Assembly: GCA_021030905.1 (NCBI GenBank)
Contig: JAGFMI010000030.1
Span: 62,001-126,000 of the forward strand
Source: Pyrenula massariospora
Lineage: Eukaryota; Ascomycota; Eurotiomycetes; Pyrenulales; Pyrenulaceae
Length of the DNA: 64,000 nt
Direction: 5' to 3'
Shown: positions 1 through 64,000 of the stretch, in pieces
Layout of the letters: every line of letters begins with the position of its first letter
Position numbering within the stretch: the first letter of the stretch is position 1
Translations under genes and position numbers: made by a program
Notes under the pieces: generated by a model
Seen by the model: only the letters and a program-made list of their open reading frames with translations
Told to the model about the DNA's origin: nothing
The model's database searches: none

Positions 1-159
1 ATACGACTCCTCATCCTAGTTGCCGGCAATGCGTAAAAGGGCAATGCCGTTGGCGGTGAGAAGCGCAATGGACAACTTTCAGCTTTTAAAGCCAACGCGG
101 TCCCGACGTCGTTCATTCTCGACGTTTTCAAACACAAATTCCTCCAAGATTCAGCTTCG

Positions 160-1853
160 ATGTCCGCTACAGAGCACAATGAGAAATCTCTGGAAGACTC
201 TGCCGTGCATCAGCTCGGCACAGTCGATCAAGCCTCGGACAAGGACGTAGCATTGAACTTTGTAGGCGAGCAAGCACAATCTTACGACGCCGCTGTTGAA
301 GCCAGGGTACTGCAAAAATTGGATAGATTCTTCATACCCATACTTGGAACACGTAAGTCTCGCATACAAAAGTCAAAGGTCTTCATTGACCAGCGCTAGT
401 TTGGGCGCTCCAGTACTATGACAAGGTATGCGTTATCCTTCGCGCCATCTGTATGCTAATAGAACCAGGCAATCCTGGGCAATGCTGCCATCCTCGGCAT
501 GACGAGCGATCTCTCCCTGACCGTCGTCAAAGATCCAAATACCAAACCACCGACAGTGTCCACTTCTCGTCTTTCCTGGGCAACATCTCTTGTCTATTTT
601 GGGACACTCACCGGCCTCTATCCTCTGACGCTGGCCATTCAGCGTTTTCATCCCGGACGTCTCCTCGGTGTGATTGTGGTTCTCTGGGCGGGGACAGTCA
701 TGGCTACAGCTGGTGTAACCAGTTGGCAGGGCCTGTACATCCAGCGTTTCTTCCTTGGTTTCCTCGAAAGCGTCATTCCCACCGCGGCAAGTATGATAAT
801 CAGTACTTATTACACTCAAAGAGAGCAAGCCCTGAGACAGGCTGCCTGGCTGTGGACTCCGGGGATCGCGAAGATTCTCGGGGGGCTGCTCAATTATGGG
901 TTTGCGCACGTTCGCGGAGGGTCGCTGCACTCCTGGCAGTATCTCTATATTCTGGCCGGAGTACTGACACTCCTTCTCGGTCTCCCGTGGCTAGCGATCC
1001 CTGACTCGCCGGTGACAGCCTGGTTCCTCTCACATGAAGAAAGAATGGTCGCAGTAGAACGCTTGAGAAATGGTCACACAGGTGTGAAGTCACACAAGAT
1101 CAAGATGACGCAGGTCGTCGAGGCATTCTGTGACATCAAGCTCTGGCTATTATTTTTCATGTCCACCTTGACTTGGATAGCCAATGGCGCCATCACGGGC
1201 TTCGGACCTCTTATTGTATCAGCTTTTGGTTGGAACTCCTTCCAGTCAATCTTGCTGCAGTGTCCGCAGGGAGTCTTCACTTCCATCTCAATACTGCTCC
1301 CTGGTTACCTTTCTTCCCGGATACCAAATTCGCGTATAATTCTGTTGATAATTTTCTGCCTCCCCAACATCGCCGGTTTTGTCATGATCTGGAAAAGCAC
1401 TTGGAGCTATCATGCGGCGACACCGTTAGTAGGTTTCTCCATTATTGGTTGCTTCAGCGGAGTTGGCACCCAAATCTTCGCGCTGGCGATGTCAAATGTT
1501 GCAGGCGCTACTAAGAAGAGCTGCATGGCGGCAAGCGTGTGGGCCGGCTTCGTAGTTGGAAACATTATTGGTCCGCAATTTGTCAATACAGAGACGCGAA
1601 AAGAGCACTTCCCTGCCTTGTGGCGCGGCCTTATCTCTTGGTACGTCTTCAAATAGGTCTCACATGTCCCTAACGATGGCTCATTGGCAACAGCTACTGT
1701 ATTATTATTGCCCTTGCGGTGCTGCTTTATGGAATCCTGTGGAATGCTAATAAGCGAAAAGCTCGTGCTCGGAATGATGAAGCAGAGAGGGACAAGTTGG
1801 CTTTCCAGGACTTGACGGACAAAGAGAATCCGTACTTTCGATATGTTCTTTAA
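160..1853 (+). CDS. MFS transporter, Dal5/allantoate permease (ACS) family
   Basis: A plasma-membrane solute carrier of the fungal anion:cation symporter family, whose members import allantoate, vitamins or other small organic anions; the substrate cannot be told from sequence. Exons are 160-352, 400-425, 469-1640 and 1694-1853, giving 516 aa. The joins restore the family segment LWALQYYDK followed by AILGNA. A cytosolic N-terminus precedes the first helix near FFIPILG, and about 12 hydrophobic segments follow with a charged central loop after the sixth (LSHEERMVAVERLRN). The tail ends in a basic/acidic stretch and FRYVL. The start is the first in-frame ATG, with no upstream exon visible. The nearest named relatives would be Dal5, Tna1 or Vht1-like transporters. 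Family assignment is secure, substrate unknown. Confidence 0.9.
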
Positions 1854-2497
1854 AGCCAGTTTCTAAAGCGTTATCAGCATCTCAATGGGTTTAGCTCTCT
1901 AAAAGCTCGTGGTGTTTGCTGATCTGCATGAACATAGTTCGATACCGAGGCTGGGTATCAGAAGTTGCAGTGAATGCAGTGTATGTAAGACAGGCATCAG
2001 TATTAATAGTCGAATGCGCCACGACCTCTAATATTGAGTCTTACACTCACAAAATTCTTATCCGCGTCATGAGCCATATCACGTACCTGGCCACTCACAG
2101 CACTTAATGTCAAGATTTAAAGACACAATGCCCAATAGAGTCTCAATTTCAAACCATTCCAATGTCCCCAGAAGATGTGTGGTTTGAAAAAAAAACCTTC
2201 ACTTTGATGGAACTGTCGTCTGATTCAACCACGATATCCTGTGCAAAGCAGTGAAAAAATTGTTTCTTCATCCAGCTTGGGGACTTTATTTTCAGGCAGC
2301 ATTCAGTCACATAGACAATGAATTTTTGGAATGTCTGTCCACATCGAGCGCAGATCATTTTGCAGTGCACGAAATTAAACACATCGATCAGATAATTGCT
2401 TTGTAGCCGGATGAGACATGTGCTCTAATGCTGACTTTTGGGGGCTAACAGCCGCAACCGAATGGACCTGCAAAGGATCTGGCCAGTTGCAATTATA
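1854..2497. other. intergenic, holds palindromic repeat copy 1
   Basis: This convergent interval lies between the 3' ends of the transporter and tul1. No conserved reading frame is seen. It contains a decayed palindrome at 1960-2029, described separately; the rest is AT-rich unique-looking sequence and presumably 3' UTR. Confidence 0.6.
1960..2029. repeat. 70-bp imperfect palindrome, copy 1
   Basis: The ends AGAAGT and ACCTCT pair across a 70-nt span, with further pairs inward (GATGC-type arms with several mismatches and G-T pairs) and outward to about 1954-2035. The same end sequences, spacing and palindromic order recur at 25643-25712, so the two look like diverged copies of one element. 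This copy is the more decayed. No flanking target duplication is obvious. Confidence 0.55.
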
Positions 2498-4849
2498 TCA
2501 CGTTGGAGGCAATCCTTCACGACAAATCGGACAGACCAGACGCGACTTCATCCACTCTTGAAGGCAGTTTGCATGAAAGATATGCCTACATGGCGTCACC
2601 ATGTACATCATCCTCCCAAGCCACGTTGCCCCCGAGCTAGAGTCATTCGGCCTCACGACAGGGACAACAATCTCCTGCATGCAAATCGCGCAATCAAACA
2701 TCTTGTTGCCCTCTTTCTTATCTTTCTCTCTGGGTGAGTCCCACAGGTCTTTTGCTTCAGAAGCCGACGCCACGGATCCGATAGGCAATTGACTGCCCCA
2801 CTCGGAATCAGATCCATCACGCAATATGGGATGGTAGTCATACGCCGGGGGACACCAACTCTCTTTGATGAAAAGCCGGGGACCAAGGAATTGTTGCGAC
2901 AAAAGAACCAAGACCTGTAACCAAAGCCATCCAATAAGAAAGCCTCCCACAACAGGGTCGGCTTCAATGAACAATGTGTTGTCTCTCTTCATATAACAGT
3001 AAAAGATAGGCACAGCACGTAAGATGCTCGAACCAAACACGTATTCCCATCTCAAAGCCTGGCGACAATTCCGCATTACATTGCGATAGATCTGCGGCAC
3101 CCAGTGGGTAAGGTAGAGGAAGCATAAAGTGTTTGCATAGCATCTCCGCAACAACCTTGGCCAAGAGAAAGCCCATATCGACGCGAGCATCAGCATTACC
3201 ATGATGAAGTAGAATCGGCCAAGTAGCATAGTGAAATGGGTATTCAGACTTTGCGGTTGAGTATCTCCTGCGGCAGTTGCTTCAACATCCTGATCCGGGG
3301 GCAAAATTACCGTGATAGGAGTTGCGCCGTCATTGACTATCGGGGCTGTAGCGGGTGGAGGGAGTCCACCGAGTGGATTAGCACCCCGAGCTCGAGCTCG
3401 CTGTCTTTCCAGCTCACGCTGTCTGGGATCTCCCACCTGTACCGTCCAGATCTCGAAGATGAATCGGATGGAAAAAGTGAAATTCATGAAGCAGGCGAAA
3501 GCGGCAGCCATCAGTACTAACGTTAGGGGTGCATAAAGAATTTGTATGGAATAAACCACGAAACTAGAGAGCAGTAGACTATCTCCCATTGCGACGATTG
3601 TCAAGCTTTCGAAGCTAATCCGGCTCCGCGTTGACGGTGTCGACGCTTCGTCCACCTGACGTTTAAGCAAAGCTAACTGCATGCTGACTAGAATAGTAGT
3701 CGCAATAATCATCTTCTGGCTCAGCCACCACAAGACCTCTATTTTCGGTCCATTAAGGTGAAAAGCTTTCACTTTATCATAATTTGGCGCGCCTTGAGAT
3801 TCAAGGATGAAAGCACAATCTGGAGAGAAGATGGTCGCAGACATGACAATGGGGGGTATTGGAGGGAGGGGAACACCTTCATTCATTCGTAGTTCGGTCT
3901 CTATCAACGTGAGCGTACTTTGAGACGTTGCAACTGGGTGCTGGTGCAGGTAAACGATGTATTCGCAGCTCGGGATCGAGAAGACATCCCTTCCCTCGTT
4001 TACTTCAGATGACCACGGGCTTCGCAGATCAAAGTCTCCCGCGTCGGCCCATTTCTGGATTGTACTTGGCAGAGACCGGCTCAACGTCTCTTTTGCGCTT
4101 GAGAACGCCCCTGCGTTCAGTGAGAGATGTGGCAAGGCGAATATGCCGTCGAATTTCTCACTCGATGTAGACAAGATTATAGACCCTGTGGGTTGATCGT
4201 GTAATCCATGAAGCTTCATCCTCCATCCGTTACCAGGGGACGAGTCCGTGACGATTGCCATATCTGCCTTGATTGTACGGACACGGCTGCCGTGATCAGT
4301 TGGACTACTCTCGTCAAGATATAACTGCAATCCACCTTCATCATCTGTAATATTGCGAGTGAAGGATCGGCTAACGTAGTCCGTATCGGGCGCCAGAGCT
4401 GTGAGGTTGACGCCGCTTCTCCGAGGTGACTCCAATGCTTGTCGAACGAATTTGCCATATAGCCAGCTCGTTACATTGTAGTACATAGGCATCGATTGCT
4501 GAAGCTCGCCATATCTAGACTCTGTCGCTTCATTGACCTCCTCTTCACTGATTTCCCGGAGAGCCTTGTTCAACTGCAGAAACTGCCTCCTTGCCGTCTT
4601 TTTTGCCTGCGGAAGTATGTCCCATGCAAAATTATCCTCATTTCGAAAGCCGGTCGTGTTGAGCCATGCGTCATTTTCTGGTCTAAAATTGCCATAGGTC
4701 GAATTCTGTAGCATATGCAACGCCTGCCATTGCTGGGCAACCTTGACGTCGAAGTCGACCCGCTGGTTCGGTGTGGGTCCTTGAGTCCCTGGTGACAAGA
4801 TGAAGAACAGCAGGAAAAAAAGCAAGACTGCAAACGGCGGCGCCTCCAT
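2498..4849 (-). CDS. tul1: Tul1/DscA: transmembrane RING E3 ligase of the DSC complex
   Basis: The catalytic subunit of the Golgi/endosomal DSC ubiquitin ligase, which ubiquitinates membrane proteins and in many fungi activates SREBP. It is a single exon of 783 aa starting at the ATG at 4849; an upstream GTG codon in the same frame is not a plausible start. A signal peptide (AVLLFFLLFFILS) leads a large lumenal domain with several N-x-S/T sites. At least six hydrophobic segments follow from about residue 385. The C-terminus is a RING-H2 finger: CAICMQE, then CRHIFHANCLQEW and CPIC, ending ten residues later in the usual place for this family. It diverges from zrg17 with 224 bp between start codons. 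A Ser/Asp/Glu-rich linker just before the RING is typical. Confidence 0.93.
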   Translation of the reverse strand: MEAPPFAVLLFFLLFFILSPGTQGPTPNQRVDFDVKVAQQWQALHMLQNSTYGNFRPENDAWLNTTGFRNEDNFAWDILPQAKKTARRQFLQLNKALREISEEEVNEATESRYGELQQSMPMYYNVTSWLYGKFVRQALESPRRSGVNLTALAPDTDYVSRSFTRNITDDEGGLQLYLDESSPTDHGSRVRTIKADMAIVTDSSPGNGWRMKLHGLHDQPTGSIILSTSSEKFDGIFALPHLSLNAGAFSSAKETLSRSLPSTIQKWADAGDFDLRSPWSSEVNEGRDVFSIPSCEYIVYLHQHPVATSQSTLTLIETELRMNEGVPLPPIPPIVMSATIFSPDCAFILESQGAPNYDKVKAFHLNGPKIEVLWWLSQKMIIATTILVSMQLALLKRQVDEASTPSTRSRISFESLTIVAMGDSLLLSSFVVYSIQILYAPLTLVLMAAAFACFMNFTFSIRFIFEIWTVQVGDPRQRELERQRARARGANPLGGLPPPATAPIVNDGATPITVILPPDQDVEATAAGDTQPQSLNTHFTMLLGRFYFIMVMLMLASIWAFSWPRLLRRCYANTLCFLYLTHWVPQIYRNVMRNCRQALRWEYVFGSSILRAVPIFYCYMKRDNTLFIEADPVVGGFLIGWLWLQVLVLLSQQFLGPRLFIKESWCPPAYDYHPILRDGSDSEWGSQLPIGSVASASEAKDLWDSPREKDKKEGNKMFDCAICMQEIVVPVVRPNDSSSGATWLGRMMYMVTPCRHIFHANCLQEWMKSRLVCPICREGLPPT

Positions 4850-5073
4850 GATCACGGAGGAACTGTCCGCCAGCTCATCTTACCTGTTCGGCCATGTTGA
4901 TGTTGAAGGAGAGTGTTGTGAAAAGCGTCGGCGAATCGGAGTCGAGAGAACTCCGCCTTCGCGACTGCAGACTCGCCTGGGCCAACATCAAGCCCTGCCG
5001 CAACCTTTGACCAGGCTCTTCCCAATTTGCATGCGTTGCCACGGCCGACATTCCTGTCTACAGGTCTGTCACC

Positions 5074-6526
5074 ATGGCCGACCTGCCCATTCCCTTGCCG
5101 CCTCGCACTCCGACCCCTCCCCCTGACGACGATCCTCCAGAAAGGGGCCTTGGCTTGAACAACGTGCCCAGCGCAACGGCTTCAGAGGTCACCTTTAATC
5201 CAAATGCGCTGTCACCCCCGATGGACACTACATTTGGTTCGATGACCACGCCACTGATTTCGCCGACCAGCACAAACTCGATTTACAGCTCAATCGACAG
5301 CTCGTCCAACCCGACGAGCGCAAAGACCGATGATGGAAGAGGACCCTTCAACTTCCAACCTACGACTTATACACTCTCTAAGTCGCCGGTGAAATCAGTG
5401 CGCTTGACCTCAATGCCTTTGTATTGCTTCTACTAATCCCGTCCAGAATGTTGGTCAAAGACGTGGTCACAAGTACAAGCACAGTAGTGTATCCCATCAG
5501 ATCTTCTCCGCCCTCGAACCACCGCCTCGAGCGCCCCTAACGGTGCCAAACTCCTTACCTACTCCCACTTTCAAAGAATGCCGTACAAGCATGTCCAAGG
5601 AACAAAAGACGAGGCTGTGGTGGAGCTTTTGCCACATGTTTGTCGCAGGGTATACACTGTGGAGCGGTCACGGTTCTCTAGCGATGACTGCCTTGTCACG
5701 CCTGATCTTTTACGATTCCCTTGGAGCCTTGCTCTGTGTGGTTGTGGACCTACTCGGAAACTTTGAAGTCTGGAAGCGGTCCAGCATCCGACATCCCTTC
5801 GGTTTAGAAAGAGCCGAATTGTTGGCTGGATTTGCCATGTCTGTTCTACTTCTATTCATGGGGTTTGACCTGATATCTCACAATTCTCAACATTTACTTG
5901 AGGGAGCCGGGGGTCATCATCCCCACTCACCTCATGACCATGAGCGTATCTCAGCTGGCGAGGTCGATGTGACAGCAGTGCTCGCAATTGGATCGACCCT
6001 AATATCGGCGACAGGTCTAAAGAACCATGCTCGAATGGGCAAAGCTATGCGGTTTGCGTCTATGGAGTCACTGCCTTCGATTTTAAGCAATCCATCTCAT
6101 TTCCTGACTTTGTCTTGCTCTGCAATCCTCTTACTTCTTCCTCTTCTTTCAATTCACTTGTATTCTTGGGCCGACAAGGCTCTATCTTGCACAATCGCGT
6201 TCGCAATGATCCTACTTGGTGGACGGCTAGTTTTAACCCTTGGTTCTATGCTTTTGATGTCATACTCACCTCAGGCGGTCGCTGCCGTTCTCCAGGCTAT
6301 CAGAAGCGATTCGGCAGTACTTGAAGTGGTTGATGCCAAATTCTGGCAAGTACATTACGGCTTGTGCATTGCAAGCCTCAAGATCCGCGCAGCAGGCTCT
6401 GAAGATACTTTATTACGCCTCCGCGAGCGTCTCACCAGCCTAATTCGCAATAGACTTGGAGGAGGTTACGGTGGTGGAGGGCAGAAGTGGGAGGCTACGT
6501 TCGAAATCATCCTCCATGATCGTTAA
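5074..6526 (+). CDS. zrg17: Zrg17-like cation diffusion facilitator (ER zinc transport)
   Basis: A member of the Zrg17/Msc2 branch of the cation diffusion facilitators, which work as a heteromer moving zinc into the ER. Exons are 5074-5397 and 5447-6526 (467 aa); the 49-nt intron has a TACTAAT branch site. The first about 150 residues are Pro/Ser-rich and cytosolic with the Zrg17 hallmark NVGQRRGHKYKHS just after the splice join. Six hydrophobic segments follow. A His-rich loop (GGHHPHSPHDHE) lies between helices and the C-terminal cytosolic domain ends in a Gly-rich stretch and FEIILHD. The canonical HxxxD zinc site of helix 2 and 5 is not evident, as is usual for Zrg17, which lacks part of the site and pairs with a catalytic partner. 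Confidence 0.88.
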
Positions 6527-7134
6527 ACAGCGTTCCATCTCGGTCAGCAGTACAATCGACAAGCTCTCTAGCCCAAGAGGACGTTCGGACGTTCCATGCC
6601 TAGCATGTAGATCTTTTGTTGCCGAGAACGTGAACAGCTCCTAATACAACCTGAAAGAGAATTGCAGAAGCCAAATATAACCCTAATGCATACTTATCTA
6701 GACTGTGACGCATCTCTTGACGACGGGGACACTTCGACGTAGAGGAAAGGTCAGGAAAAGTCAAGATATATCAAGATATGGCGGAATGACATGTTCCGTT
6801 TGCAACCGCTGCTCGTAAGTCGCACTTCAGAACGGCTTCGAGGATAAATCAGCAGCGATTGCATGGAAGCTTTTTACGGCCGGCAGAAGAACGCATGCTC
6901 AACCCCCTCCAAAAGCATCGAATTCACCAAAGCAAAATTCATAAGGCACCCTGGCTGGGTTTTGTGAACTAGCGGGAGTTCCATAGCGTCTCCCAGACGT
7001 TACGCAAGAGGAGGATTCAGAAAGCGGAGCCAGCTACACAGTCTATTCAGATAAGAATTACAATCTTTTAACATGCAAGAAAAGCAGCACCTCGTGAAGT
7101 TCAACTCTTTGTGAGTTTCAACTTCCCTCGAAGT
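6527..7134. other. intergenic (convergent), nothing recognised
   Basis: The interval lies between the 3' ends of zrg17 and the mitochondrial IF3 gene. I see no conserved frame, RNA gene or repeat; it is probably 3' UTR sequence from both sides. Confidence 0.5.
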
Positions 7135-8388
7135 TCAAATTTTATTTGGCTGTACGAATACTGTCATAAGCTCCATGAGATTGCCCTCCGTCCTAATTTC
7201 CCGAGCATCCATTCCACTAAGCAGGTCTCGAACATTCTTTACCAATGTTGCAGCCTCCTCCCTCGTAGCTTTACGTGTCTTTCGCTTCGGCGCAATAATG
7301 ATCTCCACTTTTTTCCCCTTCGCAATAAAGCCCTCTAGCTGCTGGGATTTGTGATTAAGATCATTACGACTGATAGTCCAATGCAATTCTATCTGCTTCG
7401 ATGAGGGTTTCCCAAGGCTCTTCTTCCGCTCCTTCTCCTTCAACCGGCGCTCACGGGCACCTCGACGGTATTCCTCCTTTTCAACCAACATCACAACGAC
7501 AGTATCCGACGGATCAGGTCTGGTGAGTTGGTGGATGACAAATTTGTCTCGGTTGGTTTGTTTGAGGAGCCGCGCCATTGCAATTGGTTCCGAAATTGTC
7601 TCGTTTTCCTTGACTCTTGCCAACGTAGCCAGAATATCTTCATCAATTGTCATACCCTCGAATTCTCGCTTCTCTTCCTCACGCATCCTCTCAACAGCTT
7701 GCCGGTAGTTTTGCTTGTGGACGAGCTTGCAAATGGCCAAATCCGGATTTTGAGACCTTGATACTTCTTGGATCATAAATCTGGACCGGTCTATGTCTAG
7801 TAGTCTCTTTGACAGCAGGATTGGAGGTCGAAAACCTTCTATTGTCTGTTCTTGAATGTAGGTAGCATTGATATCCTCGTTCAGGACTAAATGTGGAAAC
7901 TCTTGCTTGTCCAGCCTATGAAAGACGGTCTGTCCCTGAGGTGTTTGAAGGCGTGCTGGAGGCTTGCGGGCATTGTATGATTCCCGATTTTCAACACGCT
8001 GAAGCGGTCCTCGATCTGAGTGCAAACTAAAGCCGGCATTGTCTCTTCTCGGACCTCCAAACGGATCATAGGCTCGATTAAAGGCGCTGGAGTTTCCGTA
8101 AGGCCCTTCTCTCGTCGCGGTCGCATTAGCGCCAGTAGATGAACGTGCCTGTCGAATCATTCTATCCGCTGAAGACTGTTGATTACGGCGCGGTGGAGCT
8201 GATTGAGGTGATTCGTCAAACATCCGAAGGAAGAACTCAGGTGTGGATGAGGAGTGCCGTTTTTGTTGGCATGTCAACGATCGCCGAGGGGTTCGACAGC
8301 TGGTAGATTCCGTCCGAAGACATGACGCGAGGACGAGGTAGAGAGCCTGTGAGGATTTTGTAGGCCCTAGCCGGTGATTCATCGTCAT
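7135..8388 (-). CDS. mitochondrial translation initiation factor IF-3
   Basis: This factor binds the mitochondrial small ribosomal subunit and promotes initiator tRNA selection. The protein is 417 aa if translation starts at the ATG at 8388 (MTMNHRL). The frame stays open upstream to an ATG at 8502, but that extra stretch is low-complexity (KEKKK) and looks like 5' UTR. A basic, Ser-rich mitochondrial presequence and a long linker precede the IF3 N-domain (INATYIQ, about residue 170). The C-domain contains the conserved IELHWTISRNDLNHK, FIAKGKKVEIII and APKRKTRKA segments. It is divergent from gda1. The family call is strong for the C-domain; the exact start is uncertain. Confidence 0.85.
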   Translation of the reverse strand: MTMNHRLGPTKSSQALYLVLASCLRTESTSCRTPRRSLTCQQKRHSSSTPEFFLRMFDESPQSAPPRRNQQSSADRMIRQARSSTGANATATREGPYGNSSAFNRAYDPFGGPRRDNAGFSLHSDRGPLQRVENRESYNARKPPARLQTPQGQTVFHRLDKQEFPHLVLNEDINATYIQEQTIEGFRPPILLSKRLLDIDRSRFMIQEVSRSQNPDLAICKLVHKQNYRQAVERMREEEKREFEGMTIDEDILATLARVKENETISEPIAMARLLKQTNRDKFVIHQLTRPDPSDTVVVMLVEKEEYRRGARERRLKEKERKKSLGKPSSKQIELHWTISRNDLNHKSQQLEGFIAKGKKVEIIIAPKRKTRKATREEAATLVKNVRDLLSGMDAREIRTEGNLMELMTVFVQPNKI

Positions 8389-8714
8389 TCTATGAACAAT
8401 ACATAGTATCAACTTTTTTTTTTCCTTGAAGGCTATTGCGGAGCCTTGCGGAGTCCCGACGATCCCAGCCTCGTCCATCGCGCTTCGAGGCTTAGTTTCC
8501 ATACACGCCGGTGAAAAAAGAGAACTATCGGCAGAATGTACAGTTCCACAATCGACACAGAACCACCAATATTACTACTCTTCTTGACACTTAATATGAT
8601 CGCATGTGGTTCGAGCCTTCTTATTCACTAACATCTTTCGCCCAGCCGAGCTGGACTCCATGTGTCCTTCCTGGCCCTTAGATCGCATTTGCTAGCTTCA
8701 GCCCCTCTGCTCGC
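8389..8714. promoter_or_regulatory. divergent promoter between mitochondrial IF3 and gda1
   Basis: The 326 bp separate the two start codons of oppositely oriented genes and must carry both promoters and 5' UTRs. No specific motif is called. Confidence 0.4.
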
Positions 8715-10505
8715 ATGTCCGCGACGGGTGCAGATTCTCGTCCTGGCATTTGGTCATACTTTACAGAAGCGCCTCGTAGGAGATCTCTATCTTTTCCGCA
8801 CAGGAGTGGTGGAACCGGCGACTTATTCGAGAAGGAAGATCGCTATCAGCAACCCCAGCGGCCAACGTTCCTACAAACCCTTCAGAACAGCCTCATGACA
8901 CAAAGTCAAAGATCTAGGCACCTCAAGACTGGTGGCCTTGTCTTTTTTATAATCCTTGTCCTCTTCTACCTGTCTTCTAGTCAAAGGTCGTCAAGCAGTA
9001 GGCCTCAGTTGATTCCCCGCTACTAATCTGGCTCTAATCAGGACATAGCAGGTTCCAATGTATACACAGCCTCAAATTCACCGACATCGAAATGCACACG
9101 GCCGCATGACCCTTCAAAGCCGCTCATACAGTACGCGCTAATGATCGATGCGGGCAGTACAGGCTCCCGAATCCACGTGTACCGGTTCAATAATTGCGGT
9201 CCAACGCCTGAACTTGAGCACGAAGAGTTTAAGCAAACCGAGAAGAGAGAGGGTGGATCCGGTCTGAGCTCCTATAAAGAAGACGCGGAAGGCGCAGCGA
9301 AAAGTTTGGATCCTCTTATGGACGTTGCGGTGCAGACTGTCCCGGATGACTACAAATCGTGTTCTCCAGTGGCGGTGAAGGCAACCGCCGGTCTTAGATT
9401 GCTCGGTACCGATATGAGCGACAAGATTCTCGAAGCTGTGCGAACCAGACTGGAGACGGTCTACCCGTTTCCTGTTGTCTCGAGAGAAAAGGGCGGTGTA
9501 CAGATCATGAAAGGGGAGGATGAAGGCGTGTTTGCTTGGATCACTACAAATTACCTTTTAGGTAAAATTGGCAGTCCAGATAAGACTCCTACCGCAGCGA
9601 TCTTCGATCTTGGGGGAGGCTCGACGCAGATTGTATTTGAGCCTACCTTCAAAGAATCGCCGTCGGGAGGCATGCCGGAGAAGCTTACCGATGGGGACCA
9701 CAAATATGAATTGAAGTTCGGCGGCCGGGCTTTCACCTTATATCAGCACTCGCACCTTGGATATGGTTTAATGTCGGCAAGGGAGGCAGTCCACAGGCTT
9801 TTAATTGACCGAATGCACAAAGCTAATTCTGACTCAAAAGATTGGCTCTCTAAACCCATCCCGAATCCATGTATTGCGCCTGGCATGACGAGACAAGTGG
9901 ATGTTAAATTGGGTGACGACGACTCCTTGGGTTCCAAGGTCTCTGTAACCATGGCTGGACCTGCCGACCCTCTTCCAGCGCAATGCCGCGCACTTGCTGA
10001 GGGCATTCTTCACAAGGACGCGAAATGTGGCATCGCTCCGTGCTCGTTCAATGGCATCCATCAACCATCTCTAGAGAAGACTTTTTCCCGTGAAGATGTC
10101 TATATCTTTTCATATTTCTATGATCGGACTCAACCTCTTGGAATGCCCGAATCGTTCACGCTTCGAGAGCTGCATGACTTGACGGCTACTGTTTGCGCGG
10201 GCGAAGAGCATTGGGGTTCGTTCAGAGGCATCGAGGGCGCAATGGAAGAGCTCAAGGATAGACCAGATTGGTGTTTGGATTTGAGCTTTATGAACGCACT
10301 TTTACACACAGGGTACGAGATGCCGATAGACCGTGAGGTAAAGATTGCGAAGAAAATAAAAGGTAATGAACTTGGTTGGTGTCTTGGTGCAAGGTGAGCT
10401 TTTCTTATATTTGCGCTTACATAGACTAAAGACTCATTTGCTCGCAGTCTACCATTGCTAGAGAAGGAGTCTGGCTGGGAATGTCGGATCAAGCAGATTT
10501 CGTAG
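8715..10505 (+). CDS. gda1: Gda1-type guanosine diphosphatase (GDA1/CD39 family)
   Basis: A Golgi lumenal NDPase that hydrolyses GDP left by mannosyltransferases to GMP, which drives GDP-mannose/GMP exchange. Exons are 8715-8997, 9052-10393 and 10448-10505 (560 aa). A cytosolic N-terminus precedes one signal-anchor helix (GLVFFIILVLFYL, about residues 75-88), a type II topology. The apyrase conserved regions are present: DAGSTGSR, KATAGLR, the FAWIT segment with the catalytic Glu in KGEDEGVFAW, and DLGGGSTQI. The last exon is only 58 nt (ESGWECRIKQIS). The 3' acceptor of intron 1 was chosen because the earlier AG puts the reading frame into a stop. Confidence 0.93.
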
Positions 10506-10959
10506 GACATTTGAGGGAAAAAAGGACAGAACTCGATACTTAGTTCGTGGGAGCATTTTTGACCGCTGTGAAGGGCTATTGCTCAGTCTGTAGAAAGTCT
10601 CTTTCACTATTATGTGCGAGGCTCTGCACTACCGTTGCAGAAATTTTTGAGTTAGCCTCTATCATATGCATAGTTTCAGGTCTAGAAGACAGCTTGGAGT
10701 AGCGACCGCCTGGTTAGGTGTCAGCATGGCCGCTAAAGGACCAGGGCGTCTCAGTCTTTGCATACCAGACAAACGGGAGTTCGAAAGAAGGCTCTTTGAG
10801 AATTAGCTGCACCAAAGCCAAGGTCTTTTATCAAAGATTGCTTGAGAGAATCGAGTTTTGCGGGTTCCTTGTGAAATCCATCAGTCCTCTTATTGAGTTG
10901 CGACCTCATCCATTTGAAATCGGGTTGATATCACAGCGTGAACACAATTTAGCCAGGCT
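10506..10959. other. intergenic (convergent), nothing recognised
   Basis: The interval holds the 3' flanks of gda1 and the NOPCHAP1-like gene. Open frames here are short and lack family sequence, splice support or biased composition. Confidence 0.5.
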
Positions 10960-11946
10960 TTATGAACTATCGCTAATTTCCTGGATGTTGGACTTAGCCC
11001 CCGGGTGGGATTTGATCTTAAAAAGGCTTTCAAGGGCATCAACCGAACGTCGATTTCGCACTTCCGTATGCTCACCATCACTTCCGCTCCCATCGCTCTC
11101 GCAAATGCGGACACCGTCGACCTCCCGGGTGGCAGATTTCTCGCTCAGCACTCCAAGGCCGAGATCCATTTCAATGTAAGTCTCTTCATTGACAGATATA
11201 TTTTCGAATTGAGAATCGGCCTTCTCAAGGTCTTCTGTGAGCTCAGCGTTGGCCGCTCTAAGCTGGGGTATAAAAGTAGCAAGCCGTGACGCCAGAGATT
11301 GATTTGAATTATCTAGGGTAGGCTCTGCATGGGATGGACTGGCAGCCCGTAGACCGCCTCTGGGCACGCTTACTGATTTTACTGAAGACGGCGACATGGC
11401 TAGTGACGAAGACCGTGATTCACTCGAACGACGTCTTAGATTCCTCGGTTGCCGGGGCATACTCGCCTTTTCCTTAGTGTGGCCACTTTGCCCCTCTTCT
11501 TCCATAGACGTGAGATGGCGCAGCGAGCCATAGGCGGATTGCTTTAAATGCTTTCTACTGCTCTGTGAAGAATTACTTGACACGGCGGTGGAGCTGTCCG
11601 CTTCAAGTAGATCGTAGCGCCGGCGTTTCGCAGATACCTTGGAAGTAGGATCTGTTGTCCGGACATTTATGGTTCGCTCGAATGGCAGAAGTGAAGAACG
11701 CAATGCGTGATGCGATGTCACCTCGTTTGTGGCCCCCAGTGGTCCCTGGTATGTCGATTCGACCGAGTCTGCTTCATTGTCATGGGCGCTACCTCTGTCG
11801 TCCTTTGAGTCACTATCAGTGGGGCTCGACACGCTTTCTCCCGAGCTTGAAGTTTCTTCGTCCTCTTCCAAGCATGAGCTCGAGGTTGTCAAGTCACATC
11901 GACCATCGGATTCCGATTCTTGTAGATCATCCGAGATGTGGGACAT
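10960..11946 (-). CDS. NOPCHAP1-like (DUF4598) protein
   Basis: A 328-aa single-exon protein, mostly disordered and rich in Ser, Asp and Glu. The one ordered-looking block, about residues 222-275, reads ASRLATFIPQLRAANAEL, then YIEMDLGLGVL. This pattern (SRLxxFLPQLxxAN..EL, then YIEMxLGLGVLE) is the signature of the NOPCHAP1/DUF4598 family, adaptors that help assemble box C/D snoRNP proteins with the R2TP/RUVBL machinery. An AKRRRYDLLE stretch could be a nuclear localisation signal. The assignment rests on that single motif recalled from the family, so the family is likely and the function inferred. An additional 5' exon cannot be excluded. Confidence 0.62.
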   Translation of the reverse strand: MSHISDDLQESESDGRCDLTTSSSCLEEDEETSSSGESVSSPTDSDSKDDRGSAHDNEADSVESTYQGPLGATNEVTSHHALRSSLLPFERTINVRTTDPTSKVSAKRRRYDLLEADSSTAVSSNSSQSSRKHLKQSAYGSLRHLTSMEEEGQSGHTKEKASMPRQPRNLRRRSSESRSSSLAMSPSSVKSVSVPRGGLRAASPSHAEPTLDNSNQSLASRLATFIPQLRAANAELTEDLEKADSQFENISVNEETYIEMDLGLGVLSEKSATREVDGVRICESDGSGSDGEHTEVRNRRSVDALESLFKIKSHPGAKSNIQEISDSS

Positions 11947-13211
11947 TCTTTCGTCGGATATCCCTCCCCTGTTTCCGGGTCTCTATTCGTCTTGGGCTGC
12001 TTCTTGAAACAATCGATCCGTCGAGTTTGTATTGGGTGCAGATATGAGTAAAATGTCTCCCGGGAAGTAGTTAATGAAAGTAGTCCAAACACTGTGGATC
12101 CTTGATTTCCACACTCTCCGTCCGAGCCGCCCTCGTCCGTGCCTCCGGACCGATGCGGCGGCGCTAATGCGAGCTTAATGGGACTTGGCGTTTCAAGCTT
12201 GGCTCTCTTGGTGGTCTTGGCTCGCTGTGTTTCAAGGCGGCAGTTTAGTCTGCAACAACAGTGAGACTGTAAGATCTCACACCGGATTTCGTAAATCCTC
12301 GGTGGCGGAGCTTGTTGGCTTCCTCTTCTCGTTTGCCATCTCGCTCCTTTCCTTCATCCATGCCGGTGTGCGATAGTCGATGTGCAAGTTGTTCATGGCT
12401 CAGGTTTAGCCCGGCGTTTTAAGGGCAAGAAGTGCATTTATATGGTATGTGCTGGCCCCCAAGTCTGTCCTTGGCCATAATCGTTGGTCTCTTTATTTGG
12501 CGTTCTTGATCTTCGACCGTCGCTTGTCCAATGTGAGAATGGATATCCCTGTCAACCAGAATGAAGGTGTAATATGGTAGGGGATGGCTGTATCTGTTGT
12601 CTTATTGACAAGTCACGACTTCCTTGAAGCAAGCCAGCCTTTTGTTGCATTCTTGGCAATATTTTCCAGCCCTACTTGAAGGACGTTTCCTGCTAACAAA
12701 GCTACGTCTGTGAAAGTTGTCCACATTGTTTGCTCACACAAAGCATTCAACAAATGACTCGAAGCAGCCTGAGCGCCTGCACAATCAGTTTGCCACCTCG
12801 TTCCTTGGCTCCATCTCGCTGATTGCATAGCCTTACTTCCTTGTCACACCTCTACTTTCAAACACAGAGGGCTCTCTCTGTTTACACGGAAAGCCCATGA
12901 GCTGACAACATTTTTCTTTCACAGCGAAAGAAGGTATACCTTCAGCTTGACGGAAAGAATACTAGTCTCATGACCATTTCGCCATCACTCTTCTAGAGAG
13001 CCTTTGCCGTCTAAACACTCAACCCCACGCATACTTCAATTCGACTTCTCGAAAACTCAGATAATCTTGATCGCTTCGGATTATATCCTTCAGATCATCG
13101 CTGCTGTGCTTCTTAGCCAACCAACATCAGACGCTCTTCACGTTGACCTCTTCCTCGCTGCTCTCCGAAGCGAAAACTTGACTGTCATTGCAGTTCGAGA
13201 AAATCAGCGAT
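11947..13211. other. 1.26-kb divergent intergenic region
   Basis: The region lies between the starts of the NOPCHAP1-like and eIF4E-like genes. It presumably holds both promoters and a pyrimidine-rich 5' leader before 13212. No coding potential, tRNA or repeat is recognised. A small uncalled non-coding transcript cannot be excluded. Confidence 0.4.
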
Positions 13212-13990
13212 ATGCCTGCAACGCAGGTTGACCACGTCAGTACCACCATCATGCCTCCAACAAGTTCAGAAAATACCAACAACGCATTACATCGCCCGGC
13301 TCTTACGTCCCGTAAATCGTCATCTCTACATCAAAATGTCATTAAAAAACTTCGACCTCTCCCGTTCCAATACGTCTGGGCTGTTTGGCACGATAAAGCT
13401 GCATCGAGCTCCTCAGCCAGTTACGATGAGCGACTCACCCTGCTGGCTGAGGCTGTAGCCGATATTGGGTCTTTTTACCGCATATACAACAATTTCCCCT
13501 GGGAGAATGTGAAAATCAAGGACTCTGTGCATGTCTTTCGCTCAGGCGTCAAGCCCCTATGGGAGGACATCGAGAATCTCGAAGGAGGCAGTCTGACAGT
13601 GAAGGTCAAGAGGGAAGAAGGTAAAGCGATCAAGGCATGGGAAGAATTATGTCTCATGGCTTGCGGTGGAGAGCTCCAAGCAGCTGTGCAAAATGGTATG
13701 TTACATTCAGTCGTCCGGACGGTCTTGACCCATGTCAAAGCATTCAGCTCTCTAACGTGACTATAGAACACGATCACATCCTTGGATTGTCATACTCCCC
13801 GCGACTCTACGTCGCTCATATCAATGTCTGGAACAAGCATGGCGGGAATGCAGCTACTGCAGAAGCTTTGAAGAAAGTCATCCTGGATCGCTTATCTGTA
13901 GAGCTGCGTCCTGCTGAGAGAGATGTCTATTACAAAAAGCACAGCGAACATGACGGCTGGGAGGAGGCTGTCAAGACTGCAAAGCAATAA
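13212..13990 (+). CDS. eIF4E-like cap-binding protein
   Basis: A 235-aa member of the eIF4E family, which binds the mRNA 5' cap. Exons are 13212-13695 and 13767-13990. The core fold motifs are visible: PFQYVWAVWHDK (strand 1), FYRIYNNFPW, PLWEDIENLEGG with the cap-stacking Trp and adjacent acidic residue, AWEELCLMACGG and ILGLSYSPR followed by INVWNKHGGN. The last part is atypical: the classical eIF4E has basic residues contacting the cap phosphates in a GxR..K context, and here the sequence around LYVAHINVW differs. It may therefore be the divergent second fungal eIF4E rather than the housekeeping one. The Met at 13212 is the first in-frame ATG. Confidence 0.85.
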
Positions 13991-14329
13991 GATTTATGAT
14001 TTGTGTGATGCTACGATCTGACCTTTCTTATAAAACTTGGCGCATGATGAGGGTATGGGGATCTGGATTAGAAAAAGGATAATGGATGGTTCGGGGCAAG
14101 TTCTACTGATCATTTTTGCAGCCCGACAAATTGAAGACAAACGTAGTTGACGAAAGGTTACGGGAGCATTTATACTCAGGTATATCAAGTAAGGATCTAG
14201 AAAGCTGGAGCCGGCCAGAAAGTGAATATCAGCATCTTCTAGCTTCTCATGATTTCGCGATCTGGATAATTGAGTCTTTCGTCTTTAGATTCGTAGGGTG
14301 ATAATACCAGATCAAATTTCCGAAATCAT
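13991..14329. other. intergenic (convergent)
   Basis: The 339 bp lie between the stop codons of the eIF4E-like and shg1 genes. Nothing beyond likely 3' UTRs is seen. Confidence 0.5.
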
Positions 14330-16279
14330 TTATTTCGGCACATAACGATCAATCTCTACAAAGGTTCTCCGTCTCTCGCCTCGATCCTCACTCCTTTCGC
14401 GATCTCTAGTGCTACGGTCCTCACGCCGCCTGGGGCTTCTGCTTCGTCGCTCCCTTTTCCGTTCGCTACCCTGGTCCTTGTCCCTATCGTGATATCCCCG
14501 ATCATAGTTCCGGTCGTAGTCCCTTCCACGATCTCGATGCCGCTCCCTCTCTCTTTCATCGTCCCTATCTCTGTCGCTTCTTCTGTCTCGGTCACGCTCA
14601 CGTTCTCTGTACCGATCGTGATCTCTGTCTCTGTCGTATTCTCTATCTCTATCCCCATGTCGTCGACGGTCATCGTACTCTCGATCCCGCTCTCTCTCGC
14701 GGTAGCGATCTTTGTCTCTTTCCTTCTCCCGATATTTGTCCCTTTCCCTCTCCCTCTCCTCCCTTTCTCTTTCACGCCGCCTCTCTCGGTCTCGAGGATC
14801 GCGATGGATACCGCCTCCTGGAACATATCTATCAATGTTAAATGGAGGGGTTGCTGAGCGAACAATTCGTGATCTTCCCGGTTCCCTTGAAGCACGGCGG
14901 CTTCGTTTCCGACTATCTTCGTGGTCCCGACGAGGAGATTTGGAACGATCCTCATTGCGATGATAGCTTCTATCTTCTTTGGCAGCGCTTTTATCGTCAG
15001 CACTCTCGGCAATACTTGCTGCGTCGCTGGGTCTGTCATAAGACGGAACTTGACGTGTTGGACGGCTCTTTTCTTCAAGATCGGAACGACGAATTTCTCC
15101 GTCCTCTCTTGTCGACCTTTCGTATCGGCCAGATTGCCGATCTTGAGAACGACTTCTTCCATGGCGAGATCGATCATCATGTGAATCTCGTCGGCTGCGC
15201 TCGCGGGAGGTGCTTCTGTCTCGATGATGGCGGACGGAACGATCCCGTTCTTGATCCTTTACTCTAGCAATATAAGGCCTCCGGACATAGCCTTCCCTGA
15301 CCTCTGCTTTTGCAAAGTCAAATTCTGGCTTTTGCTTGGCCTTCTCGGCAAGAGCTTTGCCCTCATTCAGGAGTCTCTCAAGGGCGACAGCTTCGATGTC
15401 TTTTTCTTCGAACTCCGGTTTGGTGGAATTCGCTCTTGACTCTCGTCGATGATCGTCATATCGGCTTGAACGGTGAGGACTACGGCGATCCCTTTCATAG
15501 TGTCGCTCACGCTCCTCTGCCTTGCGCTTTTCATAACGCTCCCGTTCTCTTGCCTCCTCAAGTTTCCGCTGCTCTTCACGGCGCTTTCTTCTTTCAGTAC
15601 GTTCAGCATCCCATGCTCTCTGCTCCTCTTCTTCCTTTTTCTTTCTCTCTTCCCTCTTTGCGATTTCTTCTTTTTCCCGCTTTCTGCGCTCTGCCTCTTG
15701 GATCTTGGCCTTCAACCTTGCGATGTCCTCTTCATCCTTAGCCAGCTGCGCCCTAACTGCGTCTCGCTTAGCCTTTTTCTCGGCAGTCATGTTCGAATAA
15801 TCTTCATCGGACTTAGAGCCGAGCGCTGCTTCCTCGGCCGCCTTATCTACACCGACGTCAAGTCTGCGCACCTCTCGAACAGATTCTAGAACGCGATCCA
15901 AATGCGAAGCAATCAGGGTATCCATCTCTGCTTCAACATCTCGGTAAACCCCGCTTCGGTCTACCGCACCTTCTACAAGTGTCGCAGCCTTGCTCCTCTC
16001 CTTGCTCAATAGATCTGGATCGTCGTCGAGTTTTTTCTCCGCCGCGGCAGTTATTGCAGCCGTAAGCTCATTTTTCGCCTCAGACGCATTATATTCTGCC
16101 CAGACTTGCTTGCGTAGCGAGTCATAGCCACCTTTTTTCTTAAAAGTGTTGAGAAGCGCTTCGATCGTAGTCCGTTGTTCTCTAGTAAGAGGAAGATCGC
16201 TCAATTTGAACTTTGGAAGGAGTTGGGTTTTGGGCGGCGCGGCGCGTACTGATACATCAGGCACAAGGACGTCGGCCAT
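14330..16279 (-). CDS. shg1: Shg1/BOD1-domain protein (COMPASS-associated), RD/RE-rich tail
   Basis: A 649-aa single-exon nuclear protein. Residues about 25-135 form the BOD1/SHG1 domain: KFKLSDLPLTREQR, then ALLNTFKKKGGYDSLRKQVW and a long helix with a GVYRDVEAEMD segment. In yeast Shg1 is a subunit of the Set1/COMPASS H3K4 methyltransferase. A Glu/Lys/Arg coiled-coil-like region follows, about residues 180-270. The last 300 residues are dominated by RD, RE and RS dipeptides, as in splicing-related proteins, so the complementary strand is also widely open. The motif IDRYVP occurs twice, near residue 485 and at the extreme C-terminus. Fungal Shg1 proteins commonly carry such extensions; whether it acts in chromatin or RNA processing here is not shown. 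Confidence 0.83.
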   Translation of the reverse strand: MADVLVPDVSVRAAPPKTQLLPKFKLSDLPLTREQRTTIEALLNTFKKKGGYDSLRKQVWAEYNASEAKNELTAAITAAAEKKLDDDPDLLSKERSKAATLVEGAVDRSGVYRDVEAEMDTLIASHLDRVLESVREVRRLDVGVDKAAEEAALGSKSDEDYSNMTAEKKAKRDAVRAQLAKDEEDIARLKAKIQEAERRKREKEEIAKREERKKKEEEEQRAWDAERTERRKRREEQRKLEEARERERYEKRKAEERERHYERDRRSPHRSSRYDDHRRESRANSTKPEFEEKDIEAVALERLLNEGKALAEKAKQKPEFDFAKAEVREGYVRRPYIARVKDQERDRSVRHHRDRSTSRERSRRDSHDDRSRHGRSRSQDRQSGRYERSTREDGEIRRSDLEEKSRPTRQVPSYDRPSDAASIAESADDKSAAKEDRSYHRNEDRSKSPRRDHEDSRKRSRRASREPGRSRIVRSATPPFNIDRYVPGGGIHRDPRDRERRREREREERERERDKYREKERDKDRYRERERDREYDDRRRHGDRDREYDRDRDHDRYRERERDRDRRSDRDRDDERERERHRDRGRDYDRNYDRGYHDRDKDQGSERKRERRSRSPRRREDRSTRDRERSEDRGERRRTFVEIDRYVPK

Positions 16280-16632
16280 GATTTACAGGTGCCTTTTTGA
16301 GACTCGGATTTCATCGGAGTTGAAGCATACCTAGGTAGGTAGATATCCTTGGCGTAAAGTGACGGTTGAGCAAAGATTCCAGATGTTCGCGCAGATGGAG
16401 AACGCGATGATGGAGGTTGCAGCTGGCTCCCGGACACGGTTAGATCGTCCCCGGCTAAACTTTCCACAGCAAGCAGACATAGCCGGAGCTCTCGATTGAA
16501 TCCTCAATTTCCATGATCCTCTTCATCCCAAAACCAAACAGCCTTTACATGGTAGGGATCACCCTCGCCTTCGAAAATCTCAAACTAACTGTCCCTCGAT
16601 CTTCTTCAGTTCTCTCCTACGTCTCAGACACA
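16280..16632. promoter_or_regulatory. divergent promoter between shg1 and complex I-like gene
   Basis: This 353-bp interval separates the two start codons. It carries both promoters by position. No motif is assigned. Confidence 0.35.
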
Positions 16633-16982
16633 ATGGTCAACACGATCCTTTTCTGGTCGACCTGTGGTTCGCGCTCGCGCTCCAGTCGATCTACACCAGC
16701 TAATATGTGTCAGGGATTGCCATCCGTATGATCCAACTCGGGATTGAAATGCGGCCACTCTTTGCCCGGCAGGGGATCATGGCTTATCCGTTGTACTTTA
16801 CTATTGGCGGGTCGTTTGGCTACTGGCTTCAGGGCGTATCGGACCGGCAGGACAATATCCTACAGCAGAGACGAGAAACACTTATGGCGAAGAGAAGGCG
16901 GAGAGACGAACGAGAGCAACAACCAATACAAGAGGGCAACGGCGGAAGTGAGACTGTAGGCGTTCTATCTTCCACGAGTTGA
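16633..16982 (+). CDS. small mitochondrial protein, complex I 6.6-kDa/B15-like
   Basis: Exons 16633-16666 and 16714-16982 give 100 aa. The first exon is 34 nt and the 47-nt intron has an AGCTAAT branch site. The product begins MVNTILFWSTCGIAIRM, then LGIEMRP and YPLYFTIGGSFGYWLQGV, and ends in a charged helix with RRRRDERE. One hydrophobic segment flanked by charges, a short N-terminus and no presequence suit an inner-membrane accessory subunit. From memory this matches fungal proteins grouped with the NADH:ubiquinone oxidoreductase 6.6-kDa (B15/NDUFB4-like) subunit. The gene structure is well supported; the product name is tentative. Confidence 0.6.
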
Positions 16983-17455
16983 AATTTGGGTTATGGTGGC
17001 AGAGCTTGGAACTCGGAAGATACATCTGGCATTGATGAGAACAAATGATAGCACCAGCATGTTGTTAGTGAAAAGTACTCGGGCATGTGATCTAATGGAT
17101 CGACTGGTCCCTTACCATTACCATTATTGGACATTACGAAAGTTCAAACGTCTCCATGCATACAAAAATGCAGGTGTATGCGTCTCAGAACCAAGTGAGA
17201 ACAATCCAGCATTGTGTCAAACACTCCACCGAAGGCACGAATGACTTGCTGCATTCAAGCTTCAGATAGACCGATCATGTCCATCCAGGCCTCAGGGCGT
17301 GAACATCCACTTGGCGGAGCGTTCTCTACAATCCATCATACTGGCTGTTGACTCCGGACCAAATTGTGTGGATACTCTTGCCGAATATGAGCCTCAAGAA
17401 AGTACATGAAAGATTAAAAGTTGGGGCCGAGTAGAAGTCGTCCACTGAATTTCGC
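16983..17455. other. intergenic (convergent), nothing recognised
   Basis: The 473 bp lie between the stop codons of the complex I-like gene and the amine oxidase gene. No conserved frame is seen. Confidence 0.5.
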
Positions 17456-19825
17456 TTAGCCCATCATACGTTCTGGCCAAGCTTGGGGAATCGGAGGACG
17501 CTGACAGCGACGACACTGAAGAACCGTCTGATCAATCTCACCATCATGGAACTCCATCCCTGTTATTCCAGCCTGCTGGTCGTCAAGTCTTATGCCAGTA
17601 GCATATTTTCTAGATCGGTCTTCATCAAAGTAGTTGAAGGGGACAAACATGACCGAACTAGCCGATGTAGTCATCAGTGTTACTGGAATATCCGCAGATG
17701 TCGGTAAATGATGAGTCCCAAGATTGAACCACAGCACCCTGGAGTTGTCAGTATTCAAGACGATTCAAGACCTGTAAGGCAGCGTCACTTACAGGTCCTC
17801 GTCCTTCAGATTCTCTCCATCGAGGAAACGGTCGAATTGTATGATAGGGTCATCAGGCGAGAACATGTTGTGGGGCGACGCTGAGCGAGGCTCGGTATCC
17901 TTTTGTTTGGTAACGTACATGTCATGCTCTGCCCAGGTCGCCGCATTTCTTAGATTTGATGATTTGGGAGTCGTTATGTGGACTGGAGAGGCTATGCCCG
18001 AGCCGGGCAGGATGCGATAAGCGCGACTCTCTCCTTGCGTATTCCGAGATTGGTTGTTGCTGATAATGTACATCGTCGCACCGTTTGCAGGCCAATCAAT
18101 GGCACCATTGGATTCGTTCTGAACAATGGACTTTTCGAGCACCATGGTTCGCCGGGCACCTGTCAAAGACCAGGGGTACTCCACATTTTTCTCTCGAACG
18201 GTAATAGTTTCTAGTCTATTCTTTGTTCCCGCGACGTCGAAGTCGGCTTTAAAGTTCAGTGTGTGATCGTGTATGGCACTTGACACATAACTGTGGACCC
18301 GATAGCCATACTCCGTATTGTTCCTACCGTACGCGCCTTGAATAAAGCCACTAGCCCGGACCTTCGCTTCGATGGAGCCATCAAGGTAGAAAATATAATC
18401 GAAGGTATAATCATAGTTTCCCACCGTACTAACGCTTCTCACCACCATCATTGAATTGGCAAAGGTAGTCGTCCAGCCGTACCCGCTGTGTCGCTGCAAA
18501 GCATAATCCAACGGAGCCTCAAAGACGCAAACTGTGCGATGTTTACCAGGGCCATCGTAGCCGGAGGCATGCTGTATGTCCAGAAATTCAGCGTATGCCG
18601 GACAATCATAGCCGGGAATCAAATCCACGAGAAGATTGCCCATGCCAGCGAAGGTGTCAAGATATGCAGTAGAACCCATTTTTGGATCAATGCCTCCATA
18701 CTCAGCCAGAGCCTCCTGCAAGCCTAATTCGTACAGTAGGCGCTCTCCATCAACGTGAACGTCAAAGAGACTTATTCCTGTCACAGGAGAGAAGGCGATG
18801 TTGAAGTCGAACCCAAGCCAAGAAATGAAGCTTTCGTCACGATCAATTTGTACCCTTGATTTCCCTGTCTGGACCATAGCGGGGGGCTCGCCCCCACTCT
18901 TATCTTGCGTCTGCTGCGGGCTAAGGTCTGTCCAGTTGCCACCAGCGTTCAGAGGTAGTTTCTCAAGTGCCTGCGACTCCCAAGCTCTCCTAAAAGACTC
19001 GACATCACCATACATGAGCCCATTATACAGCACTCGATCGACATGCCATTTGGTGGTATCACTTCCAACAAGATTTGCCCGAAAATAGATCCCTTGCGGT
19101 AGTAAAGACCATGCATCCGTGAGCGTTGATAGACCAAACCATCTAATTTGTACTCCTTCCTCTTTCCATTCAGGGCCGCCAGCATTAAGAAGGCAGTACG
19201 ATTCATTGTTCTTGGGTATCGGAAATAGTCCGGGTCGTGGTCGGCATTCAACTAAATCAATAACGATATCCTCAATGGACTCACAAAATTGGAACCCCCA
19301 ATTCACCATCTCGTATAGATTGCCGTTGACGTTCCGCGTGAAGCTCCTTCCGCTGTTGTAGACATATCTCAATGGTTGAATCTGGGTTTTGTTCGTGACA
19401 GGAAGTGGACCAACCATGAATTCCCTGAGCTCTGGAGGATCAGAAGAACCATGATCGATTGTAACACGCGCAAAGCGTGGAGGCGCTTTGCTCCCGTCAT
19501 CCAGAAATCCGAGTACATCAGTCTTATTGGGTCTTAATAATTCGAACCACTGGATGACATTTTCTCGGCCATTTGGCTCCGACGGACGTGTCAGGTTCAA
19601 TCCCACCTCATCCGAGTAGAGATATTGTAGAAGGCTCTCAGCTTCGCTTTTGCTAAGGCTAGCCCATAGATTTGGACGACCACGAAAAGACGCTGAAGGG
19701 GAGGTGCCTTCGGCGCGCGAAGCTGTCCATAGTTGCGGTATGTGGTGCCAACCCGATGACTGCAAATAGTGAAAAGAGATAATGGCTAAGACAAGTACCG
19801 ACACAAATGCAAGACGGACACCCAT
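17456..19825 (-). CDS. copper amine oxidase with N-terminal membrane anchor
   Basis: This enzyme oxidises primary amines to aldehydes, H2O2 and ammonia using copper and a self-made topaquinone. Exons on the minus strand are 19825-17793 and 17738-17456 (771 aa); the 54-nt intron join restores DEDLVLWFNLGTHHLP. A signal-anchor (LAFVSVLVLAIISFHYL) starts the protein, placing the catalytic domain outside the cytosol, with many N-x-S/T sites. STVGNYDYTFDYIFYLDG contains the Tyr that becomes topaquinone, in the N-Y-D/E context. The upstream AYLDTFAGMG segment is the region of the catalytic Asp. The copper His ligands appear in VHSYVSSAIHDHTLNF (H-x-H) and in HHLPTSADIPV. The membrane-anchored form is less common than the peroxisomal fungal enzymes. 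It ends with a Cys-containing QCRRCQRPP tail. Confidence 0.93.
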
Positions 19826-20375
19826 TGCAGAAACAGTATTAAAGTATCGGTGAAACTAGCTGACATTAGAAGCGCAAGAACTGGAACCAACCTATACATC
19901 ATGAAGACAAAAAATTAGAGCGCCTCCCAGGTGGCTCGATCAGGAAGCTCGATTGGGCAAGTCGCTGCGATCAAGAGGGGGGCGGGCATCTCCATGAAAG
20001 GCACCAGTCCATGCTGGCGAATCTGCTGCTTTGGACCAGCGGTCAGCCTCGTCGAAGTTCCCCAGCGGTTGTGGAGGTGGCAGAGAACGCTAGATTTCTC
20101 GAATTGACCAGCGAAATACTAATGACCAGTAGCAGTCCAAGGACCGTCGAAAGGCAATCCTGCCCGTTGAGGAAACCCACAATAGGATGTTTGGGTAACG
20201 TCGCGGTCTTGGCGGGGGCGCTGACCCTACCTTGCTAACATCATGCCTTGTGTTGTACATCAGTGGCGACGAGGCTGTTAAGAAGCTATTGTCCAACCCC
20301 GTCCCTCAATTCGATCGACCTGCTCGGAGAGCACCTCATTCTTCAATGTACATCACGCCGGCGCACTTCTAAGCC
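19826..20375. promoter_or_regulatory. divergent promoter, amine oxidase / GH125
   Basis: The 550 bp between two start codons carry the promoters of both genes. I see no repeat or RNA gene. Confidence 0.35.
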
Positions 20376-22124
20376 ATGGTTCAGACCTCGAACTTTCGGC
20401 TACTCGCACTCGGCTTACACCTTCTCTCCCTCGCTTGGGCTACTACAGATCCCGGCACCGAGGACAGTCCTCGTGACGATCCTCATGGCTCTTTCACAGA
20501 CCAGACAGACCCTGCTGTAATAAGGAAAGCTTGTCCGGACTATGCCACGTACTCGCGATTCAAACAGTAAGCTGGCTTCTTCTTCTCTCCCCAACATCCG
20601 CAAACTAACACCTTTAGCTCGCCATACAGTGACGGCCCGCTCTCGCTGCCTTACCAGAGACCGTCGACCCACTGCAGAACGTTCCACTCGCCAGTCGTAG
20701 AAGAGGTCATACAAGATGTAACGGAGCGAATGAAGGATGAAGACCTCGCCTTTCTCTTCCGAAACGCCTTTCCCAACACCTTAGATACCACGGTCCGATG
20801 GCACGTTGATGGCGAGAACACCAAAGCCCCAAAGTACCCCTCTGGAAGAGACTCTGGTAGATGGGAAGGCCCGCAGTCTTTTATTGTCACGGGAGATATC
20901 AATGCAGAATGGCTCAGAGACTCCACCAACCAACTCGCTCAGTACCAACTGCTGGCTCCAAAAGATCCTGCCCTTTCGAGATTGATATTAGGCGCTATCA
21001 ATACCCAGGTTGAATTCGTAATAGAGTCGCCTTACTGCAATGCATTCCAGCCACCTCGACCGGCTCAGTTACCTCCTACATCCAACGGCCAGGAAGATTT
21101 TGTCCATCCTGCTTATGAGCCTTCATTTGTCTTTGAATGTAAATGGGAGCTGGACTCTCTTGCGAATTTTCTTTCTATAGGAAACCAGTACCATGCTTCT
21201 ACTGGATCCACGAAGTTTCTGACTGCAAGGTGGACTCTGGCTTTGGAAAGACTTCTTCACGTCCTCGACAAGCAATCCGAACCAACTTTCTCCACTAGAG
21301 ATGGCAGCTACATCGCAAATGAATACAGATTTAAACGGCAGACCTACTCCGGAACCGAGACTTTGAACTTAAATGGGAATGGCAACCCTTTGAATGCCGA
21401 CGCCGGTCTCATTCGATCCGCTTTCCGCCCTTCGGATGACGCTGGCACGTTCGGCTTTTTCATCCCTGCTAATGCAATGATGTCGGTCGAACTAAAGCGC
21501 ACTGCAAAGATGCTCAAAACAGCGGGCGGGCCTGTCAACCTCAAGCTTGCCGAGAACCTTGAAGCACGATCAGACAAACTTGAACAAGCAATTTACTCCC
21601 ATGGGACCGTACAGCACAAGCAATACGGCGAAGTCTTTGCATTCGAAGTCGATGGTTATGGTTCTGCGATTCTTATGGATGACGCTAATATTCCTTCCCT
21701 CTTAGCTCTTCCGTTGCTAGGTTTTGTGAACAAGGACAACGAAATCTACCGAAATACCAGGAAGATGATATTAAGTCAAGAAGGCAATCCATATTATTTA
21801 AGGGGTCAGGCGTTTCAAGGCATCGGGGGTCCACACATCGGTTTGGAGAACGCTTGGCCAATGAGCGTCTTAGTCCAAGCAATGACAAGCGACGACAAGG
21901 AAGAGATTATGCATTGTATCAACTCGGTGAAGAATGTTAGCACGAGGGGTCTGGTTCACGAAAGCATCCACGTCCAAAAGGGGTCGTCGGACTATACACG
22001 GAGTTGGTTTGCATGGGCTAATAGTGTGTTTGCTCAAACAATTTTACATGTTGCAAGAGAAATGCCGGAGCTGGTGTTCAAAGAGGGTTATGGAAAGTAT
22101 CTCTTAGACTGGGACGGAAAGTGA
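20376..22124 (+). CDS. GH125 exo-alpha-1,6-mannosidase family (Mug157-like)
   Basis: Glycoside hydrolase family 125, known as Mug157 in fission yeast; bacterial members are exo-alpha-1,6-mannosidases. Exons are 20376-20566 and 20618-22124 (565 aa). A signal peptide (LLALGLHLLSLAWA) indicates secretion. Family landmarks are FRNAFPNTLDTTVRW, FIVTGDINAEWLRDSTNQ with an acidic residue in the active-site region, YEPSFVFECKWELDSLANFL, FGFFIPANAMMSVEL, DDANIPSLLALPLLG and GIGGPHIGLENAWPMS. The length fits the family. It is divergent from the amine oxidase gene. Substrate preference in fungi is not established from sequence. Confidence 0.93.
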
Positions 22125-22223
22125 CACCATAATAGATTTGTCGATGATACCACAGTGGAGCAATTGAAATCAGGCGTATCTAGCGACAGGTTCAGAGTAC
22201 TCACGACGGAGTCTAGACAGCAT

Positions 22224-22711
22224 TTACCGCCCTGCAAATGCATCCTGCGCCTGCGGTCCCTTCCACTGTATCCTGCCCTCGTATTTCTCAATGCCGCCAC
22301 CTTTGCCTCCAAGCCTTTCACCCGTCTTGATCACCGAATATCTGATCATTCGGGGGTCCAGACCAAGAGTCCGCTGAAGCTCTTGCTGTATAGTTGCCGA
22401 AGAATCAAACCGCATGATAAAGTAATGGCCGGTGTGATAGCGGGCCTGATGCTTTGTTGTCGGTCGAGGAAGGAGAAAGTCTCCCCAATTCGTGATCCCG
22501 CGGACTATTCCATTGGAACGTAGAATCTGCTGTCCCGCAGTGCGAGCAATCCTACAGCATCGTGAGCGGGTGGGTGAGATTAGCTATTTGGCAACATACT
22601 CCTTTACCTCGGAGAGGTTGCCGGGTCGGACCTAGAGGAAATGTCAGTGAGACCTTCAGGAGGAGGGTTGTTCGAGATGTGGCATACCACAGCTATTAGC
22701 TCGTACAGCAT
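22224..22711 (-). CDS. mrp17: mitochondrial small-subunit ribosomal protein bS6m (Mrp17)
   Basis: A structural protein of the mitochondrial 37S subunit. Three minus-strand exons, 22711-22688 (24 nt), 22631-22600 (32 nt) and 22551-22224, encode 127 aa. The joins give MLYELIAV, then VRPGNLSEVKE, then IARTAGQQILRSNG, as expected for the S6 fold. The remainder contains RGITNWGDFLLPRP, the GHYFIMRFDSS strand and PRMIRYSVIK. A Gly-rich tail ends it. No single open frame shows the whole gene because the first two exons are so short. It starts 245 bp from the H-protein gene, transcribed the other way; both products go to mitochondria. Confidence 0.9.
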
Positions 22712-22956
22712 ATCATACGGATGATTGTCTGGAAAGGGCTCGTTGTGGGAGTGCTGTCTCTGGAATTTGCTCTCTGGGACGAAAAGGCCGGAGTCGCTAC
22801 ACCTGCCTATTGAAGCTCCGCAAGCTGAGGTGCTTACCGCGGTTGTCGATATCTCGCCGATACCAGAAGCCCGCTGCACTCAATTAGCCCGTTGCACTGC
22901 TTTGTTGCCAGCAGGCCCCTGAACCTGTCGCTGCCTGAGGGGCTCTCCACGGTAGT
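22712..22956. promoter_or_regulatory. bidirectional promoter for mrp17 and gcv3
   Basis: The 245 bp between start codons of two divergent nuclear genes for mitochondrial proteins must contain both core promoters. No consensus element is claimed. Confidence 0.45.
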
Positions 22957-23592
22957 ATGGCGTCTAAAATAGCAACCTTTCGCGTCCCGAATGTTCTCAG
23001 CGCGTCTTCTCGTGCCTACTGCCCCCCCGGCCAACGCCTTGCCAGACCCGCAATATTTCGGACGAGTCCCAACCATTATAGGTCCTTCTCATACAGCAGC
23101 ACTTGTACGTCGGTCCTATGAAAACGTCTATCTCGCTTACCTAGACGACTGGCAGTACTGGAAAAGAAATATACAAGTGACCATGAGTGGGTCGAATTGT
23201 CGCCAGACGGCAAGACAGGTGTTTACTCACCCACAGAAGTCAAAAAATTGGGGCTTACAATAACAGGTACCATCGGAATCACGAATTACGCAGCGAATCA
23301 GCTTGGAGATGTCGTATACGTCGAGCTACCTCAGGTAGACCTATCCTTAAAGAAAGGCGATTCTTTAGGAGCTGTTGAGTCCGTGAAGTCGGCATCGGAC
23401 ATCATGACTCCAGTGTCGGGCACCATCGTTGAAGCCAATTCCGTGCTAGAAGAAAAGCCAGCGACCATCAACAAAGGACCAGAGGCAGAGGGCTGGATTG
23501 CAAAGATTGAGCTGGAAGATAACGGAGAGCTTGATTCGTTGATGGATGCGAAAGCATACACTTCCTTTACTGAGGAGCCAGATTCATCATAG
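22957..23592 (+). CDS. gcv3: glycine cleavage system H protein, mitochondrial
   Basis: The lipoyl carrier of the mitochondrial glycine decarboxylase complex. Best exons are 22957-23104, 23156-23218 and 23267-23592 (178 aa). The first encodes a Ser/Arg-rich presequence beginning MASKIATFRVP. The splice to exon 2 gives LLEKKYTSDHEWVELS, the conserved start of the mature protein. The second intron, 23219-23266, is 48 nt, a multiple of three without stops, so the frame reads through it. Removing it gives DGKTGTIGITNYAANQLGD, matching the family, whereas retention inserts 16 residues. The lipoylated Lys is in GAVESVKSASDI. The C-terminal GWIAKIEL strand is intact. Confidence 0.93.
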
Positions 23593-24600
23593 CATGCTTT
23601 ACGTTGCGATTTACGTCCTCAAAATCCCATCTCAACGTGGGATCGATCTTTTTGCTAGCATTTTGATTGTGGTGCATTCACCGGCTCAAAGCGGATTTAC
23701 ATACCAACTGATGAGACCGTGGGATTTCTCTGCGTCCACGTCCTTTCCGAGTTGCTTAACGGTCGGACTTCTTCAGTAGTCCCTATTCAAGTCTTTATTT
23801 TGGCATCTCGTGAGCGACTTCGTTCTTGGGCTTACTTCCTGCCGTATTGAGCAGGATTGTTCCTGATAAGTCTGATTGTCCACGCTACGGTACTTTAGTC
23901 CGTTTTTGCCAGTTGGGCTTAACATCCCAGCTACTTCCACGCCTGCTACTATATTTCAAATCTCTGGCTTGCTAATTCTCGGCTGTGGCATGATATCAAA
24001 TATGTTCTCCTGATCGACCGGGATTGACGAGGCTGAAACACTTGTGAGTTTCTAAACAAGTCTGTTCGCTAATCTTGCAACACTCCAACCTACCGCATCG
24101 GGAATTTCGTTCATGCGTCACCCAAATCGTGGAAGCTTATTGGCTCCGTCCGAATTTGTCCAGCTAATTCAAAATCAAGATGGCGCTTGGATCTATAAGG
24201 CACAATTCTTAACGCCACTCTCCCAACACCGCGGGATGGCCCTTACTAAACCTTCGGCAGCGTCTTAGAATGGTGTCAGAAGTCGGCTCGCCGTTAACTG
24301 TTACGACGGATTTCTCGGTGCGAGACTATGACAGATATCAAGAATTATCGTAACTCTGTTTCTAGGTAAGACGTCGGATTTTTCGCTTGATGATGAAACG
24401 GGGCTTGGCTTACGTTCTGCTCTATTCACACCCTTTCCCTTGGCCTTGTTGCCATCTTTCAAGTCATGCCATGAATCGGAAGATTCGGAACCCAGGTTTT
24501 GCTTGGGAATACATAACCTGAACCTACCGGCCGTCAAGAGTATCATTTCAGTTGCAAGTGTAACGGTTTCTCCAACTCGTCGTTCATTCCTCCAGTAGCT
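23593..24600. other. 1-kb intergenic between gcv3 and cutinase
   Basis: The region contains the gcv3 3' flank and the cutinase promoter. No gene is supported. The complementary strand of the cutinase region is open for 271 codons into this interval, but that frame has no family sequence and mostly mirrors cutinase. Confidence 0.45.
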
Positions 24601-25420
24601 ATGTCTCTCACTACAGCGCTCCTCCTTTCTATTCTCTGCACGCTCGTCCTCTGTAGCCCAACCCCCATCGCAAATGTACAAATTGAAAATCAAATCATAG
24701 CAGCCCGGCAGGCAGTTGGGAACACTGCAAATGATCTCCAAAATGGCGACTGCAAGGCCATGACTCTCATCTTTGCCCGGGGGACGACCGAAACCGGAAA
24801 TATGGGAACGATCGTGGGTCCGCCATTCGCCAATGCACTCCAGCAAGCCGCTGGAGCGAACAACGTTGCTGTCCAGGGCGTCAACAATTATCCTGCAGAC
24901 GTTCAAGGGTTTCTTGCTGGTGGTGATGCAGGCGGAAGCAAAGAGATGGCCAGTCTTGTACAGCAAGCCATGACGTCGTGCCCGAACACGCAAGTTGTCA
25001 TGTCGGGTTATAGGTGCGTCTCTCCTAGCAATGATAACATCCGTCACGACGTACTCAACCTCAACGACTGACACACTCCCAGCCAAGGCGGTCAACTTGT
25101 CCACAATGCAGCTCAAATGCTTCCAGCCGCTACTATGGAGGCTGTCTCCTCAGTAGTCATCTTTGGGGACCCCGACAACCCACAACCCGTCCAAGGTGCA
25201 AGCGCCGCAAAGACTAAGGTCTTCTGCGCTCAGGGAGATGCTATTTGCGCTGGACAAGCACTGGTGTTGGCGCCGCATCTAAGCTACGGCAGCGATGCAG
25301 GAGCTGCTGCGGACTTTGTTATGCAGAATGTGGCCGGAAAGGGTATCAATAGGTAAGTTTGGACCATCCCAATTATCTGCGATGATACGACGGCGCGCGG
25401 CTAACGAGCTTAGCAAGTGA
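24601..25420 (+). CDS. cutinase (secreted serine esterase, CE5)
   Basis: A secreted alpha/beta hydrolase that cleaves ester bonds of plant cutin. Exons are 24601-25013, 25083-25352 and 25414-25420 (229 aa). The signal peptide is LLLSILCTLVLCSPTP. The oxyanion-region segment FARGTTETGNMG is present. The nucleophile Ser is in GYSQGG, its codon split by the first intron (TAT AG | C CAA). The catalytic Asp lies in FCAQGDAICAG and the His in APHLSYGSDA, all three in canonical order. Cys residues match the two family disulfides (DC near residue 55 with SC, and FC with IC). The last exon is only 7 nt (Lys and stop); without that splice the protein would end two codons after the donor. It marks the window as from a plant-associated or saprotrophic fungus. 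Confidence 0.93.
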
Positions 25421-27142
25421 TACAACTGGAAAGTCGAAGCAGGCAAATCAGTTGGGAACGGTCAAGGAGAAGAAGCGCATCTTTCCAAACCTATAGGTTT
25501 CCATGGCCAGACGGCGACTGGGATGTAGAATATGGGATGTCGGCGTTTGACATCTCCATCTCAATGTAAAGCGAATATTTGTCACTGCTAGGACATTCAG
25601 TTCTAGCCTAAACCCAACCCTGTGCAAATGGGGCTCGGTGTTAGAAGTCATGCCGCATCGGATTGTTATCATTGACGCCCGTCTGATGTATATTCGTTGG
25701 GGCACGACTTCTGACATCCAGCGTCGAAAGCCACTGAATGATCAATCCTTGGCGGAAATTTTTCAAAACACAGTAGCACCCGCCATATATTACCATAACA
25801 GCCTAGGTATGTCTGCTATTGAGCCAGCATCGCCTTACATTTCTACGGAGGATGCCTTAGAGGTAATTAGTGTACGAAGGGCCGAATATCGATTTGCAAC
25901 AACTGGTCTTGAAAGAATGGAAAACTCAGTAATCCGTAAGTAGTGGGAAAGCAGAGGCGAGTAATAGAGACTCGGAGCAAGACCTATACACGGTATCATC
26001 TCTTGAAGAAAACCAAGCCTGACAAGGTGAAGCTCTGAAGAAAAAGTCGAAGACGGTGGCGTCAGGAGCTCTCGGAAGTAAGCGAGATGCTACTAAAACG
26101 GCTTCCGGTTAATCATAACATCACGGCATTATGCCTCCTTTGGCATTGCATTCAAATCCCAAGCTTTGCTCTCCGAACAGCAATGATAGACATCGAATCG
26201 TTTACAGTCTTCCGTGCGCTTCATGTCAGTCTTTGCTCTCTCTAAGCGAGTCGCAGTGTTGATGCCAGCCAAATACCCCAGTCTCGTGACCCATGTTATT
26301 GCCGCAATTTTATTGATAGCTGATCTTTGCTTCACGAAGCCATTGCTTGTCTTGAGTTTATATTAGGGCTGCAGGGGCTGTGTACGGATGGCTGAAACTG
26401 CCTCGTCTCATATGAAGACTTGCCATCCTACTTCCAGGGCACTGCGTTACGGCCTGCAGATATTCAAGGATCCCCTGCACTACATCGAATTGCTCTTCTG
26501 GACTTTAATTATTACTACTTCTAAGCACTGTCTAGCTAAAGGCCTCTGCTTTCTCGTCCAAAACGCTTCTGCCACATGGCACAAAATCATCACCATCAGC
26601 ATGACAGAGCTCGGTCCTTTATCCAAAGTCGGGCTTTTCCAATTGTTATCATTCCTCAATCGAAACAACTGCAGACACCCAAGCTAGCTAACATGCTCTT
26701 CGTGAATGCAAGTTACATGCTTTTCCTGGCATCAGTGCCTATAGTATTTCTCCGGCTGCAGTGTGTTTATTGGGTGACGCAAGATGCTTTACACGCAACT
26801 GGCCAGGCAGCGTCTCGACTCCGCGACACTCCGAAGCCCAATACCACAGGGTAATCCATGCCATTTCAGAACTCGTAGCAAAACCATCAAATCAAAATCT
26901 GAGGGGACGGGTCTTGCTTTCTAGGCTGACGGGATCCGAGACCGCAGTAAGTAAGCGCGTCTAAGATTCCATGTGGTGTTGTGCAGCCGTTTTGCTTACT
27001 TTTGAACTAATGTTATGTTAGCCCAAAGAACAACTTCTATTCCATCGTGATCTTAGCCAGTAATGCAGTGACATCTCGCATCTTTCGCTTCCTATCCTTT
27101 CCTATACGCGATCTTCTCTCCAAGCATAATCCGCCGTTCCCC
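25421..27142. other. 1.7-kb intergenic with palindromic repeat copy 2
   Basis: No gene is supported in this interval between cutinase and the rhodopsin-like gene. It contains the palindrome at 25643-25712. Several short open frames near 26388-26964 lack family sequence or consistent splice joins. Confidence 0.45.
25643..25712. repeat. 70-bp imperfect palindrome, copy 2
   Basis: The arms 25643-25671 and 25684-25712 are inverted copies: AGAAGTC pairs with GACTTCT, TGCC with GGCA, and ATCA with TGAT, with a few mismatches. Pairing continues outward to about 25633-25722 with one mismatch and G-T pairs. Translating either strand therefore gives similar short peptides. The span equals that of the element at 1960-2029 and the termini match. 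It could be a MITE remnant or a hairpin-forming element; no transposase is nearby. Confidence 0.65.
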
Positions 27143-28466
27143 ATGGGGATCTCAGAACAGCAGCCCAAGGTGGTAATCATTACCATTTTCATGATATGTC
27201 TCTCCACACTCTCGTTGATCTTCCGCTTCATTGCTCGCAAGATTTCGAGAGCTGGCTTTTGGTGGGACGACTGGTGCGCATTAGTCGCTTGGGTTCTTTC
27301 GACCGGCGTCAACGGTTCAATTTTCGCTGGTACGGAATGTAATAGTCGTGTGAACTGGATCTGATGATATACAGGTATCGTGTGCGGGTTGGGAAGACAC
27401 ACGTTTGAGCCTGGCCTCCAGCTAGCCGCTGTGAAGTGTTTGTTAAAGGTTTGTGGCATTGGTCCCCGTATTTGGCGTTACTAAAATTGTCAGTCTGTCT
27501 TCTCAGCATTGCCAGTCTATTCGTTTACCTTGCCCGCGATCAAATCCGCGATGCTGTTGTTTTATTGGCGGACGATAGCTCGTGACAAGGGCATGAAGAC
27601 TGCGATCATCGTCATAGCTATCGCTTTGTTCCTGTGGGCGAACGCTTCTCTCTGGACTGGCATCTTCCTGTGCAATCCAGTTCACCGCTTCTGGGATGTC
27701 GACATGCCTACTGGGACCTGCATACCGAATCGACCGTATTTTGTTGGCATCGCCGTGACTAACCTCTTGACCGACGCTGCTGTCTTAGTCTTGCCGATTA
27801 AGATTGTCTGGAACCTGAAAATATCGTTAGCGCAGAAGCTTGCGCTTACTGGCATTTTTGCTCTAGGTAGCTTGTATGTGTCTTCTCATTCTCCTCGACC
27901 TCTGGTTGACTTCGAAAGTGTGAGCGTCATCTCAATACTTCGTATCACTACATTACATGACCTTAAAGACCCTGACCCGCTTTGTAAGTCCTCAACTGCT
28001 TGTCGCCAATTAGACGCTAAAACTTGCAGACAATAACGTTCCCGGCACGATCTGGACCGGGATCGAGACTGCACTAGGGGTAGTATCCATCAATCTACCA
28101 GTCCTCTATCCTCTATTCCGGAAAATCAGTCCACGTGCGTGGCGTCGCGGCAACACCAGCTACAAGAATTATCACAGCAGATATGGGCAATATGGCCAGC
28201 GCTCCAATCTAGGGATGGGGAAGGAAAGACAACTTGTCTCAGTCCGCTCCACCCCAGACAGGTCAATGAACCAGGTTCAATCGTGGGACAGGCGGAAAAG
28301 CCGAGATTCAGAGGAGGGGATTCTCGACTATGACCAGGTCAGAAACTCAAGCCATGGCAAAATCTGGGTACAGACAGAGTTGCAGGTCGAAGAGGAACAT
28401 GGGATGAATCCAATGCCATCTTCAGGGTCGTTCCCGCCCTATCAGTACCATCCACGGGAAGCATAG
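27143..28466 (+). CDS. fungal rhodopsin-like integral membrane protein (seven-TM)
   Basis: A member of the large fungal 'rhodopsin domain' (PF20684-type) family, whose functions are mostly unknown. Five exons, 27143-27329, 27375-27448, 27494-27873, 27919-27983 and 28030-28466, encode 380 aa. Seven hydrophobic segments begin with VVIITIFMICLSTLSL. Family hallmarks are FWWDDWCALVAW, LPAIKSAMLLFYWR, CNPVHRFWD followed by GTCI, TNLLTDAAVLVLPI, ILRITTLHDL and NVPGTIWTGIETALGVVSINLPVL. The fourth join restores the aromatic DPL-Y segment before NNVPG. The C-terminal about 110 residues are cytosolic and low-complexity. No CFEM domain is present. A pheromone or nutrient receptor role is only speculation. 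Confidence 0.85.
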
Positions 28467-29101
28467 ACTGATGAGCGAACAAGGAAGAGAGGGAGCGCAT
28501 TATGATAAGACGTGAATTGGCATAGTTCCAGCCAACTCGAATTGTGGAGTGAGAATTGCATTGTATGGGTCTCATTGGCAGCGTCTGGCCATAGTGCTAA
28601 TAACTCTGATCACGCTCTGAGATGTCAAACTAAGCCACGCCTCCAATGTGTCTGCGCATTTTTAGATTCAGCATTGAAGGTTCCTGCGCGCCATCTCATC
28701 TACGTGCACGTTATCGATGACCAGTCGCATCCTTTTCTATCTCGGATTCTTCATAAAAGGTTGAAGAACCTCGCAAGCCAACGACGGTTGACAAGCTCGA
28801 CAAGTTTCTAGATAGTGGCTTGGCAGATCTGCAGTCTGGCGGCCCGGTCCGCTTACAAGCGTCGAAGTCAAACCCATGACGAGGCGAGGCCGGGGCACAG
28901 AGGTCGAGGGGGCTCGGTCGGTGTTACAGGACAAGGAGCGAGAAGATGTCACATGGGTGGTTTGACATGCACCATGGTCGACCCATAGAGAGAGCATGGG
29001 CACTACAGTGCTGGCGCTTGGTGTGGTACCTAAAACTACCCCTTTTCTTAAGCTTCTCATTAAGCTTCCCTATGCCCCAAAGTTGACAGAAGCTATCAGA
29101 T
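28467..29101. other. intergenic (convergent), nothing recognised
   Basis: The 635 bp lie between the stop codons of the rhodopsin-like gene and the WW-domain gene. No conserved reading frame or RNA is seen. Confidence 0.45.
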
Positions 29102-29910
29102 TTAGTAGCCGTCATCATAACGGCCCTCATCTCTTCCTGCATCGTAGGCATCATCGATGTTATCCCCGAATCGCTCGGCATCGCCGACCTTGTCTCCGAC
29201 CCAGCCAGCTACGTTCTCGGGGGCATCCTCCACGTCCTCAACAGCATTGTCAAACGTATTCTCGACGCCGTACTTGGCTCGATCGTAGTCCTGCTCGATA
29301 TCCTGCGGGATATCCTCTACTTCACCGACCTTGATTGGGCGTTAGGTAAGCATGGCGGCCTCGCAAGCAGCTTATCGAACATACCTTTCTTCCTGTCCAT
29401 TCCGCGGCGTTCTCCGGAAAGTCCTCTGCGTTGTTTTCGAATCGGGCTTTGTCCTGGTCGAAATTTTGCTTCGCTTCTTCTCCTTCGTGCATTAGGAGTG
29501 CACCACCCGCCAGCCCCGCCGCTGCACCCATTGCACCGTAGGCCAGGCCGTGTCCCTTGCTCTCATGCTTCTCTTCGTAGTATTGACCGCCGCCGGGCAT
29601 GGGGCCGCTTTGGTAGTAGCCAGATTGTGGATTGGGACCACCCTGCAGTCATGATAGTTGGCTTCAACCGCAATCAGGCCGTATTCATATCTCTCACCTG
29701 GTAGTATTCTGTTCTCTGCTGGGGATACTCAAAGGTACGCTCGCCGGTCTGCTCGTTGATGAAGAGCCATCGCTGGTCACGGTCATCCCAGCGTGCAACC
29801 CAAGGAGGAGGGACCTGGGGAGGGCCGCTATTATAGCCACCTTGCGGGGCGCCGTATTTTTGTTCCTCCTTGTGGGCAAACTTCCCGATCATGTCACCGA
29901 TGAAAGACAT
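29102..29910 (-). CDS. WW-domain protein with glycine-zipper segment
   Basis: Three minus-strand exons, 29910-29698, 29642-29385 and 29329-29102, encode 232 aa, all joins in phase 0. Residues about 34-66 form a WW domain (PPWVARWDDRDQRWLFINEQTG then TFEYP) in which the second signature Trp is Phe, as in some Pro-binding variants. A Gly/Tyr/Pro-rich linker follows. A small-residue helix, GAMGAAAGLAGGALL, resembles a glycine zipper that could insert in or associate with membranes. The C-terminal half is an acidic run of degenerate repeats such as DFPENAAEWTGRKVG and DAPENVAGWVGDKVG, which predict amphipathic helix. This architecture recurs in filamentous fungi but I know no assigned function. 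Confidence 0.8.
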
Positions 29911-30577
29911 GGTAAGAAGACGAAGCCGGTTGCCAGAATGAGAGAATACAGAAGACGCTGCGGATGAGAGACTACTAGCAAAGATAAAGGTTGAAAAAGG
30001 AGTAGACGGGCGTTGAGCCAGAGTGGCACTGCATTTCAGAGGTTGCCGGGGCGGGGGCCTCAAACGTAACCTGACGCATTCTGACGTCGGTGGAGCAAAG
30101 CGGGCGTGAATTGTTACGGTGAGAATCAAAACGCTTTGCTTGAATATCTTCAATTGCTCCAAGCCAAGCGGAATTCATCCCTTGCCAAGCTTTTCCAAGA
30201 CTCTGAACATCTTCACCACTTCTCTCTATTACGCCGGTGGGGTTATCATTGGCTGTACAAACAACCGCGGTCGTGCTACAAGTCTTGGGTTTACGAACAA
30301 ATTTGGTTGGCCAACTTCATGCCGGGGCAGAGATCCCATACGGGCATTTGTTCGATCGGTGTTTATTTTGTGTGTGCATCACCACGCCATCTGAGTTGCT
30401 CCCAAATTTTATTGCTATTATGAATCTCGGAATTTCATCTTTCTTCAGTATGGGGTGATCTACCAAGTCTACCCGTCAATTTCCAGTATAGAGTCTCCGA
30501 AATATTCTCGGAATTTATAGCATTTGCAGCAGATGCCGTCCGAGCATGTCTTCCCCGACACTTGTACGTGAAGGCAC
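29911..30577. other. intergenic, WW-gene promoter and GH43 3' flank
   Basis: Nothing conserved is seen apart from a Cys-rich open stretch on the minus strand (30470-30577) immediately after the GH43 stop codon, which may be an unspliced or alternative last exon. Confidence 0.4.
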
Positions 30578-31708
30578 TTACAGGCTTGGAGGCGCTGGAT
30601 AAGGACCGTACCCGGGTTTTGGGAAACGCGGCGTTCCATCCGCCCTCCAGCCGAATTTCTGTGTCCTAATGGATCGGGCACTCCATCCATTTGTCGGGTC
30701 TCGCATGCCGTGGTACACGATCCAATTTTCTCCGCCAGCAGTTGTGAAGCTTGCGTGACCTACGCCGTAGGCTTGCTCGAGTTTGTTTTGGTAGAAGACA
30801 CATCCATTGTGTTTCACCCAATCTTCTGCATTCATTGGATCAGTGCCAACGAGTTCAAGCTGCCCAAGGCAATAGTTTTTGTTATCACTCCTCCCCGCAG
30901 AATAGATGATAAATTGCTGAGAAGTATATGGATTGGTCAACTGCTGGGGAGCCTCATTTGATGACAGGCGAATGTTGTTCATTCGTCCATATGGAGTCTT
31001 TTCCCATGCTTGATCTGGCACGGAAATGATGGCGCGTTCAGTCAAGTTAGACGTTACGGTGAATGGGTCCGACATTTTGGTAATACAAAGCATTGAAGGC
31101 CACGAGACATATGCCTCGTACCAGCAGCTATAGATATGGTAGAGGCCAGTCTCGTGCTGAAAATACGTCCCGTCAATTGCAAACTGGCCGTACGTATCAA
31201 GTGTGCGAGGTGTGCTGAAGTTACTCCAAGGGTCTGAAGATGTGCTCTCCATGACAAACATCCGGTGGTTCACCGCGGGACAATTCCAATCGCAAAGCAT
31301 CTCCGTCTCGGGCGGCGGATTATCCTCATCTTTATCCGCAGTGAAGATAATGTACCAACGATCCCCAATGTTGTGTAGCTCTGGAGCCCAGAGATCGTAG
31401 CTGTAATTTGTGTTTTCGGGAGGATTCAGAACCAGCATAGACTCGGCATTGCTCCAGTCACTATTTGGCATGTCAACCAGATCAAAATTGTCAAGAGGCT
31501 CATGCACTTACGTGAGAGTTCTGCTCCGAAACATTGTAATGTTAGCAGTCAGCGTGAAAGTCATGTAATACCATCCCTCATACTGTACAACCCAGGGGTC
31601 TGCGCCGGATGAAAGAATTGGATTGGTATAGGTGCCATTCGCTCCATTTGCAATAGTGTTGGAATACTGAGCGGCCGCCAGAGCCGCGAAGAGCAGCAAC
31701 GCGAGCAT
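30578..31708 (-). CDS. secreted glycoside hydrolase family 43
   Basis: GH43 enzymes remove arabinose or xylose from plant hemicellulose. Minus-strand exons 31708-31512 and 31451-30578 encode 356 aa. A signal peptide (LALLLFAALAAAQ) leads straight into the five-bladed propeller: NPILSSGADPWVV with the catalytic-base Asp, YYMTFT, YDLWAPELH, and FAIDGTYF with the pKa-modulating Asp. A later blade reads YGVGHASF and WIVYHG. Many N-x-S/T sites are present. The 60-nt intron join gives RSRTLTNAESM. A GTAAGT overlaps the stop region, so a further 3' exon is possible, but no acceptor gives a better end. The GH28 gene lies upstream on the same strand. Confidence 0.9.
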
Positions 31709-32586
31709 TTCGAGGTTCTATGATGTGCGGACATCTTGAGATTACTGAGTTACCAACAATTAACCAAGATCAACGGAGCCCACGCATGTGGAGCTTGAAG
31801 CGTGAAGGCTGGATAACAAAAACCGGACGGCGAGAAGGCTGGGGGTGGAGAAGCGGGGGGAAAATGCGGGGGATTCAGGGAACAGGATTCACAAAGACGT
31901 TGCCTCAGGTAGGTATGACAGTCTCTGCTAACTTAGGATATATCCAGCGCCTCACATCAACCTTTACGACCCCTTTGGACGCGTTATCTCGCAGAAATAG
32001 CCTGCCAGAGTGCAACAGACTCCTCCATAGTCCCTATGTGTGGTTATTTATGTACTCGTGCCACCACACGGTCCACTTCGGGACAGGAACGTATCACTCT
32101 AACAAAGGGAAATATAGCCATTCTCATTGACTAGCTGCTTCTTTTTCTGACGGGTAGCCTCAAATGCCCGGTCAAGGCAATCTCGCCGCTCACAAGAACA
32201 ACACGTATCTTGATGGTCGATTGTGGGGATCGAGGGGACGTGGGACACTGTCGAAAAGAAGCATTTTGAGGCTATCTAGGCTGGAAAGACATGTAGCCAA
32301 CGTAAGGTTGGAGTGGGAAAACGCTTGCACGCGTTTAAGCCAAAATTGACGCGTATTTCATGTCAAACTACCTGAGATGGTTGTTCTATCAAAGGTTGGC
32401 GTTAATTGCAACTTGCGCCGAACTGCGCATCGTCTTCCACAAAACACTAATATTGCTCACCCTTGAAGCAGCGTTATTTTTTCCATCGTAAAGGTGTTAA
32501 CGTTAAGCAACGGGCACGTGCCGGTAGACGAATCCAGTGTCAACAAAGAAAATGGATTTCAAGATCTTACATTCATCTATTTTCCC
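31709..32586. other. intergenic between GH43 start and GH28 stop
   Basis: The 878 bp contain the GH43 promoter and the GH28 3' flank. No gene or repeat is recognised. Confidence 0.45.
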
Positions 32587-34001
32587 TCATTGTGGAGTAT
32601 AAGTTCCATTCACACAGTCAAAACCAAGATTTGGGTTCAGCGCGGCCTGAGCGTTAATACAAATCACTGATGGAGGCTGCGAGTTCTGGGGAAAGACCTG
32701 CACATCCTCGATTTGGAAATTCTGACACGACGTCTCGGCTTCACATTCAAGTATTATTGCTTCCTGGTGAGTTAAATTTGGAAGCCCAACGTTGTACCAA
32801 CAGGGCTAGAAAAATCAGCGTGGGCGTTAGACACAACATGGTATTCACATACATCAGTAACACAGCTACCATCTCCAGGTCTAAACGTGTTGATAGTACC
32901 AGTAAACCCGGTCCAGCTAAAGTCGACCATGTTGACCGACGAATTGTTCGGCCGCGGCACAGAACTAGATGTTGTTCCTTGATTGAAATATGTCTGTGTG
33001 ACAAATATGGGGAAAGTGACGTTAAAGAGACGAATGTCGGACCAAGTAACATTCTTTACTAGTCCCTGGCCTCCTTGCCATGACTTAAACCTGGCACCAT
33101 ACACCGCGTCGATGACTGTCACGTCTTGGAACCGGACATTCGACACATTCGCAAACTTTGTCGGATCTGATCCAAGCGAGCCAATGCTCATACCGTGTGT
33201 CTGGTAGCCGATGGTGTTGTGCTGAAACAACACGTCATGAGATCCGTCACCAACTGCAATGGCATCGTCCCCGTTGTAAATAACGGAATCTGTAATGGAG
33301 ATTCGAGATCCAGACACATCAAAGCCATCTGTGTTGAAAGGGAAGCTCCCCGTAGTAGATGTCGCATCAATGATGGCGTCGGAAATGGCGATGTCGATCC
33401 CCGAGACTTTTACGTTCCAGGCAATCGGTTTCATAGACTTGAAAGATTGCATACTTCCGCCGGTAGTGCTGAAACTCATGAGGTGAGGACGACCAGCAAG
33501 ACCCGTGCCATTCTCAGGATTCGCATCCCACCAAGCTTGACCGTAGGAGTAGATCCAGCCATTATTGACATCCTTGCTACCAATGTAGTCGATAGCTGGG
33601 CCAGAAAATTGAAACCATGTTTGCGAGCCGGTCGTGTTAACAATTGCCCTAGGTCATTAGTGTCACAACCAATGAAGAAGCTCACAACCTTACTGGACCG
33701 CAGTCACGGATTTTGGCAGATGAATATTGCCCTGAACGGAAATTTCTACGTTCGACAAGTTCATGGCCTTGACAGGCTGGTAGATGTTGTAATCGACGCC
33801 CTTGCTGAATAGAATTACTGCATCGCTTGAACATTCTGCAAAAGCCGAGCCAGCAGCAACCGAGTCGTCAGATGTGCCATGTGAAGATTCGACTACACAA
33901 GTTCTACTTCGTGGTGTAGCGCGGGGATCCAGGAGGGAGGAAGAGACAAGCAACGTATTGAGCGCCAGGGCCAAAGTACTGGCAGTCCGGAATTGAAGCA
34001 T
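32587..34001 (-). CDS. GH28 polygalacturonase-type pectinase (exo-type likely)
   Basis: A secreted beta-helix enzyme hydrolysing pectin backbones. Minus-strand exons 34001-33694, 33648-32853 and 32805-32587 encode 440 aa. A signal peptide ([13 protein letters not shown]) is present. Active-site motifs are NTDGFD, GDDAIAV with paired Asp, [10 protein letters not shown] (the G-H-G region) and ARFKSWQG (R-x-K). The 47-nt last intron (branch TCTAACG) must be removed. It restores SCVTDPCWYNV and a C-terminus with conserved Cys ([27 protein letters not shown]); otherwise the frame ends prematurely after HADFSSPVG. The W-rich [12 protein letters not shown] segment and the overall length favour an exo-polygalacturonase or rhamnogalacturonase over an endo enzyme. 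Confidence 0.9.
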
Positions 34002-34827
34002 CTTCGGGCTACAATCCCAAGCACATGTCGCTGGTGGCAATGATGCTTCTTATACATCGTACTAACTCCTACGGCCAAATCACGGGTCCGAGAATGCTGA
34101 ATTTTTGGATGCAGGAAGAGAGATTGGCCCTCTCATGAACGTAACTCATAGTACGCAGGGATCGCGAGTCAGTGGGTCTCTAAAAATGCCGGTCAAAGGT
34201 TTGACAATAGCAAGAATGAAGACGACGATAACGCGAGGACAAGATTCTACCTAGGAGCAATCAAGCAGGTACAATTGGATCAGCATTTTGCGAGACTTTT
34301 GAGCCACTAAAGCCAACACCTTCGGAAATAATTTTTCCGTCAGTCAGGAGTGTGCCTGGTTATGCGAACAAAATACAAGTTCCAGCGGATTCAAGTGGCA
34401 GCTGCCAGTCCATTACAACGGGAAGACAAGTAAGATGGCTTTTAGGCGCGGAGGTCAGCTTATCAAGAAGATTGTCAGACAGAATAGAGAAATAAATGCC
34501 CGTTGCAGATTCTCTTGTGTATGGTTATTCCATTGCGGTGGGGTCTGACAGAGCACATAATGGCAAATCGATAGAGATGGGCTAGAATTCAATTTTCTAT
34601 GTGGTCAAAGACATGGCTTTAGCATTACCGTAAAATTTCCTATCCAAAATTCGGGATCATGACCAGTCCTTGGTCAAATCGTTCCTCTAAAAAGAAGCAT
34701 GATCTTTGGAATTCTGAAAATGTAGGGTAGACGGCGCGGCCATTCGCGTACCTCCGAGATTCGTCTGATCTCTGAGAAAGTCGTCTGGGCTTCGAGGACG
34801 GCATGAAGGGTGCTTCGATGGTTGGGC
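34002..34827. other. divergent promoter region, GH28 / membrane protein gene
   Basis: The 826 bp lie between two start codons. It should contain the inducible GH28 promoter, but no regulator site is claimed. No reading frame is supported. Confidence 0.4.
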
Positions 34828-35989
34828 ATGGAAACCACGCCAACCACGACCGAAAACACTCTTCCATTCCCACCCTTCACCGACAATGACCCTCCCGTCG
34901 ATCTTGACGGTCAAAGACCTAGCAGCCGTGGTGCCAGAGACCGGATTGACAGCGCCAACCCCCCTCACAAACGAAGTCTATCTGGCAACATCCTATCCAG
35001 GCTTGCCTTCCTCAGAAACTCCGAAGATCCTGTTGATAAGCAGGACAACCAGAGTACGCGAGATGGGCCAGTCTCACCCACAGACCTCGGGGATCCGGAG
35101 ACGTCTCGAACGGCGATGGCAGCGGCCTTGCAGCAAAAGAAGTCTCGAAAGAGGAAGGGATCGTTGAGAAAAACGGCACTCCTGCTCAGCCGAAAGCCAT
35201 CGGAATCCAAGGCCGTGAAGTCTCCTTTATCAAGCCCGCGCTCTCCAGAGAACGTTGAAAAACCTTTCTCCCTGCTACCACAAGACAGCGATGCCACTCC
35301 ACGACCGAGTGAAGATCTGTCTCCTGAGTTGCCTCCGAGATGGACCTCTCCCGCCCGGAAACATTCCCTATCCTCCATCGACTCTACTCCATCTGCGAAT
35401 GCCGTATCTTCCGCTGCCTCTGTGACATCGCCCACCATGCCGACCGATGTGTCCACGACGAGTGATGAAAGTGATTTTCCTCGCATTCCAGTGACCAATG
35501 TCCGCAAGCCGCCTTCAAGTAGCGGTGATTCTTACTTCCCACCACAAACAACTACAAGACGCCGTACCCTACGTACTAAATCTCCTCTCGCAACGCAGCC
35601 ACATTCGGTCTCTGCTTCTCCGGTTGCCAGTGACGAGGAATGGGACTACTCTGAAACTGCTTTCTGGGGCTACGTGATCCTCATTTCGACTTGGCTGGTG
35701 TTTGTTGTAGGTATGGGCTCGTGTTTGGGCGTATGGGCTGTCGTATGGGATGGTGAGAATTGTGCCCTTTCCAACTATTCTCGGGCGAGGACTGACTTTT
35801 TGATTTCACGCTCTAGTTGGGGAGACTCCTTATGCACCTCCAGAGCTAGAAGACGACCCAACACTTCCTATCGTGGGCTACTACCCAGCTCTGATGGTTC
35901 TGACGTGCGTCATGAGTTGGATTTGGGTTCTCTCCGCCTGGGTAGGGATGAAATATTTCCGCCATGCAGATTTTCGCGGTGACGATTGA
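34828..35989 (+). CDS. fungal protein with Ser-rich cytosolic domain and two C-terminal TM helices
   Basis: I do not recognise this protein. Exons 34828-35752 and 35817-35989 encode 365 aa; an upstream in-frame GTG is not used as start. The first about 270 residues are disordered, with Ser/Pro phosphosite-like clusters and a basic patch (QQKKSRKRKGSLRK). EEWDYSETAFWGY leads into a first helix (VILISTWLVFVVGMG) and a second hydrophobic stretch (CLGVWAVVWD). A short loop with PYAPPELEDDPTLP intervenes, and a final helix, YYPALMVLTCVMSWIWVLSAWV, ends in KYFRHADFRGDD. The conserved look of the membrane part across the splice join argues for a real gene. It could be an ER or Golgi protein; that is inference from topology only. 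Confidence 0.75.
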
Positions 35990-36184
35990 AGATGGCTTGG
36001 GCATATATCATTACGATCCTTGCACGTTCTTGCTGTAGAACATGCGTCTCAAGCTAGGGATGGTTTTCAGACATTGAAACCTCCTTGTGTTTATGCACCT
36101 CCAGCTTCCGATCATTTTACTGGGGCGGATTTCTCGCAAACTTCGTCAAACGCTTCACATGCTCCCTCGAGCCCGGTACCATGA
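35990..36184. other. short convergent interval
   Basis: The 195 bp lie between stop codons. Only 3' UTR is expected. Confidence 0.4.
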
Positions 36185-37394
36185 CTATGTCTCAACTCCG
36201 TCGCTCACATGCTTCAATTCTCCGTTAATGCTATTCGATGGCAATGGGGTTGGTTCTCGAGATGGGACTTCTGATCTAGACGGTGTCGTTATTTCTCCGC
36301 CAGGCCCTTTCGTCACAAGTCCCTGGCTCTGGGCAAATTCTAATGATCGCTGGGCGCGCGCGTCATAAAAGTCATCCTTGATCTCTTTGATTGACACAAT
36401 TTGATTATGCACAGTGATGATGGTATTTGTTGGAACCTGTCGCCAGTTGTCTGGAAGAAGTAAGTACTCATCATAAAAGCTCTAGACTGTGCGCTTACTT
36501 TGATCGAAGGTCAATGGCTCGCTCGCTATCAGCACAACATCTGACGCCTTGTCACGCCGTTCCATCTTGAACTGGCCTTTGATCGGACCTTCAACCCAAT
36601 CGGTTCCTGAAGACCAGTATAGACTCGCCGCCTCGTCAGTTCGGCTGCTTACATATTTTGTAACAATAACCGTATGTCCGTCGGTCACCGCAAAATTCAG
36701 GAGGCTCCGGGTTTCAGCGTCGGCGAGGTGATGCTCGGCTGGTACCGCTTTCACAAGTGCATTGATTTTTGCGATAGTTTTCTTCATCGCTCGACGAAGA
36801 AGCTTGGGGCTAAAACCCTCCTTTGGCGCAGAGCTCGGATCAACGCCTTCCTTCTCTAAAAGGTCGAGGAATAAAGCAAATGCCCATTCCGAGTCGATTC
36901 CACCTTGGACTCCTACATACCACTTATCCGCAAGTGTGGCGGCCAGCGGTCGTTTGATGTATTTCCAGGATCCGATGTTGCCATTGTGCATCCACATTAG
37001 TGTTTCGTGTTGGAAAGGATGGCAATTGCTTTCAGCGAGGGCACCATCAGTGGTTGCTCGAACATGGGCAAATATCAACCGAGAGCAGGTTTTAGGGGCG
37101 AGGCGTTCGAGATTCACACAGTTCCAAGCAGGAAGGGTGGAGGTGAATATACATGGATCTGGGCCTAGATTGGCCTCCGTATACCATCCTACTCCGAATC
37201 CGTCGCCGTTGACTGGTCTCCTTTTGTCGATGCGAAGCCTTGAATCGTAAGACTGCGTGAGAATGGAGTGAGAAGGCTCTGTGACGAGCTTCGAGAGTAT
37301 GATCGGCTTCGAGCCTTTGTAAACCTTTTGCACATGATCAGTTCCAATGCAGGAGGCGTAGTAACTCGTGTGTATGTACCAGAAACCTGCACAT
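36185..37394 (-). CDS. dug3: Dug3-like class II glutamine amidotransferase (glutathione degradation)
   Basis: Dug3 with Dug2 starts cytosolic glutathione breakdown by removing gamma-glutamyl groups. Minus-strand exons 37394-37380 (15 nt), 37324-36499 and 36450-36185 encode 368 aa. The 5-codon first exon gives MCRFL, so the nucleophile Cys2 of the class II amidotransferase fold is present after joining to VYKGSKPIILSKL. Other landmarks are PSHSILTQSYDSR, GDGFGVGWY, FAHVRATTDG, NCHPF, LMWMHNGNI and WAFALFLDLL. The third exon restores TFDQNNWRQVPTNTIITV and adds a Pro/Ser tail. Reading the second exon alone would lose both the catalytic Cys and about 88 C-terminal residues. Confidence 0.92.
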
Positions 37395-37946
37395 GCCTAC
37401 TAATTGCAGTTGATCGCTTCAGGCCGACTCAATGTGTGGCTGAAGTTGGTCTCTGGTTTTAAACCCCAGAATGTGACCCAGGAATCGCCTCAACGCCAAA
37501 TCGAAAACAATGACCAGAGAGACACTGCAGAGAAACTTATAAAGGGCATCTAAATACACCAAAGGTACGCAAGTTGTGCAGAGAAGGTTCCAGATCCAAC
37601 GAAACAAATCAGCTTGTAAGCTTCGAGGGGTCACGCTTCGCTAGCTTCAAGGTGTTTTGCAGCACACTCCACCCAGGCCGACTGTCTTGCTGACCGGGAA
37701 CTGGATCCATGACTATACTCACTTCGCAAGCATCGTTGCGGTTGGAGCTAAGTAGGCGATATTCAAATATTCGTCATCCTAGATGTTGACTCCAGTTCCC
37801 TAGTCAGACTCACAGCAACTACGGTCGATGATGCGGCAAATCGCGCAAAAACCTCAATTCTGCGGCAAATTGTGTCATACCAAACAAACCACCTCCCTTT
37901 TCTTCATGCAGGACGAACATCCCCCACCCCGATCGTACAAGATGCC
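37395..37946. promoter_or_regulatory. divergent promoter, dug3 / mgm1
   Basis: The 552 bp separate the start codons of two oppositely transcribed genes. No specific element is identified. Confidence 0.35.
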
Positions 37947-40830
37947 ATGAGCGGCCGCTTGATCTCAAGACGTCTTGCGCCTCTCGTATCGAGGGGAACG
38001 GTCGCGCGGCGACTCTTCCATGATGACTTGCGCTCAAGAGCTGGCAGCCTGTTACGAAATGGAGGCAGTGCCACGATCAGGCGCAGGCGTCCATGGCCGT
38101 TCGGTGCATATGCCTTCCATAATGTGCCCGCTGTGAGGTCAATCTCTTTCGCACGAGTATTACCGAATCTAGCAGTCAAGCTGGTCAGAGTCCCTGCTCT
38201 GTTTGGCGGGGCGCTGCTGGCAGGGTTCACCTACGTTCAATACCGGGCAACGCGTACGTCGCAGCGTTTCTATACATCGCTGAGGGCACTAACACATAAT
38301 TTCAGAAGCAGGCAATTATGCTATAGACTTATTCAACCGCGCAAGCGACGCCGCGGGCTCTGCTGCAGGTTCATTCTACCAGGGCGGTAAGGGAATAGCT
38401 GAGCAAATTGGCCGAGGCTGGGACCGGACAAAAGAAGACACAGAACTCCCCGAATGGTTACGAAAAATTTTACGTCAAGATGAGTCTGGAACTGGTCAAG
38501 GAGGAAAAGAAGGAGGTTCAGCAGGTGGATCACAGCAACCAAAAAGTGGTCTACTAGCTAGCGCTACCACCGGTGCCGCCTTTGGATACGATCAATCGCC
38601 CGAGGACGATTCGAGATCGACAGATCAAGCTGCACGTGATGACCAGATGATGGTCCTGACCAAGAAGATGATAGAGATTAGGAGCATACTGAACACAATT
38701 GGGCAGTCCGGTACTCTTACACTCCCTTCGATTGTAGTCATCGGTTCACAGTCATCTGGCAAGAGCTCTGTTCTGGAGGCTGTGGTTGGTCATGAATTCT
38801 TACCGAAAGGATCAAATATGGTAACACGACGACCCATTGAGCTCACCCTTGTTAATACTCCAGATGCAAAAGCTGAGTACGGAGAATTCCCGGCTCTGGG
38901 GTTGGGAAAGATCACAGACTTCTCCCAGATCCAGCGTACCTTGACTGACTTAAATTTGGCTGTATCTGCAGAGCAATGCGTCACAGACGATCCTATACAG
39001 CTATCTATTTATTCACCTAACGTGCCTGACCTTTCTTTGATTGATTTGCCCGGATATATTCAAGTGTCCGGACGGGACCAACCACCAGAGCTGAAACAAA
39101 AAATTGCAGATCTTTGTGACAAGTATATCCAACCGCCAAATGTTATCCTTGCTATCTCTGCAGCAGATGTGGATCTGGCCAACTCAACTGCCTTGCGATC
39201 TAGCCGAAGGGTTGACCCACGGGGCGAGCGGACAATCGGCGTTATAACGAAAATGGACTTGGTCGATCCTACCAGAGGAGCAGAAATTCTTTCAGACAGG
39301 AAGTACCCATTACGACTAGGATACGTTGGTGTTGTGTGTAGAATACCGTCTGCGCCGACAGGAATATTCTCACGACCCGGCGGTAATATCACGAACGCTC
39401 TGGTCAAGAATGAAAACGCATACTTCTCCTCACATCCACTAGAGTTTGGCCCAGAATCGGAGTTAGCTACCGGGACGCCTACGCTTAAGAAGAAGCTCAT
39501 GCACGTCCTGGAGCAGACCATGGCGTCAAGTCTTGCGGGAACAAGGGATGCCATAGTGCAGGAACTAGAAGAAGCTGCTTACGAATTCAAAGTCCAATAC
39601 AATGATCGGCCTCTAAGTGCCGAGTCTTATCTTGCCGAGAGCTTAGATAGCTTCAAGCACTCGTTCAAAGAGTTTAGCGAACAGTTTGGCAGGCCACAAG
39701 TGAAAGAACTCCTGAAACAGTCACTTGACCAACGGGTTCTTGACTTGCTTGCAAAACGGTACTGGAACAAGCCATTTGAGGAACTGTCACAAGCTCCCCT
39801 GGACCTAGATCCTTTATCTGATCTAACGAAGCTCGATCAGACTGCCTTGATATGGCATCGCAAATTAGACGCTTCAACATCGGAGTTGACAAAACTTGGG
39901 ATCGGTAGACTCGCCACTACTGTGGTCTCAAATCAGATCCAAACGCACATCGATAAGCTCATTGCGAGTTCAACATTTGCAACACATCCATACGCCCAAA
40001 AAGCAATTACAGACGCATCTTCTGGAATTCTGAACGACCGATTTTATAGTACTAGCGACCAGGTCGAAAATTGCATCAAGCCCTACAAATACGAAATTGA
40101 GGTTGAAGATCGGGAGTGGAGCAAAGGCCGCGAGAGCGTAGCCAAGGTCTTAAAGGAAGAGCTCAAAGCTTGCGAAGCCGTGCAGAAGCAGATAGAAGAT
40201 GGAGTTGGCAAGCGCAAGTTGAATGACGTTACCACCTTTGTGGATCGCGTCCGAAAGGGTGAAATTGTCCTTGAGGGTGATGGCTCACGAGGCGCTGGAG
40301 GCTTCAGCTCCGCCCTCCTCCAGAAAGGTATGTCAAGCTTTAACCTTACTATATCATTTGCGAATTAATAATGTGTCGCTCTTGCAGGTCGAGAAGCTAT
40401 CTTCCTCCGCGATCGCGCTTCTATTCTTCGGATGCGGCTGCTTGCTATCCGCTCCAAGCAATGCTCATCCCAGACAGCCAAGTACAACTGTCCCGAAATT
40501 TTCCTCGATGTTGTTGCCGACAAGCTTACCTCCACCGCTGTCCTCTTTCTTAACGTTGAGCTTCTATCAGAGTTCTATTATAACTTCCCGAGGGAGCTCG
40601 ATCTTCGGCTTGGAAGGCAGCTGAGCGAGACTGAGATTGAAAGATTTGCAAGAGAGGATCCTAGAATACGGCGGCATTTGGATGTTATTGGTCGCAAAGA
40701 GAAGTTGGAGTTGGTGCTTGAGAAGATCGAGAGCCTGCGAAGTCTCGAGAAAGGGAGGAGTATGGGAGCGAAGGGCGACAGAGGAAGTGGAGCGGCAAAG
40801 GAGAGAGCGAGGGGGTGGAGTATCTTCTAA
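37947..40830 (+). CDS. mgm1: Mgm1/OPA1 dynamin-like GTPase, mitochondrial inner membrane
   Basis: Fuses mitochondrial inner membranes and shapes cristae. Exons 37947-38253, 38306-40327 and 40388-40830 encode 923 aa. An Arg-rich presequence is followed by a hydrophobic anchor (ALFGGALLAGFTYVQY, about residues 83-98). A second weakly hydrophobic Gly/Ala stretch, LLASATTGAAFGY, lies where the rhomboid Pcp1 normally cuts to make the short form. The GTPase has GSQSSGKSS (P-loop), DLPGY and TKMD, in order. The middle domain, paddle region and assembly domain follow, ending in a GED-like helix (EKLELVLEKIESLRSLEK). The start is the ATG before the Arg-rich segment; an upstream GTG is discounted. Confidence 0.95.
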
Positions 40831-41199
40831 GGCGGACTGTATTAGTGATACTCTGTGATGAAGCTATGAGATTGATACCATAGGTGTCGGCGTTTACATT
40901 CTTGAGCAGGGCCAAGGGGAATATCACAACTCTAGGTTGGCATCGTGTCAACGCATATGCATATATCTTGAATCTAGATCCATGCGGCCGATTGCGGGGA
41001 GTTAGGCGTCATTACTACTATAACACCCGTCTTTTTTGTCTATGTCTATGCTAAGTCTTGAAAATACTAGATAAGTGTTGTTAACATTCCTAACCGGTAC
41101 CATCTTACGCACATTACCGGCTTTACGCCTGTGTAATTAGCGCCATAATCTCACGGCGACTCAGGTGCACCTTTAGACTAGTAATGTGCAATGCAATCA
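40831..41199. other. intergenic (convergent)
   Basis: The 369 bp lie between the stop codons of mgm1 and the Sec14-like gene. No feature is seen. Confidence 0.45.
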
Positions 41200-42378
41200 C
41201 TACGCGGTCTGCGATACCTCCAGTTTGCCATTCTCGGTCACAGCATCCGCATCCAGCTTGCCCATCGACTCTGCTTCCGCTAGACTTGGAGTAGCCCCGC
41301 CACGTAGGTAATCCTCATGCTCTCCGATTCGTTTGCCGCCTTTCTCCCATCGTTGACGCATCCCTTGGCGGCGGGTCTCGGCGAGATTGATCAATGCAGG
41401 CCAATATACAGAGTGATCGTACTCAAACTCGACTAAACCCCCATTCTGCTTGAGTAGCTGCTCTTTCGGTACCGTAAGAGACATCTCCTGGTTAAAACGG
41501 AGTTTTTCCTTGGTGACCGGATCCATGAAAGGGATAACAAGCTTGATAAAACCCGAGATGTAGAAAGGCACTTGTTTATGTTAGCTCAGATGGGCACTCA
41601 ACCCAGGGTAGGCACACCTACAATTTGTCACACATGCTCGGCCGAGTCTCTCTGGATAGTGATTCTGCAAGATCCAGAGCGTTTGCTTGCCCTGCGCAAA
41701 ACTCGCGTTTTGGCCACTCTTGGTCTCGGAGAAGTTGATGAGCAGCGTGAGCGTTTCTTGTCCCGGAATCATGAGTTCTATAAGCCTCTCAAGCATAAAC
41801 ACAAGATGCTCGATCTGGCGTGGTGTCTTCTCTGTATTTTGGCGGCTTGGGAACATGTACAGACATGGACGGCAATCAACGTCGAAGCCAGTAAGGAGCT
41901 GCTTTCCCGTTTCATTCTCAATGGAGATGTGATCCGCTGTGAGCTTTGTCTCAACTCCATATTCGCGCCGCCATGCTAGAGTGCTGATCAATCTAGTCTC
42001 TGCCTCCGTAAGATTCCATTTGGCTGCTCGTAAATATCTCAGGAGGCACTCCCGTGTGAGAAACATCCGCTCGCTATCCGTCAACGGATTTTTTTGCGCG
42101 TTCTTTGCAAGCGTGTCAGGGATATCGGTCCAGTCAAGCACCTTGCTCAGAAGACTATCATATTTGGTCTGCTGTTCAGAGCTAAGCTTCCGGGGTGGCG
42201 GAGGTTTTGACGATTCCAATGGTCTAGCAAATGGTTTCTTCAGCAATCCATCTGCCGACGAAAGAGGCAAGTCCAGTTGCTCGAGCCCGGCTGGCGCTGA
42301 TTTCTCGGTGCCATTTGGAAGGGCGTTGATATGCTGCTCGGTAGCAATGCCGTCAGCTTCATTTTCGAGCCCGGTCAT
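41200..42378 (-). CDS. Sec14-like phosphatidylinositol transfer protein (CRAL-TRIO)
   Basis: Sec14/Pdr16-type proteins exchange phosphatidylinositol and other lipids between membranes. Minus-strand exons 42378-41622 and 41570-41200 encode 375 aa. The Met at 42378 (MTGLENEADG) is taken as start; the frame is open upstream but has no ATG. A low-complexity N-terminus precedes a CRAL-TRIO N domain (RECLLRYLRAAKWNLTEAETRL). The lipid pocket follows: GFDVDCRPCLYMFPSRQN, LTLLINFSE and HYPERLGRACVTN. The splice join gives LPFYISGFIKLVIPFMDPVTKEKLRF, the gating-helix region. An acidic YDHSVYWPALI segment and a charged tail close it. The PFMDPVTKEK pattern favours the Pdr16/Sfh3 subgroup. Confidence 0.9.
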
Positions 42379-42866
42379 ACTCGTGTCTGGAATTGTTCTA
42401 CAGTTGGTTGTCGAAATAGAACCTAGACCGCTTTGAGAAGAATTTGAGCACACGCTTGACCTGGAGACGCTGATCGGATACTGTGGTCCTCTACCTGAGT
42501 TGGAAATATAGTTGTTTGGAATCGTAAGATTGTGGTAAGACAAAAAATTGTCACGGAGCTGCACCGGACGGACCAATGACAGACAAGATTTATCGCATAG
42601 AGATAAGAAATTCGTAACGTCGTCAACGGATCCTTCTGTCTCCTACAGGCAAGCCACAGGCCTTAAATCTCACCCTGTTGAGCCATGCCGGCTCCAAAAC
42701 GGTCAGATCATCTCGGATCGAGTGCACTGCACCATCAGTGCTTTTGGCACGCCGTAGGTCGCGTCAACGCGGCGCCCGCCAAATCAATTTACGCGTCTAC
42801 CAAACACTCCGCTCTGAAGCTCTGCATGAGCATCCCATCCGACGCGGGCCTCAACAACTTGTCAAG
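42379..42866. promoter_or_regulatory. divergent promoter, Sec14-like / pol12
   Basis: The 488 bp lie between start codons. Open frames on both strands continue from the genes into this interval but lack ATG starts and conserved sequence. Confidence 0.35.
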
Positions 42867-45350
42867 ATGGAAGACCCGAAAACAAATATCAGCGCGATAT
42901 TTGCGCCAAACTTGCCAGATGGTCTGGCTCCCGATGTCCTCGGAGAGCTGGAGTCAATGTTGCGTCTACACTCCATCTCTCCCACGGAGCTGTTTTACAA
43001 ATGGGAATCTTACAACTTCAAAATGGGTCCGGACGAGACCAGGCTAGATCTCGATACCATTCGAATGTTCAAGAGAGATATCCAAGAGGCCACGGAGAGG
43101 GAGAGCCGGAGCAAAAATGCAACCAAGACCGCCGAGAAACGCACGCAGCCGACTCCTCGAAATGCGACGAATGGAAATGTCTTCGGAATGTAAGTCCTGA
43201 GACCTTTCACCATAGAAACCCTGGTGGACTCATTAACATCAGGTTGGATGAATTCGTACCGAACACGCCTCTACCACGAACAAGAAACCCAGTAAACGGA
43301 TCAGGTACGAAACGAAAAGGCACCTTTGACACACCTGCCATCGCAAAGATAAGCCGTTCAGAGGCAAATGGAAGCCCTGCGAGTTTTAAAACTCCTCATA
43401 AGTCAGCCAATAGCTCAACAGGAGCCCCCCAGTAGGTTGAATACGTCGAATGACTAGTTTCCAAGCTAAACGTATCTCAGGGGGATACCATTCTCTGAGC
43501 GTCTTAATGCTGGCCAGGTTTTAGAAACCCTCAACGACCATTTACCTGCTGCGGAAGCGCCAATCGTGCCGTTTGCTGAGCCCCGAATCAGAATTGTTGC
43601 CAACACGGACCTGAAGAAGTTCTCGTATCGACCGATGGCGATGCGGCAATCTGAATCATCAGAGGTGCTTGATGAACGTATCGATGAGTACATGTCCATG
43701 GTTCAAAAGGCGCACAAGCTTGAAGACTCAGCATTCGGAAACCCAGCAGCACAGAGCGCTAGTGAGATTGTGGCCGTGGGCCGCATCGCCTGCGATACTC
43801 CAGACAGTAAACTAAGTACCGCTTCGCTTATGTTGGAAATCTCGCGACGAATGGGTGCCGGTATTCGTGTGCCCCTGAAGGTCACTTCTCTACCAGCTTA
43901 CCATCTCTTCCCCGGCCAAACAATCGCCGTCAAAGGTACCAATGCCGCCGGTGACCATTTTGCCGTCTCGGAGATTCTCGATGTACCATTACTGCCCTCT
44001 GCCACTTCGAAACCGGAAGTTATAGTGGGTATCAATACTAGGCTCGATGTTGATGAGGATGGTTCCATCTCGCAACCTCTCAATTACCTCATAGCATCAG
44101 GCCCCTATACCGCGGATGACAACCTTAACTTTGAACCCCTGAAAGCAATTTGCCAAAAAGCAGAGGAACTTTCAACAGACACTCTAATACTCACAGGCCC
44201 ATTTCTGGACACTGAACACCCTCTGCTCTCTTCTGGTGATTTCGATCTCCCCGAGATGAAATCGGTTGACCCGTCATCCGCCACGATGGCCACCCTCTTC
44301 CGCCTCTGGATATCTCGCCCGCTCCAAGCTCTTGCCTCCGCCGTTCCGAGCATAACCATCCTCCTTATCCCATCTGTACGAGATGTCCTCAACCGGCATG
44401 TCTCCTGGCCACAGGACCTGCTCAAACCCAGACAAGAACTTGGCCTCCCCAAACAAGCCCGTCTAGTCAGTAATCCAATCACTTTGTCACTGAATGAGAC
44501 CATCCTCGGCATATCGGCGCAAGATACCCTCTATGAATTGCGGCAAGAAGAGTTGGTCTGCGGGAAGACTCCGGATCTGCTAGCAAGACTACCGAGGTAT
44601 ATGATCGAGCAGAGACACTTTCTCCCACTCTTTCCGCCGAGCAGTCGAGAAAGGCTGCCGAAACCGGGTGGAGAAGATGGGCGTTTAGCAACTGGTGCTT
44701 CGTTGGATCTTGGTTACATGAAGCTTGGCGAGTTCGTCAGTGTTCGACCAGATGTCTTGATCACGCCCAGCGCTTTGCCACCATTTGTAAAGGTACGTTA
44801 TTGAACGCTCCCTCATTCCCGCAGCTTTATCATAGAAAACTGTGTTTTTTAGTCTTGATATTCTGCATTTGTTCTGGTAGCAAATACATACGACCATAGG
44901 GTGTGGAGAACAGTGCTTCCCGTTCGCTCAGCCGTACTTAAGCCACACGCCGGCAGGTTAGTAGTTGGGTGGGTGACCACCAGCGAATACCTGCTGTTGT
45001 ATGTTTTGCTTTTCGATATTGTTTTTAATTCATGGAAGATTTGTACATAATTTCTTAGTTCGATACGAACCTTGCAGTCTCAATTTTCTAGTTAAAGACC
45101 TGAAGGTTGTGCATTACTTTCCGTCGTGTTCCCCGCAAGTATTTTATCGTTGCAGTCTCACTAATGAGGTGCACAGGTCGTCGAGTCAGTCCTTGTGATC
45201 AATCCGGGGACGCTGTCAAAACGAAGAGCTGCAGGAACATTCGCTCAGATTGCTCTACAGCCCAGAACTCTAATGGAAGAGGAAAAGACAAAATCGAGCG
45301 TTGGACACAAAGTATTTGAGAGGGCACGAGTGGACATCATAAGGATCTGA
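42867..45350 (+). CDS. pol12: DNA polymerase alpha subunit B (Pol12)
   Basis: The regulatory B subunit of DNA polymerase alpha-primase, tethering it at replication origins. Exons 42867-43189, 43243-43431, 43481-44792 and 45177-45350 encode 665 aa. The N-terminal helical domain reads LPPDV-like LAPDVLGELESMLRLHSISPTELFYKWESY. A disordered linker contains LDEFVPNTPLPR. The OB fold and inactive calcineurin-like phosphoesterase domain follow: MLEISRRMGAG, LILTGPFLDTEHPLL, ITILLIPSVRDVLNRH and PQDLL. The last exon supplies VVESVLVINPGTLSKRRAAGTFAQI, essential and conserved, but it is separated by a 384-nt intron, six to eight times the local norm. That intron contains a 5S rRNA gene. A simple frame reading ends the protein falsely at VKVRY. 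Confidence 0.94.
44886..45004 (+). rRNA. 5S ribosomal RNA gene nested in the last pol12 intron
   Basis: The 119-nt segment starts ACATACGACCATAGGGTGTG and contains TCAGCCGTACTTAAGCCACA, TTAGTAGTTGGGTGGGTGAC and CACCAGCGAATACCTGCTGT, ending in TTGTATGT followed by TTTT. The 5' ACATAC and 3' GTATGT ends pair to close helix I. The internal A box, intermediate element and C box region for TFIIIA/TFIIIC are in place and a T-run provides the Pol III terminator. 5S genes are dispersed singly in many filamentous ascomycetes. A few positions differ from the ascomycete consensus as I recall it (CAGTGCTTCCCGTTCG and CGGCAGG), so a divergent type or early pseudogene is possible. Confidence 0.93.
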
Positions 45351-45799
45351 AGTATCTATTAGCAGCGACAGGAATGCCTTTCTTTAATCAGCCCAAAGGA
45401 ACGATGTGAGACAAGACGCTTTGGCTGGAATTGGGTCCATGTGGTAAAACACCGAGCTGAGAAGTTTGCTGGCATTTCTGCACCTTCCTGCTGGGCACGA
45501 ATGCACCTCAGGAGTACTTTTGATTGATATGAACCCCCTCTGACTCCTGCCTATTGCTGCCGTTTCCGGTCTTAGTTCAGCCTTTTGCCATGACACGTGA
45601 TGATCACGGCCGAAGATTTGACCACTGCGTGGGTTCAGGCCTTTCTTTGCAGACCGGGAATCAAGCAGTCCCAATAATGGAGCGTGGCCACAAGTCTGCT
45701 CATATTCTTGACCTGGAACGCAAGCAATTTCATGTCCCAGGCGGACGCGCAGCTGAAAGTCCAAGTGTGCTCAAGGCTAGCCAGATGATGGTGCCTCGT
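45351..45799. other. intergenic (convergent)
   Basis: The 449 bp lie between the stop codons of pol12 and the unidentified minus-strand gene. Nothing is recognised. Confidence 0.4.
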
Positions 45800-46660
45800 T
45801 CACCTCAACAAAACCGCTTTCCTCCTCACTCCCTCCCTAGCTCCCATCTTCCTTCCATTGCCGCCTCGCTTATGCCCTCCATCTCTAGCCAAAGCTTCCA
45901 TCCCCAAATCTCTCCACCTCTCTGTCATTGAAGCCCCCTGCTGTTGCTCCCCGCCTCCGCCTCCGCCTCCTCCTTGCCCTCCAGGATTCATCTGAGTGTG
46001 CAGCTGCATGGCTCGTACGATCCCCCACGCGGCATGTCCCTGTGGCACGACATCATCCTCATCCTCCGGGTTGAGAGGCTGCAGGTGATCAGGTAGGTAG
46101 ATGTCGTCGAATGGGAGGTAGTGACCAGGAAGAGTCGTGCTGGTAGGATCGCCGTTAGATGTGGATTGAGAATGTGAGTTTGGGGCTTTAGAGTTAGGAT
46201 TCGTGGAGGAAGTCGTTGCGGTTATGGTCGAGGGAGGTCGGCAGAAGTCTTCAAAAAGATCGGCGTGATGAGAGAAGTGGAGGTGGAGGTAGGTAGCAGA
46301 AGAGTCCTTGGACTACACGCGAATATTAGCGGAATTGGCAAATTGCGTAGCCAGAGCAGAAGCCTGATGATGTACTTCTGTAAACGTCCCTGGCCTACTC
46401 GGTACAGGACGAGCAAGGCGGGTTGGAAAGACATTTGACATCAGATGTGAGGTGTTTCTTACCATGACGAAATGATCGCAAGGGATCTGGACGTCGGTGG
46501 CACAAGAGCACGTACCTTGGGTACTGTGCTGGACTTCGCTTTGCCCGCATCAATCAACACGCTCCCAAACATCGCTTAGCGCGATATCTCCGTCTGCCTT
46601 GGCATCGCACAAATCCCACACTTCGATCAATTCAACAACTACCCCTACGATCAACATCAT
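45800..46660 (-). CDS. unidentified protein; 5' exon model carries an in-frame TGA
   Basis: I do not recognise this gene. The last exon, 46312-45800, is well supported: it opens SKDSSATYLHLHFSHHADLF, has a Ser/Thr/Asn linker, a conserved-looking LPGHYLPFDDIYLPDHL segment, acidic NPEDEDDVVPQGHAAWGIVRAMQL, a Gly-run and a basic tail. It joins in phase to IPCDHFVM ending at 46463 across a 150-nt intron. Upstream the same frame reads HSTQGTCSCATDVQ, preceded at 46660-46553 by MMLIVGVVVELIEVWDLCD and DIALSDVWERVD. One TGA (46552-46550) separates these two parts. Either a roughly 30-nt intron removes it, the 5' exon differs, or the gene is damaged. It shares a 140-bp divergent promoter with rps29. 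Confidence 0.45.
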
Positions 46661-46800
46661 AGTCGACCAGCGTCTTCAAGGTATGCGCCCTACATATGCG
46701 ATCATTCTTCGAGACGGATCCTCGATGCTGACGGCATTATTGCAGCAACCTGTCAACCACCCCCAAGACTTCACCTTGTTAGCGACTGTCTACCTCCAAC
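46661..46800. promoter_or_regulatory. short divergent promoter upstream of rps29
   Basis: Only 140 bp separate the proposed ATG of the minus-strand gene from the rps29 ATG. Ribosomal protein promoters are strong, so co-regulation is plausible, but no motif is assigned. Confidence 0.35.
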
Positions 46801-47325
46801 ATGTCTCACGAATCCGTTTGGTACTCAAGACCGCGTCAATTTGGCAAGGGAAGCCGCGCCTGGTATGTAACATGATTCTTCCTTCACAGCTGCAAGTCTT
46901 TGGAAACAGAAAAGACCGTGGAGCGATCTTTGATATTGCACATGGCAGAGTTCTAGCGTAGCGGCTACTCGAGATCAGAGTGCAAGGAAGCTATCTTGGG
47001 GACTTGAGGCGCGGCATTTTCTTGAGGAATGAAGCAAGAAATAACCATTCACAATCCTGGCTTGTACTGTGTTCAATGTTTGTGCTCCATGTTAACAAAA
47101 AATTTTAGCCGCGTTTGCACTCACAAGGCCGGTCTTATCCGCAAATATGGGCTCAACATCTGCCGTCAATGCTTCCGAGAAAAGAGTCAGGATATCGGTT
47201 TCATCAAAGTATGTGCCCCTTTGCAATTGCCTCAAATAGCTTGATTTTAGCTAGAGATGCATTGGCGCGTTTTAAATTGGGATGAAAAGGGCGTGGAGCT
47301 GATACTTTTTCAATAGCACCGGTAA
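46801..47325 (+). CDS. rps29: cytosolic 40S ribosomal protein S29 (uS14)
   Basis: A zinc-binding protein of the small-subunit head. Exons 46801-46862, 47109-47208 and 47317-47325 encode exactly 56 aa, the canonical length. The first exon gives [20 protein letters not shown]. The split Cys codon joins it to [20 protein letters not shown] and [14 protein letters not shown]. The final 9-nt exon supplies His-Arg-stop, the conserved ending. The zinc ligands are the two C-x-x-C pairs, CRVC and CRQC. Introns are 246 and 108 nt, longer than elsewhere in the window as often for ribosomal protein genes. I searched the 246-nt intron by eye for a C/D snoRNA and saw no clear C box. Confidence 0.95.
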
Positions 47326-47868
47326 ATGAATATCAGCAATCGGCGATGCAAGAAGTAGAAGACAGCAGGTTAGAAGAATTTATTGGCAGTCATGGTGGCC
47401 CTGCTAGGCGCGATCATGGTCGTAATTGTTGCGGCGCGTCAATTGATAAGTGATCCTCGAAATCAGGGGCGGGTCTTGACCCAGAGAAGCAGCAGGGGAA
47501 ATCCAAAATCTTAGCAGCATTCGTCCTATCTTCGATCTGGTTGTCGTTTCCATGTAGACATGGTCCTGCCTCGATGACTTCAGCCAGCTGCTTTGTTACT
47601 ACCCTCTCTCATGTCGTCGTACGTCCCTCCGACCATGTTTACTATTCTCACTCCCCATTACCCTTTCGCCTCCCGATGCTAGCGAGTTCATTTACTCTTC
47701 AATGTTATTCTCATAGCACTACATGATGAGCCTTTGTACGGGACAACGCTTCTGCCTAATCTCTGCCAGTCGCGTCCATCTCAACGTGGGCGGCTTCAAA
47801 GGATGGTATCTTGCCATTTCAAATAGCAGCCTTCAAAGAATTTCACTGAATCATATTCCTGCGCTGTT
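47326..47868. other. intergenic (convergent)
   Basis: The 543 bp lie between stop codons of rps29 and mhr1. Open frames on the plus strand here mirror the GC-skewed mhr1 tail and are not genes. Confidence 0.45.
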
Positions 47869-49647
47869 CTACACGACATTAACCGACTTCCTTCTCGATG
47901 ATCCGGGTAGCAACTCTCTTGCTCTATCCAACCATCCACTCCCTGCCCAGTCCCTAAATCTCCGATCCCTTGCCTTCTCCAACCACGACTTGGGCTTCTC
48001 CTCCCGTCCCACTCCATCACTTCCAGTCCTCTCTCCATCAGGACCTTCCCCACTGCCATCTTCTTCAGCCCTCATCCCATCGGTTGCCTCTCTCTTCCTT
48101 TGCTGCAAACCCTCCAGCTTCTTCAATTCGCCTCTCTCCTCTCCAAATACATGTGCGTTTCTGCCCCAGAATTTCCCGCTCGTGAGCTGACCGTGCACCG
48201 TTGACCCGGGCCATGTCCCAACCCACCTCGCATCTTGAACGTCGGACCAGAGGACTTTGACCACGCCATCTGCGAGCGCAGGACGCGTCAAGATGGGAGT
48301 ATTCTCCGCAGGGGATTCGGTCGGGACATATGAAACAATGAGCCCTTCATGGGCATGAAAGGGTGTCAAGTCAAACTGGTATTCAGGCGTCGGGGCAAGT
48401 CTTTTAAGATTTTCAAGAAGCGCACCCCGACGTAGCTGAAGAAGTCGGTCTAGGACGTGGTAACGGTAGGCGGGCTCGGTGCGGATGCGGTGATCGGTCG
48501 CTTGAATAGTGTCGGGAGATATCGCAGATTCAGTTTCGGCGTCAGGGCTGAGAGTATGAAGGTATGCGTCGGCTAGGGCCGTGGAATCTTCGGCGTTTTC
48601 CGGCGATATTGGTTCGCCAGTGGCAGCAGCGATGAGTGCTGACCTAACGGCCATGTAATTCTCGACAATATACACGAGTTCAGAATTGTATTTTTGGCGA
48701 GCATCGGCGATGTCTGGTAGATTGTTTCTTCTCAATTTCACGCCTCCATGCAGAGCATTCCTGAAGTAATCTCTGCGCAGCTTCTCCAGTCCCTTTGCCA
48801 ATTTTTTCAACTCTACAATCCTCGCCAATGCCCGGCTCTGAGCTGTCGTGCCAAGTTTTTCGAAGTTGGAAACCCTTTTCTCTATTGCTATTCGCTCCTG
48901 CTCCTCCTTTCCAGGCATATTTTTTTGCAGGTCTATAACAAAAGCAACATCTGCGACGCTGGTGGCTTTCTGATCCATTAGAACCCTGGCCCTCCATCTC
49001 TTTGGCATAATCTGTCCTGTCCGTGGCCGCTTACTTTCGTCATTTGGGTTGTAGCCAATGCCTTTGTGGCTGTGCTTGAACATGTAGTCCGAGAACTCTT
49101 CAGTATTCGTAATGCGGGACTCCTCCGGCAATATTTGATGCAGAACCGAGAGCTCGCGAAGCTGCGCGTATGCAAGCCGGCCAAGTCGGGGCGAAGAAAA
49201 ATGGACACTAAAGTACGGTCGCCACAGGTCTCGACGTAGTGCAGCGGGCCTGGTCTTTTTGCCGTGGTAAAGCAGTTGGTGGGAGATTTTGGCGTTCTAT
49301 TTTCCGATACGCGCTGTCAGTACCGCTCAACAAGCGCATTAAGAGCATAGCGGGCGAGTGTACACATTACGTACGTCCATTGACCTTGTTAGGCTATACA
49401 CAACCTGGTTTGTCCTTATGTGGCAGTACGCATAAATTTTCTCTCCAAAGCCTGGGTCTTCCAGCGCCCGCTGTATCTGCTGGCTATTGACCTTTTGCAA
49501 GTGTCTCGCAGCTTTCGAGTCTAGATTTCGCCATTTTCCCTGAGCCCAAACTCGACCTTTCGGAACCGCGCCTGGCGGTCGAGGCTTTGAATTATAGGGA
49601 TGCGGAACGCCTTTGGGGAGAGGCGGAGGGCGGGAGCCCAACGGCAT
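47869..49647 (-). CDS. mhr1: Mhr1/mL67 mitochondrial ribosomal and DNA-recombination protein
   Basis: In yeast Mhr1 is both a large-subunit mitoribosomal protein (mL67) and a factor in mtDNA homologous pairing. Minus-strand exons 49647-49375 and 49296-47869 encode 566 aa. The N-terminal Pro/Lys-rich segment leads to KIYAYCHIRTNQVVYSLTRSMD, joined to NAKISHQLLYHGKKT, then RPAALRRDLWRPYFSV, the family core. Downstream come IMPKRWRARVLMDQKATSVADVAFVID and a long helical region with YRYHVLDRLLQLRRGALLENL. A VLWSDVQDARWVGTWP block follows, typical of the filamentous-fungal extended form; yeast Mhr1 is far shorter. The C-terminal 80 residues are low-complexity, charged and Gly/Arg-rich. Confidence 0.9.
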
Positions 49648-49811
49648 TTTGATGAATGGACAGAAGTATTGGCAACTTTGTCTATCTGCAGCTGGCCATA
49701 TTGAGAGACACAGTAGCGTTGTGTCATCTGTTTGAGCCCAAGCTCAAGCTACTGAAGCTCTAAAGACCGCGGTACGTCTCTGCTGCTGCACCGAAAAAAT
49801 CTGACCTCTAC

Positions 49812-50362
49812 ATGGCAACTGTTCCGAGAGTCCCGAGCAAGGTCAGTGCTTTGGGCTCACGCATCTATTAATTCGACAAGTTTAGAGCCTCATTAATTCC
49901 CAGATGGTTTTCACTTTATCCTTCATATTTACGGGCGACAGGCTACCTCCTTCGATTTGCCAACTTCAATACCAGTCAAGTAGTGCGAAACTCGTTATAC
50001 GCCGATCCTTCTCTGCACCACAATCAGCCTGTCCAGAAAGTCGCCATCACGGGGTATCAATGGCTCGTCAAAACCAAGACCCAGCCACACTATGATTAGC
50101 AGTTACAATTCCTTTGACGAGCGCTTTGTTTGAGGTCCAATCCGATTCGAGCCACCAGCGAACTCCATGCATCTTCTTCTCATAGCATGAGTTCGAAATA
50201 GATGGCGGTGTTAGTATGTATGGAATCCCCCAACAACGTCTCCTCGTCGAGTTTTTGGTAGAAGGCATCGAGTACCTAGAACTAGCGATTTGGATGTGGA
50301 TAACGAGCATTGCCGTATACGTCATTTTTCGACAATATCGAGACCGAGCTGTAAGATTCTAG
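49812..50362 (+). CDS. small single-TM protein, probably mitochondrial (unrecognised)
   Basis: I cannot name this product. The best model joins 49812-49841, 49881-50053 and 50215-50362 into 116 aa with matching splice phases. The N-terminus MATVPRVPSKFRASLIPRWF is basic and amphipathic like a mitochondrial presequence. A central segment reads RFANFNTSQVVRNSLY and VQKVAITG. The last exon gives MYGIPQQRLLVEFLVEGIEYLEL, a hydrophobic helix (AIWMWITSIAVYVIFRQY) and RDRAVRF. An alternative omits the second splice and ends at 50099 with GYQWLVKTKTQPHYD, 82 aa. Both readings are coherent, so isoforms or a wrong intron are possible. It diverges from mhr1 with 164 bp between starts, another mitochondrial-type pair. 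Confidence 0.45.
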
Positions 50363-50488
50363 AGATTGAAGAATTGGCGTAGATCAGCCAAACGTATGAG
50401 CTGCCAGGAGCGATGAAAGGACGCGGTGCCGCCGACTGGAAGGGGAAAGAACTCTTCTTTCTTCTCAGCCGTGTAACACAATAATGTT

Positions 50489-52269
50489 TCAACCGGCTTT
50501 ATTCTCTTCCATAGCAATCATCACAGACACGCTACTCGGGGGCAAGTTTCCTTGCTCTGTGATGATCATGTCAATGAACATTGCCGGAGTGACATCGAAC
50601 ATAATGTTGAGAAGCTGAAGTTTGGGGACGTCCTTCCAGGCCTGGAGCGTCCCCGGTTTAGCCGTCGAAATATCCTCAGGATCTTCAGCCTTCCCTTTAA
50701 TCTTGCTATTTGCGACAGCTTTCTTGACCGCTGACTCTGGTGTGCTTGATTCGGTCAAGATGCGGCTAAGGATTCTGTGATCGTCTCCCTCCACGAGCAA
50801 ATCTGGGTCGGAAATCTCGTTTCCAACGATTGAATCGAGCGGCGTTCTTGACGTGAACTTTACCGTTTCACACAGCACAACGACAGGTCGCTGTTCTCCG
50901 CCATTGCTTCGCTTTGCCATCATAGCTACAAGAGCAGTACCGACCCTAGAGTAGAGGCAACCATTGCTTGTCATAGCATGAGCGCCTAAGAAGACCTTTG
51001 TAACGGATTTGACTTGGTGTGAAAATGTTGTGGTCAGAGCATACCGGGTTGGGATACCTGCAGCAGAGATAGAACGAGCGAGGTTTCTACCTTCGAAGAT
51101 TGGTCGACTGTCCACGACCAGGACCTGGAATTTCTTGCCGTTTCGATGCGCTTCAAGGAGTGTCTTCTCAACTATACTACTCTTCCCATAGGTCATGATT
51201 ACATCTCCATCCTGGATCTTAGAGCACCCGTCCCGGGCAATGACAGTATCAGCTACTGTGATTCTTTCTCGGATGAAGCTATCAATACGCTGCAGTAGGT
51301 CAAATTTTGCGATAGATTCTGGCAAGGACGGATCGATCCGAGAAATGACAAGTTTCAGATGTCGAATTGCGTTTCCCTGAGAGGTCGACAGGGGTCGAGA
51401 ATGTTTTGTTAGATGTGCCACCTGAGCATTCAATACTGTTGTGAGGTGTCGAGACAGAGCATGCCCAGGAGGCGTAGTATATGATCCGATCACCTGGGCA
51501 TTTTGATCAGCGGCAATGAGCTATTGAAGCTAGAGGGGTAGATAGCAGTGGGTGATCATGAGCCTATGATAGCCACTGATCGTCCAACACTTACTTTCTT
51601 AAAAGCGAGCAGCATGCCCACACATCTCGCATTACTACCGCAAAGCACGAAATTCTTGATCTGTAGTCCTAAGCTTAGTACGGCCGGATGAACATCCCTT
51701 GAGGTGTCTAAAAAGGAGATAGACTGCGCGCTATTGTAGAGATGGCTGAAGATAGTGACCTGCTTTTCTTCTCTCACTTTCTCCTTCATTGCCCTATCTT
51801 GTTGCGCCAGCTTCTCTCCGGCAGTCTTGCTCCGACTTGTAGCTTCTGCGAGCCTGACAGGTATGTTCGTTGCAGGTTCAGTGAATCTCGCCTGAGATCT
51901 CCCCGAGCTATCACCTGATTTCTCACTTACAGCCTCTTTAGGTATATTTCTGGCCTGTCTCTCTCCAAGGTTGCGTTCTTGAGCAGATTTTTTTTCTGCG
52001 GCTCTTCTCGCGGCTTTCTCAGCTTTGGCTCGTTTTTTTAATTCAGCTCCAGAGAGCTTCTGTTCCGCGGAGGCATCCGAGGGAGCTTGCGCTGTGAAAG
52101 AGCTTTTTGAAGCCGGAGATTGAGGATCTACCGATTTCTCTTTCTGTTTTTTGGGTTTGAGCTGTTTAAGAACTCCATTCGGTGTCTGTGGGGTTTGAGC
52201 TTGAGGTTGGGAGGAGGATGGTTCCGCAGGGCGTGAGGAAGGGTCTTGTGGAAATTGTGGTGTCGACAT
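50489..52269 (-). CDS. gcd2: eIF2B delta subunit (Gcd2)
   Basis: A regulatory subunit of the guanine-nucleotide exchange factor for eIF2, the target of eIF2-alpha phosphorylation in general amino-acid control. Minus-strand exons 52269-51595 and 51493-50489 encode 559 aa. A Lys/Ala/Gln-rich N-terminus with a long charged helix (ELKKRAKAEKAARRAAEKK) precedes FSHLYNSAQSISFLD. The core has VIGSYTTPPGHALSRHL at the join, then ILTYGKSS-like VIMTYGKSSIVEKTL and VLVVDSRPIFEGR. GIPTRYAL, KVFLGAHAMTSNG and VVVLCETVKFTSR follow, and LQLLNIMFDVTPAMFIDMIITE lies near the end, all in family order. The ATG at 52269 is the first in frame with the conserved part and without stops. Confidence 0.95.
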
Positions 52270-55200
52270 CGCGACAACATGGGCGAAACAATCGTGGCAT
52301 GTGGGATGTAGCGTAAATTCAGGGTCTCGTTCACGATAAAAATACTTTGATCTTGAGGTGAAGGTTCGGAGTTCTGAGTCACTATAGAAAACGCCAAGAA
52401 ATACTGGCTCCCCGCACACTGCAGGAGTGATTCAGGAGTGACCCCTAACAGGCTTCTAGTATGATTTACAATTGCCCATAGCCATTCACTCAGGCCCGTC
52501 TAGATAGGACGGACAGCTGTACACAGTGTAGATGATATTCCTCAAGTATTTTTGGACGGAAAGTGAGATCAATGTGTTCGCTAAGTTCTGCTGGGACAAA
52601 ATTATGAAGGGGATTCCGTATACCCCGACAGGAACAGAGACCATCAAGCACTTCATAGGTGAAGTAAGACCATTGAAATTGTATTACAGACACCAGGTTC
52701 TTCAGTAGGGACGTTGCTATTCACAAAGTCCCTCAGCGTGCGGTCTATCCTTGTCTTCAAGATCGATCGTAGAAAAGCCATCCACGTCATCGCGGTACAC
52801 AGAGATGAGCTGGGACAGCGAGTCTCCACAGGGTACAAGAAACGTAAGATGTCGGCGGGCAGGTTCACCAGTGCATTCAGTTTTTAAGGCATCAAATTGA
52901 ACAAGTAGAGTCGAATTGCAATAGCAAATCGTTAAAAAGTCTGGAGTAATGTGACATACCGAATGATCGCTCCTAAGTTCACTATTCTTGGACCCTTCTT
53001 GCAATGAGCAGGCGAAGATGAATGCAACCATTTCTGGCTAGTCCCCTTTCCTTGATTGCAAGTTACAGGTCCCTTGTCCAGATACCCCCTTCGATCCATT
53101 CCAGGGACCAAGCAGGTCAAGCCAGGCGGAAGACCGATGCATGGCGCAGGACCGTGGGTGTTCATTTCTTGTCTGCATTGGCTATTCTCCACTAGGGTTC
53201 GTACATAGTTCATAGGCGACGAATGTATTCCAATGCAGGAAAAATGGTAAGACATTGGCAAATGTCCTTTGGAGGCCATATGAAGGCACTCAGACAGGGA
53301 TTCGGATATTGACCTGGTTCAGCTTGATGTGGTCATAGTAGAGCTGGGTTGGTGCGGTAGCACAGTATCCGGATATGAAATTAAACCAGTCGAAGGAAAG
53401 CGCTCTGGAGCTTTGACCCGTCGCCTAAATACTGAGTACGTCCACCCCAACAGTCCAGCCCTTCTAATCAGGAGTCTTGAATATTAGTAGTGCCGAAAAT
53501 TAAGAAGCTGGTGCGAGGAAGAATGACAATGTCTGCCTCAATTCACGGAAAAGTGTCCAAAGCTTCAGTCGACAGCAAACGGTATGGTGCAACATCAAGT
53601 GAAGTCGGGAAAGCAATGAGAAGGACGATCCGATTTGAAGACCGCGAAAAGCGGCGCAAAGCCACAACAAGGCAAATGGAGAGGAGAGAGTTCATCCGGG
53701 CCACTGTTGGCCTTTGCATGAGCAGAACGCCGATGACATGTCGCCGCGGTTTACCTAGTTGAGGAACGAAGCCGGTCCATGGATAAAGCTGTGCACAAGG
53801 CTGTCGGTGAACGCCCGGGCGAGATCTACTAAATCCCGCAGGTTTGGACGACTTGGGACGGTTGGCTGAAGGGTAACATTTTTACTAGATGCAAAAGATT
53901 ATAGGTGTCGGTTCGAGGCTAAAATGTTGGTCAGCATAGGACGTGATGTATTTGAGCAGCAATAGCTGCAAGCATGAGCATCGGAGATGAGTCCTGCAGT
54001 AGCAGGAGCTGGTGCTAGTCAGTTCCTGCAACGAGGAGAGAGTGAGCATAATAGTGGGATGTTGATCCGCTAATTTACGAGTCGCATTGTTAGTGTCCTT
54101 GGTGTTGGGGCGGCGGATGAGCTTTGGAGAGTTGGCAGGTGGCGAAAGAGCTAGACTCCAGGAGACTTCTGAAGCTGTCTGCAAGGGATGGCCCTAGAAA
54201 GAGGGAGAATCAATCTCGCATGTCCTCTGCTGGTACGAGGTCTTGGTGTTGCTCGCGGGCAGGACTCCTAATAGTAGGAGGAGGAGCAGGTGGAGGAGTA
54301 ACTGAGCGGGGTTCAAATCCCAGCCTGCCACCCCCACCATCCACTTCGACAAACTCACTACTCCTCCTACCCCCATGAGGCGCTCCCTTCGGCCACTTTA
54401 CGCGTTGCCATCCCACCCGTGTCCTGGTTCTCGTTCTCTCGTCTACGCACAGCCGAAGGATCCTACTAAGATACCAGAGAGCTCGTCATCATCCAGTCCT
54501 TCCCCGCTAACCCCACTCGGGAAGATTTCAACTTCCATCGAGCCTCAGCAACATGGTTCTCCACAAAAGCCCTGGGATTCTGACAAATATAGGCGTATAT
54601 ACCGTCGGCAGCCTGATGATTGCTTCGATCAAAAGCAGGTCAAGACCCTTTCGCCAGTAGCACAGGCTCGACACGATTCCCGTTGCCCAGTCTCTATTAT
54701 CCTTACGAACCCTGTCGGCCCGGGCTGCTGAGAATGAATCCCCACGCTTACAATTTTCTCGCACTCTCGGACGCACAAGGTTCCCTGGCCTGAAACTTTG
54801 GTACTTTCACTGACTATGGTAGGCATCCCATCAGCCTGGCGGTATGGTCTACAGATGATAAAGATGCGGTGGGCGGCACAAAGGTTTCGCAGCTCCCGAC
54901 GAATGGTGGACGGGGCATAGATTGAATTGAGGTCACACAGACGGAGGGCCACAAAACAAGACGCTCGACCGCCATCGACCCGTGGAGACAGGTATCTGGG
55001 ACCATTTTGGCGAAACGGCTGGCGTTTGCCAGCGGCAACTGTCTTTCATGCAGCACGGCTTAGCGTCTAATCAACGACTTGACGGAGCCTTGGGATCGAG
55101 AAGGGTGGCAAAGATGACCACAGAACCCAGCTGTAGTCCGTATCGTGATCGACTTGCTCAGCAGAGTCAAAGCTGTCTAGCAGGCAGAAGTGTAAAGATC

Positions 55201-57166
55201 CCCCCCGTTTCTCGTAGTGTTTCGTGCGTCAGCATTCTGCTGAGCCTGCATTGCTTCGGGGACCCAGAGTCCTGCCCGCCGTGGTTTGCGTAACGACTTC
55301 TCCAGGCAAATCATGCGCAACGGACATGCCTGCAAACTTAGCTAACGAGAGTTGAGAAGCTGGTTAGGCTAGCCGGCGTCGTCCGACCTGTGTCTTTGCC
55401 ATTCCTTCGCAGATTGTCTCAGGCAAAATTGATGAATTGGCGGGTAGATACCTTTTTGTGCGCCCGGAAAGCTTATGCCGATGCGAAGGGGCCGAGAAAC
55501 ATCTCAGGTTTGGGTTTCCTTTGCAGTTGCAGAAATGGTTGTATCCGCACCCAAGGCTACCCTTTGTCCTAAAGTTCTCATGTCGTTTGCCTCCCAAATC
55601 GGACCGTGCAGGTCTGAGCACCCTGTCCAGTGCAATTTTATCTGATGTTTGTCACTGGCATGCACAAACCAAAACTGGCTACAGCCATGATTGGCTGGAC
55701 GGTCACAAGGGCGAGCTGAGGCTGCAAGTCGCGAGAGACGTTGCAGACCTTATCCCGGACTCCTTGTTGTAGACTGGCCTTTGCTGTGGAGCTAGCCGGG
55801 GAATTATGATAGTCTCCATAACCTGGCAATGACACCAACAGTCTGGGACGAGATTGATCATCATAACAATAACCTGCGGGTGCAGAGGCTAGCCCACCAC
55901 GGTTGTTACGTAGACGGAGCAGGAAACCCCTCTGGCGATACTTCACCACTACTACTGCCCCGACTGTGTAGATTGGGAAACGGAGTCACTCCGTGAGCGA
56001 GCAGGAGAGAAACTACCTAGATGGGCTACCGCTCCCCTGGAACAGCCAACTCGGATCAAATTGATGTACCTCCCTACGCCTCGAGGCATTGCCGGGTACC
56101 GCAGACCTCGCAGTGTTGTTCAGCCAAGCTGATGGCGGTCTTGTTCCGGTGGCTCCAAGACGCGGCGTCATCTCATCAAGGGGCTGGACTTGCAACAGCT
56201 CGGATGTTCATTGCATGCTGTGAAGCATGGGTCCATGAACCTCAAGGTCGCTCTTTATTGCACTAGTCACTCTGGCTGCTCTCGCGTTTGATGGCAGGTT
56301 CGGTTCAGCTGAAGCACTTAGCGCTGAGCACTGTATGGGGCATCATCCCTTGCCTCTCCAGCATGACACCAACAAGGCCGCAATCATCCAACCTGAAAGG
56401 AGCATCTCGACGAGGTGGGAATCCAATCTTAGCCGGTGGTGCAGCTTCGACCCCCAACGTATCCGCGTTCACGAGCGAACTTAATCACGGAAGCGAAGGT
56501 GACGGCTTGGAGCGCTGTTTTCACGGTCATCACCACACAGGCGTGGTGTCATGAGCCACAACGAGGGATGCGCACCATTCACAAATAGCCCTCGTCCCGA
56601 ATCCAGCGCTAGAGCTCTGGAATCCTGACTGCGAGTGGGCCACCAATGCCACATGGAGTCTTCACACGATCAGTGGACGGGCCAGATTTTCGACGAGCCA
56701 TGACAGGGTTGGCCGTCATTCAAGAAACTTCCAGATTAGACTCTCGAGCACACGGTGCACCGCCAGTCAGTGGCAAGGAGCCAGGCCGCTCAAGCCCCGA
56801 ACGCGCCGGAAAAGCGCACAGCTCGTCCTGTCCAAATAATAGATTGCTGCACGAGCCCCTTGCAACGGACGATTACAGTTACGACTTTACAAGATTCGGT
56901 GGGCTGCATCAAATCAGATGGGAGGCGATCATGCCATCCGCCAAATCTAATCCGGGTCTAGCATCCTGATGCCCTCTGCTGCTGACGTTGAAAGTCTCAC
57001 GTCTCCCCAACGAGGAGCCTATCCAGCTCATGTATCCGTCACTGCCGACGCTTTGCATGACGATCGGCTGTGATTGTGGTGGAGTCTTCCAGGCAGGCTG
57101 AACGAGAGGCGTGAAAAGCAACTGCGCGGGAGTCGTCGCCGTAGTTCCCTGCACCACGGATGACAG

Positions 57167-57189
57167 TAGTAATAATAATAATCATAATA
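57167..57189. repeat. (ATA)n microsatellite
   Basis: A run of TAATAATAA triplets interrupted once near its end, inside the gene-free tract. Confidence 0.6.
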
Positions 57190-57630
57190 CTTGACAAGCG
57201 TGAAGCGAATTGGCCCGGAAATTTTGTCGCCGCGGGTCATTTGTTGCAGAGAAAGTACACACCCGAACTTCTGTTGGTGGGTGGTCGCCAACAGAAAGCC
57301 GAGAGAGGCACGATGAGGTGCGAGGATGCCCGGGGGGGGTAGAAGGGGGCAAAACGAGGAAGGGGGGGGCCTATCTAGGACTCCGGGCCTGCTGTAAGCG
57401 CAGTAAGCAGGGTCACCAGGAACGCTTACAGAAGGGGGCTTGGGGCAGGCGATAATGATTGTTCATTACATACGGCAGCATGAGACGGACGCTGCGCCAA
57501 AGGCCAGTTACCGTCAATACGGAGGATGATGGGGCGAGTCGTGTTGCGTTGATCGCCGTCACGACCGGGCGGCCCTGGGTAATTTTGGTACCTCTAGTAA
57601 TGTAATGCTCTTGCGTAGCCGCTTGTATGC

Positions 57631-57648
57631 TACTGCTGCTGCTGCTGC
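57631..57648. repeat. (GCT)n microsatellite
   Basis: About five consecutive CTG/TGC triplets. Confidence 0.55.
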
Positions 57649-57846
57649 ACCACCACGCTCAGGAATCAGATCCAACGCCCAAGAAAGGAACGATGCCTAC
57701 ATCGCGGCTCTTGGAGGACGGGAGTGCAGACACGGTGTTGCAAAGCGTGGACGAGCAAGGCAGATCACACGAGAGGCGCCACCATGGCTGTCTACCGGTT
57801 CTGATAGAGTTGAGGTACGAGTCGCTCAGGCTGCCGAAATGCCGTC

Positions 57847-57895
57847 TTCGTCGTTCCCATCATCGTCGTCATCGTCATCATCATCAAGACGCTTA
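57847..57895. repeat. (TCA/TCG)n compound microsatellite
   Basis: An imperfect alternation of ATC and GTC triplets over about 49 bp. Confidence 0.55.
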
Positions 57896-60086
57896 TCACG
57901 ATGCGCAAGCGAGGGAGGCTTTTTCCTTCCGCTGCGTCACCTCGAGTCGTGAGTCCCTCGTCGCTCCTCTCTGCCGAGCCCAGCAAACCCTACTGCTGCT
58001 CCTACTTACGACGTACTATTACTCTGTCCACTGCTAGCATCCCGCCACCCTGCGAGATGCTGAACTGAACTTGAAACCCGCCGTTTGGTCCCGGCACAGT
58101 CAGGCGGCTCCAACTCCAAGCCTTGCTGCCTGGCCAAGTCTTCACTGCACACCGTGTTTTTCTTGCCCGGAGCCGTGCCAGCCAGTCAGAATCCTACCTC
58201 CAGGGATCAGAGCGAACCGTCCTGATCGAGCCGACGCTGAGGAGCGCGCCCGGCGGCCTGCTTCTGGCGCACAGCAACAATGCCCACAGATAGTAGTAGC
58301 AGGAATAGTAGTGGTCGTAGGCTTCAGATGGTCCAGGTCTAGGTGTGCGCTGGCCCCGCCCCGACCAGCTGCTGGCGGGGATCCGCGCTGCCGTCGTCCT
58401 CACTCTTATGACGCTGCTAACGCTGATGATGGCCTTTTTTCACTCTTGACCCAAAAAGCAAAATTATGGCGAGACCACCAACGCCAGACGGGCTGGCCGT
58501 GTTGGGGACATCCCATGGATCCTTCTTTTGACCGACGTCCATGGCAACAAGCAGAACGCCGTGGACACTGACACTGATACATTCTGGCCCTCGGTCATGC
58601 GTGAGTGACGATAGTTACAGACGATGAATGACGGCGGGTACGGTGGCCCGCTAGTTGGAACCTAGCAATAATAGTTGAAGGCTGCGTGTGCGAGGGGTGG
58701 CTTGGACAAGGCTCCTCACGCCGGCTCGCATTTCTCGACTTGGGTCCCATTGCAGGGACCCAACCAGTGGCCCCCTTCGCCGTGTTAATCGCCCCCCTTT
58801 CACGAATCACGAGCAATCTCGAGCGACGGCGACAATTCCAATTTATGGCGAACCCGCGACTCTTCCCTTCCTGCTCTTGGCATAGTCGCTCCTCAGATCG
58901 GTCACACACACTCAGCCCTTCCAACCAACCCATGCGCTGAGGAAAAAAAAAAGAGACTCTCCGATGACTCCGCCGGACTCCTGATTGAAGACCAGCCCTT
59001 CACACGTCTCCCCCCCCCCGAACGCTTCCCCTATCATGTTATGTGCTCGTGTCATCCATGGGACTGCGCGGTGCTGCCTCCCTGGCACGACTTGTTTAGA
59101 ATGTACCTAAAATCCTGTCTGTAGTCTCACCTGCAACGTAATACAGTCACGAATTACACTTTCCCCTTGACATACGCCCCGGAACGAGACATCGTGTGGC
59201 CGTCCGTCTCCACCAGCCTCCCTCCCGGCGGTATCGTGGTTCCCAATACCCGCTCCTGACCGACGCACATTACCGCAACAAGCCCAAAGTATGAAACCTG
59301 GACCTGGCACGGGTTTTCCCTTCTTCGCCCTCTTTCACCTCCCACGCGTGAAGGGTAGACGAGCGCTGGCGGCACGGCGTGGAAAAGCACACTAAAACCG
59401 GTCTTATTATTGGATCTGATACATTCTCGCCGTCTATTCACCCACCGAAAAAGCCAACAGGCTAACCTCAATCCCCCCTCCACCCACCCCCATGTCACTC
59501 TTGCCAATTGTGGCTCTGACAAGAGGAACAACCAAACCGACGCTACCGGACGCGCTCCAAAGTGGCATCAAAGAAAAAATCTCCACGGATCTGCCTTTGG
59601 GATCCGCCAACCCAGAGACATGGATTAGACTCACGCCAGCTGTAATGCCTCTGGCCTCGTCTCATCTAACCTTCGTCCTCTCCTTCCGCCGGGGTCAGCT
59701 GCCCGGAGCAAGCCTGATGTGCTCGGCCTGATCATCATTTTCTTTTTGATTGTTTTTCCTTTGGACGGCCATTCCCTTCCCTTCACCTCAATATCCCTTC
59801 ATTGCTGCCTCCATTCCTCAGCTTGATTGACCTACCCCAGGGATCCACCAGACTACACGGTCATTCATCATTCATTCAACACCGTTGCCTGCTAGCTCGG
59901 AATCTGATGGTGGAATTCAAAGGTCAACAAATTCACCATCCTCCCCCCGCTACCTCGCCAACATTCACTCCTACTTTGCACCACCCATGACCTTACAATC
60001 CGAACACCCTCTTACCTTCCCATCACGCCTTTAATCCAAGTCGACGGCGGAACAGCTGAGTCGTAACTTCCTGCACTCTTACCTCC

Positions 60087-62072
60087 ATGACGACCTTCGC
60101 TCCTCCTCCTACCCTACCCTCATACATCTCCTCCGCACTGCCGGCTCGTTTGCACACTGAATACCAAAACCACGCTCTACCAACGAGATCACATCCAGCA
60201 ACGGCCGGGGAGGAGAGAGCTCGAAGCAGATTCGCTGACGGCCTACCTACCCCTCCAGAAGCCAAGGCGATGACCGACGTGTATTATCACAATGGCCAAC
60301 CTCCCCATTTCACAGACCGGAGCTTTTATCAACCACCTTTTAGTACCCATCCAGAACGACAATCAAATCATGTCTCCTGGAACCCTCACACGAACGGCAC
60401 TGGAGGTGGTCTTGGTACCAGTTCGGGCACCAATCGACCCCAAAGTGTCACGAAGGATGCTTGTTATGAACCAGCTCAAAAGTCCAGTAACGAGTCGATC
60501 GCCTCATTTCTAAGGATTCCAGAAGCTATCGATCGTAAAGGTGGAAGTCTGACTGAATTAGCCGCAGAGGTAATAGCCCACGTATCCTATGGCCTAGTAC
60601 AAGTACTGACTCAGCAGATAACTTGTCTATTCTGGTTCGAATCGGCAACAACACTTCAAAATATCGAACAAAGTCCCGCGGACGCGCCTTACACCAAGAT
60701 TCTGGCCCCAGACACAACGCCGACGATGGGGTTTAGAAAATGGGTGACTACGATACTTGCAACGACTCAAGTTACTCGAAACGTTATCATTTTGGCGCTT
60801 CTTTTCATTTACCGCCTTAAGAAGAGTAATCCCCAGGTCAGCGGAAAGCAGGGAAGTGAGTTTCGACTATTGACAATAGCATTGATGCTGGGAAATAAAT
60901 TTCTCGACGACAATACCTACACAAACAAAACCTGGGCTGAAGTTTCTGGCATATCGGTCTCAGAAATCCATGTGATGGAAGTGGAGTTCTTGAGCAATAT
61001 GAGGTATAACCTCTTTGTTTCCTCGGAAGAGTGGGAAGATTGGATGGTCAAATTGGGCAAGTTTCGAGTGTTCCTCGTCGAATCGTCCAGAGTTTCCGTA
61101 CAGCGAACGATGGCACTCAACTCGCCAACGGTGCTTGCCCTACCACAACACAAACTACCTTCACCACCTTCTCCGCTTCATAATGAGGTCTACAATTATC
61201 CTGCCCAGGTCTCCACGCCGAACCCGACTAATTTGCCACGATCTCAAAGGGCCTCTCCAGTGCGATCTTTTCCCGAAGCGATCCTCGGCCCACGAAAGAG
61301 AAGCTTGGACGTTTCAAATGAAGAGCATCCTGCAAAAAGAGGGATGTTGTCTTTGCCGCCTTCGGCCATTTCATCTACCTCTGCAACAACTGCCTCCAAA
61401 TTACCTGCGATCTACACCACCGCGTCGGCTGCAGCATTCACTCCAGTGTCGGAGACGAGCTCCGGTGCTCCGAATTACACCCCGCTAAGCACTTCAGGAA
61501 TTCCACGCCTTCCGATGCCAAGAATTCAAACCAACCTTGACCCTGTGACAGCTTCAGCCAATACTTGGAACAATCAACTGCCGCTGCCCAACGGACGAGC
61601 AATGTCCTCTGTTTATCCCAGTAATCCGAGCTGGGTGCAGCCGACGACCCCTACCTCAACAGTGTCTTCGAATTCTCTCAATCCATATCACAATTCGGTC
61701 CCAACCGTGCCAGACACCTCCCAAGCCGGCACCCCCTTTTCTGTTCGATCTGTTCATGGCTCCCCCATCAACCATAATTTCAACACCCTCACCCCAACAA
61801 CTCACCTCTCTCCGTCTGTCTTACTCAACCGCAATTCTCCATACCGCCCAATTCGCGCCGTCAATACCCTTCTCTATCCCCCTCCCTCAACCTCTCTCCA
61901 AAATTCATCTCGGAACATACCTTTCGATCAGATACATTACCAACCATTGAGCAAACAATCTGCTGAGCGAAAGGTCGGTGTGGTGCCATACCTGCATCAA
62001 GACCCCTGGACAGTCCCACATCCTGTTCATCCGACCATGAACCCTAGCCGAGCATATTCTCAGCCCAGTTGA
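60087..62072 (+). CDS. Clg1-like cyclin (Pho85-type partner)
   Basis: A cyclin of the Clg1 branch; in yeast Clg1 partners the kinase Pho85. Exons 60087-60569 and 60618-62072 encode 645 aa. The 48-nt intron 60570-60617 is a multiple of three with no stop in frame, so it can be read as 16 extra residues. Removing it gives SLTELAAEITCLFWFES, the family's conserved entry to the cyclin box, and TACTGAC is a good branch site. The box continues with FRKWVTTILATTQV, ILALLFIYRLKK, FRLLTIALMLGNKFLDDNTYTNKTWAEVSG and MEVEFLSNMRYNL. About 330 Ser/Pro/Thr/Asn-rich residues follow, with many S/T-P sites. The 5' leader may be long, given the large gene-free tract upstream. Confidence 0.9.
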   Translation: MTTFAPPPTLPSYISSALPARLHTEYQNHALPTRSHPATAGEERARSRFADGLPTPPEAKAMTDVYYHNGQPPHFTDRSFYQPPFSTHPERQSNHVSWNPHTNGTGGGLGTSSGTNRPQSVTKDACYEPAQKSSNESIASFLRIPEAIDRKGGSLTELAAEVIAHVSYGLVQVLTQQITCLFWFESATTLQNIEQSPADAPYTKILAPDTTPTMGFRKWVTTILATTQVTRNVIILALLFIYRLKKSNPQVSGKQGSEFRLLTIALMLGNKFLDDNTYTNKTWAEVSGISVSEIHVMEVEFLSNMRYNLFVSSEEWEDWMVKLGKFRVFLVESSRVSVQRTMALNSPTVLALPQHKLPSPPSPLHNEVYNYPAQVSTPNPTNLPRSQRASPVRSFPEAILGPRKRSLDVSNEEHPAKRGMLSLPPSAISSTSATTASKLPAIYTTASAAAFTPVSETSSGAPNYTPLSTSGIPRLPMPRIQTNLDPVTASANTWNNQLPLPNGRAMSSVYPSNPSWVQPTTPTSTVSSNSLNPYHNSVPTVPDTSQAGTPFSVRSVHGSPINHNFNTLTPTTHLSPSVLLNRNSPYRPIRAVNTLLYPPPSTSLQNSSRNIPFDQIHYQPLSKQSAERKVGVVPYLHQDPWTVPHPVHPTMNPSRAYSQPS

Positions 62073-62706
62073 GGATTCCACGACTCACGAGTTTTCTTAC
62101 TTTTCCAAGACTGTACCAAAATTTGTCCACAAAAGCATCCAACATGTGTGAAGGGCATTTGCAACAGAGAGCGATTTCTTTGTCTGTATGATATGCATTT
62201 CTTTTCCAACGAGCAAGCGAGACATACAGCATAGCATGGCGTTTAGTACGATACACAACATTTCCAGTGGTTGCCAAAACACATGGAATAGAGGATGGAG
62301 AACAGTCTGGCGTAATCATGACTTGGTCTGGCCGCTCAAGCCATTCTGCGGGATGAGTTTGTGTACATAAGACGGTGAAACAAACGTGGAATTGATCCAC
62401 AGACATTTGAATGAAATGAAAACGTGAAACTGATAGGAGGTACCTAGATAACAATCGTGAATTTGTTTCGTGTCCATATTCAGATATGACGTCGCGAGTG
62501 CGAGGAATAGTGAAGAGTGCGGAATTTGCCGCGCTGCCAAGGCAAGCCTTTAGTCTCGAGACCATTTAACACGCATCCACATTCACATTCACGTTCCACT
62601 TCTACTACTGCTGTTGCCCCCATCACTACCCTAGAATATCGTGTCCGATCCAACTACGCATCTCCCGGAAAATGTTCGTCAGACGGCGTTCGAAAGAGGC
62701 GTGAGA
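62073..62706. other. intergenic, cyclin 3' flank and hydrolase promoter
   Basis: The 634 bp lie between the cyclin stop and the hydrolase start. No gene or repeat is seen. The final 120 bp before 62707 are in frame with the hydrolase but have no ATG. Confidence 0.4.
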
Positions 62707-64000
62707 ATGCGAAATACGCTCCTGCTCGTCTTCATCCATGGCTTCAAGGTAAAGCCCTTGGGTATCCACCCAGCTACTCCATCCATCTACCGCATCCTTC
62801 ATGGCCGCTTATCCATCAACTAGGGCGGCGACGATACCTTTGGTGGATTCCCGGAGCATCTTAGAGCTCTTGTCAGTCATGCGCTTCCCAAAGTCGACGT
62901 TGTCGCCGTCACATACCCCAAGTATGAGACAAGAGGCGACTTGAATTCTTGCGTCTCCAGGTTCCGTGAATGGTACGAGCACCTGAGGAAATCGATGCTC
63001 TTCAGTTACTGACAAATCTACGCAAGGCTTCAAAACAAAGTCATCGATCTTGAGGTCGCTGCGTCGGCTCCGTCACCAACTGTGTCGCCTTCAGTTCATT
63101 GTATCCTTTTGGGTCACAGCATGGGCGGTATTGTTGCTGCAGATACAGTGCTTCTTCTAGCCAATGAACACTTTTTACCTGGTTCATCTTCTCACAGAAG
63201 GACTGATCAAAAAGACACGCCTCAACGAGATGACGTGCGGAGAGGGACTATGCACCGAGCCACATCAAGTGTAGATACGACACAACCGGGGGCAGTGGCG
63301 GACTCTTCGAAGACCGCGAAATCAACATCGAGTTCGTCGACTGCTCAAGACTCCGCCTCTGGAAACTCAACCGCACCAAACGACAGCGCGCATACAGCCG
63401 GCCCTATGTTCCCATATATTCGTGGCGTTCTTGCCTTAGACACGCCATTCCTCGGGATAAATCCAGGCGTTGTTGCTCATGGCGCTGAAGACCATTACAA
63501 AACCGCGTCGTCGGCGTACAACACAGTGACGGAACTTGGCACAGCGTTCGGCTTCCCAGGATGGAGAAGTAAATCCGAACCCACGTTAGCAGACAGAAGC
63601 AAATCAAAGAATCCGCCCGCAATGTTACCCGCACCAGACACGCAGGCCGACGCGGCGGCTGCGCCGAAATGGCAGAGCTGGGGTAAATATGCCATGTTTG
63701 CAGGTGCCGCAGGAGCTATTGCTGCTGGTGGAGCCGCCGCCTTGTATTCACAGAAGGAGAAAATAAATCTGGGATGGGGTTGGATGACGAGCCATCTCGA
63801 GTTCGTGGGATGTCTTGCTCGCGCAGAAGATCTGAAACTCCGCACGTATCAACTCGGAGCGGTCGTTCGAGAAAATTCATTAGGATTTGCAGACATCTAC
63901 GGAGTCCTAGGAAAGGGGGCAAAAGAAGCCATTGACGAGAAGATGGTGGAGGATGGGAAGAGGAGAACTTTTGTCCGATTGCCGCCAGGGCCAGTTGAGG
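62707..64000 (+). CDS. alpha/beta hydrolase, DUF676-type putative lipase (3' truncated by window)
   Basis: Exons 62707-62748, 62824-62972 and 63027 onward run off the right edge, with 388 codons in the window. The first ATG in frame gives MRNTLLLVFIHGFK, joined to GGDDTFGGFPEHLRALV, then VDVVAVTYPKYETRGDL and FREWLQNKVIDLE. The nucleophile elbow is GHSMGG (Ser at about residue 97), and a Ser/Thr-rich insert follows before GVLALDTPFLGINPG. A Gly/Ala hydrophobic stretch, YAMFAGAAGAIAAGGAAALY, could associate with a membrane. The ordering HGF, GHSMGG, LDTPFLG matches DUF676/serine-esterase proteins of fungi. The catalytic Asp and His should lie near or beyond the edge; the substrate is unknown. 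Confidence 0.85.

What the first reader, a model, noticed from the sequence alone, without database searches (positions are those of the whole stretch)
44793..45176. 5S rRNA gene nested in sense orientation inside a pol12 intron
The last intron of pol12 is 384 nt while its other introns are about 50 nt, and the excess is a 119-nt 5S gene with paired ends, internal control region and T-run terminator. Pol III transcription would proceed inside a Pol II unit on the same strand. The downstream exon encodes conserved Pol12 sequence, so the intron must be spliced. Dispersed 5S genes are known in filamentous ascomycetes; a host-gene intron location could couple or interfere with expression of a replication gene.
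Basis: partly seen in the sequence, partly recalled or inferred. Interest (0 to 1): 0.75.

Follow-up and report, generated by a model that had tools for sequence, protein, structure and literature searches.

The report
5S rRNA gene inside pol12 intron
In a fungus related to the lichen genus Pyrenula, one of the five complete 5S ribosomal RNA genes found in the genome assembly sits inside an intron of a DNA-replication gene, reading the same way, and a second one sits likewise inside an intron of a chromosome-segregation gene, so two polymerases probably share the same DNA.

Summary
A full-length 5S rRNA gene (RF00001, 80.7 bits, cut-off 38) lies at 44886-45004 (+) inside the third intron (44793-45176) of pol12. 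The intron has consensus-like splice signals and the protein is conserved without a break across the junction, so it should be spliced.

Searching the genome adds three things. (1) Five complete 5S genes and one decayed relic were found, all dispersed (5.8S was not found, so an unassembled rDNA array is not excluded). (2) A second of the five lies, also in sense, in a 679-nt intron of mis12; the other three look intergenic. (3) All five have an ATAT element near -30 and T-runs just downstream, and otherwise share no flanking DNA above chance level. The pol12 copy differs from the majority sequence by one base (G29 to T, weakening helix III), and its ATAT lies 2 nt closer.

Most likely it is an ordinary dispersed Pol III 5S gene in a host intron, tolerated because it is in sense. 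Coupling to pol12 is untested. Two of five is suggestive but not statistically firm.

The parts
42867..45350 (+). pol12 host gene (DNA polymerase alpha subunit B), 4 exons, 665 aa
   Evidence: best relative Pyrenula ochraceoflavens, 72%
44793..45176 (+). third intron, 384 nt, phase 0 between K608 and V609
   Evidence: GTACGT donor, CACAG acceptor, sole CTRAY at 45161; protein continuous in 12 of 12 chosen relatives
44886..45004 (+). 5S rRNA gene, 119 nt, sense to host
   Evidence: RF00001 80.7 bits against cut-off 38; 1 difference from three other copies
44858..44861 (+). ATAT at -28, candidate upstream Pol III element (the other four copies have one at -30)
44935..44982 (+). internal control region (A-box, intermediate element, C-box; limits recalled, not from a call)
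   Evidence: identical to the C30, C3 and C9 copies over this stretch
44914..44914 (+). 5S position 29: T instead of G, weakens the outer pair of helix III
45004..45026 (+). T-runs (T4 at 45004-45007 counting the gene's last base, T4 at 45010-45013, T5 at 45022-45026), Pol III terminator-like
   Evidence: sequence
44999..45004 (+). GTATGT, donor-like hexamer formed by the 5S 3' end, inside helix I
45161..45176 (+). branch-site-like CTAAT and 3' splice site
45177..45350 (+). last pol12 exon, 57 residues and stop

Best explanation
A dispersed, Pol III-transcribed 5S rRNA gene lies in sense in the third intron of pol12 and is most likely an expressed member of a very small 5S set. TFIIIA/TFIIIC would bind the internal control region, helped by the ATAT element about 28 nt upstream. 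Pol III would make the 119-nt RNA and stop in the T-runs at 45004-45026. Pol II reads through the same DNA and the 384-nt intron is removed as a whole. The sense orientation avoids head-on collision and antisense RNA, so host and guest are tolerated together. Shown: the gene, the splice anatomy, the conserved host junction, the shared cis-elements and the second nested copy in mis12. Inferred: transcription, splicing in vivo and tolerance.
For: Covariance score twice the cut-off. 118/119 identity to the C30, C3 and C9 copies. The five copies share no flanking sequence above chance level: blastn of 1.5-kb flanks gave three pieces of 19-28 nt, E 0.065 to 0.79, one of them between the two flanks of the same locus. 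ATAT at -30 in the four other copies; a 4-column run identical in these four was reached in 5 of 100,000 random shifts. In pol12 it is at -28; ATAT starting anywhere from -32 to -26 occurs in 183 of 9135 sampled 60-mers of the window. T-runs of four or more within 22 nt downstream in five of five copies. The C27 copy differs at positions 17 and 62, a U-A to C-G change in a pair that the fold also draws, which suggests selection on the RNA fold in this family. Pol12 is continuous across the junction in 12 of 12 chosen relatives. A second sense case exists: the C30 copy inside mis12 intron 5121-4443 of L022. Joining its exons gives one Mis12 match of 237.9 bits over profile 1-229/231, against 138.4 and 62.5 for the separate exons.
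Against: No RNA data. Position 29 is T only in this copy. In the mis12 copy G29 pairs with C (82.5 bits); in pol12 the model must bulge that C and use a U-G pair instead (80.7 bits). The predicted single-copy fold is slightly weaker (-45.4 against -46.7 and -48.2 kcal/mol for the two other copies folded; these free folds do not draw helix III as Rfam does). The upstream ATAT is displaced by 2 nt; with pol12 included, the longest run of columns identical in all five upstream regions is only 2 (reached by 1317 of 200,000 shifts). So a recently relaxed or weakly active copy is not excluded.
Confidence: 0.78

Rival explanations
1. The pol12 copy is a young 5S pseudogene: a recent insertion that is no longer, or only weakly, transcribed and is on its way to decay like the C2 relic.
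For: Private T29 that weakens helix III and shifted upstream ATAT; a decayed relic exists elsewhere (C2, 77% over positions 33-120; below the Rfam cut-off), so copies do die in this genome.
Against: One change in 119; internal control region, helix I and T-runs intact. The score of 80.7 bits is close to 82.5-82.8 for the others.
Confidence: 0.15
2. The 5S acts as an RNA element of the pol12 pre-mRNA: folded in the transcript it binds a 5S-binding protein or steers splicing (a poison-exon switch like plant P5SM in TFIIIA).
For: It is in sense; the intron holds TAG at 44850-44852, a possible acceptor closing a 60-nt intron, and GTATGT at 44999, a possible donor, which would make a 5S cassette exon whose second codon in frame is a stop (my reading). 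In the pol12 intron context helix I is predicted to form (pair probabilities 0.92-1.0).
Against: It is a near-perfect copy of the genomic 5S, not a mimic; the host is not TFIIIA; no CTRAY branch motif lies before 44850 (the sole one is at 45161); in the mis12 context helix I is not predicted to form (0.04); the whole-intron fold is not unusual (z -1.13, 15 of 100 shuffles fold as well).
Confidence: 0.04
3. 5S RNA is released from the spliced intron itself (Pol II-made, trimmed by exonucleases like intronic snoRNAs; the snoRNA parallel is recalled).
For: Sense orientation in two of two nested copies.
Against: All five copies keep similar Pol III signals, including the three that appear intergenic.
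Confidence: 0.03

Closest known systems
Dispersed 5S rRNA genes of ascomycetes (Yarrowia lipolytica 116 copies, Blastobotrys LS3 30, Trichomonascus 36; Neurospora and Aspergillus from recall)
   Same: Single 5S genes scattered through the genome (passages seen in PMC13130702 and PMC4022394)
   Different: Here only five complete copies were found, and two of them sit in introns of protein genes, in sense
tRNA-5S tandem and fused genes of Yarrowia and Trichomonascus
   Same: A 5S gene sharing another gene's transcription unit (passages in PMC13130702)
   Different: There the partner is a Pol III tRNA gene; here it is a Pol II protein gene with splicing
MIR (Pol III) nested in the Polr3e intron of mammals
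   Same: A Pol III unit inside a Pol II intron (PMC5358760, section 6 read and passages)
   Different: Antisense there, with a 20-30% effect in a reporter; the sense construct gave no measurable effect. Ours is sense and a 5S gene
P5SM of plant TFIIIA
   Same: 5S-like RNA within a protein gene (passages in review PMC10753412; splicing role from recall)
   Different: P5SM is a structural mimic in TFIIIA; ours is a 118/119 match to other genomic 5S copies, in pol12

Membership tests
5S rRNA gene (RF00001) | covariance score over the gathering cut-off, full length | tested here: met
   80.7 bits against 38, model 1-120
5S rRNA gene (RF00001) | internal control region intact | tested here: met
   no difference from the C30, C3 and C9 copies apart from position 29; element limits recalled
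5S rRNA gene (RF00001) | helices as in the genome's other copies | tested here: inconclusive
   outer pair of helix III changed from G-C to U-G with a bulged C in the model alignment, or U/C mismatch; only the mis12 copy's alignment was printed for comparison
5S rRNA gene (RF00001) | Pol III T-run terminator | tested here: met
   T4/T4/T5 within 22 nt of the end
5S rRNA gene (RF00001) | upstream TATA-like element of this genome's 5S set | tested here: inconclusive
   ATAT present but at -28, not -30
5S rRNA gene (RF00001) | transcribed by Pol III and found in ribosomes | not testable with these tools
   no RNA or ChIP data held
nested gene in a spliceosomal intron | real intron around it, conserved host product across the junction | tested here: met
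nested gene in a spliceosomal intron | splicing observed | not testable with these tools
   no RNA-seq held
P5SM-like 5S mimic | host is TFIIIA | tested here: not met
   host is DNA polymerase alpha subunit B
P5SM-like 5S mimic | alternatively spliced exon | not testable with these tools
   candidate edges exist in the sequence only

The most novel reading that the evidence does not exclude
The nested 5S genes are a wired arrangement rather than tolerated guests: a fungus with perhaps only five 5S genes keeps two of them, in sense, in introns of a replication gene (pol12) and a kinetochore gene (mis12), so that Pol III activity (growth) and production of S-phase and M-phase proteins influence each other at the same DNA, by Pol II/Pol III interference or by 5S-protein binding to the pre-mRNA.
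Probability: 0.06. Interest if true: 0.85.

Novelty: new variant of a known kind. Interest (0 to 1): 0.45.

Why it matters
Dispersed 5S genes and intronic Pol III units are both known, but I found no printed case of an intact 5S gene within a spliced protein-gene intron in the held library (searches; listings mostly, passages of eight papers; the library lacks most subscription papers, where classic fungal 5S work would be). With so few 5S genes found, up to two fifths of the assembled 5S complement lies inside Pol II introns of cell-cycle genes. That makes a natural test of whether same-strand Pol III and Pol II units interfere, and T29 serves as a ready-made tag to see whether the intronic copy reaches ribosomes.

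Tried and rejected
Target-site duplication: an exact 11-nt direct repeat (TTGCAGTCTCA, 45072 and 45150) lies in the intron, but both copies are downstream of the 5S, and 32 of 1273 sampled 384-nt stretches of the window have such a repeat, so I do not call it an insertion scar. Mobile flank: neither the 171 nt downstream of the pol12 5S nor the 475 nt downstream of the mis12 5S gave another match in the genome; the upstream flanks were compared among the five loci but not searched genome-wide. Structural masking of the 5S-borne donor GTATGT in helix I: predicted in the pol12 context, not in mis12, so dropped as a general explanation. Preference for introns: two sense-intronic copies of five is unlikely only if introns are a small share of insertable DNA (P 0.004-0.11 for shares 0.02-0.12), and given that one copy had drawn attention, the chance of another among the remaining four is 0.08-0.40 (the shares are my assumption). 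tRNA genes in the window: none found. Relatives' DNA: a scan of viral contigs with the closest relative's Pol12 gave no relative; metagenome contigs are capped at 0, and genome contigs (bacteria and archaea) was not scanned. rDNA: 5.8S was not found in the assembly (39 of 1309 first-look candidates scored), so 5S copies in an unassembled rDNA array cannot be excluded; the 18S check did not complete.

Full report
What is there. The window belongs to a 37.8-Mb fungal assembly in 33 contigs. Its Pol12 is 72% identical to that of Pyrenula ochraceoflavens, and its Mis12 is 74% identical to the same species, with a second Pyrenula (63%) and Endocarpon (60%) next. It is therefore a Pyrenula-like ascomycete, probably lichen-forming (inference); the species is not established. 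cmscan finds one RNA family match in the window, 5S rRNA at 44886-45005 on the plus strand with 80.7 bits. The gene proper is 119 nt.

Host gene. Four exons give a 665-aa Pol12 with introns of 53, 49 and 384 nt and both Pfam domains of DNA polymerase alpha subunit B. In an alignment with 12 relatives, chosen from the 120 listed of 1338 hits, the sequence runs without a gap across the K608|V609 junction, and many residues of the last exon are invariant. The intron cannot be read through in any frame. The only CTRAY motif in the 384 nt is CTAAT at 45161, with its A 12 nt before the last intron base. Splicing of this interval is therefore required for a normal protein, although no RNA data are at hand.

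The rest of the genome. The Rfam search of the genome (47 of 1812 first-look candidates scored), a DNA search and two pattern searches with up to 3 mismatches agree on five complete 5S genes (C23 = this one, C30, C3, C9, C27); the DNA and pattern searches add one decayed copy on C2, which does not reach the Rfam cut-off. The tool states that its counts are lower bounds. 5.8S rRNA was not found and the 18S check did not complete, so 5S copies in an unassembled rDNA array remain possible.

A second nested copy. The C30 copy lies between two pieces of a Mis12 gene on the same strand. Joining the exons across a 679-nt intron (L022 5121-4443; 84 nt from donor to 5S) gives one open frame, a single Mis12 match of 237.9 bits and an alignment to 9 chosen relatives that has no gap at RHYE|NLP. 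The other three copies appear intergenic on the basis of nearby ORFs; over the five loci I tested 20 ORFs against Pfam (sequences). C9 lies beyond the 3' end of an MFS gene on the other strand. C27 lies between an enoyl-CoA hydratase ORF pointing away and an ORF without a Pfam match on the other side. C3 lies among ORFs of which the near ones have no Pfam match, the nearest of at least 110 aa starting 47 nt away. Introns, including those in untranslated regions, are not strictly excluded for these three.

Is it a working 5S gene? C30, C3 and C9 are identical over 119 nt. C27 differs at 17 and 62, which pair with each other in helix II. The pol12 copy differs from the majority only at 29 (T for G). 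In the Rfam alignment of the mis12 copy G29 pairs with C; in the pol12 copy the model bulges that C and uses U-G, a cost of 1.8 bits. Beyond the gene, blastn of 1.5-kb flanks finds three chance-level pieces of 19-28 nt. Yet the four other copies share ATAT at -30 (5 of 100,000 random shifts reach such a run); the pol12 copy has it at -28. When pol12 is included at fixed register the longest identical run is only 2 columns (1317 of 200,000 shifts). T-runs follow the gene in five of five. I conclude that the pol12 copy probably works, with T29 and the 2-nt shift as the two marks against it.

The excess length. Taking out the 5S leaves 265 nt in pol12 and 560 nt in mis12, and the parts downstream of the 5S gave no other match in the genome. 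So either the insertions carried flanking DNA, or the introns were or became long for other reasons. No clear insertion scar was found.

How it probably works. Pol III reads the 5S from its internal promoter and stops in the T-runs; Pol II reads through and the intron is spliced out. In a mammalian reporter a Pol III MIR element in an intron lowered expression by 20-30% in antisense but had no measurable effect in sense (PMC5358760, section 6 read). That fits tolerance of the sense arrangement here. Both nested 5S copies are in sense, but n is two, and the odds of chance are not small.

Literature. I saw passages of PMC13130702, PMC4022394, PMC5014426, PMC2911113, PMC10085805, PMC10753412 and PMC12294053, and passages and one section of PMC5358760. 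None describes a 5S gene in a protein-gene intron in the passages I saw (12 of 19 places shown for PMC10085805). Ten searches listed no such title among the rows shown; several lists were cut short, the other listed papers were not opened, and most subscription papers are not in the library. So 'not in print' is only a weak statement.

Verdict. It is best filed as dispersed 5S genes in an unusual, tolerated position. Regulatory coupling is an open and testable idea without evidence yet.

Noticed in passing
L022:4443-5121 (G000:C30:1260342-1261020, minus strand): A second complete 5S gene in sense within a 679-nt intron of the kinetochore gene mis12.
   Followed up: yes
G000:C2:1123925-1124025 (L006, L023): Decayed 5S relic, 77% identical over positions 33-120, with small internal insertions.
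   Followed up: partly
L019:4969-5088: The C27 5S copy carries a compensating pair change (U17-A62 to C17-G62) in helix II.
   Followed up: partly
L019:306-819: RNase MRP RNA gene (90.7 bits) about 4 kb from the C27 5S gene, same strand.
   Followed up: no
P0001, alignment columns 118-133: The public Pol12 of Pyrenula ochraceoflavens has a 16-residue insert at the place of our first intron, possibly an annotation that retains intron sequence.
   Followed up: no
G000 C25:11619-23722 and C26:4761-12316: Dense tRNA clusters on two contigs, probably mitochondrial; the six C26 tRNAs are placed as three mirror-image pairs, as in an inverted duplication.
   Followed up: no
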